A DNA stretch of 64,000 bases, taken from contig BAYV01000109.1 in NCBI GenBank assembly GCA_000710935.1, forward strand, positions 1 to 64,000, given 5' to 3'. The notes beneath the pieces were generated by a model. That model was given only the letters and a program-made list of their open reading frames with translations, did not search any database and was not told the origin of the DNA. Numbering within the stretch: the stretch's first letter is position 1; each line of letters opens with the position of its first letter. Below are positions 1 to 64,000 of the stretch, piece by piece. This stretch comes from Iodidimonas nitroreducens (GTDB lineage Bacteria > Pseudomonadota > Alphaproteobacteria > Sphingomonadales > Rhodothalassiaceae). Both the position numbers and the translations under genes were made by a program.

Positions 1-102
1 CATGCGAGTACCGGCGCCAACACCAACGGCTCGATCACTCGCCGCGCCGGGTGGAGCGGAAGCATAAAAAGAGAACCAGCGCGACGACGCACTGGCCCCC
101 AT
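1..102 (-). other. Open frame running off the window edge, possible 5' end of a gene
   Basis: On the minus strand an ATG at 102 opens a frame of 34 codons that stays open to the window edge. It lies 17 bases beyond the stop of the TonB-dependent receptor and in the same direction, so it could be the next gene of that unit. No convincing ribosome binding site precedes the ATG and the translation shows no motif I recognise. Both plus-strand alternatives are equally unconvincing. Treat it as undecided. Confidence 0.2.
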
Positions 103-119
103 TTTATGGATCAGAAAGA

Positions 120-3100
120 TCAGAAGGTGACATTCACCTGAGCATAGCCAAAGCGCCCCGGGACATCGAACAAGGTGGCGTCAAAGCCATTGAGCGCGCA
201 GGAGAAGCATTCCGGCGGATCGGTTTGCAGGATATTGTTGATCCCCACGCTGAAGGCGATGCGGTCTTCAAAAATGGCGGGCTGCCATGTGGCCTGAAGA
301 TCGCCATAGATCTTGGAGCCGAGCTTATTGGTGCCATCTGCGGGATCGGAACACAGGGTGCTCAGATCATTGATGCCGCCTGCCGAAACCCCGAACAGAT
401 TGGCCGGGCAGCTTTCCGTCAAACCATCAATATAACGGGCGATGAAATTGACCGAAACCGTTTTATAGGCCCAATTGAGATTGGCCTGAACCCGGAATTC
501 CGGCCAGCCTTTTTCCGGATCGCCCTGTTCGGTGCCAACCCGCTCGACCTTTGTGAAGCCATCGGCTGATGGGAAGCTTTCTTCAAAGCTGTTCACCCAT
601 GTAGTGAGGACACCGGCACTGAACCGACCAAAATCGGTCATGGGCGATTGATAATCGATGGAAAAATCCACCCCATCGGTTTCAATGCCGCCGATATTCT
701 GGAGCTGGATATTAAAGCCATTGATGGCCCCGCCCGGGGTGCGGCTGATACCGCTGCACAAGACCGGATCAAGGGTTTGCACGCAGCCTTGCAGTTTAAC
801 ATCCTGATCGATGGCCTGAATGGCATTTTCCAGATCGATATTCCAATAGGTGGCTTCAAAGGTCAGGCTTTCCACGCCTTTGATATCGGCCGCCCATTTG
901 GGGCTGTAAACGCTAGAAATCGAGAAGCTATCTGATGTTTCCGGCTGCAATTCCCGATTGCCCCCCACGGTGGTGGAAATCTGGGAATTAAGCTGGGTGA
1001 AGCTGCCATCAGCAGGTACCCCAAGGGCGACGCAATTTGCCTGAATTTGGGCCGATGCCGGATTGCCGCCCCCCAGACCGAGGAAATTGGAGCAGGGATC
1101 TTGCAAAGTGGCATCAAATCGGGCTTCAGAGCCGAAAAGCTCCCCAATGCCGGGGGCCCGCAAGCCTTCCGCATAGCTGCCGCGCAAGAGGAAATCCTCG
1201 GTTATCCGCCAGTTCACCCCGGCTTTGATCGTGGTATTGCCGCCAAAGGTGGAAAAATCGGAATAGCGGGCCGCAAAAGAAGCTTCGAGATATTCCGCAA
1301 AGGGTACCCCGGCCAGAAGCGGCAAAACGATTTCGCCATAAACTTCATCGACATTAAAGCTGCCTTGGGTGGGGGTTGAGGGCACACCGGCGCTTTCACC
1401 TGCCACCACCACGGCATCGGGCTGGAAGAATCCTTCGCGTTTTCTGTGCTCATAACCACCGGCAAAAGCGATCCAGCCCGCAGGTAAGCGGATCAGATCG
1501 CCGGAAATATTAGCGGTGACATCAAATAATTCCGATTCGCTTTCATCCTTTTGCACAAAGGTCACGAAATCGAGCATTTCAGGCGTGATGGAACCGGATC
1601 CATCCGCGCCCTGGCCACCAAAAAAATTGAACGGCACGCAGCCATTGATGCTGGAACCATCGGGATTAAGGCATTGATCGATCGGGCCCAGAGCCTGTTT
1701 CAATTTGGCGGAATTGAACGCCCCGAATTTACGCTGGCTGCCCCGGCTTTCGGAAAAGGTGGTATTTATATCCCAAAAAAAGCTGCGATCTTCAAAGGTG
1801 AAATCGCCGCGCAAGCCCCCATTCAGATACCAGGTATCAACATTTTGCTCGAATATGCGCGCTCCGGCTTCCAGCGGTCTGCGTCCGGCGAAAACAAAGC
1901 CGTTTTCCGCATTGAGGGTGATGCCAAAAGGATTGAAGGGATTGGTCGCATCCACGGAAATCGTATCCATCAGATTGCCATTGCCGGCATCAGGGCCGAT
2001 GAACAAAGGCTCTGGCGCCGCCTGATTGGTGGATTCGCGATTGTTGAACACCGCCTTCATTTCGAAAACCACATTATCGGTCAGATCATGTTCGATATTG
2101 GAAAAGACACTCACCCGCTTATTAGGCGTGGACACCAGATTGAATTGGGCGAAATTAAAGCGGTCGCTGGTATCGAAAGCATTGAAATCCAGCGATGCCG
2201 GATTGGCCGGATCAAAAGCCGCCAGATTGCCCAGTTGATTGATGGCCCCATCATTAAGGGTAATATCGGCGGTAATGGGATTGCCCTGCCCATCAAAAGC
2301 CCCGGTGCCGAAAATGAATCGACCCTGCGGCGTGCCCGAAGAACAAAAAGGCGTGCAGGCCCCAACGCCGGGGGTTGGGAAGGCCGAGATTTTACGATCA
2401 GAAGCCCTGATCGCGCTGGCTTCATTATAGGTCACATCCACAAAGATCCGGGTGCGCTCGCCCTGAGAACCAAATGACAGCGAATATTCCTGAGTTTCGC
2501 CATCCCCTTCATTGAGAAACATGCCGCCATAGGCCGAGGCCTTGAACCCTTCGAAATCTTTTTTGGTGATGATGTTAATCACCCCGGCAATGGCATCCGA
2601 GCCATAAATCGCCGAAGCCCCATCCTGCAGAACCTCGATCCGTTCGATGGCATTGGTGGGCACGGTCCCCAGATCCACCGCCGATGAAACGCCGGACCCC
2701 GATGTTTCATTCACCCAGCGCTTACCATCCACCAGCACCAGCACCCGCTTGGGGCCCAATCCGCGCAGATCGGCCTGAACCGAGCCTGCGCCAATGCCGC
2801 CGCCATCGGGTGGAAAGCCGAAATTGCCCGAATTATTGAACTTGCTGTTAAAGGTGCCTTGGGATTGCGGCAATCTTTGCAGGAAATCCCCAACATTGGT
2901 CAAACCGCTGCGATCAATATCTTCCGAACTGAGATTGACGATCGGGGAGGGCGAATTGAGAGGATTGCGCCGAATGCGCGACCCGGTCACCACCACTTCC
3001 TCGATGGTCGAGGCCTTTTCATCCGTTTGTGTCTGATCTTGCTGGGCAAGCACAGGCATTGTCAGCAGCAGGGCAAAGCCCCCGCTGCTCCCCATCAAAA

Positions 3101-3125
3101 GCGTGTGAAGCATTTTATTTTTCAT
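120..3125 (-). CDS. TonB-dependent outer-membrane receptor
   Basis: A protein of 1001 residues, usual for the large TonB-dependent receptors that import siderophores, vitamins, sugars or peptides across the outer membrane. It begins with a signal peptide (KNK basic start, long hydrophobic core, cleavage near VLAQQ). A TonB-box-like/linker segment [12 protein letters not shown] follows, then a plug domain with the [17 protein letters not shown] stretch, then a long beta-barrel. The chain ends VNVTF with the terminal aromatic residue typical of outer-membrane barrels. The ATG at 3125 was chosen over an upstream ATG at 3218 because a strong GGGAGG lies 7 bases before it and the signal peptide starts there. 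It diverges from a porin gene. The ligand is not readable; the peptidases nearby make peptides a guess only. Confidence 0.93.
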
Positions 3126-3245
3126 AATAACCTCCCAAATTTTTTTGAAACGATCCCGATGACCGCATACCAAGCCTAAACAATTTAAAATCAACTGGTG
3201 AGAGAAATATTTTGTCACAATAACCTAAACTGGCGCGTCTTGTGT

Positions 3246-3261
3246 CTTGATATATATCAAG
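3246..3261. promoter_or_regulatory. FNR/FixK-type operator box
   Basis: A perfect palindrome TTGAT-ATAT-ATCAA (3247-3260), extended by C and G at the ends, matches the consensus of FNR/Anr/FixK-family regulators exactly. It sits in the 198-base divergent space, 63 bases before the porin ATG and about 120 bases before the receptor ATG. The distance would suit a class II activator site (centre near -41.5) for the porin if transcription starts near 3295. The -10 there is weak, as expected for an activated promoter. That it responds to oxygen limitation is inference. Confidence 0.6.
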
Positions 3262-3323
3262 GCTCTATCCGGCTTTCATGTTAGGTGCAGTCTGTACGAT
3301 CTTTATTTCAAGGCCGGAGAACC

Positions 3324-4574
3324 ATGATGCCTGTACATCCCCTTATTCACCGTCTTGTTATCCTGACGCTGCTGAGCATGTGCGCATCACCGGGCCTTGC
3401 GCAGACTGTCGAGAGCAATTCGCTGAAGACATTTATCGCGAAAAGCGATCTCATCTTCGATTCTCGTTTGCGGTTTGAACTGGTTGATCAGGATGGCTTT
3501 GATGAAGATGCGCAAGCCCTGACGCTGCGGAGCCGGTTCGGATTTGAAACGGCCTCTTTTCACGGCTTCAAAGCGCTGGTCGAGGGCGATTTCACCCGCG
3601 ATCTGGGGGTGAATGATTTTAATTCCACGGTGAATGGCAAGACCGGTTTTCCGGTCGTTGTCGATCCGGATTCAGAACGGCTCAACCGCCTGCAGCTTGG
3701 CTATCATCGGAAATGGGATGGGGCTTCTTTGGCTGCAACGGTGGGGCGACAAAGGATCAAGCTGGATGATGATCGGTTTATTGGTAATGTTGGGTTCCGG
3801 CAAAATGAACAAACTTTTGACGCTGCCCGCTTGCAGATCAGCCCTTTTGATGGGCTGACTGTTGATTATAGCTATATTTGGCAGGTCAATCGCATTTTTG
3901 GCAGTAATTCCGCGAACAAAACCGCAGATGCCGATTCCCATCTGATCAATGCCCGCTATGAAACGCCATGGGCCGTGATCACCAGCTATGCCTATCTTCT
4001 TGATCTGGAAGACCAGCTAGCATCCAGCGCCAGCAAAACCTTTGGCCTGCGCATGGCTGGGACACGCAATTTGTTTGATGATTGGCAGATTGCTTATGGC
4101 GCTGAATTTGCAAATCAGACCGACTTCGGGGGTAATCCCGAAAATTTCGATCTGAATTATATCATGGGGAAAGCCGGATTTACGCGAGGGGGGCTGAGCT
4201 TTGATGCCCAGATCGAGCGTTTAGAGGGTAATGGCCGGCGAGGCTTCACCACGCCCCTTGCAACATTGCATGCCTTCCAAGGGTTTGCGGATGTTTTCCT
4301 TGTGACCCCCGCAGCGGGACTGCGGGATATTCAAACAAAAATCCAATATCGCTGGCGCAATGTCTCAAAGCTTGGAGATGTTCGTTTAAGTGCCTGGTTT
4401 CATGACTTTTCGGCGACCCAAACCCAAGACGATCTGGGTGAAGAAATTGATTTTGGCCTCTTTATCACGCCCCGAAAGGGGATCACCTTCAGCATAAAAT
4501 ATGCCGATTTTTTTGGTGCCGACGATAAACCCAGCCTCCGTCGTTTTTGGACCGGTGTGGACGTGAAATTTTAA
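3324..4574 (+). CDS. Putative outer-membrane porin, alginate-export-like beta-barrel
   Basis: A protein of 416 residues with a clear signal peptide (MMPVH start, hydrophobic core, cut near GLAQT). The rest is alternating amphipathic strands with many aromatic and acidic residues and no globular motif. The C-terminus WTGVDVKF ends in phenylalanine like outer-membrane barrels. The pattern (DSRLRFELVDQDGF, LRSRFGFET, FEGDF-like strands, VGRQRI, FAVDYSYIWQV-like strands) resembles the alginate-export/porin family, but the substrate cannot be told. I start at 3324, where GGAG precedes by 5 bases, rather than at 3285, because the signal peptide begins there. The FNR-type box upstream suggests oxygen-dependent expression. 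Confidence 0.72.
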   Translation: MMPVHPLIHRLVILTLLSMCASPGLAQTVESNSLKTFIAKSDLIFDSRLRFELVDQDGFDEDAQALTLRSRFGFETASFHGFKALVEGDFTRDLGVNDFNSTVNGKTGFPVVVDPDSERLNRLQLGYHRKWDGASLAATVGRQRIKLDDDRFIGNVGFRQNEQTFDAARLQISPFDGLTVDYSYIWQVNRIFGSNSANKTADADSHLINARYETPWAVITSYAYLLDLEDQLASSASKTFGLRMAGTRNLFDDWQIAYGAEFANQTDFGGNPENFDLNYIMGKAGFTRGGLSFDAQIERLEGNGRRGFTTPLATLHAFQGFADVFLVTPAAGLRDIQTKIQYRWRNVSKLGDVRLSAWFHDFSATQTQDDLGEEIDFGLFITPRKGITFSIKYADFFGADDKPSLRRFWTGVDVKF

Positions 4575-4673
4575 GCGAAGTCGTTTTTAGAAAATTTTTG
4601 TGGCACCCACCCGGGAATTGACCTTTGGCCGCAATCTTGGCAGGCTCATAAACCTGTTTTCATGAAGGGGGTT

Positions 4674-7600
4674 ATGATGTTTTTTGGAAATCTTGCCAGC
4701 AAAGGCACCATCACCCTCATCCTCATATTTTTCGCCCAAACCTTTATGATCCAAACCGTTTCTGGCCAAACACAGCTGTTGCGTCATCCCGATTTATCGG
4801 CCACGCATCTTGTTTTTGCCTATGCTGGTGATCTTTATGTTGCCGATCCCATGGGCGCGAACCCCCGCCGCTTGACTGTGGGGGCTGCCGAAGAAAGCCA
4901 CCCCCATATCTCACCGGATGGCACCATGGTGGCTTTTACCGGCCATTATGAAGGCAATACCGATGTTTATGTGATGCCGATCACCGGCGGGCAGCCGGTC
5001 AGGCTCAGCTATCACCCCGGTGATGATTGGGTGCGCGGCTGGTCGGCGGATGGATCGGCGGTGCTGTTCAGTTCGGATCGGGGCTTGAGCTATCAGCGCG
5101 GCGGCCAGCTTTTTGAAATTGCGTTAACAGATGGGATCGAGCCCAATGGTTTGCCCCGGGCGCTGCCCATGCCCATTGCCTGGGATGGTGCCTATGCCCC
5201 CGATGGCGGGCAGATCGCCTATCAGCCCTTTCCATCGGGCTATAGTGGATCGGCGGGATGGAAAGGCTATCGCGGGGGGACCACGCCACCGATCTGGATT
5301 TTCGACACCAAAAGCCATGAGATCAGCGCGATCCCTAATGACGGGGTGAATGACTCCCACCCCATCTGGCTCGATGACAGCATTGTCTTTGTATCGGACC
5401 GAGATGGCGTGGCCAATCTGTGGTCATATGATCTGGCCGATCAAACCTTGCGCCAACACACCTATCACAAGGATTGGGATATCAAATCCGCCGCCGGCTA
5501 TGGCAGGCGCATCGTTTATGAATTGGGTGGTCGCCTGCATCTTTATGATCTGGAAACGAAAAGCACAAATGCCCTTGCGATTGAGCTGACGGTCGATCTA
5601 CCCGCCGCCCGGCCAAAATGGATCGAGGGTAAGGACTATATCGCCGAGGCGCGCCTTTCCCCCGATGGCCAAACCGCCCTGCTCAGCGTGCGGGGCGAAA
5701 TCATCAGCCTTTCGGTCAATCATGATGAGATGATCCAGATCACCCGATCATCGGGGGCCCATGATCGCGCGCCCCTATGGTCGCCCGATGGCCGCAAGCT
5801 TGCTTATCTCAGCGATCAATCGGGGGAATATGCCCTTTATGTGGGGGCTGTCAGCGGCCTTGGCACCACGACCTATTATGATCTGGCCGGTGCCCCCGCC
5901 ACCTATCGGCTTCATGCCTTTACGCCGGATGGATCGGCCATTCTATATGAGGATAATCATCTCAATCTCTATGAAATCAGCCTCAAGGATGGCACATCGG
6001 TGCGCATTGGCGGCCATGCCCGGCGCTGGTATCCCCATGGCTTTGCCCTCGCGGTCTCGCCCGATAGCCGCTATGTGGCCTTCCGGCGGGCCAATGAAAC
6101 TTATTTGAACAGCCTGATGATCCATGATCGCCAAAGCCGCGAGACCTTTCCCCTGACCAACGGCCCCGGCAGCCTTGATGCCCCTGTTTTCAGCCGGGAT
6201 GGGAAATATCTTTATTTCACCGCCAGCACCAATAGCGGCCCGGCCGGTGCCTGGCTTGATATGAGCAATCAGGATCGGATGGTGCGCCGGGGGATTTATG
6301 CCGCTGTGCTTTCGGCCAGCGATCCCACCCCGGTCCTTCCTGAAATCGATCAGCCCCCGGCGGCTCCGATCCCTCCTGAGAAGTCGCGGAAAAAGGCCAA
6401 AGATAAGGCTGCAGCCTCTGACCCAGAAGCCCCGCCGCAAACCCGGCTCGACCGCGAAGGGCTCGAAAAACGCATTGTCGCCCTGCCCATGGTCTTGCGC
6501 GATTATAACCGGCTGATGATCGGCAAGGATGGTGCCCTTTATGCCCTTGCCCTCCGCCCGGATGCAGCAGAAGAAAACCCCCCGGGCCGCGAGGATGAGG
6601 CCGTCAACAGCCTCTATCGATTTGATTTCAAAACACATAAGGAAAGCCTGTTTCTGGCGGATGTGGGTGAGGCCGCGATCAGCGCCAATGGCGATCATCT
6701 GCTGGTTTCGCGCCCCAAAAAATCATGGGCGGTGGTGGAAACCGGCGCGCCAACAGCCCCCATGCAGGGGATCAAGGATTTAGCGCTCGACAAAATCCGC
6801 CTTCAAATCGATCCCCGCGCGGAATGGCGGCAGATTTTTAACGAGGTCTGGCGGCTGGAGCGTGATTATTTTTATGATCGTGCCATGCATGGCCTTGATT
6901 GGGAGGCGGTGCGGCAAAAATATGCGCCCATGCTCGATCATCTGGGTCGCCGCGAGGATCTCACCCATATTCTGATCGAAATGATTTCCGAACTGGGGGT
7001 GGGTCATGCCCGCGCCTCGGGGGGCGATATCGTGAAGGCCGATGGCCAGAAAGTGGGGCTTTTGGGGGCGGATTTCAGGGTTGCCAATGGCTATTACCAG
7101 ATCAGCCGGATTTATGATGGGGAAAGCTTCAATCCCTTTTTAGGGGCGCCTTTGGCAGTGCCGGGGCTTGGGGTGAAGGCCGGGCATTATCTGCTGGCGA
7201 TCAATGGCCAGCCGGTCACCGCCTCGGATAATCCCTATCGATTTTTGGAAGGCACGGTGGGGCGGCAAACCCTTTTGCATCTGAATGACAAGCCCGAGAT
7301 GAAAGGCGCCTATTCCATCATCGTGCAGCCGATCCCCAATGAACGGGGGCTGCGCCGCTGGGCCTGGATCGAAGATAATCGCCGCCATGTGGCCGCCCTG
7401 ACCAATGATCGCGTGGGCTATGTGTATCTGCCCAATACCGCCGCCGATGGCTTCAGCTATTTCAATCGCTATTTTTTCAGTCAGCTCGATAAGCAGGCTT
7501 TGATCATCGATGAGCGCGGCAATGCCGGTGGGCAGGCGGCAAATTATATCGTTGATCTGCTCAACCGATCCCATCTGGCCTCATGGAAGGATCGCGATGG

Positions 7601-8003
7601 GGCGCTTTTTACAACGCCTGTGGGGGCCATTTTCGGACCGAAAGTAATGCTGATCGATCAATTCGCGGGATCGGGCGGCGATTTCCTGCCTTTTGCCTTT
7701 AAATACCAAACCGGCGGCACCCTGATCGGCACCCGCACATGGGGCGGGCTGATCGGCATCGGGGTGGCGCCCGATCTGATCGATGGGGGCCAGATCACCA
7801 CACCCTATTTCCGCTTCATTCACCCCGAAGGGGGCTGGGCCATCGAAAATGAAGGGGTGAGCCCCGATATCACTGTGGAGTTGACCCCCAAAGCGGTGAT
7901 CGAAGGCCGCGATCCTCAGCTTGACAAGGCCATCGCGGTGATCTTGCAGCAATTAGGCGAAAATCCGCCGCCCAAACTGCCCAGCGCCCCGGAAGGACCC
8001 TGA
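4674..8003 (+). CDS. Exported tricorn-like protease, S41 family
   Basis: About 1109 residues, the size of tricorn core proteases, which cut peptides released by larger proteases. After a signal sequence come two stretches of WD/TolB-like propeller repeats (roughly residues 30-640, with many SPDG and SRDG turns). These are followed by a tricorn C1 helical domain, a PDZ domain (around 810-900) and an S41 catalytic domain. The catalytic serine is in GSGGD (Ser about 1000), the histidine in ELGVGHA (about 778), and the DERGNAGGQ and NEGVSPDI segments match the family. An AAGGGGG-type ribosome site at 4665-4671 favours the ATG at 4674 or 4677 over 4662. A low-complexity linker rich in K, A and P near residues 560-600 separates the propeller units. 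It probably acts in the periplasm. Confidence 0.9.
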   Translation: MMFFGNLASKGTITLILIFFAQTFMIQTVSGQTQLLRHPDLSATHLVFAYAGDLYVADPMGANPRRLTVGAAEESHPHISPDGTMVAFTGHYEGNTDVYVMPITGGQPVRLSYHPGDDWVRGWSADGSAVLFSSDRGLSYQRGGQLFEIALTDGIEPNGLPRALPMPIAWDGAYAPDGGQIAYQPFPSGYSGSAGWKGYRGGTTPPIWIFDTKSHEISAIPNDGVNDSHPIWLDDSIVFVSDRDGVANLWSYDLADQTLRQHTYHKDWDIKSAAGYGRRIVYELGGRLHLYDLETKSTNALAIELTVDLPAARPKWIEGKDYIAEARLSPDGQTALLSVRGEIISLSVNHDEMIQITRSSGAHDRAPLWSPDGRKLAYLSDQSGEYALYVGAVSGLGTTTYYDLAGAPATYRLHAFTPDGSAILYEDNHLNLYEISLKDGTSVRIGGHARRWYPHGFALAVSPDSRYVAFRRANETYLNSLMIHDRQSRETFPLTNGPGSLDAPVFSRDGKYLYFTASTNSGPAGAWLDMSNQDRMVRRGIYAAVLSASDPTPVLPEIDQPPAAPIPPEKSRKKAKDKAAASDPEAPPQTRLDREGLEKRIVALPMVLRDYNRLMIGKDGALYALALRPDAAEENPPGREDEAVNSLYRFDFKTHKESLFLADVGEAAISANGDHLLVSRPKKSWAVVETGAPTAPMQGIKDLALDKIRLQIDPRAEWRQIFNEVWRLERDYFYDRAMHGLDWEAVRQKYAPMLDHLGRREDLTHILIEMISELGVGHARASGGDIVKADGQKVGLLGADFRVANGYYQISRIYDGESFNPFLGAPLAVPGLGVKAGHYLLAINGQPVTASDNPYRFLEGTVGRQTLLHLNDKPEMKGAYSIIVQPIPNERGLRRWAWIEDNRRHVAALTNDRVGYVYLPNTAADGFSYFNRYFFSQLDKQALIIDERGNAGGQAANYIVDLLNRSHLASWKDRDGALFTTPVGAIFGPKVMLIDQFAGSGGDFLPFAFKYQTGGTLIGTRTWGGLIGIGVAPDLIDGGQITTPYFRFIHPEGGWAIENEGVSPDITVELTPKAVIEGRDPQLDKAIAVILQQLGENPPPKLPSAPEGP

Positions 8004-8016
8004 GCAGGTTCTTTGG

Positions 8017-8811
8017 TTATTCCGGGAAATCCTCGAAATCCTGATCGAACAGATCCGCTTCTTCTTCGGTTTGGCCCGATTGACCATTACTGATTTCAAA
8101 CAAGCGGCGCTGGCGAAAAGCAGAGCGGGCAAAGGCATAGGGATCATCCGCCTTCATCACTTCCTTGATCACATCCCAATTGCGATCCCGGGCTTCGAGA
8201 ACGCCGGCCGCCGTCCAGCCCCGTCGGGCCCAGCGTTCATCGGCAATATCAAGGCCAAGGCCCACCGGCTCGGACACGGAATCCCCCACAAAGCCAAGGG
8301 TATCACGCGGATTGGTGGGGCCGATGATCGGTAAAACCAGATAAGGACCGCCGCCAATGCCCCACACCGCCAGCGTTTGCCCGAAATCTTCATCCACATT
8401 TCTGATCCCAAAGGCTGTGGCCGGATCGGCAATGCCCCCAATGCCCAGCACGGTATTCGCCAAAAAGCGTTTGGTGGCGATGCCAGCGCGGGTGCCTTCG
8501 CCCTGCAAAAGGGAATTGACGATCACCAAAGGCATTTTGGCATTGGCATAGATATTGGAAATGGCTTCACGAAAGATTTTGGGAACGATGGTGCGATAAA
8601 CCCATGTGACGGGCTGCAGGATCACCGTATCCAGCCCATTATTCACTTTCCACATGGCCCGATTGAAGGGTTCCAACGGATCATTGGCCTGTTCATAGGC
8701 GGCCACAGCATCCAGATCATTGGCCGGGGGGCGAGTGGCACAGCCAGCAATGGCCAGAATAAGCAGAGCAGCCGCTAGGCCGCGCATGAAAAAGTTCTGA
8801 GGCAAAATCAT
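8017..8811 (-). CDS. mlaA: MlaA/VacJ family outer-membrane lipoprotein
   Basis: A 264-residue lipoprotein with a lipobox LAIAGC (Cys24) and the MlaA signature segments NDPLEPFNRAMWKVN, FLANTVLGIGG and YLVLPIIGPTNPRDT. MlaA removes misplaced phospholipids from the outer leaflet of the outer membrane and passes them to the Mla ABC system in the inner membrane. The rest of the mla genes are not in this window. It is transcribed convergently with the tricorn-like gene, with only 13 bases between stops. The tail is acidic (EEEADLFDQDFEDFPE), which is common in alphaproteobacterial homologues. Confidence 0.93.
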   Translation of the reverse strand: MILPQNFFMRGLAAALLILAIAGCATRPPANDLDAVAAYEQANDPLEPFNRAMWKVNNGLDTVILQPVTWVYRTIVPKIFREAISNIYANAKMPLVIVNSLLQGEGTRAGIATKRFLANTVLGIGGIADPATAFGIRNVDEDFGQTLAVWGIGGGPYLVLPIIGPTNPRDTLGFVGDSVSEPVGLGLDIADERWARRGWTAAGVLEARDRNWDVIKEVMKADDPYAFARSAFRQRRLFEISNGQSGQTEEEADLFDQDFEDFPE

Positions 8812-9060
8812 AAGCGCGGACGCTCCTGAAAATAAGTAATGTGAAGGTCCTCGCCAGAAGAGGCAGCACGACCTTTTGCTGATGTCATCTCTAGCAGAGA
8901 GTTGATGCAGGCCTCAACTCTTTCCCAAGCCCGCTACGATCATGTGAACGAAATGGATCGGCATCCTTGTGCATCTTGGCCGGTTTTTGAACGATCTCGC
9001 CCTGACGCATGGATCATTTTTTAAGGGCCAAAAACACAAAGCTCTTTACCAGACATAAAG
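8812..9060. other. Intergenic space between divergent mlaA and the methionine operon
   Basis: About 250 bases with no credible frame. Its right end turns strongly AT-rich and leads into the operator and promoter of the regulator at 9113. A possible -35 (TTTACC, 9045-9050) pairs with a -10 TATACT at 9070-9075, with a rather long spacer of 19. Confidence 0.5.
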
Positions 9061-9085
9061 ATATGTTTATATACTATAGACATAT
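9061..9085. promoter_or_regulatory. Inverted repeat over the -10 region, likely ArsR-type operator
   Basis: ATATGT (9061-9066) and ACATAT (9080-9085) form a perfect 6-bp inverted repeat with a 13-base AT-rich spacer that contains a TATACT hexamer at 9070-9075. The site lies 28 bases before the ArsR-methyltransferase gene. ArsR-family repressors bind AT-rich inverted repeats that overlap promoters, so autorepression of the regulator-metF-metH operon is the natural reading. No binding data can be read from sequence. Confidence 0.5.
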
Positions 9086-9112
9086 TATATCAGTTTAAGG
9101 CCTGTAAACGAC

Positions 9113-10078
9113 ATGGATGCGATCCTTTCAGCCTTGCGTGCCGCCGGAGAACCCACAAGGCTCCGGATTTTGGGCCTTTTGGGCCATGGTGAATTGACGG
9201 TGACGGAACTGACCCAGATCCTGCGGCAAAGCCAGCCCCGGGTTTCACGCCATTTGCGCCTGTTATCCGAAGCCGGGCTTTTGGATCGTTTCCGCGAAGG
9301 GGCCTGGGTGTTCTACCGGATCGTGGAGGGAGGCACCCAAGGCCATCTGGCGCGCACCATCGTCGATCTTTTGCCCGATGAGGATCAGGAGCATCAGCGC
9401 GATCTGGAAAGGCTGGATGATGTGCGTCAGGCCCGGGCCGAGGCGGCGGCCGCCTATTTCCGGGCCAATGCCCCCCATTGGGACAAAATCCGCTCGCTTT
9501 ATGTGCCCGAAGATCAGGTGGAAAGTCGGCTGCTGGCCATCCTCGATCAGATCGAGGTGAAGGACCTGCTGGATATCGGCACCGGCACCGGACGGATTTT
9601 GGAGGTATTCGCCCCCCATATCAGCCGGGGTTTGGGGATCGACCTTTCGCCGGAAATGCTGACGGTGGCGCGGGCAAGCCTTGCGGCCAAGGATATCGGC
9701 CATTGTCAGGTGCGTTTGGGCGATATGTACGATATCCCCCTTGCCAATGACAGCATGGACCTGATCATCCTGCATCAGGTTTTGCATTTCGCCGAAGATG
9801 CGGGCACGGCGCTGAAGGAAGCGGCGCGGGTTTTGCGCCCCGGCGGCATGGCGCTGATCGTTGATTTCGCCCCCCATGAGCATGAAGACCTGCGCGATGA
9901 TCATCAGCATCGCCGCTTAGGGTTCGCCGATGATGAGGTGGTGGGCTGGGCCCAATCGGCGGGGCTTCGGGCCTTTGATATCGATCATCTGGATGGCGGC
10001 ACCCTCACCGTCACCTTATGGACATTGGAAAAACCCCAAACCCAGCCTGCCGCAAAAAGATTGGAGCCGGCCTTATGA
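9113..10078 (+). CDS. ArsR-family regulator fused to SAM-dependent methyltransferase (SahR-like)
   Basis: A 321-residue two-domain protein. Residues 1-95 are a winged-helix ArsR domain (EPTRLRILGLLGHGELTVTEL, then QPRVSRHLRLL as recognition helix). Residues about 130-300 are a class I methyltransferase fold with motif I LLDIGTGTGRILEVF and the acidic loop after LGIDLSPEML. Methionine-cycle regulators of the SahR type in Proteobacteria belong to the ArsR family, and this gene overlaps metF by four bases (ATGA). I infer a repressor that senses SAM or S-adenosylhomocysteine through the methyltransferase pocket and controls metF and metH. Real methyltransferase activity cannot be excluded. The metal-binding cysteines of arsenic-sensing ArsR proteins are absent. 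Confidence 0.85.
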   Translation: MDAILSALRAAGEPTRLRILGLLGHGELTVTELTQILRQSQPRVSRHLRLLSEAGLLDRFREGAWVFYRIVEGGTQGHLARTIVDLLPDEDQEHQRDLERLDDVRQARAEAAAAYFRANAPHWDKIRSLYVPEDQVESRLLAILDQIEVKDLLDIGTGTGRILEVFAPHISRGLGIDLSPEMLTVARASLAAKDIGHCQVRLGDMYDIPLANDSMDLIILHQVLHFAEDAGTALKEAARVLRPGGMALIVDFAPHEHEDLRDDHQHRRLGFADDEVVGWAQSAGLRAFDIDHLDGGTLTVTLWTLEKPQTQPAAKRLEPAL

Positions 10079-11013
10079 CCCATCATCAGCCCTGGATTAA
10101 GCCTTTGGGGCAGCCCCTGTTTACCGGGGACCTGTCAGCGGTGGATGTGTCTTTTGAATTTTTTCCGCCCAAAACCGAAAAGATGGAAGAACGCCTGTGG
10201 GCGGCGGTGAAAATGCTGGAGCCTTTGGCGCCGCGTTTCGTTTCGGTGACCTATGGGGCGGGCGGTTCAACCCGGGAACGCACCCATAAAACCGTGCGCC
10301 GCCTGCTCACCGATACCAACTTGAAGCCAGCGGCGCATCTCACCTGTGTGGGGGCCACCCGCGATGAGATCGATGCCATCATTCAGGATTATAAAGAGGC
10401 CGGGGTGAAGCATATCGTGGCCCTGCGCGGCGATGCCCCCGATCCATCCACCGGCTATCGGGCAACGCCGGGGGGCTATGAAAATGCCGCCGATCTGGTG
10501 GCCGGGATCAGAAAGATCGGCGATTTCGAGATTTCAGTGGCCGCCTATCCCGAATGTCATCCCGATAGCCCCAATCTGGCTGCCGATCTCGATAATCTGA
10601 AGCGCAAGGTGGATGCCGGAGCCACCCGCGCCATCACCCAGTTCTTTTTTGAACCGGATCAGTATTTCCGCTATCTTGATCATGTCCGATCCTATGGCAT
10701 CGATGTGGAAATCACCCCCGGCATTCTGCCGGTGACCAATTTTGAACAGCTCAAACGCTTTGCCGCCAGTTGCGGGGCCTCGGTTCCGCGCTGGATGGCC
10801 GATCTGTTTGAAGGGCTGGATGATCACCCGCAAACCCGCAGCTTAGTCGCCGCGACCGTCGCCAGCGAGCTTTGCCGCCGCTTGCAGGCGGGCGGGGTGA
10901 ACAGCTTTCATTTCTATACCCTCAACCGCGATGAACTGACCTATGCCACCTGCCATATGCTGGGCATCAGGCCCGCTCGGACTGCCGATCTTCCAAAGGA
11001 TATAAACAGATGA
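10075..11013 (+). CDS. metF: 5,10-methylenetetrahydrofolate reductase
   Basis: A 312-residue flavoprotein, normal length for MetF. It reduces methylene-THF to methyl-THF, the methyl donor for methionine synthase encoded just downstream. The TIM-barrel signatures are visible: VSFEFFPPKTEKM near the start, FVSVTYGAGGSTRE, HLTCVGATRDE, ALRGDAPD, AYPECHPDSP and TQFFFEPDQY. The start at 10075 overlaps the regulator stop by four bases and has GGAG 8 bases upstream. The longer frame from 10018 would read back into the regulator gene and is rejected. Overlap with the next gene by ATGA shows translational coupling. Confidence 0.96.
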   Translation: MTHHQPWIKPLGQPLFTGDLSAVDVSFEFFPPKTEKMEERLWAAVKMLEPLAPRFVSVTYGAGGSTRERTHKTVRRLLTDTNLKPAAHLTCVGATRDEIDAIIQDYKEAGVKHIVALRGDAPDPSTGYRATPGGYENAADLVAGIRKIGDFEISVAAYPECHPDSPNLAADLDNLKRKVDAGATRAITQFFFEPDQYFRYLDHVRSYGIDVEITPGILPVTNFEQLKRFAASCGASVPRWMADLFEGLDDHPQTRSLVAATVASELCRRLQAGGVNSFHFYTLNRDELTYATCHMLGIRPARTADLPKDINR

Positions 11014-12086
11014 GTCTGTCGATCCAAAATCGCCTGAACAACAGCGCCCAAAAGATCCGTGCCTTGGCAAAAGAGCGCATTTTGCTGCTCGATGGGGCCA
11101 CCGGCACGATGATCCAATCCCACAAGCTGAAGGAAGCCGATTATCGCGGCAGCCAATTTGCCGATTGGACGCGGGATCTGAAGGGCGACAATGATCTTTT
11201 ATGCCTGACCCGGCCCGCCCTGATGCAATCCATCCATGAAGATTTTCTGGCGGCCGGATCGGATATCATCACCACCAACAGCTTTAACGGCACCAGCATC
11301 AGCCAATCCGATTATGGCATGGAAGCACAGGTGGAGGCGATCAATCTGGCCGCTGCCCGCATCGCCCGCAAAGCCGCCGATGAATGGACCGCGAAAACAC
11401 CGGATAAGCCGCGCTTTGTAGCCGGTTCCATCGGCCCCACCAATAAAACCCTTTCGGTATCGCCCCGGGTGAACGAACCGGGCTATCGCGATGTCACCTT
11501 CGATCAGATGAAAGATGTGTATAAACAGCAGGCTTCAGCCCTTCTGGAAGGCGGGGTCGATCTTTTGCTGATCGAAACCATATTCGATACCCTGAATGCC
11601 AAAGCCGCCCTTGTGGCCGTGGATGAATTATCCCAAAGCCATGATGTGCACATTCCGATCATTCTGGCGGTCACCATCACCGATCTTTCGGGGCGCAATC
11701 TATCGGGGCAAACCGTTGAAGCCTTCTGGTATTCGGTGCGCCATGCCCGGCCTTTGGCGGCAGGCATGAACTGTTCTTTTGGGGCCGATCAATTACGCCC
11801 CCATGTGCTGGCCTTATCCAAAATCGTGGAAACGCTGATCTGCGTTTATCCCAATGCCGGGCTGCCCAATGATATGGGCGATTATGATGAAAGCCCGGCC
11901 CACACCGCCGGGTCGCTGGAAGGCTTTGCCCGCGATGGCCTGGTGAATATCGTGGGCGGCTGCTGCGGCACAACGCCGGATCATATCCGGGCCATTGCCA
12001 AAGCCATCGCCGATCAAAAGCCGCGCATCCCGCCATCGCCAGCGCCAAAATTGCGGCTGGCGGGGCTGGAACCGATGGTCGCCTGA
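11010..12086 (+). CDS. metH: Methionine synthase, homocysteine-binding module (split MetH, N part)
   Basis: A 358-residue protein equal to only the first domain of cobalamin-dependent MetH. It contains LLLDGATGTMIQ at the start and the zinc-binding cysteines in GMNCSFGA and GGCCGTTPDHI, which activate homocysteine. The remaining MetH domains are encoded by the next gene (12180-14843), so the enzyme is made from two chains. Split MetH is known in several alphaproteobacteria, and the clean ends with a complete domain on each side argue against a simple frameshift. It overlaps metF by four bases. Confidence 0.95.
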   Translation: MSLSIQNRLNNSAQKIRALAKERILLLDGATGTMIQSHKLKEADYRGSQFADWTRDLKGDNDLLCLTRPALMQSIHEDFLAAGSDIITTNSFNGTSISQSDYGMEAQVEAINLAAARIARKAADEWTAKTPDKPRFVAGSIGPTNKTLSVSPRVNEPGYRDVTFDQMKDVYKQQASALLEGGVDLLLIETIFDTLNAKAALVAVDELSQSHDVHIPIILAVTITDLSGRNLSGQTVEAFWYSVRHARPLAAGMNCSFGADQLRPHVLALSKIVETLICVYPNAGLPNDMGDYDESPAHTAGSLEGFARDGLVNIVGGCCGTTPDHIRAIAKAIADQKPRIPPSPAPKLRLAGLEPMVA

Positions 12087-12179
12087 TCGCCCCATGCATC
12101 GGGGCCGCCGCCCTTTCTTCATCTTGCGGGCTATGGATGCGTAGCCCGGTTCGTTCCTCACGCAATCAGATCGCACAGC
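12087..12179 (+). promoter_or_regulatory. Linker between split metH genes with a perfect hairpin
   Basis: This 93-base gap separates the two metH halves. It contains CGGGCTA (12127-12133) and TAGCCCG (12142-12148), a perfect 7-bp stem with an 8-base loop, and a second GC-rich palindromic stretch right after the first stop (CCCC near 12092, GGGG near 12102). No T-run follows, so neither is a normal terminator. They may stabilise the mRNA or tune translation of the second half, whose ATG has no good ribosome binding site. Confidence 0.35.
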
Positions 12180-14843
12180 ATGACCCAGAAAACCGCGCAA
12201 TTCATCAATATCGGCGAACGCACCAATGTCACGGGATCGGCCCGGTTCAACAAGCTGATCCTGAATGGCGATTATGATACAGCGCTGGAGGTGGCCCGCT
12301 CACAGGTGGAAAACGGGGCCCAGATCATCGATATCAATATGGATGAGGGGATGCTCGACAGCCAGCAGGCGATGACCATCTTCCTCAATCTGATCGCCAC
12401 CGAGCCGGATATCGCCCGGGTGCCGATCATGATTGATAGCTCGAAATGGGCGATCATCGAAGCCGGTTTGAAATGCGTTCCCGGCAAGGCCATCGTCAAT
12501 TCCATCTCGCTCAAGGAAGGCGAGGCGCCCTTTCTGGAGCAATCCCGCACCATCCGCCGTTTTGGCGCGGCCACCGTGGTGATGGCTTTTGACGAGGATG
12601 GCCAGGCCGATAGCATCGAACGCAAGGTGGCAATCTGCGAACGATCCTATAAATTACTGACCGAAGATGGCTTCCCCCCCGAAGACATCATCTTCGATCC
12701 CAATATCTTTGCCGTTGCCACCGGTATCGAAGAGCATAATCCCTATGCCCGCTATTTCATCGAAGCCACGAAAATCATCAAACAGCGCTGCCCCCATGCC
12801 CGCATATCGGGCGGCGTTTCCAATGTGTCTTTCTCATTTCGCGGCAATGATCGGGTGCGCGAGGCGATGCATTCGGTGTTTTTATATCATGCCATTGCCG
12901 CCGGGATGGATATGGGGATCGTCAATGCCGGTCAGCTCGCCGTTTATGATCAGATCGAGCCGGAATTGCGCGAATGTGTCGAGGATGTGATCCTTGATCG
13001 CCGCCCCGATGCCACCGATCGCCTGCTGGAGATGGCCGAACGCTATAAAGGCGGCGGCCTGCGCCGGGAAGAAGATCTTTCATGGCGGGATGTGGCGGTG
13101 GAAAAGCGCCTTGAATATGCCCTTGTGAAGGGGATCGACAAATTCGTGGTGGAAGATACCGAAGAAGCCCGGCAAAAAGCATCCCGCCCCATCGATGTGA
13201 TCGAAGGGCCCTTGATGGATGGCATGAATGTGGTGGGCGATCTGTTTGGTTCGGGGAAGATGTTCCTGCCCCAGGTGGTGAAATCGGCGCGGGTGATGAA
13301 AAAGGCCGTGGCGCATCTGCTCCCCTATATCGAGGCCGAAAAAGCCGAAGGCGCGGGCGGACCGAAAGGCCGGATCGTAATGGCCACGGTGAAGGGCGAT
13401 GTGCATGATATCGGCAAGAATATCGTGGCGGTGGTTTTGCAATGCAATAATTTCGAGGTCATCGATCTGGGGGTGATGGTGCCATGGCAAACCATCCTCG
13501 AGACTGCCCGCGAGCAGAAAGTCGATATGATCGGGCTTTCGGGCCTGATCACCCCATCCCTTGATGAAATGGTCACGGTTGCCGAGGAAATGCAGCGCCA
13601 GCACTTCAAGCTGCCGCTTTTGATCGGCGGGGCCACCACATCGAAAATGCACACGGCGGTGAAAATCGCCCCGGCCTATGATGGGCCGGTGGTGCATGTG
13701 CTTGATGCCTCGCGATCAGTGGGGGTGGCGGGCACCTTGGTATCGGATCAGCACAAGCAGCGCTTTGTGGATGAAACCAAAAGCAGCTATGACAGCATGC
13801 GCGAAAAGCGCCTGGCCCGGCCACAGGTGGATCGCCTGATCAGCCTTGCTCAGGCCCGCGACAATGCCCCCGCCCTTGATTGGTCGAACGGCCCATCGGC
13901 ACCCAAACCCCGGCGGCCGGAGCGCATCGTGCTGGATAACTATCCCCTTGGCGATCTGGTGGAACGCATTGATTGGACGCCCTTTTTCCGGACATGGGAA
14001 CTGGCTGGCACCTATCCCGCCCTTTTGAAAGATGCGATCATCGGGGAAACCGCCCGCAATCTGTTTGACGATGCCAAAAAAATGCTGGCGCGCATCATCG
14101 ATGAACACTGGGTGGAAGCGCGGGGCGTATGCGCCTTCTGGCCCGCCAATGCCGATGGCGATGATGTGATTTTATGGCACGATGAAAGCCGCACAAAAGA
14201 ACGCGCCCGGGTGCATTTCCTGCGCCAGCAGCAGCAAAAGCGGGGGGAGCGCAGCAATGATTGTCTGGCCGATTTCATCGCCCCCGTATCCACCGGCCTG
14301 TGTGATTATATCGGCGGTTTCGCGGTCACGGCGGGGGGACGGATCGAAGAAAAGCTGGCCGAATTCAAGGCCGCCCATGATGATTATGCCTCGATCATGC
14401 TGAAGTCATTGGCGGATCGGCTGGCCGAAGCCTTTGCCGAGCGGCTGCATGAAAAGGTTCGCACCGAATTCTGGGGCTATGCACCCGATGAAGCCCTGAG
14501 CAATGAACAGATCATCAAGGAAGGCTATCGCGGCATTCGCCCGGCACCGGGCTATCCGGCCTGCCCCGATCATTCTGAAAAACCGGCGCTGTTTGCCCTT
14601 CTCGATGCGGAAAAGGCCACCGGCATTCATCTCACCGAAAGCTTTGCGATGCTGCCTGCCTCCAGCGTTTCGGGCTATTATCTGGCGCATCCCGAAAGCC
14701 ATTATTTCGGGATTGGCAAAATCGGCCCGGATCAGGTGGAGGATTATGCCAATAGGCGCGGGGTGGAAATCGCCCGGATCGAAAAATGGCTGTCGCCCAA
14801 TCTTGGCTATGAGCCTGCCGCACGGTTCAAAAAAACCGGCTGA
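12180..14843 (+). CDS. metH: Methionine synthase, folate/cobalamin/activation modules (split MetH, C part)
   Basis: An 887-residue chain starting directly at the pterin-binding domain ([14 protein letters not shown]). The cobalamin cap follows, then the B12 domain with the cobalt-ligating histidine motif DVHDIGKN and the [11 protein letters not shown] and GGATTSKMH segments. Last is the SAM-dependent reactivation domain ([37 protein letters not shown]). It transfers the methyl group from methyl-THF to cobalamin and, with the N part, to homocysteine. Nothing essential appears missing apart from the homocysteine module, which is the separate gene upstream. The start is the ATG at 12180; Shine-Dalgarno pairing is poor, so expression may depend on coupling or the upstream hairpin. 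Confidence 0.96.
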
Positions 14844-14848
14844 GGGCT

Positions 14849-15190
14849 TTAGAGAATATCGAGCACCTGCTCTGGCGGGCGGCCAAGGGCGGCGCGGTCG
14901 GCGCTAATCAATATCGGGCGCTCGATCAGAATGGGGTGCGCGGCCATGGCGGCGATGAGGTCTTCATCGCTTTTGTCGGGATCATCAAGGCCCAAATCCC
15001 GATAGGCGGCTTCACCCCGGCGCAGCAATTGCCGTGGGGTCATCCCCAATAGCTTCAGGGCATGGGCGATTTCATCGGCGCTGGGCGGTGTTTCCAGATA
15101 ACGCCGGATCACCAGATCCACGCCGCGCGCATCCAAAAGGGCGAGGGTCTGGCGTGACTTGCTGCAACGCGGATTATGCCAAAGCTCCAT
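14849..15190 (-). CDS. arsC: ArsC-family (glutaredoxin-type) arsenate reductase-like protein
   Basis: A 113-residue thioredoxin-fold protein of the ArsC/Spx family. The N-terminal MELWHNPRCSKSR carries the catalytic cysteine, and RPILISADRAALGRPPE near the end carries the arginines used in arsenate binding. The ATG at 15190 is chosen because AAGGGG lies just upstream and family members start here. A longer frame to 15256 lacks homology. It runs convergently into metH2 with five bases between stops. No other ars genes are near, so arsenic resistance is plausible but a general thiol-redox role is possible. Confidence 0.85.
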   Translation of the reverse strand: MELWHNPRCSKSRQTLALLDARGVDLVIRRYLETPPSADEIAHALKLLGMTPRQLLRRGEAAYRDLGLDDPDKSDEDLIAAMAAHPILIERPILISADRAALGRPPEQVLDIL

Positions 15191-15250
15191 CTGCGGCCCC
15201 TTTTGTCCTGATGATCGATTGTGCCCTCTTTTATAAAAGCGGTCCACACT

Positions 15251-15300
15251 TGGCAAGAGGTGGGGCAGGGCAAAGAGGTGGGGCTTGGCAAGAGGCGGGG
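15251..15300. repeat. Three degenerate 16-18-base G-rich direct repeats
   Basis: Three consecutive units starting at 15251, 15267 and 15285 share the pattern GGCAAGAGGTGGGG with small changes. They lie between arsC and the M14 peptidase gene, where both promoters should be. The function is unknown; slippage-generated filler is the simple explanation. Confidence 0.5.
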
Positions 15301-15353
15301 GCGGTGTTTAGGATGGGGCCCATCGGGATTTAAAAAAGAACGGACCGCCCCAT

Positions 15354-18047
15354 ATGCGCCTTTTCCCCAGCCCTGCCATTTCGGCTCAGCGCCTTTTCAT
15401 CCTGTTGAGCCTGATCATCATGGGGGTGCAAGCCGGCCCCGCTCTTTTCCTCGCAAGCCCTGCCAAGGCCGAACCCATGGCCTATTTCGCCCCCGAAGGG
15501 GTTCGCTATGACCCGGCGATCCCCACGCCAGAGGCCTTTTTAGGCTATGAACTGGGCACACAGCCGGTGCGCCATGATCAGATGGTCGCCTATCTGCGCC
15601 GGGTGGCAGACTTATCTGATCGCATCAGCATTGAAACCATCGGCCACAGCCATGAAGGGCGGCCCATCGAATTTCTGGTGATCACTTCGCCCTCCAATCA
15701 TCAGCGCCTTCTCGCCCTTCGCTCTGCCCATGTGGCGCTGAGCACCAGCCCCGATAGTGCCACAGTCAGCGCCGAAATGCCGGTAGTGACATGGCTGAAT
15801 TATGGGGTGCATGGGGCCGAAGCCTCGGGCATGGATGCCGCCATTCCGGTGGTGTATCATCTGGCCGCCGCGCAGGATGAGGAAACAGTGCAAAGCCTTG
15901 AAGGCAGCATCATCCTGATCACCGCCATCTTCAATCCCGATGGCCATGCCCGGCGCATTGATCATGTTTATAAATATGGCTCGGTGGTGCCGGTCACCGA
16001 TCCTGCCCATGCTGCTCATGATTTATGGGTGGATGCGCGCACCAATCATTACTGGTTTGATCTCAATCGCCAATGGTTGTTGCAAACCCAGCCCGAATCA
16101 AAGGCATGGCTCGCCAAATGGCATGAGTGGAAGCCCAATGTCACGGTCGATTATCACGAGATGGGTTCCAATTCGACCTATTATTTTCACCCCGGCGAAC
16201 CGCAGCGCAAAAACCCCCTGATCCCGGATCGATCCCGCGATCTTCTGAAACAAATGGCCGGCTATCATGCCAAAAGCCTCGATCAGGATGGCACCCTTTA
16301 TTTTACCGAAGAAGGCTTTGATAATTACTATATCGGCAAAGGCTCCACCTATCCCCATATCAATGGATCGATCGGCATTTTGTTTGAGGCCGGGGCCGCC
16401 CGTGGCGGCGCGATCGATACCCCCAATGGCCTGCGCACCCATGGCGAAAATATCCGCAAGCATTTCCGTACATCGCTCTCATCGATCCGGGGCGCATTGG
16501 GGCTAAAGCCCGATCTGCTGGCCTATCAGGCGCAATTTCATCAAGATGCCATGGCGAAATCCAAGGATGATCCCATCAAGGGCTGGGTTTACAGCTCCCC
16601 CGATCAGGCCCGAATGCGGCTGTTCACCGATCTTTTGGCGCGCCATCAGATCAAAAGCCATGAACTGGCCCGCACCATCACCATCGATACGATTGCTTAT
16701 CGCGCCGGTGAAGCGGTGATCGTGCCCATGGCGCAAACCCAATATCATATGATCAAGGGCATTTTCGAGCGAGTGCGCAGCTTTGAAGAAGCCGTTTTCT
16801 ATGATGTTTCGGGCTGGACCCTGCCTTTGGCCTATGATCTTGATCATGCTTCCCTTGATCGGAAAAATTGGCGCGATGATCTGATCGGCGCCCCCGCCAT
16901 GGCGAAGGCCGAAAGCGCCCCGGTGCCGGATCGCGCCCCTTATGGCTATGCTTTTGAATGGACCGATCATTATGCCCCCAAGGCGCTTTATCGCCTGCTC
17001 GATGCCGGGCTTCGGGTGCGGGGCGCTGTTGAACCCTTCAGCGCCATCACCACCAAGGGCATCGTCGATTTCCCGCGCGGCAGCCTGTTTGTGCCGCTGG
17101 CGGGGCAGGATCACGGGGCGGATGCTATCCATCGCCTCGTGGCATCGGTGGCGGCGGATGAGGGCATCGCGGTTCATGCCATAAGCTCGGGCCTCACCCC
17201 CACGGTGGGGGCGGATCTGGGGGGCCGCAATTCCTTTGAAAGCCTTGAAAAGCCCAAGGTGCTTTTGCTTTTCGATGCGGGCATCAGCAAATACGAAGCC
17301 GGTGAAGCCTGGTTCCTGCTTGATCATGAAATGCATATCCCGGTCACCTTGCGGGCGAAGGATGATCTGCGCGGCCTTGATTGGTCGGTCTATAGCCATA
17401 TCATCCTGCCCGGCGGCAATGCCGCTTTGGATGAACGCAGCACCCAGCGTTTGGGCCAATGGATCAGCGAAGAGGGCGGCACCCTGATCGCCCTGCGCCA
17501 GGGCGCCCTGTGGGCCCAGAAAAGCTTTTTGACCGCCGCCGACAGATCAACCGAGAATCAATCGAAAGAGGGTAAAGCGGGGGGTGCCAAGGCGGAAGAG
17601 GCTGGCCCCAAACGCCTCGATTATGCCGATTTCCCGGTGGCCGAGGCGAAAGATGTGATTGGCGGGGCCATTTTTGGCAGCGATCTCGATATCACCCATC
17701 CCATGGCCTTTGGCTATTCTGATCGGCTGATCTCCAGCCATCGCAATATCACCCGCACCCTTGCGGTGCCCGCCAATCCCTATGCCCAGATTGCCCGCTA
17801 TCTGGAAGCACAGCCGCTGCTCTCAGGCTATGCCTCAGACCGCCGGATCAAGGACATCGCAGGCACCCCGATGATGCTGGCTGAACGGAAGGGCGCGGGC
17901 AGCATCATCGCCATTGCCGATGCCGTCAATTTCCGGGGAATTTTTCTGGGCACCAGCAAATTGTTTTTGAACGGCCTGTTCTGGTCGAAAGCCTTCCAAT
18001 CACCGCGCAACCCCGATGAGATGGCCGAGAACAGCGATAGCCACTGA
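15354..18047 (+). CDS. Exported M14-family zinc carboxypeptidase
   Basis: An 897-residue protein with an N-terminal signal sequence (hydrophobic residues about 12-38, cut near AKAEP). The M14 domain follows at about residues 60-370. Zinc ligands are visible as NYGVHGAE (HxxE) and the later histidine of DYHEMGSN. FNPDGHARR and the glutamate of GILFEAG fit the substrate-binding and catalytic positions. The remaining 500 residues include a glutamine-amidotransferase-like fold (VYSHIILPGGNAALDE) often found in large M14 proteins of this group. It probably trims peptides in the periplasm, matching the tricorn-like and M1 enzymes in this window. A charged linker rich in K, E and A near residues 730-750 separates two parts. 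Confidence 0.88.
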   Translation: MRLFPSPAISAQRLFILLSLIIMGVQAGPALFLASPAKAEPMAYFAPEGVRYDPAIPTPEAFLGYELGTQPVRHDQMVAYLRRVADLSDRISIETIGHSHEGRPIEFLVITSPSNHQRLLALRSAHVALSTSPDSATVSAEMPVVTWLNYGVHGAEASGMDAAIPVVYHLAAAQDEETVQSLEGSIILITAIFNPDGHARRIDHVYKYGSVVPVTDPAHAAHDLWVDARTNHYWFDLNRQWLLQTQPESKAWLAKWHEWKPNVTVDYHEMGSNSTYYFHPGEPQRKNPLIPDRSRDLLKQMAGYHAKSLDQDGTLYFTEEGFDNYYIGKGSTYPHINGSIGILFEAGAARGGAIDTPNGLRTHGENIRKHFRTSLSSIRGALGLKPDLLAYQAQFHQDAMAKSKDDPIKGWVYSSPDQARMRLFTDLLARHQIKSHELARTITIDTIAYRAGEAVIVPMAQTQYHMIKGIFERVRSFEEAVFYDVSGWTLPLAYDLDHASLDRKNWRDDLIGAPAMAKAESAPVPDRAPYGYAFEWTDHYAPKALYRLLDAGLRVRGAVEPFSAITTKGIVDFPRGSLFVPLAGQDHGADAIHRLVASVAADEGIAVHAISSGLTPTVGADLGGRNSFESLEKPKVLLLFDAGISKYEAGEAWFLLDHEMHIPVTLRAKDDLRGLDWSVYSHIILPGGNAALDERSTQRLGQWISEEGGTLIALRQGALWAQKSFLTAADRSTENQSKEGKAGGAKAEEAGPKRLDYADFPVAEAKDVIGGAIFGSDLDITHPMAFGYSDRLISSHRNITRTLAVPANPYAQIARYLEAQPLLSGYASDRRIKDIAGTPMMLAERKGAGSIIAIADAVNFRGIFLGTSKLFLNGLFWSKAFQSPRNPDEMAENSDSH

Positions 18048-18095
18048 AAGCGCCAAAGCTGAAGGCAGCGGCTTTGGTCGTGGTTCAGGCTGAAT

Positions 18096-18130
18096 GATCA
18101 GACGGTGCGAGCGAGCTTGTCGCGCCGCCA
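18096..18130. repeat. Left copy of 35-bp direct repeat flanking the island
   Basis: Bases 18096-18130 match 21601-21635 at 32 of 35 positions in the same orientation. The right copy is the last 11 codons of the ferritin-like gene plus a few bases beyond its stop; the left copy ends in the same WRRDKLART coding pattern and stop. The two copies bracket the three-gene accessory island exactly, with 3505 bases between equivalent positions. Duplication of a gene's 3' end at both sides is the classic footprint of element integration, but no integrase is present. Left/right att is inference. Confidence 0.6.
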
Positions 18131-18187
18131 CAGCCGCGCTTTGCAACGCAAAAACGCCTTGGCCCATCTGATTGGCCAAAAACCCAT
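18098..18187 (-). pseudogene. Remnant carrying the 3' end of a ferritin-like-gene copy
   Basis: In the minus-strand frame that ends at 18098 the last residues read WRRDKLARTV, nearly identical to the C-terminus WRRDKLARTA of the ferritin-like protein at 21603. Upstream of this the frame is open from an ATG at 18187 (29 codons), but the sequence no longer resembles that protein. It looks like a leftover gene end, either of a lost paralogue or created by integration of the island. Confidence 0.4.
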
Positions 18188-18413
18188 GATGATGGTCGGT
18201 GAAGCCGAGGGTTGTCTTGACGGTCATACTCGCCCAAGAGTATGTATAAGTCATATAAACGAAGGCTTATAGAATCTTAGGCTTGTCAGGGAAGGCAGAA
18301 AGTCATTTTCCGCCACTTAAGACGATTTTTTGAAAGTGCTGCAAAGGCGGTCTTTTCTGCCCCACAGATTGTTCTCCCTGTTAGAGAATGGCAAGGCCTC
18401 AGAGTTGTATAGA

Positions 18414-18953
18414 TTATTCGGCGATGAGAAGGCTGGCCAACTGATCAATATCCTTGTGCGTGACTATAAAGAAGGGGACATCTATTATGTCAGCGATGGC
18501 TTGGGCGTGAGCACGAGAAATCACTTGGTGCTGTTTAAGAACATTCGATGGATAAGTCGGACGAGACCGTGATGTATCCGCTCCACGATTGGCAGCAATA
18601 CGTTCCGGCTCGGATTCCAGATGTACCATGAATGAAACTCCAAGCGCCCTGAAAATCTCGCTCGAAATTTTCGTCAGCCCTTTTCCATCGTCAATGACAA
18701 CGTGTCCATCAATCACAACCAAGTTCGAGTTTGGATCGCGTGTAAGAATGAAACCTTCGATCAAAAGGCGCTGGTTATCATCAAGGTCAGAATAGCGAAT
18801 GGCATCTCTGCCTTCTGATGGAACCTGCCGAGCTGCGGCAATAAGGCTGCCGCCAGTAAGGTGCTGGAAATCAACTAGCTTTGCTAGCCGGCACAAGAAG
18901 GTAGTCTTTCCCACGCCAGAAATACCTGTGAACGCAACGATCCGCTGGTTCAT
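18414..18953 (-). CDS. Small P-loop NTPase / nucleotide-kinase-like protein (island gene 3)
   Basis: A 179-residue single-domain P-loop protein. Walker A is GISGVGKTT (residues 10-18), a Walker B-like strand NLVVIDGH lies at about 77-84, and an arginine-rich lid-like segment ERIAANRGADTSRSRP lies at about 117-132. This resembles adenylate-kinase-like ATPases (AAA_18/AAA_33 type), which phosphorylate nucleotides, RNA ends or small molecules. Its ATG overlaps the stop of the PIN-GNAT gene by four bases, so it is the third gene of a tightly coupled operon. Base composition is clearly lower in GC than the flanks. The substrate is unknown; membership in the island rather than core metabolism is inferred from context. 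Confidence 0.75.
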   Translation of the reverse strand: MNQRIVAFTGISGVGKTTFLCRLAKLVDFQHLTGGSLIAAARQVPSEGRDAIRYSDLDDNQRLLIEGFILTRDPNSNLVVIDGHVVIDDGKGLTKISSEIFRALGVSFMVHLESEPERIAANRGADTSRSRPTYPSNVLKQHQVISRAHAQAIADIIDVPFFIVTHKDIDQLASLLIAE

Positions 18954-20488
18954 ACTTCGAACTTTAGATTTGCACGCTTTACCAGACTTGCCGTCAGCGT
19001 TTGGTTTAGTCTGTAGATAGACTGCTGAGGGTGGCCATTGATGACACCCATGCTTCGCAACTCTTGAAGCGACACCGCCGGCTCGATATATGAAATCAGC
19101 AGGAAGTTGATAACCTTGACGGGATCATCGGGCGTTGCCTTCCACTTCTTCAGCTGCTCCTCACTATAGACGGACCGACCGCCTGTCAGTTGCATGAGCT
19201 TTTTGGTCGATCCGGCCGGCGTCACACTTTCCAGAATGCCAAGAGCGGTAATGGCCTGCGATGGGGGATTCCGCGAAGTACTTTTGTAAAAAAATAGAAG
19301 TGATCCTGCAGGCCCAAGCTTCGATTTGGAACGACAGAGATACACCTTTCGGATCGTGTTGCCAGGCCTTGTAATCGTCTCGGCGCGGGACGCACCAGCA
19401 AAAAGGTCCGGCTGAAGTGGGCTATAAAGGTCCGGGAAGAGCGTATCGTGATATGCCTCCCTGATCGGAATGACGAAGCCGGGTGTATTGTCGTGAAATA
19501 CAAAGCGTGGATAGTGCTCCCGTGCCAGATCGAAGTCGCTTTTGTCATCTTGTGGTGTAAGAACCGCGGCGGAGAAATCTCGCTCATAGATGTATTCGCC
19601 GTTGGCGTTCTGACCCGAATTCCGAAACCCATAATATTCCAGCAACTGCATCAAAGCGACATGTTCTTCATATGTCGTCAGATACGCTAGATCGTATTTG
19701 TTGGTTTGAGCATACCAAAGAACCTGTTTCAGAAGCAACTCTCCGAGCTTCACCCCCCGGCTTTCCGACGCTACCTTGAAGGTGCAGATTTTGAGAATTT
19801 TATTGGCTTTCGTGACCGCATCAGTATCCAATGCATCTTCGTCTTTGCGAACGATCAGTCCCACCAACTGGTCGTTATCATAAACCACCCAGCATGATCG
19901 GTGCTGCTTCACGCACTTTTCTCGCCACCAGTTATCGAATTCCGGATAGCCCTTTCGAAGGCTGTCAAAAAATGTGTCCGATCTGTCGATCTCATGTGCT
20001 GCTGCCTCGCCAACGTGGCGGATCGGCACTTGCTTCGGCTCATAGGTCTGAACGAGCAATTCCTCGGCGTCGCTGACAAACAGGACGCGCCGCGCAAGGT
20101 CAGGCGAACGTTTCTGGGCGCGCTGATGAAGCCCTTTGTCCTGTGTGACAAGAAAGTCTGCAGCGCCTTTCTCAAGCGAATCAAGAAGGGTCGCATCTAC
20201 AACATCGTTCGGCTTCTTTAGCTGTCCGAAGGCCTCTTCGAGATCGAGCCGTTTCAAGCCGCGCTGCTTCTTCAGAAGCTGATACTTTTGGATCTTGCTG
20301 AGGGAAATTTCACGGCGCCTCGCATCCGTATCATGGGCGATGTCGTCCATCGCAGCCTCATGAACGTAAACGCCTACCTTATGGGTCGCCGCTAGTGCGA
20401 GCAATCGAGCATAAGCTGCTTCAACTGTGTGATTGTCTTCGAGCTCAATCAGGATATTCGTATCAATGAGATACGCTTGATGGCTCAT
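18950..20488 (-). CDS. PIN nuclease - GNAT acetyltransferase - PUA-like fusion (island gene 2)
   Basis: A 512-residue multidomain protein. Residues 1-150 form a PIN ribonuclease domain with the four expected acidic residues: D9 (LIDTNIL), E44, D98 (VVDATLLD) and D117 (TQDKGL). Residues about 195-310 form a GNAT domain, with the acetyl-CoA loop RGVKLGELLL (244-253) and the YYGFR segment (285-289). Residues about 375-512 read like a PUA-superfamily (ASCH/EVE-like) RNA-binding domain (RKVYLCRSKSKLGPAGSLLFFY, ALGILESV). The start at 20488 has AGAAGGG upstream. It overlaps the XRE-ASCH gene by 26 bases and the P-loop gene by 4. The domain mix suggests an RNA-targeting toxin or RNA-modification enzyme. 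The PIN and GNAT calls are firm, the third domain less so. Confidence 0.8.
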   Translation of the reverse strand: MSHQAYLIDTNILIELEDNHTVEAAYARLLALAATHKVGVYVHEAAMDDIAHDTDARRREISLSKIQKYQLLKKQRGLKRLDLEEAFGQLKKPNDVVDATLLDSLEKGAADFLVTQDKGLHQRAQKRSPDLARRVLFVSDAEELLVQTYEPKQVPIRHVGEAAAHEIDRSDTFFDSLRKGYPEFDNWWREKCVKQHRSCWVVYDNDQLVGLIVRKDEDALDTDAVTKANKILKICTFKVASESRGVKLGELLLKQVLWYAQTNKYDLAYLTTYEEHVALMQLLEYYGFRNSGQNANGEYIYERDFSAAVLTPQDDKSDFDLAREHYPRFVFHDNTPGFVIPIREAYHDTLFPDLYSPLQPDLFAGASRAETITRPGNTIRKVYLCRSKSKLGPAGSLLFFYKSTSRNPPSQAITALGILESVTPAGSTKKLMQLTGGRSVYSEEQLKKWKATPDDPVKVINFLLISYIEPAVSLQELRSMGVINGHPQQSIYRLNQTLTASLVKRANLKFEV

Positions 20489-21257
20489 CTTGAAGTGCCC
20501 TTCTCAGATCATGCTTGGCGTAAAGAAAAGACTGTGGCGGCTCAAAGCCAAATTTCTCTCGAAGCTCGTGAAGCGGTAGCGGACGGGTGAATGATTTCAC
20601 ATCATCAAATACAAGCGCGTAGCCATAATCCAATCCTTCAAAATACTTGTCGAATAACGGCCGCTCGATAAAGGCCTTACTTTCAAATTTATTCCAGATT
20701 TGCTCGACTGGAAGCTTTAAGACATCACGGATCGAAGCGGTGCCGACCATCGCCTTAACTGGCGAGCTTGAATAAATATAGGCTAAGGCACCATGCGGAG
20801 CTGCAACAGGAAAACGGCGGCGCAATTCTACCGTCTTCTCACCTGTGAGGATTTTCTCGGAATAGACCGGCTTGATAGACAACACCACGTCGCGTTGGGG
20901 TTTGAATGGCTCGTCTGCAAGAATTGGAAGTATGAGTTGGTCATCGTGCCCTTGCTCGATGTCGAAAGTAACACTCTGCAGCCGAGCTGCAATCGGGGTA
21001 TCGACTGGAAAATGCGCGTTCAGACGCAGCGAAGCACCAAGGGCTTTGACATAACGTTCCACGGTGCTGAGATATATTTCACCGCCGTTCTCAATCTTGG
21101 AGATCGAGGCTTGCTGAACGTCCATGCTCGCAGCAACATGCCCTTGCGTGAGGCCAGCCAGAATGCGCAGCTTCTTCAATTCGGCACCGATCCGCGCTGT
21201 GCCTAGCCCATCCTCTATGGCCTGAGCTTCGATAATTTTTCCGGTAAGCTTGCCCAT
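20463..21257 (-). CDS. XRE-family HTH fused to ASCH domain (island gene 1)
   Basis: A 264-residue protein. Residues about 23-80 are an XRE/Cro helix-turn-helix (ELKKLRILAGLTQGHVAASM, then QQASISKIENG). Residues about 124-230 are an ASCH domain with the signature GEKTVELRRRFP and the strand LAYIYSSSPVKAMVG. ASCH is a PUA-like fold thought to bind RNA; one ASCH protein, YqfB, hydrolyses N4-acetylcytidine. I prefer the ATG at 21257, with AAGG 8 bases before it, over those at 21272 and 21305. It is the promoter-proximal gene of the island and probably its regulator or antitoxin. The last 26 bases overlap the PIN-GNAT gene. Confidence 0.8.
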   Translation of the reverse strand: MGKLTGKIIEAQAIEDGLGTARIGAELKKLRILAGLTQGHVAASMDVQQASISKIENGGEIYLSTVERYVKALGASLRLNAHFPVDTPIAARLQSVTFDIEQGHDDQLILPILADEPFKPQRDVVLSIKPVYSEKILTGEKTVELRRRFPVAAPHGALAYIYSSSPVKAMVGTASIRDVLKLPVEQIWNKFESKAFIERPLFDKYFEGLDYGYALVFDDVKSFTRPLPLHELREKFGFEPPQSFLYAKHDLRRALQDEPSSVSH

Positions 21258-21600
21258 TGGATGAACCTTCATTTCTTGTTTTTGTAAGCCGGACTGGTAT
21301 TCCAAGCAAGAAATATCGCGGGGTTACACATCTCGTACAGGCTCAAGGTTCAGCAATCTTATTTCTTCCATCGGGGACAAAATAGATGGAAAGATTGGAA
21401 GGATCAAAAAGTGGAAAATTAAAACTCATGCATTTGCTAGCTCTACGTGCAACTTATTATAATGAACCACAGCAAGGTTCCAACCCCCCTCGGTGAATTC
21501 GGGCGGGGTGGTCTGCTGTCCGTAGTCGTTTGCGAGATAAGCTTTAGGAGCTTTTGCCAATTCTGCCCACGCCCACCCCCGGGCAGTGACTCCGCAGGGT
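21258..21600. other. Promoter side and right border of the accessory island
   Basis: About 340 bases between the island's first gene and the ferritin-like gene. The left half is AT-rich and should hold the island promoter. The right half (21480-21600) is GC-rich, with several C- and G-runs that could pair. No open frame or transposase fragment is recognisable. The right repeat copy begins at 21601. Confidence 0.45.
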
Positions 21601-21635
21601 GATCAGGCGGTGCGGGCGAGCTTATCGCGCCGCCA
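21601..21635. repeat. Right copy of 35-bp direct repeat flanking the island
   Basis: Matches 18096-18130 at 32 of 35 positions. It covers the last codons and stop of the ferritin-like gene (minus strand), so an element that integrated here would leave the gene intact. The three mismatches are consistent with age or with the left copy coming from a related, diverged gene end. Confidence 0.6.
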
Positions 21636-22430
21636 TTTCACGAAATGCCAGCCCGCCCCGGCCACCAGATCGGCCAGGCGGCCATTGGCATTGAAATCCG
21701 CCGCCCGCAAGATCATCCGTGCCGCATTATCGATATGCTGGCGCTGATAAAGGGCCATGGCACTGCGCCAATAGGCCGTGGCATTGGCCTTGGTATCATA
21801 AACCGCCTGGGGATCACGGGGCAGGATATTGGCGGCATACCACGCATAGGCCAGTTCATCATCTTCGGCTTCCTGCACCCGGCCCAATGCCACTTTCAGG
21901 CGCTCCATCAAGCCCAGCTTGTCCCCGGATTTATAGCGCCCCAGATGCTTTTGAAATAAACGATAGTGAAAAAATTCATCGATGGCGATGCGCCGACACA
22001 CTTCTTTCAAAACCGGCTCGCTGGTGGCATCGCGGATCGCCGAATAAAAGGACGATGTGCCCGATTCCACCACACAGCGGGCGATCAATTCCCCCGCCCG
22101 GCTGCCGCGCACCGATGCGCTGGCATCAAGGGGCAGGCCATAGCCTTCGCGAAAAAGGGCAAGGCTTTGTGCAAAGGAAAAAGCGGGATCGGCGATTTCC
22201 GCCCATCGCCCCAAAGCCGCCCCATGCTGGGCTTCTTCCTCGCCCCACTGCCGAGCGGCGGCTTGAAAATCTGCATCATCGGGGAAAACACGGCATAAAT
22301 AGGTGACATAATCGGCCGAATTGGCTTCGACCAAGGATGCTGCCTTGACCACCGCCAGCAAATCATCCGATACGGCATCGGGATCAAAGCCCGACCAATC
22401 GATGCTATCCAATGTCCAATGCTGTGCCAT
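21603..22430 (-). CDS. Ferritin-like di-iron protein
   Basis: A 275-residue helical protein of the ferritin-like superfamily. Di-iron ligands are visible as two helix pairs: E (SLVEANSADY) with EEEAQHG, then CVVESGTSSFY with IDEFFHYR, i.e. the pattern E...EExxH...E...DExxH. This arrangement is shared by acyl-ACP desaturase-like and related oxidases. The specific reaction cannot be told. It lies alone, between the accessory island and the ATP synthase operon and in the same direction as both. Its last 11 codons are the sequence repeated on the far side of the island. Confidence 0.75.
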   Translation of the reverse strand: MAQHWTLDSIDWSGFDPDAVSDDLLAVVKAASLVEANSADYVTYLCRVFPDDADFQAAARQWGEEEAQHGAALGRWAEIADPAFSFAQSLALFREGYGLPLDASASVRGSRAGELIARCVVESGTSSFYSAIRDATSEPVLKEVCRRIAIDEFFHYRLFQKHLGRYKSGDKLGLMERLKVALGRVQEAEDDELAYAWYAANILPRDPQAVYDTKANATAYWRSAMALYQRQHIDNAARMILRAADFNANGRLADLVAGAGWHFVKWRRDKLARTA

Positions 22431-22561
22431 GCGTTTCTTTCACCTGTCGCCCATTCTCATTTGTTGCCCATTATAGAATTCGGGCCTGCTGGGCAGCCTT
22501 GTCATCAAAGCGCCATAGCGCCTTCACAAAAAACGAATGCATAGCTTATCATGTTCCCGAT

Positions 22562-22594
22562 AAAAAGAAAAAGCCATGCCGTGGCATGACTTTA
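22562..22594 (-). terminator. Rho-independent terminator of the ATP synthase operon
   Basis: On the minus strand CATGCC and GGCATG (plus coordinates 22575-22580 and 22583-22588), with extra flanking pairs, form a short stem. It is followed by a long T-rich tail (TTTTTC then TTTTT). It lies 50-85 bases beyond the atpC stop. Confidence 0.65.
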
Positions 22595-22646
22595 TCAGGA
22601 TGATTTTGGATGAGATGCGGCCGGACCGACCAAAGCCAAAAGCCGC

Positions 22647-23054
22647 TTAATGCTTAAGGATTTCCTGCAGCGGCTTCATCCAGGCCAGCCGCTTTTCCGC
22701 GCGCTCCAGCTCTAAAGCATCTTTGGCGAGGCTGAGATCTTCCATGCTGTTTTTGATATCCTGCTCAAGCTGCGCCCGATCAATGCTTTCGGGATCGATG
22801 GTATCTTCAGCCAGAACCACCAGCCCTTCGCTGTTCACTTCCACAAAGCCGCCCTTGAGGAAAAAAACCTGTGGCGGCTTTTGTTCGTCTTCATAAACAG
22901 AAATCAGGCCGGGACGCAGGGTCGACATCAAGGGCGCATGGCCGGGCAGCACGCCAAATTCGCCCTCCGATCCGGGAACGACCACATGCGCCACCTGCAG
23001 ATCAAGCAAAAGGCGTTCAGGACTCACCAGTTCAAAGCTCATCAGTTCAGCCAT
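22647..23054 (-). CDS. atpC: ATP synthase F1 epsilon subunit
   Basis: A 135-residue epsilon subunit, normal size. It carries the N-terminal beta-sandwich sequence FELVSPERLLLDLQVAHVVVPGSEGEFGVLPGHAPLM, shared across the family (residue block 6-42), and a two-helix C-terminus (ALELERAEKRLAWM). It forms the central stalk foot and can inhibit ATP hydrolysis. I start at the ATG at 23054, where GGAG precedes by 9 bases and family members begin MAE-, rather than at 23069. It is the last gene of atpHAGDC. Confidence 0.97.
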   Translation of the reverse strand: MAELMSFELVSPERLLLDLQVAHVVVPGSEGEFGVLPGHAPLMSTLRPGLISVYEDEQKPPQVFFLKGGFVEVNSEGLVVLAEDTIDPESIDRAQLEQDIKNSMEDLSLAKDALELERAEKRLAWMKPLQEILKH

Positions 23055-23098
23055 GATGGCAAACTCCATTTTCTGCTTTTGGGCGCAGCAACAAAGGC

Positions 23099-25466
<2,368 letters not shown>

Positions 25467-25525
25467 TGCTGTCCCCTAACGGGTGCTTGTTACAAGCAGA
25501 AAAACGGGCGAAATCATCGGGTGGC

Positions 25526-27058
25526 TCATGCAAATTTGCTGGCAAAGGTGCCGAGCACGGATTTCAGCTCTGTCTCGATCTCATCATTGAGCGCCTGTTT
25601 GGTCCGGATTTTTTCCAGAAGATCGCCATGTCTGGAGCGGATCTGCGACAGGAGTTCTTCTTCAAAGCGCGATACCGCATCGGGGGCCACATCATCGAGA
25701 AAGCCGCGCGTGCCCGCATAGATCGAGACCACCTGTTCTTCCACCGTCATCGGTGAATATTGCTTTTGCTTGAGCAATTCGGTGAGACGACGGCCGCGAT
25801 TGAGCAGCTTTTGAGTGGATTTATCGAGATCCGAGCCAAATTGGGCGAAGGCTTCCATTTCACGATATTGCGCCAGTTCCAGCTTCATCGAGCCAGAAAC
25901 CTGCTTCATCGCCTTCACCTGCGCGGCAGACCCCACGCGACTGACCGAAAGGCCAACATTGATGGCCGGGCGGATGCCGCGATAAAACAGATTGGTTTCA
26001 AGGAAGATCTGGCCATCGGTGATCGAGATCACATTGGTTGGAATATAGGCCGATACGTCACCGGCTTGCGTTTCCACGATGGGCAAAGCGGTCAGCGATC
26101 CGGCCCCATGATCATCATTGAGCTTGGCGGCGCGTTCCAAAAGGCGGCTATGAAGATAGAACACATCACCCGGATAGGCTTCGCGGCCCGGCGGACGGCG
26201 GAGCAGGAGCGACATCTGGCGATAAGCCACGGCCTGTTTCGATAGATCGTCATAAACGATCACCGCATGCATGCCATTATCACGGAAGAACTCACCCATG
26301 GCGCAGCCGGTATAGGGGGCCAGAAATTGCAGGGGTGCAGGCTCTGATGCCGTGGCGGCCACCACGATGGAATACTCCATCGCGCCATTTTCTTCGAGGG
26401 TTTTGACGATCTGGGCGACGGTGGAGCGCTTTTGCCCAACGGCCACATAAACGCAATAAAGCTTTTTCGACTCATCATCCCCGGCATTGATGGGGCGCTG
26501 ATTGAGGAAGGTATCGATGGCCACTGCCGTTTTGCCGGTCTGGCGGTCGCCGATGATCAGTTCCCGCTGGCCACGGCCTACAGGCACAAGGGCATCCACG
26601 GCTTTCAGCCCGGTTTGCATCGGCTCATGCACCGATTTGCGCGGGATGATGCCCGGCGCTTTCACCTCAACCCGGCGGCGTTCGCTTGATTCGATCGGGC
26701 CCTTGCCATCAATGGGATTGCCAAGGGCATCCACCACACGTCCCAACAAACCGCGCCCCACCGGCACATCCACAATCGTTCCGGTGCGCTTCACGGTGTC
26801 GCCTTCGGCAATGCCGCGATCCGATCCGAAAATCACGATCCCCACATTATCGGCTTCAAGATTGAGGGCCATGCCCTGCACACCACCGGGAAATTCAACC
26901 ATTTCACCGGCCTGCACATTATCAAGGCCATGGACACGGGCGATGCCGTCCCCCACCGAGAGCACCTGACCCACTTCAGATACTTCGGCTTCAACACCAA
27001 AGCCTGCTATCTGGTCTTTGAGGACCTGCGAAATCTCTGCCGCACGGATGTCCATCAT
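25526..27058 (-). CDS. atpA: ATP synthase F1 alpha subunit
   Basis: A 510-residue non-catalytic nucleotide-binding subunit. The P-loop GDRQTGKTA, the arginine-finger region (SISVSRVG-like, here [12 protein letters not shown]) and the N-terminal [11 protein letters not shown] segment are present. The ATG at 27058 overlaps the last base of the atpH stop (TGATG), with AAAGGGA upstream; a second ATG follows at 27055. The two are probably translationally coupled. Confidence 0.98.
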
Positions 27059-27615
27059 CAAATCCCTTTCATGGCGCGTTCAAGACTGTCGAGCTTGGTG
27101 GCGATCGAGCTATCGATCATGCGTGAGCCGATCCTGACGACGAGACCGCCGATCAGGCTTTCATCCACTGACGCATTGATCGCCACATCACGCCCGGCAA
27201 TCGACTTCAATTGGGCTTCCAAAGCCGTCATTTGTGTTTTGGTCAGCGCTCTGGCCACGCGGACATCCGCCGTCACCTCACCCTTGTGATCGGCTTCCAG
27301 TGCGCTGAGATCGCGCAGCACCGCCAACAGGATGGAAAGACGACGATTGCGGGTCAAAACGCCGAGAAATTTTTTCATCAGAGCCGATAAATCAAGCCGG
27401 GTCGCCAAAGTTTCAACCACCGCGCCCTGCTGATTGCGGGTCAAAAGTGGGGACGCCGCCAAAGACAACAAACCCGGCTGTTCACCAAAAAAAGCCGTGA
27501 GATGCGCCCGATCACGGGCCAGCGCCTCCAACGAGGCGGACTCGCGGGCCAACGCAAAAAGAGCCGTGGCATAACGGCCGGACAATCCTGATATGATCGC
27601 TTTTTCTGCGGGCAA
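27058..27615 (-). CDS. atpH: ATP synthase F1 delta subunit (TTG start)
   Basis: A 185-residue delta subunit linking F1 to the peripheral stalk. It has [12 protein letters not shown] at the start and the C-terminal strand [20 protein letters not shown] (residues 158-177). There is no ATG at the expected place. The best start is TTG at 27615 with GAGG 9 bases upstream; TTG at 27630 is the alternative but lies on the ribosome site. First gene of the F1 operon; the F0 genes are elsewhere, as usual in alphaproteobacteria. Confidence 0.95.
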
Positions 27616-27854
27616 CGGTTTATTCCTCAAGTGGAAATCTTGATTATAAGGCTATGGATACACGATCTTTTGAAACAAAGCGAACCGGCGCACAAAGCGG
27701 CCATCACACAGATGTTCCTCAGTCGGGCGCGCACCCCTTAGCACACGGGATTTTGAGGTGCAAGCAAGGGACGGGCAATTCTTTCATTTCAGGCAAAAAA
27801 CCCTCTGGCATTTCCGGCAAAAAATCCCGGTATCGCCGCCCCGGCATGCTGCGA
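27616..27854. other. Space between secA and the ATP synthase operon
   Basis: About 240 bases holding the F1 operon promoter and the 3' untranslated part of secA. No frame with coding character is visible. I cannot place the promoter confidently. Confidence 0.4.
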
Positions 27855-30590
27855 TCACAAAACGCCGTGACAGTGCTTATATTTCTTGCCCGAACCACAA
27901 GGGCATGGCGCATTGCGGGCCACCCGCCCCCAGCTTGCCGGATTATTGGGATCGGGCTGGGCCGCCGGCTGCCGCGCGGCAATTGTCCCGCCGGCATTCA
28001 CCACCCGCCCGGCATGGCCGCCATCATCCACCAGATTGCGACCGGTATGGGGATCATCATGACGCGTATTCATCTGCTGGGGGGCCTGGGGTTCGGGTGG
28101 CGCTTCGGGGCGCTGCAATTCCACATGGCACAGCATCTGCGTCACCGATTCCCGCACATGGCCAAGCATCGCTTCGAACATGGAAAAGGCTTCGGTCTTA
28201 TATTCATTGAGCGGATTGCGCTGGGCCAGAGCGCGCAAATTCACCGCCTGGCGCAGATAATCCAGATTGCCCAGATGATCTTTCCATTCCTGATCGATGA
28301 TCTGCAAAAGCAGGCTTTTTTCCACCTGCCGCCAGACATTAGCCCCATAATGGGTGGCTTTTTGGGCCAGATGCCGTTCCAGCGCGGTTTCAAGGCGCTC
28401 GGTCATCTTGTCGCGATCGATGCCTTCTTCGCCCGCCCATTCGGCCAGCGGCAGATCAAGGGACAAAATCCGCCGCACATCCACATGCAGCCCTTCGATA
28501 TTCCATTGTTCGGGGTAGGTTTTCGGCGGACAATGGCTATCGATCAGATGGAAACAGGTATCCTCGCCCATGCCTTTGACGGTTTCCGCCACATCATCGA
28601 GATCCATGATTTCCCGGCGTTGTTCAAAAATGACCTTACGCTGATCATTCATCACATCATCATATTTCAAGACATGCTTGCGCATCTCGAAATTGCGGGC
28701 TTCCACCTTTTCCTGCGCTTTTTCGATGGCCCGATTGAGCCAGGGATGGACAATCGCCTCGCCTTCCTCGATGCCGAGCTTTACCAGCATCGAATCCATG
28801 CGTTCCGGCCCGAAAATGCGCATCATGTCATCTTGCAAAGACAGATAGAATTTCGACCGACCCGGATCGCCCTGACGCCCCGACCGTCCGCGCAACTGAT
28901 TATCGATGCGCCGTGATTCGTGGCGTTCGGTGCCCATCACATAAAGGCCGCCGGCCTCCAGAACCTTGGCTTTTTCCGCCTCGATCTCGGCGGTGATGCG
29001 ATTGACCAGCTCGGCGCGCTTGCTTTCATCATCAAGGGCCGCCGTTTCATCATGAATGCGCATCTCAAGATTGCCGCCCAATTGAATATCGGTGCCCCGG
29101 CCGGCCATATTGGTGGCAATGGTCACCGCGCCCAGGCGCCCGGCCTGCGCCACGATGCTGGCTTCCTGCTCATGATAGCGGGCATTCAGCACATTGTGCT
29201 TGATTTTGCCTTTCTTCAAAAGCGCCGCAAGCTGTTCTGATTTCTCGATGGAAACCGTCCCCACCAGCACCGGTTGGCCGCGCTTTTGGCAATCACGGAT
29301 ATCTTCGACGATGGCATGGTTTTTTTCATCGGCGGTGCGATAGAATTCATCATGATCATCGGCCCGACGTACCGGCTGATTGGTTGGAATCTCGATGACA
29401 TCAAGCCCGTAAATCTCGGCAAATTCCGCCGCTTCCGTGGCCGCCGTGCCGGTCATCCCCGAAAGCTTGGGGTACATGCGGAAATAATTCTGGAAGGTGA
29501 TCGAAGCCAAAGTCTGGTTTTCCGATTGGATCTCCACCCCTTCTTTCGCCTCGACCGCCTGATGCAGCCCGCCCGACCAGCGCCGACCCGGCATCATCCG
29601 TCCGGTAAATTCATCAATGATGACGACCTTGCCATCCTTCACGATATAATCGGTATCGGCCTCGAACATTTTCCGGGCGCGCAGGGCCTGATCCACATGA
29701 TGGACGATGGCGGTATTCTCATAATCATAAAGATTATCGCCCTTTAAAAGCCCCTGATCGCGGAGAATCTGTTCGATATGCTCGGCACCGGCTTCGGTGA
29801 GGGCGATGGTCTTGTTCTTTTCGTCTTTTTCATAATGCTGATCTTCAAGGCGACGCACCAGCCGATCTATTTTCAGATAGAGATCGGATTTATCTTCCGT
29901 GGGCCCGGAAATGATCAGGGGCGTGCGGGCCTCATCGATCAGAATGGAATCAACCTCATCGACGATGGCGAAATTGAAGGGCCGCTGCACCATCTGATCG
30001 AGACGATATTTCATATTGTCGCGCAGATAATCGAAGCCGAATTCATTATTGGTGCCATAGGTGATATCGGCAGCATAGGCGACCCGGCGCTCCTGATCAT
30101 CAAGGCCATTGACGATCACCCCCACGCTGAGGCCCAAACGGTCATAAACCTTTTTCATCCACTGGCTATCGCGCTGGGCCAGATAATCATTGACCGTGAC
30201 GATATGCACGCCCTTGCCTTCCAGGGCATTGAGATAGGCGGCAAGGGTCGAGACAAGGGTTTTGCCTTCGCCGGTTTTCATTTCTGAAATATTGCCATCA
30301 TGCAAAACCATGCCGCCCACCATCTGCACATCGAAATGGCGCAGACCAAGGCCGCGCCGCGCGGCTTCGCGCACCGTGGCAAAGGCGTGGGGCAGGATCT
30401 GATCAAGGGTTTCGCCCTTGGCCAAACGCTCCTTGAAATCCGAAGTGCGCTGCATCAGCGCTTCATCTGAAAGGGCTTCAACCTCAGGCTCAAGGGCATT
30501 GATCGCCGCCACGCGGGCCATCAGCCCCTTGACGATCCGGTCATTGCGCGAGCCGAAAATCTTTTTGGCAAAAGCGCCGAAACCCATCAT
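27855..30590 (-). CDS. secA: Preprotein translocase ATPase SecA
   Basis: A 911-residue motor of the Sec secretion pathway. Motor motifs are all present: [19 protein letters not shown], the DEAD-like [28 protein letters not shown] and the [13 protein letters not shown] helicase segment. A zinc-binding SEC-C tail [14 protein letters not shown] binds SecB and lipid. The start at 30590 has AAGGGG 7 bases upstream. It stands alone, with a long upstream region shared with divergent argJ. Confidence 0.98.
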
Positions 30591-31001
30591 GTGCAACCCC
30601 TTGAAAGACGCAAATCATCATCGCTGTGCGCCATACTGTTATCGATCCTGCTCAGCTTTGGCCGGACCTGAGCCCAAACCCATCTGCCAATCTGCTATTT
30701 TTGCCGTTTTGAACAGCCTTGAAGATAGTTGTCCTGACCGGAAAAGCCATTGACGTTGACAGATCGTGCCTGTGGAAATAAGCGGGGCGCTGGACCCTGT
30801 CAACCAAGCCGCGCAAAAGCCCTGCCATGAAGGGGCCATCTGATCGCCTGATTTCGCCCTTTCAAAAGACCAAAGAAGGCTGATAAAAGCCTGTATCCCG
30901 GCATGTGGCAGCGGCGTGTGACAGCGACGCAAGACGGGCGGATTTTCGCCGCATTGTCGCGCATCGTCCGGGTTTTGTGCATGACTTTTAAAGGATCATC
31001 G
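30591..31001. other. Divergent promoter region of secA and argJ
   Basis: A gap of 411 bases without a supported gene. Frames found here lack ribosome sites and coding pattern. A TTGACA-like hexamer occurs near 30755 without a good partner. Given its length it may hold a leader for secA; no known secA-regulatory element is recognised. Confidence 0.4.
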
Positions 31002-32240
31002 ATGGCCGTTCTTGCCCGCTCCCCTTTGGCACCTGATCATTTTCCCGACCTGCCCCCTGTTCCGGGCATCGCTTTCGCGGTGGCTGAAACCGGCGCCCGC
31101 TATAAGGGGCGGGTCGATCTGCTGGCCATCCGCGCGGAAAAACCGATCCCGGCGGCCGGGGTTTTTACCCGCTCGCTCATGCCGTCAGCGGCGGTGGATT
31201 GGTGCAAAAGCGTGCTGCCCGATGGGGCGGGCCATCTGGCCGGTATTCTGGTGAATGCGGGCAATGCCAATGCCTTTACCGGCAAAGCCGGGGCGCTGTG
31301 CAATGAAACGCTGGCCCGGGCCTATGCCGCCCATCTTGGCTGCACCCCCGATGCCATTGCGCTGGCGTCCACCGGGGTGATTGGCGAACCCCTTGATCCA
31401 GCGCCTTTGCTGGCCGCTTTGCCGGGGCTGGCTTTCAACAGCGCTGATTGGGAACAGGCGGCCCGCGCCATTTCCACCACCGATACCTTTCCCAAAGGGG
31501 CATCGGCCCGCGCCCGCATCGATGGGGATGAGGTGGTGATCACCGGCATTGCCAAGGGATCGGGAATGATCCAACCCGATATGGCCACCATGCTGGGATT
31601 TATTTGCACCAATGCGGCCATTGCCCCCGAAGCGCTGATTGATCTGCTGCGCGAAGCGGTTGGCCAAAGCTTCAATCGCATCACCGTTGATTCCGATACC
31701 TCCACCAGCGATAGCATCCTGATGCTGGCCAGCGGCTGTGGGGTGACCCATGCCCCCATCAGCCGCGCCGATGATCCCCGGCTCGATGATTTCCGCCGCC
31801 AGCTAAAGGCTGTGCTCATCGATCTGGCGCATCAGGTGGTGCGCGATGGCGAAGGGGCGCAAAAATTCATCACCATCAGGATTACCGGGGCCGAGAGCGA
31901 ATCTGCCGCTCAGATCATCGGCTTTGCCATCGCCAATTCGCCGCTCATCAAAACCGCCATTGCCGGCTGCGATCCCAATTGGGGGCGAATCATCATGGCG
32001 GTCGGAAAATCGGGGCAAAAGGCGGATCGCGACCGGCTTAAAATCTGGCTTGGCGACCAGCTTGTGGCCGAAGATGGTGCCCGCCATCCCGCTTATAGCG
32101 AAGCGATTGCGGCCAGCCATATGCGCGGGCAAAATATCGCGATTCATGTGGATGTGGCGGTGGGCGAAGGCGCGGCCACGGTGTGGACCTGTGATCTCAC
32201 CCATGGCTATATCTCGATCAACGCCGATTATCGAAGCTGA
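31002..32240 (+). CDS. argJ: Bifunctional ornithine acetyltransferase / N-acetylglutamate synthase
   Basis: A 412-residue enzyme of the arginine pathway that moves the acetyl group from N-acetylornithine to glutamate. The proenzyme self-cleaves before the nucleophilic threonine of DMATMLGF, which is present. LVNAGNANAFTG and CDPNWGRI are further family motifs. I start at 31002 (AAAGGA upstream) rather than at 30903. Acetylglutamate synthesis de novo depends on a specific group of ArgJ proteins and cannot be judged here. Confidence 0.96.
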   Translation: MAVLARSPLAPDHFPDLPPVPGIAFAVAETGARYKGRVDLLAIRAEKPIPAAGVFTRSLMPSAAVDWCKSVLPDGAGHLAGILVNAGNANAFTGKAGALCNETLARAYAAHLGCTPDAIALASTGVIGEPLDPAPLLAALPGLAFNSADWEQAARAISTTDTFPKGASARARIDGDEVVITGIAKGSGMIQPDMATMLGFICTNAAIAPEALIDLLREAVGQSFNRITVDSDTSTSDSILMLASGCGVTHAPISRADDPRLDDFRRQLKAVLIDLAHQVVRDGEGAQKFITIRITGAESESAAQIIGFAIANSPLIKTAIAGCDPNWGRIIMAVGKSGQKADRDRLKIWLGDQLVAEDGARHPAYSEAIAASHMRGQNIAIHVDVAVGEGAATVWTCDLTHGYISINADYRS

Positions 32241-32260
32241 AAACGCCCACCCTCAAAGCC

Positions 32261-32367
32261 CTAGAGCGATTTCGAGCGGAGTGGGATCACGACGCGGCAA
32301 GGAAATCGCGTTCAAACAAATAGTTAGAGCATTTGATCCGATCCACTTTGATCGGAAAATGCTCTAG
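32261..32367. repeat. Two-hairpin intergenic palindromic element
   Basis: A 107-base element bounded by CTAGAGC and GCTCTAG. It contains two stem-loops. One is GCGATTTC (32266-32273) with GAAATCGC (32302-32309). The other is AGAGCATTT (32326-32334) with AAATGCTCT (32357-32365), which has an inner CCGATC/GATCGG pairing. It resembles the short interspersed palindromic elements common between genes in alphaproteobacteria. It is probably a non-autonomous repeat that may also act on argJ mRNA ends; I cannot name the family with certainty. Confidence 0.7.
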
Positions 32368-32544
32368 CCTCATGGTCTGGCGACCCTGTTTGAGGCAAAA
32401 CTCTCTCTTTGGGGGGAACTCTGTGCCGGGTGGTGCCGGGTGGATCGGCAGTCTTTGCCTTGCGGGTCACCTTTTTGGCCTATGGATAGAGGCCCGGCAT
32501 CCCCAATCGGCCACTTTCAGGCGGATTTTCAGACCGATTCAAAA

Positions 32545-32561
32545 CTGGCACGGCTTTTGAA
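32545..32561 (+). promoter_or_regulatory. Sigma-54 (-24/-12) promoter
   Basis: TGGCACG (32546-32552), four bases, then TTGA (32557-32560) fits the sigma-54 consensus. The -24 block is exact, the spacing is correct and the -12 GC is changed to GA. It lies about 45 bases before the start of a 70-residue protein with a strong ribosome site. Transcription would begin near 32571. No activator binding site is recognised. Confidence 0.55.
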
Positions 32562-32604
32562 TAGAGACCACCGACATGCTTATCTGTCTGGAGGTGAAAC
32601 AATC

Positions 32605-32817
32605 ATGACCAAGCCATCCGATGCCTATCTGATCTTGCTGCAACAAGTGGAATGTGCCCTTGATGAAGCGCTGTTGAGCGGTCGCGTGCCCAAAGACCAC
32701 AGCCAGCATGATGAACTGGAAGCCATGCGCCGCGAAGTGGCCGCCGTGCGCAAAGCCATGCTCGATCGCAAACAGGAGCCGGTGGCGATCCCCAGAACGG
32801 CGCAGGCCGGCCGCTGA
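32605..32817 (+). CDS. Small protein of unknown function behind a sigma-54 promoter
   Basis: A 70-residue soluble protein, mostly helical and charged, with a likely short coiled coil in the middle (DELEAMRREVAAVRKAML). It has no signal peptide or membrane segment. A strong GGAGGTG ribosome site 8 bases before the ATG and the sigma-54-type promoter upstream support it as a real gene. It is not recognised as any family. It sits between argJ and a convergent Flp pilin gene, splitting the usual argJ-mutT pair. Confidence 0.65.
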   Translation: MTKPSDAYLILLQQVECALDEALLSGRVPKDHSQHDELEAMRREVAAVRKAMLDRKQEPVAIPRTAQAGR

Positions 32818-32852
32818 TTTTTTCGGACGCGACAAAAAACGGAATCGGGGCT

Positions 32853-33071
32853 TTAAGGTGCCGGTTCATCTCCTCCGGCTTCCGCCTGCTCCACCGCGCC
32901 GGACAAGGCATTGAAATTATCAATGACCTCACTGCCGAAAAGCGAGGCAACAGCCAGAATCACCAAAGACATCACCGCAAGAATCAGCCCATATTCAAGG
33001 ATGGTGACGCCGCGCCTGTCATGAATGAGGCGGGCCAGAAAAACCTGCAAATCTGCAAAGTGCTGTGTCAT
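32853..33071 (-). CDS. Flp/Fap-type pilin subunit
   Basis: A 72-residue pilin precursor. The processing site and hydrophobic helix GVTILEYGLILAVMSLVILA match Flp pilins, which are cut before the glycine/alanine-rich start and assembled by Tad machinery into thin adhesive pili. The leader is MTQHFADLQVFLARLIHDRR. The start at 33071 fits the family; the longer frame to 33239 does not. No tad/cpa genes are in the window, so this is an orphan pilin locus. Confidence 0.8.
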   Translation of the reverse strand: MTQHFADLQVFLARLIHDRRGVTILEYGLILAVMSLVILAVASLFGSEVIDNFNALSGAVEQAEAGGDEPAP

Positions 33072-33153
33072 GATGCTTAATCTGACAAGCAATCCTTGCC
33101 ATGTCGTTAAACGAACAATTCGATGAAAATCAAAGACGTGAGAAGGGGCTGAT

Positions 33154-33627
33154 ATGGGATCATCATCTGCGGCTGCACCCGCATCATCCAAAAGCTGCCC
33201 CCCACGGCCGATTGATCTCAGCGGCCGCCTGCCGATCATTCAGGTGGTGGCCGGGGCGCTGATCGATGCCGATGGCCGGGTGCTCATCGCCCAAAGACCG
33301 GAAGGCAAGGCAATGGCCGGTTTGTGGGAATTTCCCGGGGGCAAGATCGAGGGGGGCGAAATCCCCGAAGCCGCCCTGGCGCGGGAGCTTTATGAAGAAC
33401 TGGGCATCGATGTGTGCCCATCGTGCATGTTGCCCTTCAGCTTCTCATCCCATTCCTATGCAGATTTTCATCTGCTGATGCCCTTGTTTCTGATTCGCAA
33501 TTGGGATGGCCAGCCCCGACCCCTGGTGGCGCAGGATCTGAAATGGGTGCGGCCCCAGCGTTTGGGGGATTATCCCATGCCCGCCGCCGATCTGCCTTTG
33601 GTGGCCATGCTACAGGATCATCTGTGA
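33154..33627 (+). CDS. mutT: Nudix hydrolase of the MutT family
   Basis: A 157-residue protein with a complete Nudix box from GGKIEGGE to RELYEELGI (residues about 63-85). The preceding strand is RPEGKAMAGLWEFPG. MutT removes 8-oxo-dGTP from the nucleotide pool. A proline/serine-rich 20-residue N-terminal extension precedes the domain. AAGGGG stands 6 bases before the ATG. argJ followed by mutT is a common alphaproteobacterial order, here separated by about 900 bases. Confidence 0.9.
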   Translation: MGSSSAAAPASSKSCPPRPIDLSGRLPIIQVVAGALIDADGRVLIAQRPEGKAMAGLWEFPGGKIEGGEIPEAALARELYEELGIDVCPSCMLPFSFSSHSYADFHLLMPLFLIRNWDGQPRPLVAQDLKWVRPQRLGDYPMPAADLPLVAMLQDHL

Positions 33628-33700
33628 TCGCTGGCCCTGATTTTTCTTCTTTGTGGCCCCGGGCTTGATCCGGAGCATCGAATGAGATTGGGACGGCCGC

Positions 33701-34318
33701 TCAGAATTTTCGGCGGGCCTTCAAAGCAGCGGCCAGAGTGCCATCATCAAGATAATCAAGCTCGCCCCCCACCGGCAGGCCATGGGCAAGGGCGGTAACC
33801 TCAACCCCGCAATCGGCCAGCCGATCGGTGATATAATGGGCCGTGGTCTGGCCATCGACCGTGGCATTGAGGGCAAGGATTACCTCTTGCAGATCGGGGC
33901 TTTGCGCCCGGGCGATCAGAGCCGGGATCGACAGGTCATCAGGCCCAACCCCATCGAGGGCCGATAAAGTGCCCCCCAAAACATGATAACGCCCCCGAAA
34001 CAATCCAGCCCGATCCAGCGCCCACAGATCAGCAACATCTTCGACAACGCATAAAAGCCCGGCATCCCGGCGGGGATCGCGGCAGATGGCGCAGGGATCG
34101 ACAACATCCACATTGCCGCACTGGCCGCAGATTTTGATGCTTTCGGCAACATCTGCCAAAGCCCGGGCCAAAGGCTGCATCAGCCCTTCGCGCTTTTTGA
34201 TGAGCTGCAAAACTGCCCGACGCGCCGAACGCGGGCCAAGGCCCGGCAATTTCGCCAGCAAAGCGATAAGGCCATCGATACCAACCGGCGCGGCTGGAGG
34301 AGTGAAGCGATCAGGCAT
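33701..34318 (-). CDS. recR: Recombination mediator RecR
   Basis: A 205-residue RecR with an N-terminal helix-hairpin-helix ([15 protein letters not shown]), a four-cysteine zinc finger ([21 protein letters not shown], residues 64-84) and a Toprim domain ([17 protein letters not shown]). It helps load RecA at single-stranded gaps with RecF/RecO. It is the last gene of ffs-dnaX-ybaB-recR. Confidence 0.96.
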
Positions 34319-34325
34319 CTGCTGT

Positions 34326-34649
34326 TCAGAAGGGCAATTGCATGCCTTCGGGCAGGTTCAGCCCTCCGGTGATTTTTTTCATTTCTTCCTGGCTGCGCTC
34401 CTGCGCTTTTTGCCGGGCATCATGATGCGCCGCCTTGATCAGATCTTCGAGAATTTCGCCCTCTTCGGCCTTGAGCAGCGACGGATCGATATGAAGACCG
34501 CGCAAATCCCCTTTGGCCGATAAGGTCACCCGCACCAGGCCGCCACCCGCTTGGCCAGTCACCTCGATGCTGTCTAACACCTGCTGCATATCGGCCATTT
34601 TCTGCTGCATCTGTTGTGCCTGCTTGAGCATTTGGCCCAGATTTTTCAT
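34326..34649 (-). CDS. ybaB: YbaB/EbfC family nucleoid-associated protein
   Basis: A 107-residue DNA-binding protein. The N-terminal helix [19 protein letters not shown], the [20 protein letters not shown] strand region and the end helix are typical. It starts inside the dnaX stop (ATGA overlap) and is followed by recR after 7 bases. The three are one operon. Confidence 0.95.
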
Positions 34650-36535
34650 GCATTCTTCTCCTTGCCCTTTAATGACGGGCCTTGAAACAAAAGATCATCC
34701 GATGAACCCGCATCGGGAAATAGCCCATCGGACGGATCAAATCCATCCCCCTCCGGCGGTTCATCGAGCGATGGTTCGATCCGATGGGGGGGCCGGATAT
34801 CGACGATCCTCGCCCCGGGAAACTGCGTGAGAACGGCGCTGACAAGAGGATCAGCCAAAGCATTTTCGTGCTGGCGTTTTTGCTGCTCCAGTTCGTTGTC
34901 ACGCAAGCTGGGGGCACCATCTTCATTGCTGATCACCACCTGCCAGGCCATTTCGGTCCATGCAAGGAGGCAGCTTTGCACCCGGCGCGCCAGATCGGGC
35001 GGGGCCTTGTCTGAAACATTGATCGTCAGCCGCCCGGGGCGATAATCCACCAGCCGCACCTGATCTTTCAGGGTTGTTGCCAGCACCCCTTCCTTTTCAG
35101 CATGAAACAGGCGGACCAGAGCCGCAAAATCTTTTGGTGGGGCATGCCGGGGCTGCATCTTTTGGGGCGGCATCTGTTCGGGCGGCGAACCGGCGGCAGT
35201 ATCCGCGCCCTGATGATCGGGCCTCAGGGCCAGAATGCGGGCGCTTTGGGGCTGATTTTGCGAAGAAGGGGGCGCGGTCTGGCCTGATGATGGGGCGACA
35301 TCACCGCTTTTGGCATCGTTTTTTTGCAGCGCCCGGATCACATCGGCAGGGCTGGGCAGATCAGCGGCATAAGCCAGCCGGATCAGCACCATTTCCGCCG
35401 CCGCAATCGGGCTGGGGGCACGGCGCACCTCATCCAGCCCTTTCAAGAGCATCTGCCATGCCCGGGTCAGATGCGGCATGGCAAGGCTTTGGGCCATCTC
35501 GGCCCCCTGATGGCGCTCGGCTTCGGGGGCGCTTGTTTCCCCGGCTTCGGGCATCACCTTCAGCCGGGTCAGCCAATGGATGAGATCGAGCATATCGCCC
35601 AGCACCACCGCCGGATCGGCCCCCAGATCATATTGCCCGCGCAGGATGGTGAGAGCTTCTGGCAACTCGCCTGCCATCACCGCTTTGGTGAGATCGAGAA
35701 CCCGCGCCCGATCCGCCAGCCCCAGCATATCGCGCACATCATCAAGGCGTACCGCGCCGCCGCCATGGGCAATCGCCTGATCAAGCAAAGAAAGCGCATC
35801 GCGCACCGATCCTTCAGAGGCCCGGGCGATCATTGCCAGCGCCGTTTCATCAGCCTCGGCACTCTCCTTTTCGCAAATGCCCCTCAGATGGGCAATCATC
35901 GCCTGCGCATCCACCCGCTTTAAATCAAAGCGCTGGCAGCGCGATAAAACAGTGACCGGAAGCTTGCGGATTTCGGTGGTGGCAAACAAGAATTTGACGT
36001 GGGCAGGCGGCTCTTCAAGAGTCTTGAGAAGGGCATTGAAGGCATTTTTCGAAAGCATATGCACTTCATCAATGATGTAGATTTTATAACGGGCAGACAC
36101 CGGCGCATAATGCACGCCATCAATGATTTCACGAATATCATCAACGCCGGTGCGGCTGGCGGCATCCATTTCGATGACATCCACATGGCGCGATGCGGCA
36201 ATCGCCGTGCAGGGATCGCACTGGCCGCAGGGGCTTGTGGTGGGGCCGCCATTGCCATCGGGGCCAATGCAATTGAGCGCCCGGGCGATCAGCCGCGCGG
36301 TTGTGGTTTTGCCGACGCCGCGAACCCCGGTCAGAATGAAGGCATGGGCCAGCCGACCAGCGGCAATGGCATTGCCCAAAGTGCGGACCATCGCCTCCTG
36401 ACCGATCAGGGCTTCAAAGGTTTGCGGGCGATATGTGCGCGCCAGAACCCGATAGGGAACATTACTGGCTTGGCTGCCGGGTTCAGAATTGGGTTCAGGG
36501 CCGGGTTCAGAATTGGGTTCGCGGTTATCGCTCAT
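34646..36535 (-). CDS. dnaX: DNA polymerase III subunits tau and gamma
   Basis: A 629-residue clamp-loader ATPase. Walker A is GVRGVGKTTTAR, a zinc module contains CGQCDPC, and the DEVHMLSKNAFNALLKTLEEPP segment contains Walker B and sensor residues. The C-terminal third (from about residue 400) is the tau-specific part that contacts the polymerase. The N-terminus carries a short repetitive tail (EPNSEPGPEPNSEPG) ahead of the usual YRVLARTYRP start. A slippery heptamer at codons 404-406 could give the short gamma form (separate entry). Confidence 0.97.
   Translation of the reverse strand: MSDNREPNSEPGPEPNSEPGSQASNVPYRVLARTYRPQTFEALIGQEAMVRTLGNAIAAGRLAHAFILTGVRGVGKTTTARLIARALNCIGPDGNGGPTTSPCGQCDPCTAIAASRHVDVIEMDAASRTGVDDIREIIDGVHYAPVSARYKIYIIDEVHMLSKNAFNALLKTLEEPPAHVKFLFATTEIRKLPVTVLSRCQRFDLKRVDAQAMIAHLRGICEKESAEADETALAMIARASEGSVRDALSLLDQAIAHGGGAVRLDDVRDMLGLADRARVLDLTKAVMAGELPEALTILRGQYDLGADPAVVLGDMLDLIHWLTRLKVMPEAGETSAPEAERHQGAEMAQSLAMPHLTRAWQMLLKGLDEVRRAPSPIAAAEMVLIRLAYAADLPSPADVIRALQKNDAKSGDVAPSSGQTAPPSSQNQPQSARILALRPDHQGADTAAGSPPEQMPPQKMQPRHAPPKDFAALVRLFHAEKEGVLATTLKDQVRLVDYRPGRLTINVSDKAPPDLARRVQSCLLAWTEMAWQVVISNEDGAPSLRDNELEQQKRQHENALADPLVSAVLTQFPGARIVDIRPPHRIEPSLDEPPEGDGFDPSDGLFPDAGSSDDLLFQGPSLKGKEKNA
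35318..35324 (-). promoter_or_regulatory. Candidate programmed -1 frameshift site in dnaX
   Basis: On the coding strand the run A AAA AAC falls in the correct phase (CAA AAA AAC, codons 404-406) for a -1 slip. After slipping, five new codons (CGA TGC CAA AAG CGG) are followed by TGA at 35301-35303, giving a product of about 411 residues. The gamma form of E. coli DnaX is 431 residues and arises by the same mechanism. A 7-bp stem (GGUGAUG with CAUCAUC, 6-base loop) begins 12 bases downstream. No upstream stimulatory Shine-Dalgarno is obvious. Function is inferred. Confidence 0.5.
36477..36525. repeat. Short tandem repeat encoding the DnaX N-terminal tail
   Basis: Two near-identical blocks built on GGGTTCAGAATTGGGTTC (plus strand) encode the EPNSEPGPEPNSEPG tail of DnaX. 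The repeat keeps the reading frame, so its copy number can vary without harm. Confidence 0.6.
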
Positions 36536-36649
36536 GAGACCGACCCTGTTTTGGACTGATGATGGGCCGATCTTATGACAGGCCGCGCCCGCATGGCCAC
36601 CGATCTTTGCGTGCAGATCCCGCAGGATCGCAGGATGGCAAAATCTTTG

Positions 36650-36748
36650 AGGTGGAAACCGGCACGACCCGGACCGAATTCGTTACGGCTGCTTCCTTCC
36701 GGACCTGACCGGATTGGCGAACGGACCGTCCGCACCGGCTTCCACGGG
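36650..36748 (-). ncRNA. ffs: Signal recognition particle 4.5S RNA
   Basis: The minus strand carries the conserved SRP core (GGTCAGGTCCGGAAGGAAGC, then AGCCGTAACG) that binds Ffh. The ends pair: GTGGAAACCGGCACGAC at the 3' side with GTGGAAGCCGGTGCGGAC at the 5' side, spanning 36652-36745. The length of about 97 bases is normal for bacterial 4.5S RNA. The position directly upstream of dnaX is the usual one. End points are approximate. Confidence 0.93.
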
Positions 36749-36822
36749 CTATATGCGTGTTTGGCGCCGATGATGCAAGAGGGGATGCGCATGGTTGATG
36801 CGGATGACCCTCTCTGGCGGCC

Positions 36823-37209
36823 TCATTCCGCTTTGTTGTCGGTTTTTGTCGTTTCCATTAAGGACAACCGCAATTCCAGCCGTTTCATCTCACGCAGGAT
36901 GCGATTCGCTTCCATATGGCTGCCCATGAAACTTTTGCCTGAAAGGGTGGTCAAAAAAAGAAGAATGGTCCCCACACCCCAGCGCACGGCCATAACGCTT
37001 TCCGGCACGATAAGCATTTGCCAAAAGGCATAAACGCCGCCCAGGAAAGCAAGAATTTGCATCAGATAAACCAGCCATATCACCCAGCCGAGCGGGCCGC
37101 GAAACAGCCCCTTGGCCTGGGTGAAATAACCCGGTTCCTTGGTATAGCCCGACAGTGTCCGGTTTTCATGCTTCAGTGCGTCTTCAATCAATTCATCCAG
37201 CTTGCTCAT
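36823..37209 (-). CDS. Membrane protein partner of ECF sigma factor (DUF6768-like)
   Basis: A 128-residue protein with two predicted membrane helices (WVIWLVYLMQILAFLGGVYA and WGVGTILLFLTTLSG) after a soluble helical N-terminus. The C-terminal helix is charged (EANRILREMKRLELRLSLME). I recognise the DUF6768 type, which occurs beside ECF sigma factors. Its start overlaps the sigma gene by 17 bases, so an anti-sigma or sensor role is plausible but not shown. The ATG at 37209 has AGGA at better spacing than 37215. Confidence 0.7.
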   Translation of the reverse strand: MSKLDELIEDALKHENRTLSGYTKEPGYFTQAKGLFRGPLGWVIWLVYLMQILAFLGGVYAFWQMLIVPESVMAVRWGVGTILLFLTTLSGKSFMGSHMEANRILREMKRLELRLSLMETTKTDNKAE

Positions 37210-37777
37210 CGTCATATCCTTTCATGATGTCGCGAATTTTCGAGCGCCCGTGCATCAGGCGGGTTTTCACCGTCCCCACAGGAATTTCCAGCGCGATGGC
37301 AATGTCTGCCACGCTCATATCCTCCAGATAAAAAAGGGCCAAAGCGGCCTTTTGCGGCCCCGGCAAAGTCTGCAAAGCCGCCAGAACGCGGGCTATGTTC
37401 GTTTGGCGGGTGCGGTCAGCCTCCTGATCAACATGCGGTGCATCGGCAGGCGGGGCCGGTTCGGCTGCCAGAGCTTTCTGGCCAGTCCGGTTCTTTTCCA
37501 ATTGCCGAATAGCGCGGGCGCAGCGGCGTGTAACGATGCGATAGGCCCAGGCGGGAAAGGCGCGGGCATCATCCAGCCCTGCCAGACCACGCACAATCTG
37601 CTCCCATGCTTCTTGGGCCATATCCTGCGCCATGGCTTCATGTCCTAAAAGCCTGTAGGCATGCCGCAAAAGCCGAGGATGAAAGCGGGCCACCAGATGA
37701 TCCAGTGCCCGCTCGTCGCCCACGCGGGCGGCCGTCACCAGATATTCATCAAGCAGGTGCTCTTTGTCGCTGCGCAC
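37193..37777 (-). CDS. ECF-type RNA polymerase sigma factor
   Basis: A 194-residue sigma-70 family protein. Region 2 is FHPRLLRHAYRLLGHEAMAQDMAQEAWEQ (residues 32-60) and region 4 is LPGPQKAALALFYLEDMSVADIAIALEIPVGTVKTRLMHGRSKIRD (about residues 138-183). Region 4 ends in a clear helix-turn-helix. ECF factors answer envelope or stress signals, usually under a membrane anti-sigma factor; the overlapping downstream membrane gene is the obvious candidate. Target promoters are not recognised. Confidence 0.92.
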   Translation of the reverse strand: MRSDKEHLLDEYLVTAARVGDERALDHLVARFHPRLLRHAYRLLGHEAMAQDMAQEAWEQIVRGLAGLDDARAFPAWAYRIVTRRCARAIRQLEKNRTGQKALAAEPAPPADAPHVDQEADRTRQTNIARVLAALQTLPGPQKAALALFYLEDMSVADIAIALEIPVGTVKTRLMHGRSKIRDIMKGYDDEQAG

Positions 37778-37955
37778 GCTGTGCTCCCCTTCTTTTTGTT
37801 GCCGCTGCCTTTATCGATCGGCTCAAATCCCTGCACCACAGGAATAAGGTGTCCGATTGTGCCATTTCGGTTCATTGTCCAATGTTGATTTTTTGCGGAT
37901 GCCTTTTTTTTAAAGGACGATTGGTCTGGCGGCTGATCTATGGCATCACAGGCGG

Positions 37956-38909
37956 ATGAAATCCGCATCTCTTTATCGCCCGGACCTGCGCATCGCCTAT
38001 TGCGGCAATCCTCTTGATCGCTGTGAAAATCGTCGCGGTGACGAACACTGGCTGCAGGACGCTTCTCAAAGGGGACGCTTTCTGGCCGTGCGGGCCGGAA
38101 AAATCGCCGTTCATGCCGGTCCTCCGCTTCGCTTATGCCTTTTTGATCAGGCACAGATCGCCCCCCTGATCAAAGCCGGGGCTGATATTGTGTTTTTGGG
38201 AGTAGACCCCGATCAAACCCCGCTTTTTGCCATCCGCGCCCCGGACGATTGGGCCCTGCCGGATGCTATGGCCAAAGCAACCCCACCAGCTTTTTTCATC
38301 GATGGGCGATCACTGGCCTTGCAGTTGAGCGATCCACGAAATGATCAGGGGACCAGCGGGACCGCCGCCCAGGCGCTGGCCATTCTGGCCTGGCACCGCC
38401 ATCATCGTTTCTGCGCCCGCTGCGGTGCCCCGACAGAATCGCGGCGGGGCGGTTATCAGCGCTGGTGCGCGGCCTGTGAAACCGAGCATTATCCCCGCAC
38501 CGATCCGGTGGCAATCATGCTGGCGGTGCGCGGCGATCATTGCCTGATGGGGCGACAGCCCGGCTTTCCGGCGGGCATGTATTCGGCGCTGGCGGGCTTT
38601 GTGGAATCGGGCGAAAGCCTTGAAGCCGCGGTCCGCCGTGAAGTTCATGAAGAAGCCGGCATCACAATCGGCGGGGTGCAGTATATCGGCAGCCAGCCCT
38701 GGCCTTTTCCCTCGAATCTGATGCTGGGATTTTTGGCCGAAGCGCTGGATGATCAGATCGTGATGGATCGAGAAGAGCTGGAAGATGTCCGCTGGTTTCA
38801 TCGTGATGAGGTGACCGCATCCCTTGCGGGAACGAATCCAAGCCTCGTTCTGCCCCAATCCATCGCCATCGCCTATCATTTGCTCAGAAGATGGCTGGAC
38901 GAACGCTAA
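37956..38909 (+). CDS. nudC: NADH pyrophosphatase / RNA decapping Nudix hydrolase NudC
   Basis: A 317-residue protein. A zinc ribbon (CARCGAP ... CAACE) lies at about residues 151-172. The Nudix box follows (GFVESGESLEAAVRREVHEEAGI), then the NudC-specific SQPWPFPSN. It splits NADH to NMNH and AMP and removes NAD caps from RNA. The zinc-ribbon to Nudix order and length are standard. Confidence 0.95.
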   Translation: MKSASLYRPDLRIAYCGNPLDRCENRRGDEHWLQDASQRGRFLAVRAGKIAVHAGPPLRLCLFDQAQIAPLIKAGADIVFLGVDPDQTPLFAIRAPDDWALPDAMAKATPPAFFIDGRSLALQLSDPRNDQGTSGTAAQALAILAWHRHHRFCARCGAPTESRRGGYQRWCAACETEHYPRTDPVAIMLAVRGDHCLMGRQPGFPAGMYSALAGFVESGESLEAAVRREVHEEAGITIGGVQYIGSQPWPFPSNLMLGFLAEALDDQIVMDREELEDVRWFHRDEVTASLAGTNPSLVLPQSIAIAYHLLRRWLDER

Positions 38910-38965
38910 TCACTGATATTATGGTTCGATACAGTAAAATACCAATAAGCATCGGGAGACGGCAC

Positions 38966-41695
38966 ATGCGCATCATGCGCACATTTTATACAACCATGGC
39001 GCTTATGGGCCTTGGGGCCCTGGCCGCTTGTGGCAATGGGGGCGAAACCGGATCGGGCACAAACACCGAAGCAGGAAAGGCTGTGGATGCGATCCCCGCC
39101 GGCCAGCTTGGCATGGCGGTGGTGCCCGAACATTATCGCCTTAATCTTACCATTCTGCCGGAAGAAGAGCGCTTTTCCGGCCGTGTGGGCATTGATGTCA
39201 CCATCAATCAACCCTCATCGGTGATTTTTTTGCATGGCAATGATCTGACAGTTGAAGATGTGTGGCTGACAACCGGCGAGCAGCGCATCGAAGCCAGCTA
39301 TGAACAGGTGGATGCCACCGGCATTGCGCGTCTTGATCTGGATCAGGTGCCACCTCTTGGGGCTGCAACCCTGCATTTTGTATATGATGCCCCGTTCAAT
39401 GGCGCCCTTGAAGGGCTCTATAAGGTGAATGACGGGGGCGATGCCTATGCCTTTACCCAATTTGAAGCGACCTCGGCGCGGCTGGCTTTCCCAAGCTTTG
39501 ATGAGCCGGTGTTTAAAACGCCTTTTGATATCAAGGTCACAGCCAAAGCCGATGATGTGGTGATCACCGCCACCCCGCAAACCGCTGTCACCGATCCTGA
39601 AAATGGGCTGGTTACCCGCAGTTTTGCCACCACCCCGCCCCTTCCCACCTATCTGATCGCTTTTGCCGTGGGGCCTTTGGATGTGGTTGATTTTGGCGAT
39701 CTGCCGCCCAATGATGTGCGCGACCGGCCTTTGCCCCTGCGCGGGGTGGCCACAAAGGGCAAGGGGGATCAGCTTGGCTATGCCCTCGAAAATACCCAGC
39801 CTATCGTTGATGCGCTGGAATCCTATTTCAATGTCGCCTTCCCTTATCCCAAGCTCGATATCATCGCGGTGCCCGATTTTGCTGCCGGCGCCATGGAAAA
39901 TGTGGGGGCGATCACCTATCGCGAGCAATTGCTTTTGCTGGGGGATGGCACAACCGTTTCCGAAGCGCAAAAGCGCCGCTATGCCTCGGTTCATTCTCAT
40001 GAACTGGCGCATCAATGGTTTGGCAATCTGGTTACCCCCAAATGGTGGGATGATATCTGGCTGAATGAATCTTTTGCCACATGGATGGGGAACAAGGCCG
40101 TTGATATGGCCTTTCCGGGGGGCGGCTATGCCACCGCAACCTTCCGTGGGGCGCTGGGGGTGATGGGGGCCGATTCGCTCAGCACCGCCCGGCAGATCCG
40201 GGAACCGATCCTGTCGAACCATGATATCGCCACCGCTTTCGATGGGATCACCTATCGCAAAGGCGGCGGGGTGCTGGCAATGTTTGAAGCTTGGCTGGGT
40301 GAAGACGCCTTCCGCGAAGGGGTGCGGCTGCATATGCAGCGTTTTGCCCATGATGTGGCGGATGTGAATGATTTTCTGTCGTCTTTGGCCGATGGATCGG
40401 GCCGCCCGGATGTGGTGGATGCCTTCCGCAGCTTTTTGTTTCAGCCCGGCGTTCCCATCGTGCGGGCGGAATTAAGCTGTGCCGATGGTGCCAATCCAAC
40501 GGTTTCCCTGTCGCAGCAGCGCTATTTCCCCATTGGCTCTGAAGGGGACCGCAATCGCACATGGCAGGTGCCGGTGTGTATGGCTTTTGGGGCCGAAGGG
40601 GGCGAACGCACCCGCATTTGCACCTTGCTCAGCACCGAACAGGCCGATCTCGATCTGCCCACCGATCAATGCCCGGCCTGGTTGATGCCCAATGATCAGG
40701 GCTCTGGCTATTATCGCATGGCGCTTTCAGATGAAGGCTGGTCGGCACTGTTTGAGAATTTCAATCAGTTGAGCGACCGGGAAGCTCAGGCGCTTTTAAG
40801 CTCCCTGTCGGCGGCCTATCGGTCTGATGATGCCACCACCGAAACCCTGGTCGAAGCCTTTCCCGTTCTGGCCGCGGCGTCTAATCGCGAAGTCGCAACC
40901 CAGCCTTTGGGGGATCTGGCCCTGATGAAGGAACGCCTTGCGGGGACTGAAGCGGCGAAAGCTGGAATTGCGGCATTGGTCCAACAGCTTTATAGCGAGC
41001 GTCTGGCTTCTTTGGGGCTTGAAGCCAAAGCGGGCGAAGATGGCGACGCCAGCCTGTTGCGCACCAGCCTTGTGGGGGCTTTGGCCCTCCTTGCCGAAGA
41101 TGATGCGGTGCGGGCCGCGTTGGTCAGCCGTGTTGAAAATTATCTGGCAGCCGAAGACCTCGACCCTGCGGCCATCGACTCCGGTCTTGTGGGCACCGCT
41201 CTCACCGTGGCGGTAGCCGATAAAGACTTGCCTTTTGCGCAAAATCTGCTGGATCGGGCTTTGGCATCGCGGGATGCCACCTTCCGCCAGCGGGCGCTTT
41301 CAGCCCTTGCCTCGGCATCCGATGATGCGGTGGCGAGCCTGATGCGCGGCATCATCGGCGATCCCCGCCTGCGGGATAATGAAGCCACCATGATTGCCTT
41401 CACCCAAAGCGGCGAGCCTGCCCAACGCGAAGCCATCTGGGCTTGGGTGCAAAGCAATATGGATGTGCTTTTGCCACGCATCCCCACTTGGCGCAAAGGG
41501 GCCATCGTCAATATGGGGGCGGGCTTTTGTTCCACCGAACGGGCGAACGAAGTGGATGCCTTCTTCCAAAATAAGGTCGAAGACCTTGAAGGCGGCCCGC
41601 GGGAATTGGCCCAGACATTGGAACGCATCAGGCTATGCGCCGCGCTTTTGGCAGAAAAAGGCCCGGAAGTGGATGCCTATTTCGCCGCGCGCTAA
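38966..41695 (+). CDS. Lipoprotein M1-family aminopeptidase
   Basis: A 909-residue protein with a lipoprotein signal (LGALAAC, lipid on the Cys). The substrate-binding GAMENVG precedes the zinc motif HELAHQWFG, with the distal zinc ligand in WLNESFATWM. An ERAP1-like helical C-terminal domain fills the rest. It cleaves N-terminal residues from peptides, presumably anchored in the periplasm or outer membrane. The start at 38966 is supported by GGGAG 7 bases upstream; the frame to 38891 would overlap nudC. It is one of four peptidases in the window. Confidence 0.93.
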   Translation: MRIMRTFYTTMALMGLGALAACGNGGETGSGTNTEAGKAVDAIPAGQLGMAVVPEHYRLNLTILPEEERFSGRVGIDVTINQPSSVIFLHGNDLTVEDVWLTTGEQRIEASYEQVDATGIARLDLDQVPPLGAATLHFVYDAPFNGALEGLYKVNDGGDAYAFTQFEATSARLAFPSFDEPVFKTPFDIKVTAKADDVVITATPQTAVTDPENGLVTRSFATTPPLPTYLIAFAVGPLDVVDFGDLPPNDVRDRPLPLRGVATKGKGDQLGYALENTQPIVDALESYFNVAFPYPKLDIIAVPDFAAGAMENVGAITYREQLLLLGDGTTVSEAQKRRYASVHSHELAHQWFGNLVTPKWWDDIWLNESFATWMGNKAVDMAFPGGGYATATFRGALGVMGADSLSTARQIREPILSNHDIATAFDGITYRKGGGVLAMFEAWLGEDAFREGVRLHMQRFAHDVADVNDFLSSLADGSGRPDVVDAFRSFLFQPGVPIVRAELSCADGANPTVSLSQQRYFPIGSEGDRNRTWQVPVCMAFGAEGGERTRICTLLSTEQADLDLPTDQCPAWLMPNDQGSGYYRMALSDEGWSALFENFNQLSDREAQALLSSLSAAYRSDDATTETLVEAFPVLAAASNREVATQPLGDLALMKERLAGTEAAKAGIAALVQQLYSERLASLGLEAKAGEDGDASLLRTSLVGALALLAEDDAVRAALVSRVENYLAAEDLDPAAIDSGLVGTALTVAVADKDLPFAQNLLDRALASRDATFRQRALSALASASDDAVASLMRGIIGDPRLRDNEATMIAFTQSGEPAQREAIWAWVQSNMDVLLPRIPTWRKGAIVNMGAGFCSTERANEVDAFFQNKVEDLEGGPRELAQTLERIRLCAALLAEKGPEVDAYFAAR

Positions 41696-41720
41696 GCTTT
41701 GATGCCCTGATTCAGAAAGG

Positions 41721-41749
41721 AGCGCCGGGTGGATCATCCGGCGCTTTTT
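41721..41749 (+). terminator. Terminator of the M1 aminopeptidase gene
   Basis: A perfect 8-bp stem AGCGCCGG (41721-41728) / CCGGCGCT (41738-41745) with a 9-base loop is followed by a run of T. It lies 26 bases beyond the stop. Confidence 0.9.
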
Positions 41750-41955
41750 GCGTTTATCGGCAATATTGACGTTCTGTCGCATTGCATCGGGCGGTTTCGC
41801 AGGATAAAAGCAGCCCAAAGAGGGTGCGGCTTGTCAGATCTGCGGCAGGCGGTTTAAGCTTTGCGCCGCAAAATTGAGCGGGTTTGGCACGTTTAAGCCA
41901 GCATGTTTGGGTCAACATGTTTTGGCTAAAAAACTGGGGTATAGGAGCACAGTTC

Positions 41956-42543
41956 GTGGATACGATGACGATTAACAAAATCCTTGCGGGGATCCTGATC
42001 TCGCTTTTGCTGGTCAAGGGCAGCGCCATGCTGGCCGAAGGGCGGTTTCATGTTGAAGCCCCGGAAACCCCGGCCTATGCCGTGGCCCTGCCCGAAGCCG
42101 AAACGGCTGATGCCGCCGCACCGGAAGAACAAGGCCCCAGCCTTGCCATGTTGCTGGCTGATGCATCGGTCGATAAGGGCCAGCGTGCCTTTGCCAAATG
42201 CGCGGCCTGTCACAGCTATGATAAGGGCGGAGCCAACAAGATCGGCCCCAATCTTTATGCTGTGGTGGGGGCATCGATTGCGCATGTGGATGGCTTTAGC
42301 TATTCCGATGCCCTGCAAAATCATGAAGGCGATTGGACCTATGAGCGCCTTGATGCTTGGCTGCTCGATCCCAAAAGCACGATTCCGGGCAATAAAATGG
42401 CCTTTGCCGGGGTGCGCAAGGAAACGGAACGCGCTGATCTGATTGCTTTTTTGCGAATGCAGGCGGATAACCCCGAGCCTTTGCCGTCTCCTGAGGCCGC
42501 ATCTGCTCAGGATGTGCCGGCTGAAGAACCTGCGCAGGAATAA
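41956..42543 (+). CDS. Membrane-anchored class I cytochrome c
   Basis: A 195-residue protein. An uncleaved N-terminal membrane helix (INKILAGILISLLLVKGSAML) is followed by an acidic/alanine linker. The heme domain has CAACHSYDKGGANKIGPNL and the axial methionine in IPGNKMAF. This is the CycM/c552 type that carries electrons between the bc1 complex and terminal oxidase. The GTG at 41956 with GGAG 8 bases upstream is the best start; a downstream ATG at 41965 is possible. An acidic tail follows the domain. Confidence 0.92.
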   Translation: MDTMTINKILAGILISLLLVKGSAMLAEGRFHVEAPETPAYAVALPEAETADAAAPEEQGPSLAMLLADASVDKGQRAFAKCAACHSYDKGGANKIGPNLYAVVGASIAHVDGFSYSDALQNHEGDWTYERLDAWLLDPKSTIPGNKMAFAGVRKETERADLIAFLRMQADNPEPLPSPEAASAQDVPAEEPAQE

Positions 42544-42575
42544 GCCTGCATCGGGATGACCGAGTGAAAGATGAA

Positions 42576-42597
42576 GGGGGCCAGCGCGCCCCCTTTT
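42576..42597. terminator. GC-rich hairpin between convergent cytochrome c and NlpC/P60 genes
   Basis: GGGGG (42576-42580) and CCCCC (42589-42593) with an 8-base loop, then TTTT. It terminates the cytochrome gene. On the other strand the T-tail is weaker. Confidence 0.7.
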
Positions 42598-42611
42598 CAT
42601 GATCAGGCTTT

Positions 42612-43493
42612 TTATGATTCGGCGGGTTTGGGGGGGCGGAACAGTCCGCGAAACGGTGCTTCATGATGTTTGCCCACCCAGCGGATCACATCTTCGATGG
42701 GATTGGCGGTAACGGCCATGAAGGTGGCATTGGCATGAAGCAGGGTTTCCTGATCCAGCATGATCCCCACATGACCGGGGAAAAACGCCAGATCACCCCG
42801 GCGGGCGGTTTCAAGGCTTTGCGGGGACCAGCCTTTGGCCAGAATCGCCTGATATTGCAAATCGGAATCCCGCGGCAGATCAAATCCGGCCCGGGCCATC
42901 GAGACCTGAACAAGACCGCTGCAATCGATACCGCTGGCGGTTTTGCCCCCCCATAAATAAGGGACATCGTAAAAACGTTCCGCAACCAGCACCGCATCTT
43001 CATAAGGGCCATCAAGGGGCGCCACATGCCGGGTGCTGATCCAGCCATCACATTCCACCACATGATAAAATCGGCCGCATGCGCTTAGATCATCAAGGCT
43101 TAAAAGGGATGTCATGGGCAGCAGGCCAAGAACCGGCGATTTCATATCGGCCTTACTGTAAAGATGGGCAAACAGGCTGATGATGATATGGCTGGGCGGC
43201 GCTGGCTCAAGCGGCAGATCGATATTGAAAGCCTTGGCGGTGGCATAGCCCACATAGCCATCGCGTTGAGATTGCCCCCAGATCCAGCCCACGCGATTTT
43301 CATAAACCGTAAACCGCTCGCCAAACAAAAGCTCGGTCATCTGCTTGCCACGGCTGTTTCGGCTGCCGCGCAGGGCCGTGCTGCCTTTGGTGATGATCGC
43401 CGTGCGCCCTTCTGCATAGCGCAAAGCCTTCACCTTATCTTTCAAGGCAGAGGCCGCAAGATCGGGGCGAGCCGGGGTTATGCGGGGGTCCAT
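42612..43493 (-). CDS. NlpC/P60 cell-wall peptidase with SH3b domains
   Basis: A 293-residue protein. SH3-like regions (about residues 40-165) are followed by an NlpC/P60 domain with catalytic cysteine in YLWGGKTASGIDCSGLV (residues about 188-204) and histidine in FFPGHVGIML. These enzymes cut the peptide stem of peptidoglycan. There is no clear signal peptide. The start is the ATG at 43493; upstream TTG is less likely. A MarR-type gene lies just upstream with only 11 bases between. Confidence 0.87.
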   Translation of the reverse strand: MDPRITPARPDLAASALKDKVKALRYAEGRTAIITKGSTALRGSRNSRGKQMTELLFGERFTVYENRVGWIWGQSQRDGYVGYATAKAFNIDLPLEPAPPSHIIISLFAHLYSKADMKSPVLGLLPMTSLLSLDDLSACGRFYHVVECDGWISTRHVAPLDGPYEDAVLVAERFYDVPYLWGGKTASGIDCSGLVQVSMARAGFDLPRDSDLQYQAILAKGWSPQSLETARRGDLAFFPGHVGIMLDQETLLHANATFMAVTANPIEDVIRWVGKHHEAPFRGLFRPPKPAES

Positions 43494-43504
43494 CTTCAAA
43501 AGGA

Positions 43505-43891
43505 TTACAAAGCCTGTGCAGGTGTTTGTGCGGTGTGATCGGCCTGCGGCCTTTGCGGCTCCCCGGCGCGAACCACGGAATCGCGAAATTCGCTGAGATA
43601 AACAGCCCCCTTCACCGTGCGTTGCACCAGAACGCTGCGCCGATCTTTTTCATCACGCTTTCTTTTCAGATAGCCATGAACGCTCAAACTATCCAGCGCC
43701 CTTGTGATCACAGGTTTTGCAACCCCCAGTTCCGCCGCCAGCCCGCGCACGGTATGGGGCGGCGAGGTGGTATAAACGCTGAGCAGAATGGCCATCTGCC
43801 GGGTGGTGAGATCCGGCGCATCATGGCGCACACTGCTGACCAAAGCACGGTGCCAAAGCCCCAAAACATCAGCCAAATTCTGTTGTGCCAA
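43505..43891 (-). CDS. MarR-family transcriptional regulator
   Basis: A 128-residue winged-helix regulator (LTTRQMAILLSVYTTSPPHTV, then LGVAKPVITRALDSL recognition helix, then the wing DEKDRRSVLVQRT). It probably controls itself and the NlpC/P60 gene downstream. The ligand is unknown. A tail rich in Q, A and P ends the protein. Confidence 0.88.
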   Translation of the reverse strand: MAQQNLADVLGLWHRALVSSVRHDAPDLTTRQMAILLSVYTTSPPHTVRGLAAELGVAKPVITRALDSLSVHGYLKRKRDEKDRRSVLVQRTVKGAVYLSEFRDSVVRAGEPQRPQADHTAQTPAQAL

Positions 43892-43953
43892 GACCTGATC
43901 CTATCACCCCACATTCATTCGGATAGCGTAACAAAATTGGCTCAAAAGGCAAG

Positions 43954-45381
43954 TCAGGATGCGGTATAGCGGTTTTTGATCACCTCGAAACTGGCGCGCA
44001 GGGCCATCGCTTCCCCCCCCATCGGGCGACCGGGGCGGGGCTTTTGCGCCCAGGCATAGACATCGAAATGCGCCCAGCACTGGCCTTTTTCAATAAATCG
44101 CGACAGATAAAGCGCCGCCGTAATAGCTCCGGCAAAGGGGCTATCGCCCGCATTGGCAATATCGGCGATGGGGCTATCGAGATATTCGAGATATGCATCC
44201 CATAAAGGCAGCCGCCACAAGGGATCGCCCGTATGGATCGCGGCTTTGGCATAGCTTTCGGCCAGGGCATGATCGGCGGTGAATAAAGCGGGCAGATCCG
44301 GCCCCAAAGCCACCCGCGCTGCCCCGGTCAGCGTTGCGAAATCGAGCAAAAGATCGGGCTTTTCCTCACAGGCCCAAGCCAGCGCATCACATAAAACCAG
44401 CCGCCCTTCAGCATCGGTATTGCCAATCTCCACCGACAATCCCTTGCGGGTGCGCAGAATATCGCCGGGGCGAAAGGCATTGCCCGCGATGGCATTTTCC
44501 ACCGCCGGGATCAGCACCCGCAGGCGCACGGGCAGATCATCATCGATGATCCTTTGGGCCAGCCCCAGAACATGCGCCGCGCCGCCCATGTCTTTTTTCA
44601 TCAGGCGCATCCCGCTCGCGGGTTTGATATCCAGCCCCCCCGAATCAAAACACACACCCTTTCCCACCAAAGTGAGGCGCGGCGCATCGGGCGACCCCCA
44701 GCGGATATCGATGAGGCGCGGCGCATCGCTTGATGCCCGGCCAACCGCATGAATAGTGGGAAAATTCTGCGCCAAAAGCTGCTCGCCGCAAATCACCTCG
44801 ATATCCGCCGACCAGCTTTGCGCCAGATCGCGGGCCACCCGCTCCAGATCGCCCGGCAGCATATCATTGGCGGGGCTGTTCACCAGATCACGCACCAGGG
44901 CGATGGCTTTCGCATCGCGCATGGCCGCGATCCGCGCCCCGGCATCGGGAATGATCAGTTGCCTGAGCGGGCGATCCGGCTGATTTTGAAGATAGGGATC
45001 ATAGCGATAATGGGCTAAAGCCCAGCCAAGCCCGGCCATCATCTGGGCCTGGGACGGCATATCCCCATCGATGAAATAGCATCCCGGCGGCAAGCGTTCG
45101 GCCACCAGCGCCCAGCCCCAGGGATCGGGGCCTTGAAGGCTGCCAGCCTCACCCAAGCCCACCAGAATGACCGGCGCGAAATCCGTGGCCCCGGGCAGCA
45201 TCAGCACCGCGCCTTTCTGGGGCCGGAATTGATGCCGCTCCACCCATGCCCGGCTCGATGGCGGGGCGGTTTGAAGCCACTGCTCAAAACCGGCCTGATC
45301 CAACGCCCGGATCGCCAGACAATCTTCAAACGCACGATCATCGGCCTTTGCCAAAAGGCACGGCCCGGCATCAAAAGTCAC
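43954..45381 (-). CDS. Leucyl aminopeptidase family protein (M17)
   Basis: A 475-residue cytosolic metallo-aminopeptidase. The metal-binding stretch GKGVCFDSGGLDIKPASGM carries the aspartates and catalytic lysine, MRLMKKDMGG the second set, and NTDAEGRLVL the signature. Hexameric M17 enzymes remove N-terminal residues from peptides. Active residues look intact. Confidence 0.94.
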   Translation of the reverse strand: MTFDAGPCLLAKADDRAFEDCLAIRALDQAGFEQWLQTAPPSSRAWVERHQFRPQKGAVLMLPGATDFAPVILVGLGEAGSLQGPDPWGWALVAERLPPGCYFIDGDMPSQAQMMAGLGWALAHYRYDPYLQNQPDRPLRQLIIPDAGARIAAMRDAKAIALVRDLVNSPANDMLPGDLERVARDLAQSWSADIEVICGEQLLAQNFPTIHAVGRASSDAPRLIDIRWGSPDAPRLTLVGKGVCFDSGGLDIKPASGMRLMKKDMGGAAHVLGLAQRIIDDDLPVRLRVLIPAVENAIAGNAFRPGDILRTRKGLSVEIGNTDAEGRLVLCDALAWACEEKPDLLLDFATLTGAARVALGPDLPALFTADHALAESYAKAAIHTGDPLWRLPLWDAYLEYLDSPIADIANAGDSPFAGAITAALYLSRFIEKGQCWAHFDVYAWAQKPRPGRPMGGEAMALRASFEVIKNRYTAS

Positions 45382-45432
45382 GGTTTCACCTCATCATCGG
45401 GGTTTTTTTGGGGAGAGTGGCTTTGCCCCTGA

Positions 45433-45741
45433 TCAGCCGACGATTTCACCGATCATCGTCAATGGTGTTCCATTATAAAAATTGGGGATATCGGCCACCG
45501 CCGGGCCCATTTTGGTCATGGCTTCATCCATGCTGGCCTGATCGGCAAAGCGGATGGTAGCAATCGCATGAAAGGGCGGTGCCGTACCGGGGCCACCGGC
45601 CAAACCCTTGATCACCATGGTACTTTCGATCTGGGCGCCGATCTGCTTGGCGACAATCGCCATATGCGTGCTGTTGTAATAGGCGTGATCAAAGTGGGTT
45701 CCCTCAGCCTGAGGATATAAAACCTGCAAGGATAAAGACAT
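45433..45741 (-). CDS. EthD-family protein
   Basis: A 102-residue single ferredoxin-like domain of the EthD family (LYPQAEGTHFDHAYYNSTHM near the start, PFHAIATIRFADQASMDEAM in the middle). Members are small stress- or degradation-linked proteins with unclear chemistry. ATG at 45741 has AAGG 7 bases upstream. It follows the spermidine-synthase-like gene after 160 bases in the same direction. Confidence 0.8.
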   Translation of the reverse strand: MSLSLQVLYPQAEGTHFDHAYYNSTHMAIVAKQIGAQIESTMVIKGLAGGPGTAPPFHAIATIRFADQASMDEAMTKMGPAVADIPNFYNGTPLTMIGEIVG

Positions 45742-45901
45742 AAACAACCTTTCAATATGAAGGCCCCCTGTTCCGCGATCAGGAACCCGGGGCGTGGGAG
45801 CAGGATCAAACCATCAGCATAAGCCCCCCCATGCCCTTTCGGCAATGATTTGCACCTCTGAAGCGGCCCTTTATGATCAGCAAGGACCATTTTTATGGTT
45901 C

Positions 45902-46615
45902 TTATGATTCCGCGAGATAAACGGTTTGGGTAAAGGGCTTATCCTGCAATGGATTGTGAAATGTCACCGGCTCGGCCCAGGCTTTCGCAAAAACCGTGTT
46001 GAGCCGCGCGGTAAACATATCGTCGGGCAAATCATTCGACCATAGACCAAACACCCCGCCCGGCTTCAGATGGGATGCCACTGCCCGCAGGCCATCGGCT
46101 TGATAAAAATTCGTGCTGCGGGCATCGAGCAAATCATCGGGTGCATGATCGATATCCACCAGAATCGCATCAAACAGCCGACCGGGAGCCGCCGGATCAA
46201 AGCCCCTTTCGCTTTTGGCTAAAGCAAAAAAATCACCGGCGATGATCTGGCAGCGCGGATCATCCATCAGCACGGGGCCAAGGGGCAAAAGCCCGCTGCG
46301 GTGCCAATTGATCACCGCATCCAGCATTTCGATCACGACCAGCGATCCCACCTGTTCATGCTCCAAAACCGCCTGCGCGCTATAGCCAAGCCCCAAGCCC
46401 CCCACCAGAATATCGAGCTTATCCCCTGTGAGGGCGGCGATGCCCAAGCGGGCGAGGGCGATCTCGGATTGGGTAAAGAGGCTCGACATCAAAAAGGCAT
46501 CGCCAAGTTTGATTTCAAAAACATCGATGCCCAAGCTCAATTCGCGGCGGCGGCGCAGGCTCAAATCCCCGATGGCGGTGGGTTGATAGTCCAATTCTTC
46601 AAAAAGCAGGCTCAT
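45902..46615 (-). CDS. Spermidine-synthase-like Rossmann protein
   Basis: A 237-residue protein. The N-terminal beta segment (ELSLGIDVFEIKLGDAFLMS) and SAM-type Rossmann fold (LDILVGGLGLGYSA, VVIEMLDAVINWH, IIAGDFFAL, FDAILVDIDHAP) match the spermidine/spermine synthase superfamily. The glycine-rich loop and acidic residue after strand two are intact. Whether it makes polyamines is doubtful, as small homologues of this kind often lack proof. It lies 24 bases after ChrA in the same direction. Confidence 0.75.
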   Translation of the reverse strand: MSLLFEELDYQPTAIGDLSLRRRRELSLGIDVFEIKLGDAFLMSSLFTQSEIALARLGIAALTGDKLDILVGGLGLGYSAQAVLEHEQVGSLVVIEMLDAVINWHRSGLLPLGPVLMDDPRCQIIAGDFFALAKSERGFDPAAPGRLFDAILVDIDHAPDDLLDARSTNFYQADGLRAVASHLKPGGVFGLWSNDLPDDMFTARLNTVFAKAWAEPVTFHNPLQDKPFTQTVYLAES

Positions 46616-46639
46616 ATGGGTCAATCTTATATCGGAGGT

Positions 46640-48016
46640 TCAGATCACGGCTATCCCGGAGAGATGAAAGACAAAGCCAATCCCAGCGCAGCCCGCCAGA
46701 ATGATAACCGGCATTAAACGAAGATAAAACACGCCCAGCGTGGCCAAGGCCGCCAGCGCCAAAGCCGGGCCATTGATGGAGGCCATGATGGGAATATCCA
46801 GCTGCAAACCAAAGGCATTGTAGGGGCGCAATTCAGTAAAGATCACATGCAATCCAAACCATAAGGCAAGATTGAGGATCACCCCCACCACGGCGGCGGT
46901 AATCGCCGTCAGCGCCGCTGTCACCGTTTGATTTCCCCGCAGCCGTTCGATAAAGGGCGCACCCAGAAAAATCCATAAAAAACACGGGGTGAAGGTCATC
47001 CATGTGGTGAGCAGACCGCCCAGCGTTGCGGCCAATAGCGGCGGCAGGCCCCCGGCATCGCGAAAGGCCCCCATGAAGCCCACAAATTGGGTGACCATGA
47101 TCAGCGGGCCGGGGGTGGTTTCCGCCATGCCCAGCCCATCGAGCATCTCACCCGAGGCCAGCCAGCCGAAATTCTGCACCGCTTCCTGAGCCACATAGGC
47201 CAGCACCGCATAAGCACCGCCGAATGTGACCACCGCCATGGCACTGAAAAATCCGGCAATCCGGGTAAAAATATTTTCCGGGCCAAAGACCCCAAACAGC
47301 GCCATCAGGGGCAGAAGCCAGGCGCCAAGAAAAATGGCTGAGATGCGAAAGGCCCAGCCACGGTTCACCCGACTATGCACGGGCGCTTCCTCGCCCAAAA
47401 GAGTATCGCGATCCGCCACTTCGATCTGGCCCGGCTTGCCATGTCCGCCCCCAGCCATGAAGGCACCAAGCCCGGCCCGGGCCCCCAAAAATCCGATCAG
47501 CCCCGCACCGATGATGATCAGCGGAAAAGGGACGGCAAAGCCAAATATGGCGATGAAGGATGCCCCCGCGATGGCCAGCATGGCCCTGTTTTTCAAAGCG
47601 CGCGATCCGATACGGATCACTGCATCCACAATAATGGCCAGCACGGCAGCCTTCAGCCCGAAAAACAACGCTTCAACCGGCCCGGCATGACCCCAAAGGG
47701 CATAGATCCAGCTCAAGGCCATGATCGCCACCACACCGGGCAAAACAAACAGAACACCTGCGATGATCCCGCCCGGCGTGCGATGCATCAGCCAGCCGAT
47801 ATAAACCGCAAGCTGCATGGCCTCGGGTCCGGGCAGCAGCATGCAATAATTGAGGGCATGGAGAAACCGCTTTTCGCCCAGCCATTTATGATCTTCGACC
47901 AGAATCCGGTGCATCAGCGCAATCTGCCCCGCCGGTCCGCCAAAGCTCAAAAGGCCGATCTGTGCCCAGATGCGGGTGGCCTCGGCAAGGCTGGGATAAG
48001 GGCGATTTTGGGTCAT
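46640..48016 (-). CDS. chrA: Chromate transporter, long two-domain ChrA
   Basis: A 458-residue membrane protein made of two homologous CHR domains. The N half has GLLSFGGPAGQIALMH and LPGPEAMQLAVYIGWL, the C half VVTFGGAYAVLAYV and TPGPLIMVTQFVGFMG. ChrA exports chromate. About ten membrane helices are evident. The ATG at 48016 is chosen over 48064 because the family starts near here. Confidence 0.93.
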   Translation of the reverse strand: MTQNRPYPSLAEATRIWAQIGLLSFGGPAGQIALMHRILVEDHKWLGEKRFLHALNYCMLLPGPEAMQLAVYIGWLMHRTPGGIIAGVLFVLPGVVAIMALSWIYALWGHAGPVEALFFGLKAAVLAIIVDAVIRIGSRALKNRAMLAIAGASFIAIFGFAVPFPLIIIGAGLIGFLGARAGLGAFMAGGGHGKPGQIEVADRDTLLGEEAPVHSRVNRGWAFRISAIFLGAWLLPLMALFGVFGPENIFTRIAGFFSAMAVVTFGGAYAVLAYVAQEAVQNFGWLASGEMLDGLGMAETTPGPLIMVTQFVGFMGAFRDAGGLPPLLAATLGGLLTTWMTFTPCFLWIFLGAPFIERLRGNQTVTAALTAITAAVVGVILNLALWFGLHVIFTELRPYNAFGLQLDIPIMASINGPALALAALATLGVFYLRLMPVIILAGCAGIGFVFHLSGIAVI

Positions 48017-48144
48017 CGGGCTGTGACCATCATGAAGGGGGCTTTGCGCGTGGCAAGGGGGCAACAGGCTTTATGGCATGATGATCAGCCTATGCGGAAG
48101 CCGCTTATGATGCCAAGGATAAGAGCCAAGATTTGGCAAAAGAT

Positions 48145-48279
48145 TTAAAGGGCGGGCCCCTCCTTGGCCCCTATCCCGCGCAGCAGGCGATCGATGGTTT
48201 TATCGGCCACCAGCTTGATCATTCCCCGCACATCCCGGGCTGCCAGTGCCCGCGGCACCGCATCAAGGGGGAGCAGCAT
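48145..48279 (-). pseudogene. Fragment resembling the C-terminus of a medium-chain oxidoreductase
   Basis: A 44-codon frame reading LPLDAVPRALAARDVRGMIK and then LVADKTIDRLLRG. The pattern LPLDAV...VRGMIKLV resembles the last strand-helix of zinc-type alcohol dehydrogenases. It is too short to be a whole gene and is probably a remnant. It lies next to a MerR remnant in the opposite direction, a pair known for aldehyde/alcohol-responsive loci. The match is weak. Confidence 0.3.
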
Positions 48280-48401
48280 TCAGGCATCACAAATCCTTTT
48301 AAACCATAGGGGATAGCTATTCCAGCGCATGGGCCGGATAACCGGCATCAGTGGAAGCGGCGGCGATCAAAGCTCGCGCAGACGTGATGGCGCGAACCTA
48401 A
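48280..48401. other. Degraded sequence between two gene fragments
   Basis: No intact frame or site is seen. In a divergent dehydrogenase/MerR pair this space would hold the lost 5' ends. Confidence 0.3.
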
Positions 48402-48539
48402 CATCATCTGGCGGATGTGCGCGCGAAAATCGCCGATCTTCAGCGCATGGAACAGATCCTTGGGCATGCACTGGCCAGATGTTCCGGCGATGAAGTGCCG
48501 GATTGCCCGATCCTCGATGCCCTGCAATCGGGGGATTGA
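48402..48539 (+). pseudogene. C-terminal remnant of a MerR-family regulator
   Basis: The frame reads HLADVRAKIADLQRMEQIL, then ARCSGDEVPDCPILDAL, then stop at 48537-48539. The dimerisation helix plus the short Cys-rich end (CSG...DCPILDAL) is characteristic of MerR-family regulators. A stop codon lies immediately upstream in the same frame and no helix-turn-helix is found, so the DNA-binding part has been lost. Confidence 0.65.
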
Positions 48540-48599
48540 TCGGCGGAGATTTTGGGGTGACACCAAGCGATCACGATCAATGAATGGGGGCCGAGGGCA

Positions 48600-49241
48600 T
48601 CAGCCCGAAAGGGTCGTCAGCGCCTGCGCCTCGATATCTTCATCATCATAGAGATTGAAGGTGTCAAATTCGCCGGAAACAACGACACGCTCGCCAACTT
48701 CGACCTGCTCGGCACCCTCATCATCCAAGGGATCATATGACATCTGATCGGTATCGATCACATATTCGACCAAGCCAGCATCAAGGGTGAAGTGATTGTC
48801 ATCAATAGATATCACCTCGCCTGTCAGCGAGATCCAATCGCCGCCATCCCAATAATCATTGGCGACAAAGCTGTAATAGCCATCTTCTTCATCGGCAGCG
48901 CTGGCATAGAAATATTCGTTCAGCGTATCAACATAAACCGAACTGGCTTCCAGCGATTTGTTTTCGACAAAATCAGTATCGATACGACCGGAAACCGTGA
49001 CCTGATCCCCTTCTTCGAGAAGATTTTCATCATACACATCGAAATCATCCATCTCTACGGTCAGATCATCATCGCCATAATCCAATGTAAACCGATCACC
49101 CGATACCGAAGCAACGCTGCCGGTGAGGCTAACCCATTCGCCATTATCCGCTGTTGGCACCTCATAATCCTGCGCCAGGGCGGCACTTCCAAATGCGGTG
49201 GTCAGGACTGTCGTCATCATAAGAATACGCAGATTTATCAT
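48600..49241 (-). CDS. Exported acidic protein with two OB-fold (BOF-like) repeats
   Basis: A 213-residue secreted protein. The signal peptide ends near ALAQD. Two similar units follow: WVSLTGSVASVSGDRFTLDY with VTVSGRID, and WISLTGEVISIDDNHFTLDA with VVVSGEFD. This is the strand pattern of bacterial OB-fold (YgiW/NirD-like) proteins that bind small cations or ligands in the periplasm. It is extremely rich in Asp and Glu. The start at 49241 has AGGAG 8 bases upstream. The internal repeat suggests duplication. The function is unknown. Confidence 0.75.
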   Translation of the reverse strand: MINLRILMMTTVLTTAFGSAALAQDYEVPTADNGEWVSLTGSVASVSGDRFTLDYGDDDLTVEMDDFDVYDENLLEEGDQVTVSGRIDTDFVENKSLEASSVYVDTLNEYFYASAADEEDGYYSFVANDYWDGGDWISLTGEVISIDDNHFTLDAGLVEYVIDTDQMSYDPLDDEGAEQVEVGERVVVSGEFDTFNLYDDEDIEAQALTTLSG

Positions 49242-49635
49242 CTGGCTTCTCCTGTTTTTATAAGTCAAATAAGTCTGCCGATAAAAGCAGACACGTTTCG
49301 TAAAAGAAAAAGAATTGACTTATCAGCCATAAATTATTCTTTTTCTTTATGCTTTATCCACATGATTATTGATAAATATGATTTCAACCCCCAAGAAACA
49401 TCTCTATAAAATAGGCATGACTTGCTATGTGATTTCATATTGGGAGATTTTGGCACCAACGCTTGATCGACGATTGAAAGCTTTGTGAATGCCCCATATG
49501 GGGGGTGACGGGCTTTCTCCCCCGTCTCCTCCTTGGCCGGCCATCTCCTCCTTTGCAAGACCCACGATTGAACAACGCGAAATCCACCCCACATGCTGAT
49601 CATCAGACTGATTATAAAAGAGGAGCCGAACTGAG
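49242..49635. other. Divergent promoter region, AT-rich
   Basis: A 394-base space between the acidic OB-fold gene and the zf-TFIIB gene. The left part (49269-49400) is very AT-rich and a likely promoter for the OB-fold gene. A small perfect palindrome CCCCATATGGGG lies at 49493-49504. No credible frame. Confidence 0.4.
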
Positions 49636-49884
49636 ATGAAATGTCCCATCGATAATGAAACCCTGATCATGACCGAACGCAGTGATGTCGAGATCGATTA
49701 TTGTCCCAAATGCCGCGGGATATGGCTCGATCGCGGGGAGCTTGACAAGATCATCGAACGCTCGGTCGGCACTCCAAACTCTGCCCCCACGCAAACGGCG
49801 CAGCGCTATGAAGGCCAGGAACGTGGCCAAAAGCCTTACCGTAAAAAAAAGGAATCGTTTTTAAGCGAACTGTTCGATTTCTGA
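49636..49884 (+). CDS. zf-TFIIB domain protein
   Basis: An 82-residue protein with an N-terminal zinc finger (KCPIDNETL ... YCPKCRGIWLDRGELDKI) of the zf-TFIIB family and a basic C-terminal tail ending FLSELFDF. Such small proteins are widespread in Proteobacteria and thought to bind nucleic acid or protein partners. GAGGAG precedes the start. Confidence 0.85.
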   Translation: MKCPIDNETLIMTERSDVEIDYCPKCRGIWLDRGELDKIIERSVGTPNSAPTQTAQRYEGQERGQKPYRKKKESFLSELFDF

Positions 49885-50411
49885 TAAGCCAAGAACGGCT
49901 GACCAAAATCAGAGGTCCTTCTCGCCTGCAGGGTATCCCCAATTTTAACAGGGCTCATTCATATCAATAAAATCGAAAAGACTTTTCTGGAAATTTCTGC
50001 TATGTTTGCTGGGTGCGGTTGCCCTCGTGGCGAAGCGTGACGTATCGGCTGAAAGCGTCACCGGGCAGCCTATTCAGTCCCTGCCGGTTTGAGGCGACCG
50101 CACACCTGTTGCTTTTGATGGGGATGCGGAGTCGTCAGCCGGAAATACAATGTGCCTAGCGCGCGTCCGCGCATGCCGAGAACCGCGTCTTCTAAAGGCC
50201 CTGTTCTCTCACCTTAAAGTCATAAGCCCGCGGCGTGCTTGCTGTCCTTCTTCTGCGACTGGCCAGCAGCAAGTTGCATGGCGCGGCGCTATAAAGGCCA
50301 AGGGCATGGACAAAAACCCATATGAACTGAGGTTTAGCCATTTTTATAGGTGGATCAATTAATGGGTTGGCGCCTGATATTTATCATAACCCATTGAATT
50401 ATATAGTATAT
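49885..50411. other. Gene-free stretch containing a structured RNA candidate
   Basis: This 527-base region before tRNA-Ser has no convincing protein gene. A 70-codon frame at 50150-50362 lacks a ribosome site. It contains the structured element listed at 50005-50117, and further GC-rich sequence follows to about 50300. Confidence 0.45.
50005..50117 (+). ncRNA. Candidate structured RNA, possibly 6S-like
   Basis: An 11-bp closing stem GTGCGGTTGCC (50013-50023) / GGCGACCGCAC (50093-50103), with one G-U pair, encloses a hairpin (GTGACG/CGTCAC, near 50036-50060). A second stem follows (CCGGGCAG/CTGCCGG, near 50061-50087). A short T-run follows the closing stem. A long rod with internal bubble recalls 6S RNA, but at about 113 bases it is short for that class and I do not recognise its consensus. 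Strand is inferred from the T-run. Confidence 0.35.
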
Positions 50412-50501
50412 TGGCGGAGCGGGAGGGATTCGAACCCTCGAGGGGCTTACACCCCAACACGCTTTCCAGGCGTGCGCCTTAAACCGCTCGGCCACCGCTC
50501 C
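50412..50501 (-). tRNA. tRNA-Ser (GGA)
   Basis: A 90-base class II tRNA with encoded CCA. The acceptor GGAGCGG pairs with CCGCTCC, the discriminator is G, anticodon GGA sits in the loop CTGGAAA, and the long variable arm and GGTTCGAATCC T-arm are present. It reads UCC/UCU serine codons. Confidence 0.95.
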
Positions 50502-50819
50502 GCAAAGTCGTCTTTGGAAAAGTTCATCAGACGAACGGGGCGCACTATAGTCGTTCATCCTATGAACGCAAGCGCGCAGATGCCTTGGCCGCAAAATCTC
50601 AGGCTGTTTCTTTGTATTTTTGGATCAACCTGCCCCGCAAATGGTTATTGGCGCCTTCAACCATTAAGATTCATTAAGAATAAATTTTAAATTAACTATG
50701 TTCCTTAAATGCAGTTTTACATTTGAAGCTTAGATTTACTCCTATGGGATCAGGATGAGCGCGGATTTGAGAGGGTTCTCTATGCCGCCTCAGAAATCGT
50801 CTGATAGGGAAGAATGCCG
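50502..50819. other. Upstream region of tRNA-Ser and the TonB-domain gene
   Basis: About 320 bases, AT-rich in the middle (50660-50740), where the promoter of the gene at 50820 should lie. No other frame is supported. Confidence 0.4.
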
Positions 50820-51191
50820 ATGACAAGAGAATTCAAAAAACTGTTCATGGGGCTGGCTGCAGTCTCTTTTCTGGCTACGAGCGCTGTTTTTGCACAGGCG
50901 GCGGATATCGCAAGCTGGCAAAGATCCATCGTGAAGGTCGTTGCCCAAAAGCAGGTTTATCCACGATCTGCCCTGCGGCGTGAAATCGAGGGCAATGCCC
51001 GCGTTCAGATCACCATTGCCCGGGATGGCACGATTGCCAATTTTGAAATTCTCGAAAATACCGGCCATGATGTTCTGGATCGTGAAGTGCCAAAATTGAT
51101 GGAACGGATCAGCCCCCTGCCGGCTCCACCCAATGAGCTGAGTGATGATCAGCTGACCTTCATCCTGCCTTTGGCCTGGGCTTTACGCTAA
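50820..51191 (+). CDS. Exported TonB C-terminal-domain protein
   Basis: A 123-residue protein with a cleavable signal peptide (cut near FAQAA) followed by a TonB C-terminal-like domain (YPRSALRREIEGNARVQITIARDGTIANFEILENTG, residues 47-82). Unlike true TonB it has no membrane anchor and no proline-rich stretch, so it is a periplasmic single-domain variant. ATG at 50820 (AGGGA 9 bases upstream) is preferred to 50814. Confidence 0.82.
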   Translation: MTREFKKLFMGLAAVSFLATSAVFAQAADIASWQRSIVKVVAQKQVYPRSALRREIEGNARVQITIARDGTIANFEILENTGHDVLDREVPKLMERISPLPAPPNELSDDQLTFILPLAWALR

Positions 51192-51250
51192 ACTCGGGCT
51201 TTAGGTTAGACTTTAGCCTTGCGCCAAGCCATTTATGGTCGCTTTTGCTG

Positions 51251-51290
51251 AAAAACCGTTCTCCCGCTTAAAACCGGGATGGCGGTTTTT
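51251..51290. terminator. Bidirectional terminator
   Basis: AAAAACCG (51251-51258) and CGGTTTTT (51283-51290) flank an inner CCCG/CGGG pairing. The T-run on both strands makes it work for the TonB-domain gene (+) and for tRNA-Leu (-). Confidence 0.85.
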
Positions 51291-51364
51291 GCGTTCAAAG
51301 CATGAGCAAGGGACGGGGACGATGGCAGCGATGCCAAATACTGGGATCTATGACCGGAAGATGA

Positions 51365-51451
<87 letters not shown>

Positions 51452-51581
51452 ACAGGTGGGTCATCAAGGTCGCGATCACTAGAACCCACAAAGCCCCTTG
51501 TCAAGGCGCTTTATTTGATCGCCGAGGAATGACACAATGATTCTCATTCCTCTTTCAAAGCAGCGGGAGCCTTAAAACATC

Positions 51582-52541
51582 ATGCCCATAAAAGACGCCC
51601 GATTGGCAACGGTTTTTGGCGGTTCCGGCTTCATCGGCCGCGCTGTGGTGCAAAGGCTGGCGCGGGCAGGCTATCGGATCCGGGTGGCCGTGCGCCATCC
51701 CGATAACGCCTATTTTCTAAAGCCTTTGGGCGAAATGGGCCAAATCCATGCCGTGCCCGCCGATCTGACGAATGCGCCTTCCATCAAAGCCGCATTGGCG
51801 GGCAGCGATATCGCAATCAATCTGGTGGGAATCCTCAGCCAATCGGGCCGGCAACGCTTTGATCTGGTGCAGGCAAAGGGCGCGGGCCTGATCGCCCGCA
51901 CTGCCGCCGAACTGGGGATCAGCGATCTGGTGCATCTTTCGGCCATTGGTGCGGATGCCGCCTCTCCTTCCCTTTATGCTATCAGCAAAGCGCAAGGCGA
52001 GCAGGCAGTGAGAGACGCCTTCCCCAAGGCCCATATCCTGCGCCCCAGCCTTGTTTTCGGGCCGGACGATGCTTTCACCAACCGCTTTGCCGCCCTTGCC
52101 AAAAAGCTGCCCTTCATGCCGGTGATCGCCGGTGAGACCCGCTTTCAGCCGGTTTATGTGGGGGATGTGGCGGATGCGGTTCTCGCCGCCTTGCGCCAGC
52201 CCGCGCCGGAAAAGGCGACCCTCCATGAATTGGGCGGACCAAAGATCTACAGCTTTCGGGCTTTGCTGGGAATGATCCTTCATTATTCGGGGCAAAAGCG
52301 CCCTTTGCTGGATATTCCCATGCCATTGGCCCGGCTGCAGGCAAGTTTTTTGCAATATCTGCCTTCGCCGCCCCTGACGCCGGATCAATTGCTGATGCTG
52401 CAGCAGGATAATATCGTGCATGAAAACACCCCCGGCCTGCGCGATCTGGGGATCAGCCCCACGGCCGCCGAAGCCATCCTGCCCGGCTATCTTGATCTTT
52501 ATGCCCCCCAAGGCCGTTTCACACGGCCCCGAAATCAATAA
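51582..52541 (+). CDS. NDUFA9-like NAD(P)H-binding protein
   Basis: A 319-residue atypical short-chain dehydrogenase of the complex I NDUFA9 subfamily. The nucleotide loop VFGGSGFIGRAVVQRLA is near the start, with VHLSAIGAD, YAISKAQGE and ILRPSLVFGPDD further on. In mitochondria the homologue is a complex I accessory subunit; in alphaproteobacteria it is usually unlinked to nuo genes, as here. The last codons (GRFTRP) are made by the first unit of a small tandem repeat that continues past the stop. Confidence 0.88.
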   Translation: MPIKDARLATVFGGSGFIGRAVVQRLARAGYRIRVAVRHPDNAYFLKPLGEMGQIHAVPADLTNAPSIKAALAGSDIAINLVGILSQSGRQRFDLVQAKGAGLIARTAAELGISDLVHLSAIGADAASPSLYAISKAQGEQAVRDAFPKAHILRPSLVFGPDDAFTNRFAALAKKLPFMPVIAGETRFQPVYVGDVADAVLAALRQPAPEKATLHELGGPKIYSFRALLGMILHYSGQKRPLLDIPMPLARLQASFLQYLPSPPLTPDQLLMLQQDNIVHENTPGLRDLGISPTAAEAILPGYLDLYAPQGRFTRPRNQ

Positions 52542-52602
52542 AGCCCGTTTCACACGGCCCAAGCACCCATAAGGCCGTTTCACAGGGCTCAGAATGACAC
52601 CC
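52512..52602. repeat. Three 30-31-base hairpin-bearing tandem repeats
   Basis: Units start at 52512, 52543 and 52573 and share GGCCGTTTCACACGGCC with minor changes; the first is a perfect hairpin (GGCCGT/ACGGCC). The first unit lies inside the NDUFA9-like coding end, the others after the stop. They may serve as an mRNA 3' end structure. Too few and too short to be a CRISPR. Confidence 0.7.
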
Positions 52603-52840
52603 CATTGGATCGAGGCAAGGGGCAGGGTCTGCCGGGCCGATCATGCCCCAAGGCAGGAAGCGCCCGGCGGGCCGGATCATCCCGGATCCCTCACACAGGA
52701 TCGCACTTTGCCTTTTGATGGGCATCGGCTGCCATAAAATCAAGGGTTTTTTGGCCCTTCAACCCGGCAAGAGTGAATCTGGCCCAAAGCTTGCTAGGGT
52801 CTAGCAAAACAGGATTGAAAGGCCGGAAACAGGTGGGTCT
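52603..52840. other. Non-coding stretch before a doubtful small gene
   Basis: No supported frame, RNA or clear terminator. Together with 53063-53375 it makes an unusually empty 800-base interval between the NDUFA9-like gene and gltD. Confidence 0.35.
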
Positions 52841-53062
52841 ATGTCACATCAACGGATGAAACCCTTCGCAGATAAAGCATCCATCTCTGACAGAGTGGGG
52901 GCTGAGCCTCTGCGCCCCGATCAAAATTCAGCCTTGTCGAGGCCAAAGACTGGCCCAGAGGCTGGCCCAAAGGCTGGCCCAGACAAGGATAGCCGCAAAC
53001 AAACGGCCCGCATGATCGCCTATCATCTGCGCCGGGCGACAACGATCCGTCTCGACCCCTGA
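52841..53062 (+). CDS. Doubtful small basic protein
   Basis: A 73-codon frame with AGGTGGG before the ATG. The middle is a repetitive GPEAGPKAGPDKD stretch from a short DNA repeat (GCTGGCCCA units near 52960). The end is basic (RMIAYHLRRATTIRLDP). No family is recognised. It may be a real small gene or chance. Confidence 0.35.
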   Translation: MSHQRMKPFADKASISDRVGAEPLRPDQNSALSRPKTGPEAGPKAGPDKDSRKQTARMIAYHLRRATTIRLDP

Positions 53063-53375
53063 TCTTATTAAGGCAGCAATACTGCCATAATGGACAATTC
53101 GTGCTCGTATTTCAAATTTTTTGATGATAGCTTAATCAAATCAGGCATCGACTAAGGGTGATCCGGGGTGTAGCCGGTTTCGCCTTGATCGTGCCTGATG
53201 ATCATCGGCACCTGATGGGTCATCCCGGTCTCATCCGTTTTTCGAGACCAAAGGCTATGGCGCTTCCTCATTCTGGAGCCGCCCGGCCTGATGGCATCAT
53301 CTCAATCACAAGACATGCCCCGCATTTTATGGGGGCGGCTTTAATCGCAAGCCGCCAGAAAGCGAAGGAACTGCC
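53063..53375. other. Upstream region of the glutamate synthase genes
   Basis: A 313-base gap without a supported gene. A short AT-rich block at 53070-53145 is the most promoter-like part. No nitrogen-regulator (NtrC or sigma-54) site is visible. Confidence 0.4.
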
Positions 53376-54845
53376 ATGACCGAGCGCATGCTGAAATTTG
53401 TCTCTCTTGCGCAGGCCATGCCGGATAAACGCCCGGCGCCCCAGCGACGCACGGATTTCGATGAAATCTATCGCGCTTTTGCGCAGGAAAAAGCTGCGGA
53501 GCAGGCCTCGCGCTGTTCGCAATGTGGCGTGCCTTTTTGCCAGATTCACTGCCCCTTGCAGAACAATATCCCCGATTGGCTGCGGCTGGCTGCCGAAGGC
53601 CGCTGGGAAGAAGCCTATGCGGTTTCATCCTCCACCAATAGCATGCCGGAAATCTGTGGCCGCATCTGCCCGCAGGATCGTTTGTGCGAAGGCAATTGCG
53701 TGATCGAAAAAGGCTTTGAATCGGTGACCATCGGCGCGGTGGAAAAGCATATCACCGATCTGGCATGGGCGCGGGGCTGGATCAAGCCGATCACCCCGCC
53801 TTTGGAGCGCGATCAATCGGTGGGCATCATCGGTGCGGGCCCGGCGGGGCTTGCCTGTGCCGAACGGTTGCGGCGCAAGGGCTATCAGGTGGCCATTTAT
53901 GATCGCTATGATCGCATCGGCGGGCTTTTGATCTATGGGATTCCCAATTTCAAGCTTGAAAAGGATGTTGTTCTACGGCGGGGCCAGCGCCTGATCGAAA
54001 GCGGGGTTAAATTTCACATGAATGTGGATGTGGGCCGCGATATCACCTTGGGCGCCTTGCGCCAGCGCCATGATGCGGTGCTGATCGCCACCGGCACCTA
54101 TCAGGCGCGGGAGCTGAAGGCCCCCGGTGTGGGGCTGGGCAATATCGTGCCGGCACTGCCCTATCTGATCCGCGCCAATCGCACCGATCTGGGCGATAAG
54201 CTGCCTGCCACCGATAGCAGCCGCTTCAACGCCAAAGACAAGCGCGTGGTGGTGATTGGCGGCGGCGATACGGCCATGGATTGCGTGCGCACCGCCACCC
54301 GCCAGGGGGCCAGCAGCGTCACCTGCCTTTATCGCCGGGATCGCCAGAATATGCCCGGCTCGGCGCGCGAAGTGATGAATGCCGAAGAAGAAGGCGTGGT
54401 GTTCAACTGGCTATCCGCACCCGAAGCCTTTCTGGGTCGCCGTGTGGTCAGCGCTGTGCGGGCATCTAAAATGCGTCTGGGCCCCGCCGATGCCACCGGT
54501 CGGCGCAGCCCCGAACCCATTCCCGATCAAAGCCACAGCCTTGAAGCCGATCTGGTGATCCAGGCTTTGGGTTTTGAGGCCGAAGATCTGGTGAGCGCTT
54601 TCGATGCCCCTGATCTGCTCACCACAAGCTGGGGCACCGTTAAAACCAGCGGACCATCCCTTGAAACATCCCTTGATGGGGTTTTTGCTGCCGGGGATAT
54701 CGTGCGGGGCGCATCCCTTGTGGTGTGGGCGGTGCGCGATGGCCAGGATGCCGCCGCCGCCATTGATCGTTATCTCAAAGACAAAAGAACGCCAAAGCCC
54801 CACTCGGCTGATGACCAAAGCCTTGCTTTGGAAACGGTCAGTTAA
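53376..54845 (+). CDS. gltD: Glutamate synthase small subunit
   Basis: A 489-residue flavoprotein. N-terminal cysteine clusters (CSQCGVPFCQIHCP and CGRICPQDRLCEGNC) bind 4Fe-4S clusters. FAD (VGIIGAGPAGLACAERL) and NADPH (VVIGGGDTAMDCVR) sites follow. It feeds electrons from NADPH to the large subunit encoded downstream. The small subunit gene coming before the large is opposite to E. coli gltBD. AAGGA precedes the ATG. Confidence 0.97.
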   Translation: MTERMLKFVSLAQAMPDKRPAPQRRTDFDEIYRAFAQEKAAEQASRCSQCGVPFCQIHCPLQNNIPDWLRLAAEGRWEEAYAVSSSTNSMPEICGRICPQDRLCEGNCVIEKGFESVTIGAVEKHITDLAWARGWIKPITPPLERDQSVGIIGAGPAGLACAERLRRKGYQVAIYDRYDRIGGLLIYGIPNFKLEKDVVLRRGQRLIESGVKFHMNVDVGRDITLGALRQRHDAVLIATGTYQARELKAPGVGLGNIVPALPYLIRANRTDLGDKLPATDSSRFNAKDKRVVVIGGGDTAMDCVRTATRQGASSVTCLYRRDRQNMPGSAREVMNAEEEGVVFNWLSAPEAFLGRRVVSAVRASKMRLGPADATGRRSPEPIPDQSHSLEADLVIQALGFEAEDLVSAFDAPDLLTTSWGTVKTSGPSLETSLDGVFAAGDIVRGASLVVWAVRDGQDAAAAIDRYLKDKRTPKPHSADDQSLALETVS

Positions 54846-54910
54846 TGCTTGCAGAGACGCCATCCATTCGCGAGCATAAGCGTTCCTTCAAATAAACTGA
54901 AAGTATATCC

Positions 54911-55504
54911 ATGTTCTCCACCGATCTGCTGAACACGCAAAAGCTTCATGATCACTCGTCAGCTTTTGGCCGCCCTCTTTTGGGGCTGGCCATGGCGGCC
55001 GTTTTTCTGCTTGCCCCCTTCAGCCCCCAATCCGCTTTCGCCCAAAGTGCAAAAACGGATGCCAGCCAAAGCGATGAGGAAAAATTTGAAGCCATCCGCG
55101 AACTGGTGGAAATCACCCAGATCGAAGCGATGGCCGCGCAGATGATCGATCTGTTCAATGAAGATATTCTGCCCTTGCTTCTTGAATCAAACCCGGAAGC
55201 GAATGAACAGCTTGATCGTATCATTCGCGAAGAAGTGGCGGGGGCGATGCTCTCCTTGAAACCCGATGTGATTGCCCTCACGGCTTCGGTGTGGTCGCGC
55301 CATTTCACCATCGAGGAAATTCGCGTGCTGACCGCATTTTACCAGACCCCCCTTGGCACCAAGCTTTTGGAAAAACAGCCGATTATCGCCCGGGAAAGCA
55401 TGCAGGCGGGGATGCAGATGTCGCAAAAGGCGGCCATGACGGCGATGGAGGCCATCAAAAACCGCCTGACCGCCGAAAATCTGACTGTGCCCGCACAGCT
55501 TTAA
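54911..55504 (+). CDS. Exported DUF2059 protein
   Basis: A 197-residue secreted helical protein. The signal peptide ends near SAFAQ. The DUF2059 domain follows, with FEAIRELVEITQIEAMAAQM and the family-typical FTIEEIRVLTAFYQTPLGTKLLEKQP (residues 133-158). The function of the family is unknown. It sits between gltD and gltB, 65 bases after the first and 75 before the second, so it is probably co-transcribed, which is unexpected for an exported protein. Confidence 0.85.
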   Translation: MFSTDLLNTQKLHDHSSAFGRPLLGLAMAAVFLLAPFSPQSAFAQSAKTDASQSDEEKFEAIRELVEITQIEAMAAQMIDLFNEDILPLLLESNPEANEQLDRIIREEVAGAMLSLKPDVIALTASVWSRHFTIEEIRVLTAFYQTPLGTKLLEKQPIIARESMQAGMQMSQKAAMTAMEAIKNRLTAENLTVPAQL

Positions 55505-55516
55505 GATCAACCGCGG

Positions 55517-55552
55517 CCCAGCCTTCAATCAAGCCCCAGCCTTCAATCAAGC
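55517..55552. repeat. Perfect 18-base tandem duplication upstream of gltB
   Basis: The 18-base unit CCCAGCCTTCAATCAAGC occurs twice head to tail (55517-55534 and 55535-55552), 27 bases before the gltB start. It is a recent-looking duplication in the leader of gltB. Confidence 0.8.
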
Positions 55553-55579
55553 CAAGACCGAAATCAGGAAAACCCTGTC

Positions 55580-58500
55580 ATGACCCATCTTCCCCCTGAA
55601 GCCATCGGATTATATCACCCATCGGAAGAACGCGATGCCTGTGGTGTGGGCCTGGTTGCTGCCATCAATGGCAAGGCATCGCGCCGGGTCGTGGAATCGG
55701 GGATTAGCGCCCTCAAAGCCGTTTGGCATCGCGGGGCGGTGGATGCCGATGGCAAAACCGGCGATGGGGCGGGGATTCATCTGGAAATTCCCCAGCCCCT
55801 GTTCCGCGATCATGCCGAGCGCATGGGCCAAAGCATCAAAAGCGATGAGCGCATTGCTGTGGGCATGGTGTTTTTGCCGCGCACGGATTTATCGGCGCAG
55901 GAACGCTGCCGCTCCATCGTTGAGGGGGCCATTTTATCGGCGGGCCACAAGATTTATGGCTGGCGGCAGGTGCCTGTGGATGCTTCGGTGATTGGCACGA
56001 AAGCCCAATCCACCCGCCCCGAAATCGAACAGATCCTGATCGCCAATGATAAAAATCTCGATGAAGAAGCCTTTGAGCGTGATCTTTATGTCATCCGTCG
56101 CACCATCGAAAAAGAGGTGATCACGGCCCAGATCAATGAATTTTATATCTGTTCGCTTTCGGCGCGTTCGATCATCTATAAGGGCCTGTTTCTGGCCGAA
56201 CAGCTTTCGGTGTTTTATCCCGATCTGAAAGACAAGCGATTCGTTTCATCTTTTGCCCTTTATCATCAGCGCTATTCCACCAATACCTTCCCCCAATGGT
56301 GGCTGGCCCAGCCCTTTCGGATGATCGCCCATAATGGCGAGATCAATACCGTGCGGGGCAATGTCAACTGGATGCGCAGCCATCAAATTCGTATGGCCTC
56401 GCTGGCCTTTGGCGATCATGATGAAGCGATCAAGCCGGTGGTGCCGCAGGGCGCATCCGATTCCGCAGCCCTTGATTCGGTTTTTGAATTGCTGGTGCGG
56501 GCGGGCCGCTCCGCCCCCATGGCGAAAAGCCTTCTGGTGCCCGAAGCCTGGTCGAAGCGCACCACCATGCCCGATTCCCATCGCGCGATGTATGCCTATT
56601 GCAATTCGGTGATGGAGCCATGGGACGGCCCGGCAGCGCTGGTGGCCTATGATGGGCGGTTTGCGCTGGCGGGTCTTGATCGCAATGGCCTGCGCCCCCT
56701 GCGCTATACCGTCACCCGCGATGGCCTGCTGATCGTGGGATCAGAATCCGGCATGGTGGTGGTAGAAGAGGAAAATATTATTGAAAAAGGCCGCTTAGGT
56801 CCGGGGCAGATGATTGCCGTCGATCTGGTGGATGGCCATTTCTATCATGATCTGGAATTGAAAGACGCCCTCGCCAATGCCCGGCCTTTTGAACATTGGG
56901 TCCGGCATTTCAAGGATTTCGATGAAATCGTTGATGAGCACAGCACAGAACCCGCGAGCTATGAAAAACATGAATTGCTGCGGCGTCAGTTTTTAGCGGG
57001 GCTGAGCCATGAAGATCTGGAACTGATCCTGCACCCGCAAGCCGATGACGGTAAGGAGGCCATCGGTTCGATGGGCGATGATACGCCTTTGGCCGTCCTC
57101 TCCTCGCATTATCGGCCCTTGTCGCATTATTTCCGGCAAAATTTCAGTCAGGTCACCAATCCCCCCATCGATCCCTTGCGCGAACAAAGGGTGATGTCGC
57201 TGAAAACCCGTTTCGGTAATTTTGGCAATGTGCTGGATGGTGATAATCCGCAAAATAATGTGCTCATTCTTGAAAGCCCGGTGCTTACCTCGCGCGAATA
57301 TCTGGCCCTGCTCGATTATTGGGGCAATGAAGCCACCATCATCGATTGCACCTTTGACCTCAAAGCCGGGCCTGGCGCGCTGAAAGATGCGCTCGATCGT
57401 ATCCGCGACGAAGCCGAGGATGCGGTGCGCTCAGGGCTGGGGCAGATTTTTCTTACCGACGAGAAGATCGGCCCTGATCGCGCCCCGGTGCCAATGATCC
57501 TGGCCACCGGCGGCGTGCACACGCATCTGCTCAATCGCGGCTTGCGGACCTTTGCCAGCCTTAATGTGCGGGCCTGTGATTGCCTTGATACCCATGCCTA
57601 TGCGGTGCTGATCGGGGTGGGGGCGACCACGGTCAATGCCTATCTGGCGCAGGAAGCCATTCATGATCGCTTTGCGCGGGGGCTTTTTGGTTCCAAAAGC
57701 TATGACGCGTGCCTCAAAAACTGGAAGGATGCCATTGATAATGGCCTTTTGAAGATCATCTCGAAAATGGGGATCAGCGTGATTTCCAGCTATCGGGGCG
57801 GTGGCAATTACGAGGCATTGGGCCTGTCGCGGGCTTTGGCGGCGGAATTTTTCCCCAATGTGCCGTCAAAAATATCCGGAATCGGTCTGGCCGGGATTGA
57901 AGAAACCCTGCGCGCCAATCATGCCCGGGCCTTTGAGGAAGATGTCTCGAGCCTGCCCATCGGTGGCCTTTACCGCTTTCGTGCCGGGGCGGAAACCCAT
58001 GCTTTTGAAGGCCGCCTGATCCATATGCTGCAAATGGCGGTGGCCAGCGGGGCCAGTTCGCAATTCCGGCATTATACCAGTGCCCTGGCCAAGCTGCCGC
58101 CGGTTAACTTGCGCGATCTGATGGATTTTGTGCCCAAGAAAAAGCCGGTGAGCCTTGATGATGTCGAATCGGTGACGGCCCTTCGGAAGCGATTCGTCAC
58201 CCCGGGTATGAGCATGGGGGCGCTATCACCTGAAGCCCATGAAACTCTGGCCATTGCCATGAACCGCATCGGCGCGAAATCGGTTTCCGGTGAAGGGGGC
58301 GAGGATGAACGCCGCTTCAAACCCTATGCCAATGGCGATAATGCCAATTCGCCGATCAAGCAGATTGCCTCGGGGCGCTTTGGGGTCACGGCCAATTATC
58401 TCAATAATTGCGAAGAAATCGAAATCAAGGTGGCGCAAGGGGCAAAGCCCGGCGAGGGCGGCCAGCTTCCCGGTTTTAAGGTCACCGAACTGATCGCCAA

Positions 58501-60076
58501 ATTGCGCCATGCCACCCCCGGGGTGATGCTGATTTCGCCACCCCCCCATCATGATATCTATTCCATCGAGGATCTGGCGCAGCTCATTTATGATTTAAAG
58601 CAGATCAATCCGGTGGCCCGGGTTTGTGTAAAGCTGGTGGCTTCTGCCGGGATCGGCACCATTGCCGCCGGTGTGGCCAAAGCCCATGCCGATGTGATCC
58701 AGATTTCCGGCCATTCAGGCGGCACCGGCGCATCGCCGCAAACCTCGATCAAATATGCCGGTGCCCCATGGGAACTGGGGCTGGCCGAGGTCAATCAGGT
58801 GCTCACCCTTAATCGCCTGCGCCATCGGGTCAAGCTGCGCGTGGATGGGGGGCTGAAAACCGGGCGCGATATCGTTATCGGGGCGCTATTGGGGGCCGAG
58901 GAATTTGGCATCGGCACGGCATCGCTGGTGGCGATGGGCTGTTTGATGGTGCGCCAATGCCATTCCAATACCTGCCCGGTGGGCATCTGCACCCAAGATG
59001 AGGATCTCCGCAAGAAATTTGATGGATCGGCGGAAAAGGTTGTCAATCTGATGACCTTTCTGGCCGAGGATGTGCGCGAAATTCTGGCCGGGCTGGGAGC
59101 CCATTCCCTTGAAGAAATCATCGGCCGTTCGGATCTCTTAAAACAGATGAGCCGGGGCTCGCCGCGCCTTGATGATCTGGATCTCAATCCCATTCTGGTA
59201 AGGGTGGATGCGCCTGATGAAGAACGCATCTGCCGCACCATTGGCCGCAATGACGTGCCCGATTCCCTTGATGCCAAAATGATCGAGGATGCCAAACCGG
59301 TGTTTGAGCGCGGCGAGAAAATGCAGCTCACCTATGCCATTCGCAATATCCATCGGGCCGTGGGCACCCGCTTTTCCGCGCATCTGGTGCGGGGCAATCT
59401 GAGTGAACGGATGGCCGCCGATCATGTGACAGTGCAGCTAAAAGGCTCGGCGGGGCAATCCCTTGGCGCTTTTGCAGTGCGCGGGCTGAAGCTCGTGGTT
59501 TTTGGCGATGCCAATGATTATGTGGGCAAAGGCTTATCGGGCGGCACCATCATCGTGCGGCCCCCGGCACGATCACCCCTGATCAGCAATGAAAATACGA
59601 TCATCGGCAATACCGTGCTTTATGGGGCGACATCGGGACAGCTTTTTGCCTCGGGGCAGGCGGGTGAACGATTTGCCGTGCGCAATTCCGGGGCCGAAGC
59701 GGTGATCGAAGGCTGCGGCGATAATGGCTGCGAATATATGACCGGGGGCACCTGTGTCATTCTTGGCTCTGTGGGCGATAATTTCGCCGCCGGGATGACC
59801 GGGGGCATGGCCTTCATCTATGATGATCGTAATGATTTCGATAACCATCTCAATCAGGATACGGTGATCGCCACCCGCATTCAATCTGCCCATTGGGAAG
59901 CGCATTTGCAGAACCTGATCGAACAGCATCTGACCGCCACCGACAGCCGCCATGCGGCCATGCTGCTGAGCAATTGGAAAGAAAGCCTGAATCGCTTCTG
60001 GCAGGTGGTGCCAAAGGAAATGCTGAACCGCTTGTCTCATCCCCTGTCGGATGAAAAGGAACGCGAAAGCGCCTGA
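55580..60076 (+). CDS. gltB: Glutamate synthase large subunit
   Basis: A 1498-residue enzyme that makes two glutamates from glutamine and 2-oxoglutarate. The N-terminal amidotransferase starts, after a 20-residue propeptide, at the nucleophilic Cys21 (ERDACGVGLV). The central and FMN-binding domains (SGHSGGTGASPQTSIKYAG) follow. The 3Fe-4S cysteines are in CLMVRQCHSNTCPVGIC. The C-terminal beta-helix domain is present. Length and motifs are complete. It pairs with gltD upstream. Confidence 0.98.
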   Translation: MTHLPPEAIGLYHPSEERDACGVGLVAAINGKASRRVVESGISALKAVWHRGAVDADGKTGDGAGIHLEIPQPLFRDHAERMGQSIKSDERIAVGMVFLPRTDLSAQERCRSIVEGAILSAGHKIYGWRQVPVDASVIGTKAQSTRPEIEQILIANDKNLDEEAFERDLYVIRRTIEKEVITAQINEFYICSLSARSIIYKGLFLAEQLSVFYPDLKDKRFVSSFALYHQRYSTNTFPQWWLAQPFRMIAHNGEINTVRGNVNWMRSHQIRMASLAFGDHDEAIKPVVPQGASDSAALDSVFELLVRAGRSAPMAKSLLVPEAWSKRTTMPDSHRAMYAYCNSVMEPWDGPAALVAYDGRFALAGLDRNGLRPLRYTVTRDGLLIVGSESGMVVVEEENIIEKGRLGPGQMIAVDLVDGHFYHDLELKDALANARPFEHWVRHFKDFDEIVDEHSTEPASYEKHELLRRQFLAGLSHEDLELILHPQADDGKEAIGSMGDDTPLAVLSSHYRPLSHYFRQNFSQVTNPPIDPLREQRVMSLKTRFGNFGNVLDGDNPQNNVLILESPVLTSREYLALLDYWGNEATIIDCTFDLKAGPGALKDALDRIRDEAEDAVRSGLGQIFLTDEKIGPDRAPVPMILATGGVHTHLLNRGLRTFASLNVRACDCLDTHAYAVLIGVGATTVNAYLAQEAIHDRFARGLFGSKSYDACLKNWKDAIDNGLLKIISKMGISVISSYRGGGNYEALGLSRALAAEFFPNVPSKISGIGLAGIEETLRANHARAFEEDVSSLPIGGLYRFRAGAETHAFEGRLIHMLQMAVASGASSQFRHYTSALAKLPPVNLRDLMDFVPKKKPVSLDDVESVTALRKRFVTPGMSMGALSPEAHETLAIAMNRIGAKSVSGEGGEDERRFKPYANGDNANSPIKQIASGRFGVTANYLNNCEEIEIKVAQGAKPGEGGQLPGFKVTELIAKLRHATPGVMLISPPPHHDIYSIEDLAQLIYDLKQINPVARVCVKLVASAGIGTIAAGVAKAHADVIQISGHSGGTGASPQTSIKYAGAPWELGLAEVNQVLTLNRLRHRVKLRVDGGLKTGRDIVIGALLGAEEFGIGTASLVAMGCLMVRQCHSNTCPVGICTQDEDLRKKFDGSAEKVVNLMTFLAEDVREILAGLGAHSLEEIIGRSDLLKQMSRGSPRLDDLDLNPILVRVDAPDEERICRTIGRNDVPDSLDAKMIEDAKPVFERGEKMQLTYAIRNIHRAVGTRFSAHLVRGNLSERMAADHVTVQLKGSAGQSLGAFAVRGLKLVVFGDANDYVGKGLSGGTIIVRPPARSPLISNENTIIGNTVLYGATSGQLFASGQAGERFAVRNSGAEAVIEGCGDNGCEYMTGGTCVILGSVGDNFAAGMTGGMAFIYDDRNDFDNHLNQDTVIATRIQSAHWEAHLQNLIEQHLTATDSRHAAMLLSNWKESLNRFWQVVPKEMLNRLSHPLSDEKERESA

Positions 60077-60089
60077 TCCAGCCTGAAAA

Positions 60090-60130
60090 CAATCGCCCTG
60101 ATGGCGTGATCTGCACCATCAGGGCGATTG
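60090..60130. terminator. Long perfect inverted repeat after gltB
   Basis: A perfect 15-bp stem (60090-60104 with 60116-60130) and an 11-base loop lie 13 bases beyond the gltB stop and before the convergent ABC permease gene. There is no T-run, so it may end transcription on both strands with help or protect mRNA ends. Confidence 0.6.
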
Positions 60131-60173
60131 GCTTGCCGCCAAAAACGACTCAGCCATCTTTTCTGGATTTAGT

Positions 60174-61766
60174 CTAACGACTGCTGCGCACAAAGCTGAG
60201 CAATTGGCTGATTTTGGGCGGCTTGCCGCTAAACAGAACGGCAAGTCTGAAAACCTTCCCCGATCCCCATAAAATCACGACAATCGTGATCAATTGCACG
60301 ATCACCGAGCCGATCACATCGATCAAGGCCGGTTCGGCCGCCGCGCGGGCCATCATCATGAACGGCCCGAAAAAGGGCAGCCATGATAATATCCGCGCGC
60401 TTGCGCCATTGGGATCATCGGCAAAGGCCGAAACCACAAAAGGCACAACCAGCATCAAAATGACCATGGGTGTAGACAGATTCTGCACATCCCGGGAATT
60501 TTCGCAAAAAGCCCCCAGGGTGAGGAAAATCCCGGCAAAAAGAAAATAGCCCAAAACAAAATTGATCAGCATGGCGGGCAGGATCGGAGACCCGACAATC
60601 AGCCCCATCAGGATGCTTGAAAATTCCACAAAGGCGCTGCCCCCGGCCATCATGATAACGGCGATGAAAGCTCCTATGGAAAAGGCGAACATGGTGATCG
60701 CCACCAGCGAAGACCCCAGCAATTTCCCCACCATCAGCTGATTGGGGGTGACCGAACTGACGAGCACCTCGATAATGCGGCTGGATTTTTCCTCCATGGT
60801 GTTGGACATCAGCATGAACATATTGATGTAAAGGAAATAGATCAAAAGCCATGATAAAGCCTGAGGCAAAAACTGCGCAATCATATCCCCCGGGGTCAGG
60901 CTGCGCCCCTTGGGTGCGGAAATATCCAGCTCCATCAGCGGCGCTTTAAAGCTTAAGGGTTCCAAAACCCCTTCATCCCCAAGAAAGCCGATCAGCGCTT
61001 TTTTCTGGAACACATCATCCACCGCATCTTCCAAACGCGAAGACAGGGACGATTTCAAGGCGCCATCGCTCCAAAGCTGCACCACATCATCGGCCCCGCC
61101 ATAGCCCAAAGCCGATAGGCTATCAGGGGCCACGGGCCGGGCATCGGGCTGGATCAGCATCACCGCATGAAGCTTTTCATCCGCCCCCTCGTCCATTTGA
61201 AGTCGCTGCTCCCCTTTTAACCAAGGGCGCAGGGCATCGGCAGGGGCCGTGCGCAGGGCTGCGCGATCGATCGATGGCGGAAGATCCACCAGCCGTAAAT
61301 TAGATGGCTCCAGAACCGGCGGTGGCGATCCGGGTTTTACAAAAGGCATGGCGATATTGATGGCCCAGGCCAAACCGCCATTCTCCAGATAGGCATCGGC
61401 ATCGGCATCGGTCATATCGCTGCGGCGTTTAAGCAATAAGGGCGGCACTTTTTCAGGATCAAGCCCGCGCGCGGTTTTATATTCCGGATAGGCATAGGCC
61501 CGCACATAAGAGGTGATATCGGCCAGGGCTTCCTTGGCTTCAGCCCGCTCCAAAGCCTGCCGGATCGCCGCCCCATAAAGGCCATCGACGGTCATATCCT
61601 CAACCGCCACATTGCGCACAATGCTGGTTTTCTGCTCGAGCCAGCGCGGCACAAACATCCCCACCGCCATCATTGCGGGGATTAAAAACAGCGAGAATAA
61701 AAAACTTTTGCTGCGCACCGCTTCAATGAATTCATGGCGCGCAATCAGCGTGATCGACCGCATCAT
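60174..61766 (-). CDS. ABC-2 type exporter permease (NatB-like)
   Basis: A 530-residue permease. One membrane helix is at the start (SFLFSLFLIPAMMAVGMFVP). A large extracytoplasmic domain follows (about residues 45-290), then a block of five to six helices containing EEKSSRIIEVLVSSVTPNQL, the cytosolic coupling segment of NatB-type exporters. The start overlaps the ATPase stop (ATGA). It exports ions, lipids or drugs; the substrate is not readable. Confidence 0.87.
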   Translation of the reverse strand: MMRSITLIARHEFIEAVRSKSFLFSLFLIPAMMAVGMFVPRWLEQKTSIVRNVAVEDMTVDGLYGAAIRQALERAEAKEALADITSYVRAYAYPEYKTARGLDPEKVPPLLLKRRSDMTDADADAYLENGGLAWAINIAMPFVKPGSPPPVLEPSNLRLVDLPPSIDRAALRTAPADALRPWLKGEQRLQMDEGADEKLHAVMLIQPDARPVAPDSLSALGYGGADDVVQLWSDGALKSSLSSRLEDAVDDVFQKKALIGFLGDEGVLEPLSFKAPLMELDISAPKGRSLTPGDMIAQFLPQALSWLLIYFLYINMFMLMSNTMEEKSSRIIEVLVSSVTPNQLMVGKLLGSSLVAITMFAFSIGAFIAVIMMAGGSAFVEFSSILMGLIVGSPILPAMLINFVLGYFLFAGIFLTLGAFCENSRDVQNLSTPMVILMLVVPFVVSAFADDPNGASARILSWLPFFGPFMMMARAAAEPALIDVIGSVIVQLITIVVILWGSGKVFRLAVLFSGKPPKISQLLSFVRSSR

Positions 61767-62707
61767 CAGGCAACATCCCCCAAGGGACGGTTTTGATCAT
61801 CCCCCACCAAATGAACAAAAACATCATGCAGGCTCGGCTCGATCATCGTGAAATAATCAATGCCGATAGCCTTTTCCGCGCAAAAGGCCACCAATCGCTC
61901 AACAGACAGATGGCTCAGCGTTTCAATTTCATAATCCACCAGCGCCCCAGCTTGGCGGATGGCGCTGATCTGCCCCACCTCAGGCAAAGCCTTCAGGGGC
62001 GCAATATCATCCGCCGTGCGCAGGATCATGCGGGATGGCAACAGGGCGCGGGCTTCGGCCACGGTACCGGTAAACACATCGCGGCCATGGGCGATGATGC
62101 AGACCCGATCACATAAACGCTCGGCATGCTGCATCACATGGGTGGAAAATAAGATCGTCTTGCCCGCGCGCTTCATATCGCCCACAAGGCCTTCCAGAAC
62201 CTGTTGATTGACCGGATCAAGACCGGAAAAAGGCTCATCCAGAATCAGAAGATCGGGATCATGGACCAAAGTGGACAGCACCTGCACCTTTTGGGCCATG
62301 CCTTTCGATAATTGTTGCACCCGCTTTTTAGCGGCTTCACCCAAGCCATAGCGCTGCAGCAGAATGCGGGCCTGTTCCAGCGCCGAAGCCGCATCCATCC
62401 CCTTCAACTGACCCAGATAGGCGATCACCCGTTCCGCCGACATCCGCTTGTAAAGGCCGCGTTCTTCGGGCAGATAGCCGATGCGCTGCGAGACCTCGAG
62501 CGCGGTGGGGGCCCCCAGAACCTGACGGCTGCCGCCATCGGGATCGATGATCCCCAAAAGAATGCGGATACTGGTGCTTTTTCCGGCGCCATTCTGACCC
62601 AGAAAGCCAAAAACCTCCCCCGGCTCCACCGACAAAGAAAGATCATCGAGAGCCAGTTGATCGCCATAATATTTTTGGATATGCGATAGAGCAATGACAG
62701 GGGCCAT
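61766..62707 (-). CDS. ABC transporter ATP-binding protein (NatA-like)
   Basis: A 313-residue ATPase: Walker A GQNGAGKST, Q-loop in YLPEERGLY, signature LSKGMAQKVQ (slightly unusual LSKGM in place of LSGGQ), Walker B LLILDEPFSGLDP and switch histidine in FSTHVM. A DUF4162-type C-terminal extension follows. It powers the permease encoded next with overlapping codons. Confidence 0.93.
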   Translation of the reverse strand: MAPVIALSHIQKYYGDQLALDDLSLSVEPGEVFGFLGQNGAGKSTSIRILLGIIDPDGGSRQVLGAPTALEVSQRIGYLPEERGLYKRMSAERVIAYLGQLKGMDAASALEQARILLQRYGLGEAAKKRVQQLSKGMAQKVQVLSTLVHDPDLLILDEPFSGLDPVNQQVLEGLVGDMKRAGKTILFSTHVMQHAERLCDRVCIIAHGRDVFTGTVAEARALLPSRMILRTADDIAPLKALPEVGQISAIRQAGALVDYEIETLSHLSVERLVAFCAEKAIGIDYFTMIEPSLHDVFVHLVGDDQNRPLGDVA

Positions 62708-62823
62708 GGATTTTCCAGATGATAAGGTCTGAGCCGAAAACAGAGACTGAATAAAAGCAAAGTCATGACGAACATGCTATAGCCAACGCAAGCTGAGTTA
62801 TAAAGTATCTTCAAACATCCATC

Positions 62824-63549
62824 ATGGAGACCGCATTGACGCGCGTTCTGTATCATAGCTGGCTCGATGCCGGTTCACGGCTGGTACGGATCGTTCTGGC
62901 GGAAAAATCTTTAGAAGCCCGCCTGCGCCTTGAAAAACCCTGGGAAAGACGGCCGGATTTCCTGCGGCTCAACCCTGCGGGCCGTGTTCCTGTATTGGTT
63001 GAAGATACTCATATTTTTTGCGATAGCATTGCTATTTGCGAATATCTTGATGAAGCCCATGGCCCTTTAACGCAAGCCAGCGATCCCCCAAAGGAAGGGG
63101 CCACAGGCCCGAATTCTTTGATCGGCGGCGATCTTATCGAACGGGCCGAAATCCGCCGCCTGATGGGATGGTTCATGGGGAAATTCGATCATGAAGTCAG
63201 CGCCCTTTTGATCAATGAAAAGCTTTTGAAGCGTTTTTTGCGGATGGGCGAGCCCGATAGTTCGGCCATCAGATCGGCGCATCATAATCTTGGTATCCAT
63301 CTGAATTATATCGATTTCCTGGCCGAACGTCGACATTATCTGGGGGGCGCCCATTTTTCCATGGCCGATGCCTGCGCCGCCGCCCATCTTTCAATCATCG
63401 ATTATTTTGGCGATATTCCATGGGATCGTCATCTGGCGGCGCGCGATTGGTATATGCGGGTGAAATCCCGCCGCTCGCTGCGTCTGATCCTGCAGGATCG
63501 CATCCCCGGATTAACCCCGCCCCGCCATTATGAAAGGCCCGATTTTTGA
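62824..63549 (+). CDS. Glutathione S-transferase family protein
   Basis: A 241-residue GST. The thioredoxin-like N domain (LYHSWLDAGSRLVRIVLAEK, NPAGRVPVLVE, ICEYLDE) is followed by a helical C domain (GAHFSMADACAAAHLSIIDYF). The catalytic Ser/Tyr region HSWLDAGSR fits a serine-type bacterial GST. A TTG at 62836 with GGAGA 5 bases upstream is an alternative start. Its stop overlaps the next gene. Confidence 0.87.
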   Translation: METALTRVLYHSWLDAGSRLVRIVLAEKSLEARLRLEKPWERRPDFLRLNPAGRVPVLVEDTHIFCDSIAICEYLDEAHGPLTQASDPPKEGATGPNSLIGGDLIERAEIRRLMGWFMGKFDHEVSALLINEKLLKRFLRMGEPDSSAIRSAHHNLGIHLNYIDFLAERRHYLGGAHFSMADACAAAHLSIIDYFGDIPWDRHLAARDWYMRVKSRRSLRLILQDRIPGLTPPRHYERPDF

Positions 63550-64000
63550 CCCCCCCGGCCCCTCATATCGCCAAGGCGGGCGGCCCACAAACCCCAGACC
63601 AACTGGGCCGCCTGATCCGCGAACAGGCGCTTAAAAGCGGCTTTGATGCGGTGGGGATTGCCGATCCCGATGGGGTGGAAAAGGCGGGCGTGCATCTGCT
63701 GCGGTTCGTGGCCCTTGGCCGCCATGGCGAGATGGGCTGGATGGCCGAAAAAGCCGACCGCCGCCGCCATCCCAAAGCCCTGTGGCCCGAGGTGCGATCG
63801 GTCATCATGCTGGGGCTGAATTATGGCCCGGCCCATGATCCCCTTGATCAGCTTGGCTGGCCCGATCAGGGCACCATTTCGGTTTATGCCCGCAATAAGG
63901 ATTATCATGATCTGATCAAAACCCGGCTACGGATGCTGGCCCGCTGGCTGGTGGAACAGACCGGCTGCGCCCTGAAGCTGTTTGTGGATACCGCACCGGT
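63546..64000 (+). CDS. queG: Epoxyqueuosine reductase, 5' part (cut by window end)
   Basis: The frame runs to the window edge (151 codons) without a stop. It starts at TTG 63546, overlapping the GST stop by four bases. GEMGWMAEKADRR, SVIMLGLNYGP, ISVYARNKDYHDLIK and LKLFVDTAP are hallmark segments of QueG, which performs the last step of queuosine synthesis in tRNA using cobalamin and iron-sulfur clusters. The cluster-binding part lies beyond the window. TTG starts and stop overlap suggest translational coupling to the GST gene. Confidence 0.93.
   Translation, partial: MTPPAPHIAKAGGPQTPDQLGRLIREQALKSGFDAVGIADPDGVEKAGVHLLRFVALGRHGEMGWMAEKADRRRHPKALWPEVRSVIMLGLNYGPAHDPLDQLGWPDQGTISVYARNKDYHDLIKTRLRMLARWLVEQTGCALKLFVDTAP

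Follow-up and report, generated by a model that had tools for sequence, protein, structure and literature searches.

A predicted toxin-antitoxin cassette inserted behind a ferritin-like gene of Iodidimonas nitroreducens and bracketed by a duplication of that gene's 3′ end

In the 64,000-nucleotide stretch of Iodidimonas nitroreducens DNA analysed here (contig BAYV01000109.1, positions 1 to 64,000; referred to below as the window), a predicted toxin-antitoxin operon lies behind a ferritin-like gene and is bracketed by two copies of that gene's end. Comparison with one empty site confirms an insertion at the gene's 3′ end that spared the gene itself. We lean, with modest confidence, toward an integrase-free insertion behind the ferritin-like gene, with a long target duplication of variable length and a left joint made by microhomology. 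A piece of DNA whose original source was presumably a mobile element, carrying a predicted toxin-antitoxin/defence operon together with a truncated parD gene, would have entered at the ferritin-like 3′ end without an integrase of its own, probably in a single event. That event would have left two copies of the final 36 bp of the gene, one completing the gene and the other orphaned on the side of the neighbouring peptidase gene, and the left joint would have formed where parD and the gene end share a microhomology of about 8 bp.

The direct repeat and the empty site

The target locus comprises the following features.

15354 to 18047, plus strand: M14 peptidase gene (Pfam Peptidase_M14; 68% to L017 5399-7984)
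18048 to 18094, no strand: native spacer with hairpin, from the M14 gene to the original ferritin-like 3′ end (fold z = -2.0)
18095 to 18130, minus strand: left copy of the ferritin-like 3′ end, an orphan fragment on the native side (33/36 to 21600-21635)
21600 to 21635, minus strand: right copy, made up of the final 10 codons and stop of the intact ferritin-like gene plus the next 3 bp
21603 to 22430, minus strand: ferritin-like target gene, intact (73-79% identical orthologues in two congeneric genomes)

The sequence-only reading had described 35-bp repeats, matching at 32 of 35 positions, on either side of an island. This is borne out for 18096-18130 and 21601-21635, which share 32/35 identical bases, and the repeat can be widened by one base to 33/36 (18095-18130 versus 21600-21635), with similarity dropping abruptly past both edges. 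All three mismatches between the copies are transitions. The next best match to the 35-mer within the window reaches only 22/35, and among 600 random pairs of 500-bp flanks, taken 3.5 kb apart from the same window, the best 36-mer identity had a mean of 21.9 (sd 1.1) and a maximum of 24. When the whole genome was searched, no third copy was found, just the two sites. The repeat had also been said to hold the last codons and stop of the adjacent gene, as the right copy does.

The ferritin-like protein is conserved and gives a weak Rubrerythrin match, and its gene adjoins atpC both here and in most relatives having the gene. An empty site of the kind that had been proposed as a check, with a single repeat copy, was found in the congeneric genome G002 (locus L017), the sole syntenic relative available and the one on which the comparison is based. 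In G002 the M14 gene (stop at 7985-7987) and the ferritin-like gene (stop at 8068-8070, plus strand) run toward each other and end 80 bp apart; the gap holds a hairpin and no island, and the gene end is present in one copy rather than both. In the window the M14 gene is likewise the convergent neighbour, and next to the left copy come the native hairpin and the M14 gene. Because this order is that of the empty site, the left copy occupies the position of the original gene end; it reproduces the empty-site layout and is not the end of a different conserved gene.

The same comparison bears on the idea that there was no insertion at all and that the left copy terminates an independent, ancient duplicate of the ferritin-like gene, which we consider extremely improbable. 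It has nothing in its favour beyond the repeat itself, and it is opposed by the abrupt stop of similarity after 36 bp, by the upstream sequence, which is parD and not ferritin-like, and by an empty site without a second copy. A remnant of a second ferritin-like gene beyond the 36 bp was also considered and rejected, as the protein similarity is no higher than that of shuffles.

The inserted DNA and its borders

Between the two copies, the following features were delineated.

18131 to 21599, no strand: inserted DNA, 3,469 bp, absent from the G002 empty site
18123 to 18227, minus strand: truncated parD antitoxin gene of which the first 35 codons remain (its first 26 aa match intact parD genes at 65-69% in tblastn)
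18123 to 18130, minus strand: putative 8-bp microhomology TGGCGGCG at the joint of parD and the ferritin-like 3′ end
18414 to 18953, minus strand: AAA_17 ATPase/kinase-like gene, 179 aa (Pfam AAA_17 2.3e-18)
18950 to 20488, minus strand: PIN-GNAT protein, 512 aa, predicted toxin/effector (Pfam PIN_3 and Acetyltransf_1; PADLOC PDC-M11A 1.1e-119)
20463 to 21305, minus strand: XRE-type HTH plus ASCH protein, 280 aa, predicted antitoxin/regulator (Pfam HTH_31 and ASCH; PADLOC PDC-M11B 1.7e-31)
21306 to 21599, no strand: right border of the insert, with no clear homologue

The insert has a G+C content of 50.1%, against 56.1% for the window, and encodes the PIN-GNAT and ASCH proteins in one operon. 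Operons that pair PIN-GNAT-EVE proteins with ASCH and AAA_17 proteins are predicted toxin-antitoxin systems, and the fusion of ASCH to an XRE-type HTH occurs mostly in alphaproteobacteria (Bell et al., 2020, PMC7641849). The island has the same genes and the same alphaproteobacterial HTH-ASCH fusion as these PIN-GNAT-EVE/HTH-ASCH/AAA_17 operons (Bell et al., 2020, PMC7641849; PADLOC PDC-M11), and there is no essential difference between them, save that the EVE domain is not called by Pfam here. Pfam found no EVE match in the PIN-GNAT protein, the PDC-M11A profile spans its residues 6-497, and one homologue is annotated 'EVE domain-containing protein'. The cargo is of an already known kind, a predicted toxin-antitoxin or candidate phage-defence cassette (PADLOC candidate PDC-M11); a literature search for PDC-M11 returned nothing. 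Most of 78 genome loci, in alphaproteobacteria and beyond, carry this gene set. The GNAT and ASCH parts of the cargo are furthermore homologous, at 30% and 35% identity, to the GevT/GevA toxin-antitoxin pair of Escherichia phage PhiR47_2 (both names are those given in the phage record), which, unlike the island cargo, is without a PIN, HTH or AAA part and has the reverse gene order.

At the left joint a parD gene is broken. The minus-strand frame that enters the left repeat starts MTVKTTLGFTDHHHGFLANQMGQGVFALQSAAVAA (18227 down to 18123) and matches intact parD genes on plasmids of Antarctobacter, Paracoccus and Sulfitobacter; in Antarctobacter and Sulfitobacter a gene annotated as a RelE/ParE-family toxin comes directly after parD. 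The alignment also takes in a stretch of DNA ahead of the parD start codon. Neither Pfam nor NCBIfam made a call on the 35-aa parD fragment. Past codon 35 the parD frame continues into the ferritin-like gene end, and the last eight coding bases of the conserved, parD-like V-A-A residues, TGGCGGCG, are the first eight of the repeat. At least eight shared bases would be expected at a random joint with p of about 1e-4; the 8-bp overlap itself is inferred. A joint within a gene at such an overlap would mark illegitimate recombination, either during insertion or in a later deletion, and the joint of parD with the ferritin-like gene end looks more like illegitimate recombination than like the work of a site-specific integrase.

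The right border yielded less. A 60-nt segment (21471-21530) is 78% identical to what directly follows a presumably DUF736-like gene in another locus (L087), where that gene precedes the cassette. A DUF736-like tail as the right border was rejected, a single 60-nt match at 78% being too weak and suggestive only. Searches of plasmids and 298 genomes for right-border homologues returned only noise, and the open frame at 21430-21602 (P0001) matches no family. No integrase remnant was seen at either border, and the earlier statement that the island has no integrase gene holds; the four tyrosine-recombinase genes of the genome all lie elsewhere.

Related cassettes and the route of insertion

Restriction-modification genes are reported to undergo insertion with long target duplication (Nobusato et al., 2000, as cited by PMC1643837 and PMC3874152); targets and lengths differ between their insertions, and the duplications measure roughly 100 bp (PMC3874152; PMC1643837). 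The island resembles these cases in having addiction/defence genes, no mobility gene and a direct repeat of the target that is long and perhaps variable, and differs from them in its cargo, which is a PIN-GNAT/HTH-ASCH/AAA_17 operon and not a restriction-modification system, in a duplication of 36 bp at a gene 3′ end, and in the broken parD gene at one border. Integrase-free insertion could have followed this route or, alternatively, homology-facilitated illegitimate recombination (HFIR), with homology in the gene at one end and microhomology at the other. In competent bacteria, HFIR has been documented with segments of 3-10 bp (PMC6382021). Of the origins that the sequence-only reading had offered for the island, arrival by recombination fits best.

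One special case of our preferred explanation is that the cassette brought the ferritin-like 3′ end along from a related donor, in which it already sat behind the donor's own copy of the gene. After DNA uptake, the native end would then have been replaced through homologous recombination within the gene, together with a joint at microhomology in parD. We regard such a donor as unlikely and the replacement as equally so. A single uptake event would give the observed structure and would explain the differences at 3/36 positions between the copies, and a ComEC-type competence gene is present in the genome; ComEC is widespread, and its presence does not show competence. No such donor was found, and the proposal shifts the original insertion into the donor. 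Furthermore, similarity ends 3 bp past the stop, so donor and recipient would have had no downstream sequence in common.

The main rival sees in the island what is left of an integrative element whose attB was the ferritin-like 3′ end, which is possible but in our view rather unlikely; the same caution applies to its second step, in which parE and the integrase would have been lost through a later microhomology deletion that began in parD and reached the left att copy. Insertion at a gene 3′ end with restoration of the gene is classical for tyrosine-recombinase elements, and the island shares their geometry in its gene-end direct repeat, complete target gene and single-copy empty site. The left copy abuts the truncated parD gene, as a deletion would leave it, related cassettes occur in islands with tRNA-type att repeats or adjoining an integrase, and the genome has four tyrosine-recombinase genes elsewhere. 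Unlike such elements, the island is without an integrase, its border cuts a gene, and the target is not reused: among the 13 relatives with the ferritin-like gene, none (0/13) has a second nearby copy of its own gene end, and none has a tyrosine integrase beside the gene. The deletion would, moreover, need to stop exactly at the repeat edge, and no trace of the lost integrase is seen at the borders. The proposal of the sequence-only reading that the repeats are att sites therefore stands in part. Insertion at the 3′ end, with the gene intact and one copy in G002, is upheld; a site-specific att core is not, given the 8-bp overlap of the truncated parD gene with the repeat, the missing integrase, the lack of recurrence in 13 relatives, and a Reyranella locus with the same geometry at a different target gene and with a different duplication length.

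That locus, in Reyranella massiliensis (L101), holds a related cassette between 120-bp repeats (118/120; 8669-8788 and 12090-12209), which take in the last codons and stop of a Crp-type gene and continue for about 60 bp beyond it. Its PIN-GNAT protein is 59% identical to that of the window, the cassette has the same orientation as here, the PIN-GNAT frame is interrupted near 11098-11296, and the repeat sits beside an assembly gap. No tyrosine integrase was found at the cassette. Among 40 genomes no syntenic empty site was found for this insertion, only paralogues. A broken passenger gene at the Reyranella border was rejected, Pfam giving no match. With another target gene and another duplication length, the Reyranella case would agree with the variable targets and lengths reported for restriction-modification genes.

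In a search covering 1.2 kb around each cassette, direct repeats scoring at least 18 flanked 4/75 cassette loci versus 1/191 control intervals, the Reyranella repeat being the strongest. A weaker case is L092, where the cassette has an MmeI-type gene on one side and an N6_N4 methylase gene on the other and a 56-bp repeat at 80% (8657-8711 and 11555-11610) involves the 3′ region of the MmeI-type gene. The duplication lengths are thus 36 bp in the window, 120 bp in Reyranella and 56 bp in the weak L092 case, with an empty site for the window only. The flank repeats of L079 and L127, two of the four loci, were rejected as gene-end duplications, as they look like dispersed intergenic repeats. Other cassettes lie in islands flanked by 48-62-bp repeats resembling tRNA 3′ ends (L105, L109 and L119) or have an integrase 1 kb away (L057), which makes att-type integration of the cassette's ancestors plausible. 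In Roseomonas relatives (82% PIN-GNAT) the cassette lies between two chromosomal genes without flanking repeats.

A more general proposition is that PIN-GNAT/HTH-ASCH operons insert, as some restriction-modification genes do, behind unrelated genes, free of recombinases and with long 3′-end duplications, the window, Reyranella and perhaps L092 being independent cases in the same orientation; at present we hold this to be doubtful. If duplication-type insertion holds beyond restriction-modification genes, it would suggest a general recombinase-free way for small addiction/defence cassettes to enter chromosomes behind intact genes. As a single case, the window offers a well-documented insertion with a joint readable to the base.

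Two further observations were made. The archaeal prophage psiM100 (L169) encodes a distant PIN-GNAT homologue in a segment, 1045-3837, annotated 'inserted fragment IFa', which begins inside a set of 125-bp repeats. Elsewhere in the window, at 52510-52601, a unit of about 31 bp with a short hairpin (AAGGCCGTTTCACACGGCCC) is present in three tandem copies.
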